A stretch of DNA of 5,519 bases from Candidatus Fermentibacterota bacterium (lineage in GTDB: Bacteria > JAFGKV01), in assembly GCA_030620115.1 (NCBI GenBank), contig JAUXFG010000217.1, positions 1-5,519 of the forward strand, read 5' to 3'. Shown in pieces: positions 1-5,519 of the stretch (position 1 is its first letter; the number at the start of each line of letters is the position of its first letter). The notes below the pieces were generated by a model. It did not search any database, was not told where the DNA came from, and worked only from the letters and a program-made list of their open reading frames with translations. The translations under genes and the position numbers were made by a program.

Positions 1-1467
1 CTCACGACCCCCCGAGCACTCCCGCAGGGTATCACTCAGTCGGTCGCGGTGGCCGTCTTCTTTCTTGCCGCGGCATTCGGATTGCACGTGACGCGCAGGA
101 TCGTGATGCTCGGTGCGCCACGCACGGAATCAAAGGCGGCGGCTCTCCTGGGCCTCTGGCTTCTGAATACCCAGTGGGTTTCCATCTGGGCCTCCGTGGC
201 CTTGCTCCTTCTCCACATCAAGCTTTTCCAAGCAGCATTCTGGATGACACAGATCCTCTCCTACTGGATTCTTGCCCTCGCTCTGGAACTTCTTGTCAAG
301 GTTCTGATAACCCTCTTTAGATCGTCTGAACGATACGAGCAGCTGACGCCTGATCTCTTGCTCTTGGAAGCTGTGTTCCAAGGAAAGAACCCCTTTTCGC
401 GGCTCGCCGCCGATATCAGAGAGGAATATGGGATCGACCTTGGGACATCGAAGATCGGACCGTTTTTTCGAAGAGGGCTGCCGGCGTTGCTCGCCCTCTT
501 GGCGCTCTCTCTATGGGCACTGAGCGCGCTGGTGATAGTGAAGCCGCATGAGCTCGGGATCAGAGAACGGCTCGGCAAGAGCATTCGCCCAGCGCTTCAA
601 CCAGGCCTTCATGTGAAACTGCCCTGGCCACTGGAGAGAGTCCTCACCTTTCCGGCCAAACGACTCCTCTCAATGACCATCGGCTACGAAGCATTCGGCC
701 AAGCCCAAGACATGATCTGGTCCAAACCACATGGCCGGAAGGAGTATCGCTTTCCCGTGGGGAATGCCAGTGAGATCATCTCCGTGGATGCGGTGCTCTT
801 CTACGAGATCAGCGATGTGTTTGCCTACGCATACCATACACAGAACCCTGACACCGCCCTGGCGGCATTGGCCTATAATACCCTTTATGCACGTATCGCC
901 TCCACCTCCTTCGATGAGCTTGTGTCGGTGGATCGTTCCACTCTTTCTGACGAGCTCACCGGAGTCTTGAACAAAAGAGCAGCCGCAGAGAGCCTTGGTT
1001 TGTTTGTCGTTCACATGTCGTTCCTCTCCATTCACCCCCCCTTCGTAGTCGCGGATGCGTACCAGGGGGTGGTGGGCAGCCATCTTGCGAAGGAAGCCCG
1101 GATCTTGCGCGCATATGCGTACCGCGAGAGAGTCCTTCCCGCGGCCTGGGCCCAAGCAGAATCACTCATTTCCACCGCACGAGCAGACTCGGCCCTCCGT
1201 GTGGGAACGGCCAGGGGAGAGTCGGAAGCTTTCATAGTGCGCGCAGAGGCCCGGAAAGCGGTGAAAAAGCTTCGCGATCAAGATCTCAGGCTGGGCATGC
1301 TGCAGGATATCCTGGAAGGGAAAGAATTCGTGGTCCTTGATCGCCGCGTCTCCACCAAAGCGTTCCAGCCCTGGATCGACCTGCGTCAAACCCAAAACAA
1401 GGCTACCCCCGAGGAGACAATCCCTGACCTAGCAAACCCATGGGACGGAGAAGGAGCCCACAAATGA
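1..1467 (+). CDS. HflK-like SPFH/band-7 protein with polytopic membrane N-terminus (5' partial)
   Basis: Membrane scaffold protein of the stomatin/prohibitin/flotillin/HflKC (SPFH) superfamily, probably a subunit of a hetero-oligomeric membrane ring. The frame has no stop from base 1. The first start codon is GTG at 49, with no ribosome binding site, and the codons before it read into a hydrophobic helix, so the gene very likely begins upstream. Residues counted from GTG 49: hydrophobic segments at about 1-15, 32-56, 62-90 and 143-165; a charged, probably cytoplasmic stretch at 91-142; SPFH domain from about 166 (PHELGIRERLGK, then PGLHVKLPWPLERV) to about 340; Ala/Arg/Glu-rich helix at 345-410. 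YRERVLPAAWAQAESLI (358-374) matches the HflK signature before the C-terminal coiled coil. The tail after 445 is polar. E. coli HflK has one membrane segment, so the extra N-terminal segments are the oddity. The HflK-type assignment is firm at family level; its function is inferred. An alternative internal start, ATG 106 with AGGA at 97-100, would cut off a membrane helix and is less likely. Confidence 0.85.
   Translation, partial: LTTPRALPQGITQSVAVAVFFLAAAFGLHVTRRIVMLGAPRTESKAAALLGLWLLNTQWVSIWASVALLLLHIKLFQAAFWMTQILSYWILALALELLVKVLITLFRSSERYEQLTPDLLLLEAVFQGKNPFSRLAADIREEYGIDLGTSKIGPFFRRGLPALLALLALSLWALSALVIVKPHELGIRERLGKSIRPALQPGLHVKLPWPLERVLTFPAKRLLSMTIGYEAFGQAQDMIWSKPHGRKEYRFPVGNASEIISVDAVLFYEISDVFAYAYHTQNPDTALAALAYNTLYARIASTSFDELVSVDRSTLSDELTGVLNKRAAAESLGLFVVHMSFLSIHPPFVVADAYQGVVGSHLAKEARILRAYAYRERVLPAAWAQAESLISTARADSALRVGTARGESEAFIVRAEARKAVKKLRDQDLRLGMLQDILEGKEFVVLDRRVSTKAFQPWIDLRQTQNKATPEETIPDLANPWDGEGAHK
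1451..1456 (+). promoter_or_regulatory. Ribosome binding site AAGGAG deciding the HflC start
   Basis: AAGGAG lies 7 nt before the ATG at 1464 and inside the end of the preceding gene. A second GGAG sits at 1447-1450. This spacing favours ATG 1464 over the in-frame ATG at 1440, which would add eight residues, three of them consecutive arginines, ahead of the membrane anchor. ATG 1464 also gives the ATGA stop/start overlap typical of coupled genes. Confidence 0.8.
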
Positions 1468-2357
1468 AACACGGCATCATCCGCTGGTTGGTCACCATTG
1501 TGGTGGTGGGTCTTGTGCTACTCAAGGCCGCCAGCTTTACGATACGAGAAGGCGAATTCGCCGTGGTCACAAGGTTTGGAAAGCCATGCCGGGTCATTCG
1601 AAATGCCGGGCTTCACCCGCGATGGCCTTGGCCTGTGGAAACGGCCAACAAAATCGACGCCAGAAGGCGTGTCTATACCACCCGCTTTGCGGAGACCCTG
1701 ACCAGGGATAAGAAGAACGTCATTCTGGTGAACTTCGCCGTCTGGTCGGTGGAGGATCCCCTCCGATTCCTCCAGGCAGTGGGATCCGCCCAGGAAGCAG
1801 AATCCAAGCTCGATGGCATGATATCCAATGCCAAGAATGCCGTCATGGGCGGCTATAATCTCACGGCCCTGGTTTCCACCGTGGCAGAGAGCCTAAAGGT
1901 CGAAGAGATAGAAGCCGCTATCTTGGAGGAGATCAAGGATCAGGCACGCACAAGTCTCGGCCTTACACTCTGGCACGTAGGCATCAAACGCATGGCGCTG
2001 CCTGAAGAGAATGTCCGCTACGTCTTCGACCAGATGAGGGCCGAACGAGCCCAGTTTGCCGCCAGAGCAATCGCGGAAGGCCGACGACAAGCCGCCGCTG
2101 TTCGTGCGCAGACAGAGGTAGAAAAGGCCGCCATAGTAGCGCACGCACAGGAGGAAGCGGCACTCATCAAAGGACAGGCGGAGGCCGAGGCCGCGGGCCT
2201 CTACGCCAAAGCCCAACGCACAGATCCCTCCTTCTTCGAATTCCTTCGATCGATAGAGGCGTTACAAAAACTCCTGGGGGAGAAGACCACGGTGATCATG
2301 CGGACCGACAGTGATCCATTCCGCCTATTGGAGGAGGAGCCGACCTCGCGGCGCTAG
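1464..2357 (+). CDS. hflC: HflC-like SPFH protein (protease modulator HflC family)
   Basis: Homologue of HflC, which in E. coli pairs with HflK in an inner-membrane complex that encloses and modulates the protease FtsH, with the large domain on the periplasmic side. The 297-residue protein has one N-terminal membrane anchor (about 5-23), then FTIREGEFAVVTRFGK (25-40), the N-terminal SPFH strand region. WPWPVET and DARRRVYTTRF (54-75), followed by TRDKKNVILVNFAVW, match the HflC region reading LDAR..., then TKEKKDLIVDSYIKW. GIKRMALPEENVRYVFDQMRAERAQ (starting at 173) corresponds to the HflC segment RIKQINLPTEV followed by YNRMRAERE. A long Ala/Glu/Arg coiled coil spans about 190-250. The C-terminal TDPSFFEFLRSIEAL (253-267) and DSDPFRLL (282-289) mirror HflC TKDP-type and DSDFFRYM motifs. 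It is shorter than E. coli HflC (334 aa), mainly in the SPFH middle. It overlaps the preceding gene by 4 bp and sits 2 bp before the next. The family call is strong; the partner protein here is inferred. Confidence 0.92.
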   Translation: MKHGIIRWLVTIVVVGLVLLKAASFTIREGEFAVVTRFGKPCRVIRNAGLHPRWPWPVETANKIDARRRVYTTRFAETLTRDKKNVILVNFAVWSVEDPLRFLQAVGSAQEAESKLDGMISNAKNAVMGGYNLTALVSTVAESLKVEEIEAAILEEIKDQARTSLGLTLWHVGIKRMALPEENVRYVFDQMRAERAQFAARAIAEGRRQAAAVRAQTEVEKAAIVAHAQEEAALIKGQAEAEAAGLYAKAQRTDPSFFEFLRSIEALQKLLGEKTTVIMRTDSDPFRLLEEEPTSRR

Positions 2358-2359
2358 TC

Positions 2360-3436
2360 ATGGAAACCAGGGATCTTCGCGCCCTCGTCATATCGTCTCT
2401 TGCCCAAGGCCTCCGGCTGCTCCAGGGGCTCATCATTGCGGGCGTTCTCGTCATGCTCGGTTCGGGCATCAAAACGGTCAAACCCAACGAGGTGGCACTG
2501 GTGCTCCGGTTGGGTCGCCTCACGGGGGCGACCCACGCCCAGCGGGTCCACGGCCCAGGTCTGCTCTTTGCATTCCCCTACCCCATCGATGAGATCGTTC
2601 GGGTTCCGGTCCGCCAAGTCAAGGAGATTATCATCGATGAACTCTGGTATCCCACGGGTGGTGGCATTGGTTTTCCTGCCACCCCCTTGGACGAAGAAGA
2701 TCTGGGATTCGATGAGGTCGAACAAACCACAGGATTGCCCCTGGCCCTTATGGGCGTATCCATCGATCCAGTCCGCGAGGGTTACTGCCTCACTGGTGAT
2801 AACTATATCATCCAGCCCCTGGCAGTAGTGAAGTATCAGATAGGCGACCCCGTTGAATATGCCCTCAATGTGAGCTCGCCTGAGGAGCTTCTAAGAACGG
2901 TCTTGGTGGAACAACTCACCCGTGCAATGGGTGAGTCAACTGTGGATGACGTGCTCACACGTGGGAAGAGGGCTCTTTCCCTCAGAGTAAAACGGAGGTC
3001 CCAGGCGCGACTCGACAGCCTTCGATCAGGTCTCGAGATCCTCGCGGTGGAATTCAAGGAGATCATTCCTCCCCGGCATGTGCTCCAGGACTTCCAGCGG
3101 GTTGTCAGCGCTGCAATCCAGAGCCAGACCATGATACGCGAGGCACAGGCATACCGGGCACGAGAGCTGCCCAAGGCTCGAGGTCAGGCCAGGAGTCTCA
3201 TTCTCACGGCGCGAGCCGACAGCCTGAGAAGAACCGCCGAGGCAAGCGTGAGGATGACCTCATACCTCAACTACCTGCCCGAGTATCAGCAATCGCCAGA
3301 CGCCCTAAAAGCACGGCTGCTCAAGGAGACACTGGAGCAGGGACTGGCACGGATCCAGCATCTCTACCTCCTCCCCGGCCAGGGACGGGACCCAGGGCCC
3401 GCACTCAGGCTCCTTCTTCCGGGGAAACGCCAGTGA
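2360..3436 (+). CDS. hflK: HflK-like SPFH protein (protease modulator HflK family)
   Basis: Homologue of HflK, the partner of HflC in the membrane-anchored SPFH complex. The 358-residue protein has a short basic N-terminus, one membrane anchor (about 19-37), then VKPNEVALVLRLGRL (40-54) and GPGLLFAFPYPIDEIVRV (65-82). LTGDNYIIQPLAVVKYQIGD (144-163) is the HflK motif equivalent to LTSDENVVRVEMNVQYRVTD. VSSPEELLRTVL (171-182) matches the VTSPDDSLRQA element. PPRHVLQDFQRVVSAAIQS, REAQAYRARELPKARGQA (260-277) and YLPEYQQSPDALKARLLKET (305-324) follow HflK step by step to the C-terminus. An insertion at about 95-141, with an acidic run DEEDLGFDEVE, is longer than in E. coli HflK. The glycine/proline-rich N-terminus of E. 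coli HflK is missing. The start ATG 2360 has no good ribosome binding site (GGAGGAG is about 20 nt away), so translation probably depends on coupling to the HflC stop two bases upstream. Confidence 0.9.
   Translation: METRDLRALVISSLAQGLRLLQGLIIAGVLVMLGSGIKTVKPNEVALVLRLGRLTGATHAQRVHGPGLLFAFPYPIDEIVRVPVRQVKEIIIDELWYPTGGGIGFPATPLDEEDLGFDEVEQTTGLPLALMGVSIDPVREGYCLTGDNYIIQPLAVVKYQIGDPVEYALNVSSPEELLRTVLVEQLTRAMGESTVDDVLTRGKRALSLRVKRRSQARLDSLRSGLEILAVEFKEIIPPRHVLQDFQRVVSAAIQSQTMIREAQAYRARELPKARGQARSLILTARADSLRRTAEASVRMTSYLNYLPEYQQSPDALKARLLKETLEQGLARIQHLYLLPGQGRDPGPALRLLLPGKRQ
3421..3436 (+). promoter_or_regulatory. Weak ribosome binding site and GTGA stop/start overlap before the ATPase
   Basis: GGGGA at 3421-3425 lies 7 nt before the GTG at 3433. 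That GTG overlaps the TGA stop (3434-3436) of the HflK-like gene. The weak site plus the 4-bp overlap points to coupled translation of the pump with its upstream SPFH gene. No in-frame ATG lies before the first membrane segment, which supports the GTG start. Confidence 0.65.
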
Positions 3437-5322
3437 AGAAACAAACAGTTACTCTCTCCGCTACCAGGGCACTTCTGGAGAACGTGAATATCCGGTTGAA
3501 CCTGGCATTTCTGGGCGCAGGGCTCCTGCTCATCGCACGGATCTATCGGGCCTTGGCGCCAAGCCAGGCTGACGTGGCGCCCATTGCCGAGGCGATTGCC
3601 GCCCTCCTCGTGGCCACACCTGTCTTCTACCTTGCCATCAAAGGGCTTTTCGCCGGAGGGAAGCTTTATGTGGCCGAGCAACTGGTTTCTCTGGCCGTTC
3701 TCGCAGCCATAGCCCAGGGAGAATTTACTGCAGCAACACTGGTTCCCCTCTTCCTCTTGCTTGGCCACGTGGTGGAAGAGCGAAGTATCCTTGGAGCACG
3801 CCGCGCCATCTCGAGGCTTGCGAGTCTCACATCCACGAGAGCCACCCTTGTTGAGGATGACGTCACACGGGAGGTGGAAGCCGAGGCCCTAAGACCAGGC
3901 GATCTTGTACTGGTGAAGCCAGGTGATACGTTTCCAGCCGATGGCACAGTATCGCTCGGCTTCTCAGCGGTGGATCAATCCCCTGTCACGGGAGAATCGA
4001 TCCCGCAAGACGTCGGCCCGGGCGATGAGGTATTTGCCTGCACTATCAATATGAGCGGCGCACTGAAGGTGAAGATCACCAAGGTGGGAAATGATACGGC
4101 GCTGGGCAGAGTCGTGGCCCTGCTGGAGGAGGCATCACTGTCGAAACCTCCGGTAGTTCAGATGATGCAGAAGTACGCGTCACTCTATCTTCCCACAGTA
4201 CTGAGCCTCGCACTTGGCGTTTTTCTCCTCACCCGTACTCTGGACCGCGCCATATCGGTGCTGGTCATAAGCTGCCCCTGTGCATTCGTGCTTGCTGGTC
4301 CCGCGGCTATCGTCGCCGCCCTTGCCGTTGCCTCGCGCCACGGCATCCTCATCAAGGGAGCACGATTTCTGGAGCGTATGGCTGAAGTGAACTCACTCAT
4401 TTTGGACAAAACCGGTACCGCAACCCTGGGACGACTCGTGGTGACCGGGCTTGCCCCATCCGAGCATGTCACCGCACAGGAACTTCTGCATGCCGCTGCC
4501 ACAGGATCCACTAACTCGCGCCACCCAGTGGCCAAGGCAATCTCTGCTGCCGCGTCCCAGCGGGGAATAGAGCCGGCGACAATCATCAGCTCCACCGAGT
4601 TTCCTGGTCTTGGCACCGAGGCAATAACGGCTGACTGCCTTATCCGGTTGGGCCGACGCACGTGGCTGGAGAGCCTTGGAATGACCATAATGTCTACTGC
4701 CTCTGTCGATCACGATGGCTCGGTGACATGGGTCGCACAGGAAGAGCATGTGCTCGGCGCTATTATGCTTTCCGATCAAGCCCGACCGGAGGCAGCCTTG
4801 GCATTGCGTGATCTGAGGAACATGGGGATAGATCGTGTATCCATGGTAACGGGCGATAGAAAACAGGTTGCTGAACCTCTGGCACACTCCCTGGGCATTG
4901 ATGCTGTACGCTGGGAGCTCCTCCCCGAGGACAAGCTGGAGGCAGTGAGGGAAGAGCGGGACAAGGGATACACGGTAATGGTGGTTGGAGACGGCGTGAA
5001 TGACGCCCTGGCCTTGGCCGCAGGCGATGTGGGAGTGGCCATGGGGGCGGCCGGTGTTCAGGTGGCAATCGAGAGCGCGGACGTTGCCCTGATGCATAAC
5101 AACCTTCGTGCGCTGCCCACTGCCGTCGAGCTTTCCAGAAAGACACGATCGACTATCAATATGAACGTGCTCTTGGGAGGAGGATACAGCGTGCTGATGC
5201 TGACCCTCGCCGCATTGGGCATCATCAATCCGATCAGTGCCGCGCTCCTGCATAACCTCGGTTCGCTCTTTGTCATTATCAACAGCTCTCGCCTCCTTCG
5301 TTTTGATAGCCCGCATCTGTGA
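3433..5322 (+). CDS. P1B-type heavy-metal-class P-type ATPase without N-terminal metal-binding domain
   Basis: ATP-driven cation pump of the inner membrane, 629 residues. Eight hydrophobic segments fit the P1B layout: about 22-40, 49-70, 83-97, 98-112, 247-267, 272-298, 577-597 and 600-617. The actuator domain (about 120-235) carries PVTGES (184-189). The sixth segment holds the ion-binding CPC motif (281-283, in SCPCAFVL). The phosphorylation motif is DKTGT with Asp325. The nucleotide domain has the P1B-specific His-Pro pair (H364-P365, in SRHPVAKAI). TGD (473-475) and GDGVND (519-524) complete the catalytic set, so the enzyme looks active. There is no N-terminal CxxC metal-binding domain and no His- or Cys-rich tail. 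The usual Leu after DKTGT is Ala (DKTGTAT), and the last membrane segment reads LLHNLGSLFVIINSSRLL, unlike the Asp-x-Gly of Zn/Cd pumps or the Met-Ser-Ser of Cu pumps. The ion is therefore unassigned, though a transition-metal substrate is likely. It is the last gene of the SPFH operon. Confidence 0.93.
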   Translation: MKKQTVTLSATRALLENVNIRLNLAFLGAGLLLIARIYRALAPSQADVAPIAEAIAALLVATPVFYLAIKGLFAGGKLYVAEQLVSLAVLAAIAQGEFTAATLVPLFLLLGHVVEERSILGARRAISRLASLTSTRATLVEDDVTREVEAEALRPGDLVLVKPGDTFPADGTVSLGFSAVDQSPVTGESIPQDVGPGDEVFACTINMSGALKVKITKVGNDTALGRVVALLEEASLSKPPVVQMMQKYASLYLPTVLSLALGVFLLTRTLDRAISVLVISCPCAFVLAGPAAIVAALAVASRHGILIKGARFLERMAEVNSLILDKTGTATLGRLVVTGLAPSEHVTAQELLHAAATGSTNSRHPVAKAISAAASQRGIEPATIISSTEFPGLGTEAITADCLIRLGRRTWLESLGMTIMSTASVDHDGSVTWVAQEEHVLGAIMLSDQARPEAALALRDLRNMGIDRVSMVTGDRKQVAEPLAHSLGIDAVRWELLPEDKLEAVREERDKGYTVMVVGDGVNDALALAAGDVGVAMGAAGVQVAIESADVALMHNNLRALPTAVELSRKTRSTINMNVLLGGGYSVLMLTLAALGIINPISAALLHNLGSLFVIINSSRLLRFDSPHL

Positions 5323-5376
5323 GGCAAGAAAAGCGAAATGCCGGAATGCGAGAAAACAAGACAAAGGACGAAGGCG

Positions 5377-5476
5377 AGATTCTTCGCTCCTTGGAGTCGC
5401 TCAGAATGACAGTGGTAGTGTGCAGAAGTATGTGGACTACGTGTCATTCTGAGGAAGCGAAGCGACCGAAGAATCT
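5377..5476. repeat. Pair of 35-nt inverted repeats, dispersed-repeat type
   Basis: The left arm 5377-5411 starts AGATTCTTCG and ends CTCAGAATGACA. The right arm 5442-5476 starts TGTCATTCTGAG and ends CGAAGAATCT. Arms are equal in length; the inner 12 and outer 10 bases pair perfectly, while the 13 bases between mostly do not (about 4 matches). A 30-nt spacer separates them. The right arm contains GAAGC twice in tandem. From memory, CATTCTGAG...GAAGAATCT elements recur in intergenic regions of many environmental bacterial genomes. An RNA of this region could fold into a long stem with an internal bulge, which may protect the 3' end of the operon mRNA. Confidence 0.75.
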
Positions 5477-5497
5477 GGGCGGGGGAGGGAGAAGGAA

Positions 5498-5519
5498 GCG
5501 TTCAGCGTTCAGCGTTCAG
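5498..5519. repeat. Tandem heptanucleotide repeat GCGTTCA, three copies, cut by the window edge
   Basis: Three perfect copies of GCGTTCA occupy 5498-5518, and the next base (G) begins a fourth. The array reaches the right edge, so its full length is unknown. It lies outside any gene, 21 bases after the inverted repeat. Such arrays can vary in copy number by replication slippage. Confidence 0.8.

Follow-up and report, generated by a model that had tools for sequence, protein, structure and literature searches.

An operon of three SPFH genes and a metal pump

The window, which is the whole 5519-bp stretch of DNA analyzed here, carries four genes, all on the + strand. Three of them encode SPFH proteins, namely a large HflK-like subunit (positions 1..1467), an HflC-type protein (1464..2357) and an HflK-type protein (2360..3436), and the fourth encodes a P1B-type heavy-metal ATPase (3433..5322). 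The first gene and hflC share an ATGA overlap, hflC and hflK are separated by a gap of 2 bp, and hflK runs into the ATPase gene through a GTGA overlap. These coordinates and junctions bear out the initial annotation, which had claimed four genes on one strand joined in this way. Because the window corresponds to a complete contig, the first gene is truncated and its frame is open at the 5' end. Its first ~94 codons lie on another contig (C27), whose terminal 117 bp are identical to positions 1-117 of the window, with a frame that is open into the first gene. When the two pieces are joined, the large subunit reaches ~582 aa, and its relatives measure 570-650 aa. Divergently from this gene, contig C27 also encodes a TonB protein, an ABC substrate-binding-like protein and a TonB-dependent receptor, a gene content that fits metal uptake and is not specific to it.

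Searches of Pfam and NCBIfam assigned Band_7 to every SPFH protein of the operon, and identified the product of the fourth gene as a heavy-metal P-type ATPase. In the large subunit, the SPFH (Band_7) domain spans residues 179-373 (535..1119) and includes a W-x3-H motif (W240 and H244 in window numbering; 718..732) that is conserved in the large subunits of both pump-type and CDF-type operons. The SPFH domain is preceded by the remainder of an N-terminal membrane domain (1..450, the end being approximate), which profiles and models indicate to be CDF-like and which has no HxxxD metal pairs. HflC of the operon scores above the TIGR01932 cut-off. The third gene is below the HflK cut-off (156.9 bits compared to 159.4), and so is the large subunit (92 bits). 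The ATPase contains E1-E2 ATPase and HAD domains, the DKTGT phosphorylation motif (D325; 4405..4419) and a CPx membrane motif (C281-P282-C283; 4273..4281), features that identify it as P1B-type. It has no N-terminal metal-binding domain (MBD), and motif comparison revealed that its CPC motif varies between orthologues.

Conservation and phylogeny of the operon

The same four-gene order is found in about 100 loci from several phyla, as well as on conjugative plasmids, and is therefore not the chance arrangement of one lineage. ATPase-based searches of whole genomes identified the intact order in five genomes (G259, G275, G230, G338, G253) and the four genes split across contigs in two (G116, G380), all outside the phylum of the window. 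Within the phylum of G275, 15 of the 20 fetched loci have the order. It occurs on conjugative plasmids of Burkholderia ubonensis and Klebsiella aerogenes, and in plasmid records of Rhizobium tumorigenes and Paraburkholderia sprentiae. A genome scan yielded 80 loci, belonging to Burkholderia, Paraburkholderia, Trinickia and Pseudomonas, a sample biased to Burkholderiales and Pseudomonas as the groups reached by its HflC alignment query, and all four genes were present in 79 of them. The last two starts are listed in reversed order in 6 of these 79 loci, solely due to an ATPase frame that opens early.

The initial annotation had suggested that similar clusters occur in other environmental bacteria, and rightly so: they are of the type of the hmtA locus of Pseudomonas aeruginosa. 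This locus (PA2439-PA2435, or PaFlo5-PaFlo6-PaFlo7 and HmtA) likewise consists of three SPFH genes and a P1B ATPase, and the window has the hmtA-type order of large SPFH subunit, HflC, HflK and MBD-less P1B ATPase on one strand. The correspondence with P. aeruginosa is based on the literature and on the loci of other Pseudomonas species, which share the order and whose pumps group with that of the window. Unlike the window operon, the hmtA locus lists an additional gene, PA2436, between PA2437 and PA2435. The genes PA2439, PA2438 and PA2437 correspond to PA14_33070, 33080 and 33110 (PMC9431628) and form the PaFlo5-7 operon of a study in which the word ATPase does not occur (PMC13086221). Neither ATPase nor cation nor metal is mentioned in a survey of SPFH subfamilies in prokaryotes from 2009 (PMC2636767).

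A branch with 100/99 support divides the tree of 58 HflC proteins, with all 38 members of the SPFH trios on one side. The other side hosts 20 classical HflC proteins, including the second copy of the window's own genome, and the HflC of the window is thus not within the classical HflC lineage. The pump-type operons, once the Aquibium plasmid copy is left out, group together with 100/99 support, and eight CDF-type operons are joined to this clade (100/98). We initially considered the Aquibium copy as pump-type and dropped it, as both its HflC and its ATPase group elsewhere. The operon pumps also group together in the ATPase tree (43 proteins), where their clade has 100/100 support, is separate from the remaining P1B ATPases and takes in three pumps from loci without confirmed order. 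The window pump groups with the operon pumps of Pseudomonas and Burkholderia (100/99; P. aeruginosa HmtA is not in the tree).

We also looked for other hflKC genes in the genome of the window, in order to establish whether the trio is its only set. A second, classical hflK-hflC pair is present, apparently split between the end of contig C15 and the start of contig C161 (no overlap joins the two), and the trio is therefore not the only hflKC of this genome. The ftsH gene lies on contig C1 and does not adjoin the operon, and the pump of the window is the sole full P1B ATPase found in its genome. Among the three genomes of the phylum that were examined, the other two have a different form of the trio. 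Of 26 genomes that carry a trio or a fusion, most had more than one HflC copy; G230, G259 and G275 had the trio copy only, at the threshold of this count.

Transporter fusions and the N-terminal domain of the large subunit

Several relatives encode a metal transporter and the large SPFH subunit as one fused protein. A CDF domain is fused to SPFH in the first gene of the trio in G001, G002, G026, G037 and further genomes, as detected by Pfam (Cation_efflux and Band_7) in the six that were tested and by a CDF profile built here in the others. An ArsP_1 permease is fused to Band_7 in five genomes (G366, G087, G209, G068 and G316), with a similar protein in G100, and the fusion of G366 scores above the NCBIfam cut-off for the SO_0444 Cu/Zn efflux family. 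In G267, a protein of 1040 aa combines a P1B ATPase with Band_7. This fused pump is placed elsewhere in the ATPase tree and was therefore recruited independently. In most cases the HflC and HflK genes come after the fusion; in G093 and in the fetched stretch of G366, the fusion occurs without them. A further arrangement is seen in G275, where a separate ArsP_1 permease gene overlaps the trio and the pump is also present. Each of the fused families (CDF, ArsP_1/SO_0444 and P1B) has a connection with heavy metals, chiefly zinc and copper. We found no description of these fusions, or of a functional tie of the trio to the pump, in the open-access literature.

The large subunits of pump-type operons are related to the CDF fusions also in their N-terminal domain. 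With Pfam, this domain of the window protein alone had no match. When the pump-type profile was compared to the CDF domain of the fusions, the two aligned over 269 columns (97.7%, E 1.9e-12), and the match persisted after removal of the part proximal to SPFH (193 columns, 95.8%, E 7.9e-9). Controls with reversed and block-shuffled profiles did not exceed 1.6%. ArsP_1 permeases were tried as an alternative relative of the domain, and the profile comparison gave no signal (0.4-0.5%). A mixed profile matched YiiP/FieF among solved structures (E 4e-5), and AlphaFold2 models of the G259 orthologue, of moderate confidence (mean pLDDT 70 and 77), aligned their six helices with YiiP (Z 18.9, 199 residues, rmsd 2.9); both the mixed profile and the models were built from alignments that include CDF fusions. 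Alone, the N-terminal model of G259 matched YiiP with a Z of 16.6, compared to a background of about 12 for helical bundles, and the SPFH part of the model matched solved HflK/HflC structures. According to the profiles and to these models, the N-terminal domain of the large subunit has the membrane fold of CDF zinc transporters.

Differently from YiiP/FieF, the domain is followed by SPFH and the pump type has lost both HxxxD metal pairs. Sister fusions retain full CDF domains: HxxxD pairs occur in both helices (TM2 and TM5) in 13 fusions, one of which replaces the D of the second pair with N. None of the seven pump-type proteins, including that of the window, has them. The simplest history may be that a fused CDF transporter became inactive and that a P1B pump then replaced its role. 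In contrast to the window, the large subunits of Burkholderia and Pseudomonas gave no profile match to CDF, which weighs against a ring dedicated to the pump. These results modify the initial description of the trio as two HflK-type subunits and one HflC: there are indeed three SPFH genes, but the large subunit appears to be CDF-derived and transporter-like rather than a plain second HflK. Compared to E. coli HflK-HflC with FtsH, with which it has HflK- and HflC-family SPFH domains in common, the window operon has three SPFH genes instead of two, a link to a metal pump instead of ftsH, a separate HflC lineage and a large subunit of a type with six extra predicted membrane helices.

Metal link and possible roles of the SPFH trio

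Several features of the related loci point to zinc and copper. HflC has a His-rich N-terminus in the copies of Pseudomonas, Burkholderia, Paraburkholderia and Rhizobium, as do some of the pumps, and the Paraburkholderia copy lies near the genes of a zinc ABC transporter (znuABC) and a PCu(A)C gene. With at most 3 mismatches allowed, 26 Pseudomonas loci and one Trinickia locus have a Zur-like box in their upstream region, compared to about one expected, although these loci are closely related and do not count as independent. Upstream of the window operon and of five plasmid copies, the search for a Zur box gave nothing above chance, using a proteobacterial consensus that may not suit the phylum. 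For the window operon, this result weighs against a dedicated ring; regulation was not treated as decisive for membership in the hmtA-type gene family. A znuA mutant of P. aeruginosa shows induction of PA2434-PA2439 (PMC4542158), and the binding of Zur to the PA2439 promoter depends on zinc (PMC8531726). The same study reports that hmtA mRNA is not repressed by added zinc, which we also counted against a dedicated ring. HmtA (PA2435) was reported as an importer of zinc and copper (PMC8456098), and a review states that import needs confirmation (PMC10393844). The most likely substrate of the window pump is Zn(II) and/or Cu, the Pseudomonas relatives probably take part in metal acquisition during zinc starvation, and transport by the window pump may be inward. 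Ferrosome pumps were considered too, and a search of the open-access literature returned no paper.

Since the order is widely conserved and relatives fuse a transporter to the SPFH subunit, the dedication of the trio to a metal transporter, which the initial annotation had proposed, is well supported. We consider it probable that the three SPFH proteins, in an operon of the hmtA kind, form a ring or cage of the HflKC type which is dedicated to the metal transporter encoded with them. The SPFH domains of E. coli HflK and HflC are on the periplasmic side. The three SPFH proteins of the window would assemble as HflK and HflC do, with periplasmic SPFH domains, and the degenerate CDF domain would act as the docking part that seats the P1B pump within the ring. 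The ring may then close around the outer face of the pump and so govern how metal is exchanged or how active the pump is. That SPFH rings are able to surround transport proteins is known from stomatin, which encloses AQP1 or UT-B in erythrocytes (PMC12407830). Stomatin provides a working analogy for the proposed mechanism, with a likeness in function that is presumed, but its ring is eukaryotic and involves no genetic fusion. In P. aeruginosa, the triple deletion of the trio has little phenotype in the reported assays (PMC13086221), which weighs against a ring dedicated to the pump.

A dedicated ring can also be read differently as to the direction of transport. CDF, SO_0444-type and P1B transporters are normally exporters and all three are fused to the same subunit; moreover, import by HmtA is the very point said to need confirmation. 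The ring could therefore surround the periplasmic face of an exporter, where it would hold the released metal or pass it to a partner, and the reported import would be indirect. Zur binding and induction by zinc starvation of the P. aeruginosa locus, together with znuABC beside the Paraburkholderia copy, argue against export, which we regard as less likely than not. It is rather unlikely that the trio is a specialized FtsH adaptor and the pump a substrate degraded as the metal status changes, and not a resident of the ring. HflK and HflC are known modulators of FtsH, the genome of the window has ftsH, and P. aeruginosa papers cast PA2437-PA2439 as FtsH modulators or as flotillin-like, with no partner named (PMC9431628, PMC13086221). 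However, ftsH is not beside the operon, the genome has a classical hflKC besides the trio, trio and classical HflC proteins form different lineages, and the fusion of a transporter to a ring subunit in sister lineages would be odd for a substrate.

The genes may also merely share a mobile metal operon, with SPFH proteins that order the membrane in general and a pump that travels as a passenger, with no physical association between them. Carriage on conjugative plasmids and the patchy distribution in Pseudomonas (PMC13086221) fit such an operon, and so do a few related pumps with no adjacent SPFH genes (L279, L280), which weigh at the same time against a dedicated ring. Passengers would hardly account for transporter families covalently fused to the same SPFH subunit, or for a CDF-derived domain retained in the pump type, and this explanation seems quite improbable. 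If the trio is instead a ring serving its transporter, the operon could belong to a more general system of transporter-dedicated SPFH cages, a possibility that we advance tentatively, at slightly less than an even chance. Such a cage would consist of an HflC/HflK pair and a large subunit that carries, or formerly carried, a transporter, with CDF, SO_0444-type and P1B families swapped in. In the hmtA type, the dead CDF domain would seat a separate P1B pump, and transport, possibly inward, would depend on the enclosed space.

The hmtA locus of P. aeruginosa was already known, with reported Zur binding and zinc-starvation induction. The fusions to metal transporters, the branch of trio HflC proteins apart from classical HflC and the CDF-like domain without metal pairs are added here. 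In the open-access literature, we did not find the three SPFH neighbors of HmtA considered as its partners. Three families of metal transporters fused to one ring subunit offer a genetic handle on what bacterial SPFH rings enclose besides FtsH: both the ring and its guest are defined, and growth when zinc or copper is scarce is a phenotype that can be tested. They may also bear on the reported import by the P1B ATPase HmtA.

Flanks of the window operon

On C27, the contig of the same genome that carries the start of the large SPFH gene, the operon is faced away from by a TonB gene, an ABC substrate-binding-like protein and a TonB-dependent receptor, which together occupy positions 6500-10798 of the fetched locus L060. 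At the other side, close to the contig end, the window holds a dispersed repeat of 34 bp, GTCATTCTGAGGAAGCGAAGCGACCGAAGAATCT (5443-5476). Searching the whole genome with up to 3 mismatches returned 182 copies of this repeat and 0 for the reversed control, and its presence is the likely reason why the contig breaks at the window end.

Gene content of related loci

In one group of pump-type operons, which combine the SPFH trio with a separate P1B ATPase, three more proteins are encoded after the pump: an ABC ATPase, an ABC-2 permease and one whose single searched representative had no Pfam match (L107, 9975-13926; L108, 9068-12910; L109, 2973-6817). A variant locus on an Aquibium oceanicum plasmid (L180, 5361-14050) encodes a large HflK, HflC, HflK and a PpiC-type isomerase, together with a P1B ATPase that belongs to a different lineage in the ATPase tree; PCu(A)C and SCO genes adjoin it. 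Near the ArsP_1-SPFH fusion, where the permease is joined to Band_7, lies an additional HflC-type gene (L170, 4991-5899; L171, 12763-13677), and the SPFH genes therefore total four per locus.

Variability of the CPx motif

The CPx motif is a hallmark metal site of P1B ATPases. Among window-type pumps it is unusually variable, occurring as CPC, CPG, CPT, CPS, CPV, CPL and VPC (window 4273-4281 and orthologues).
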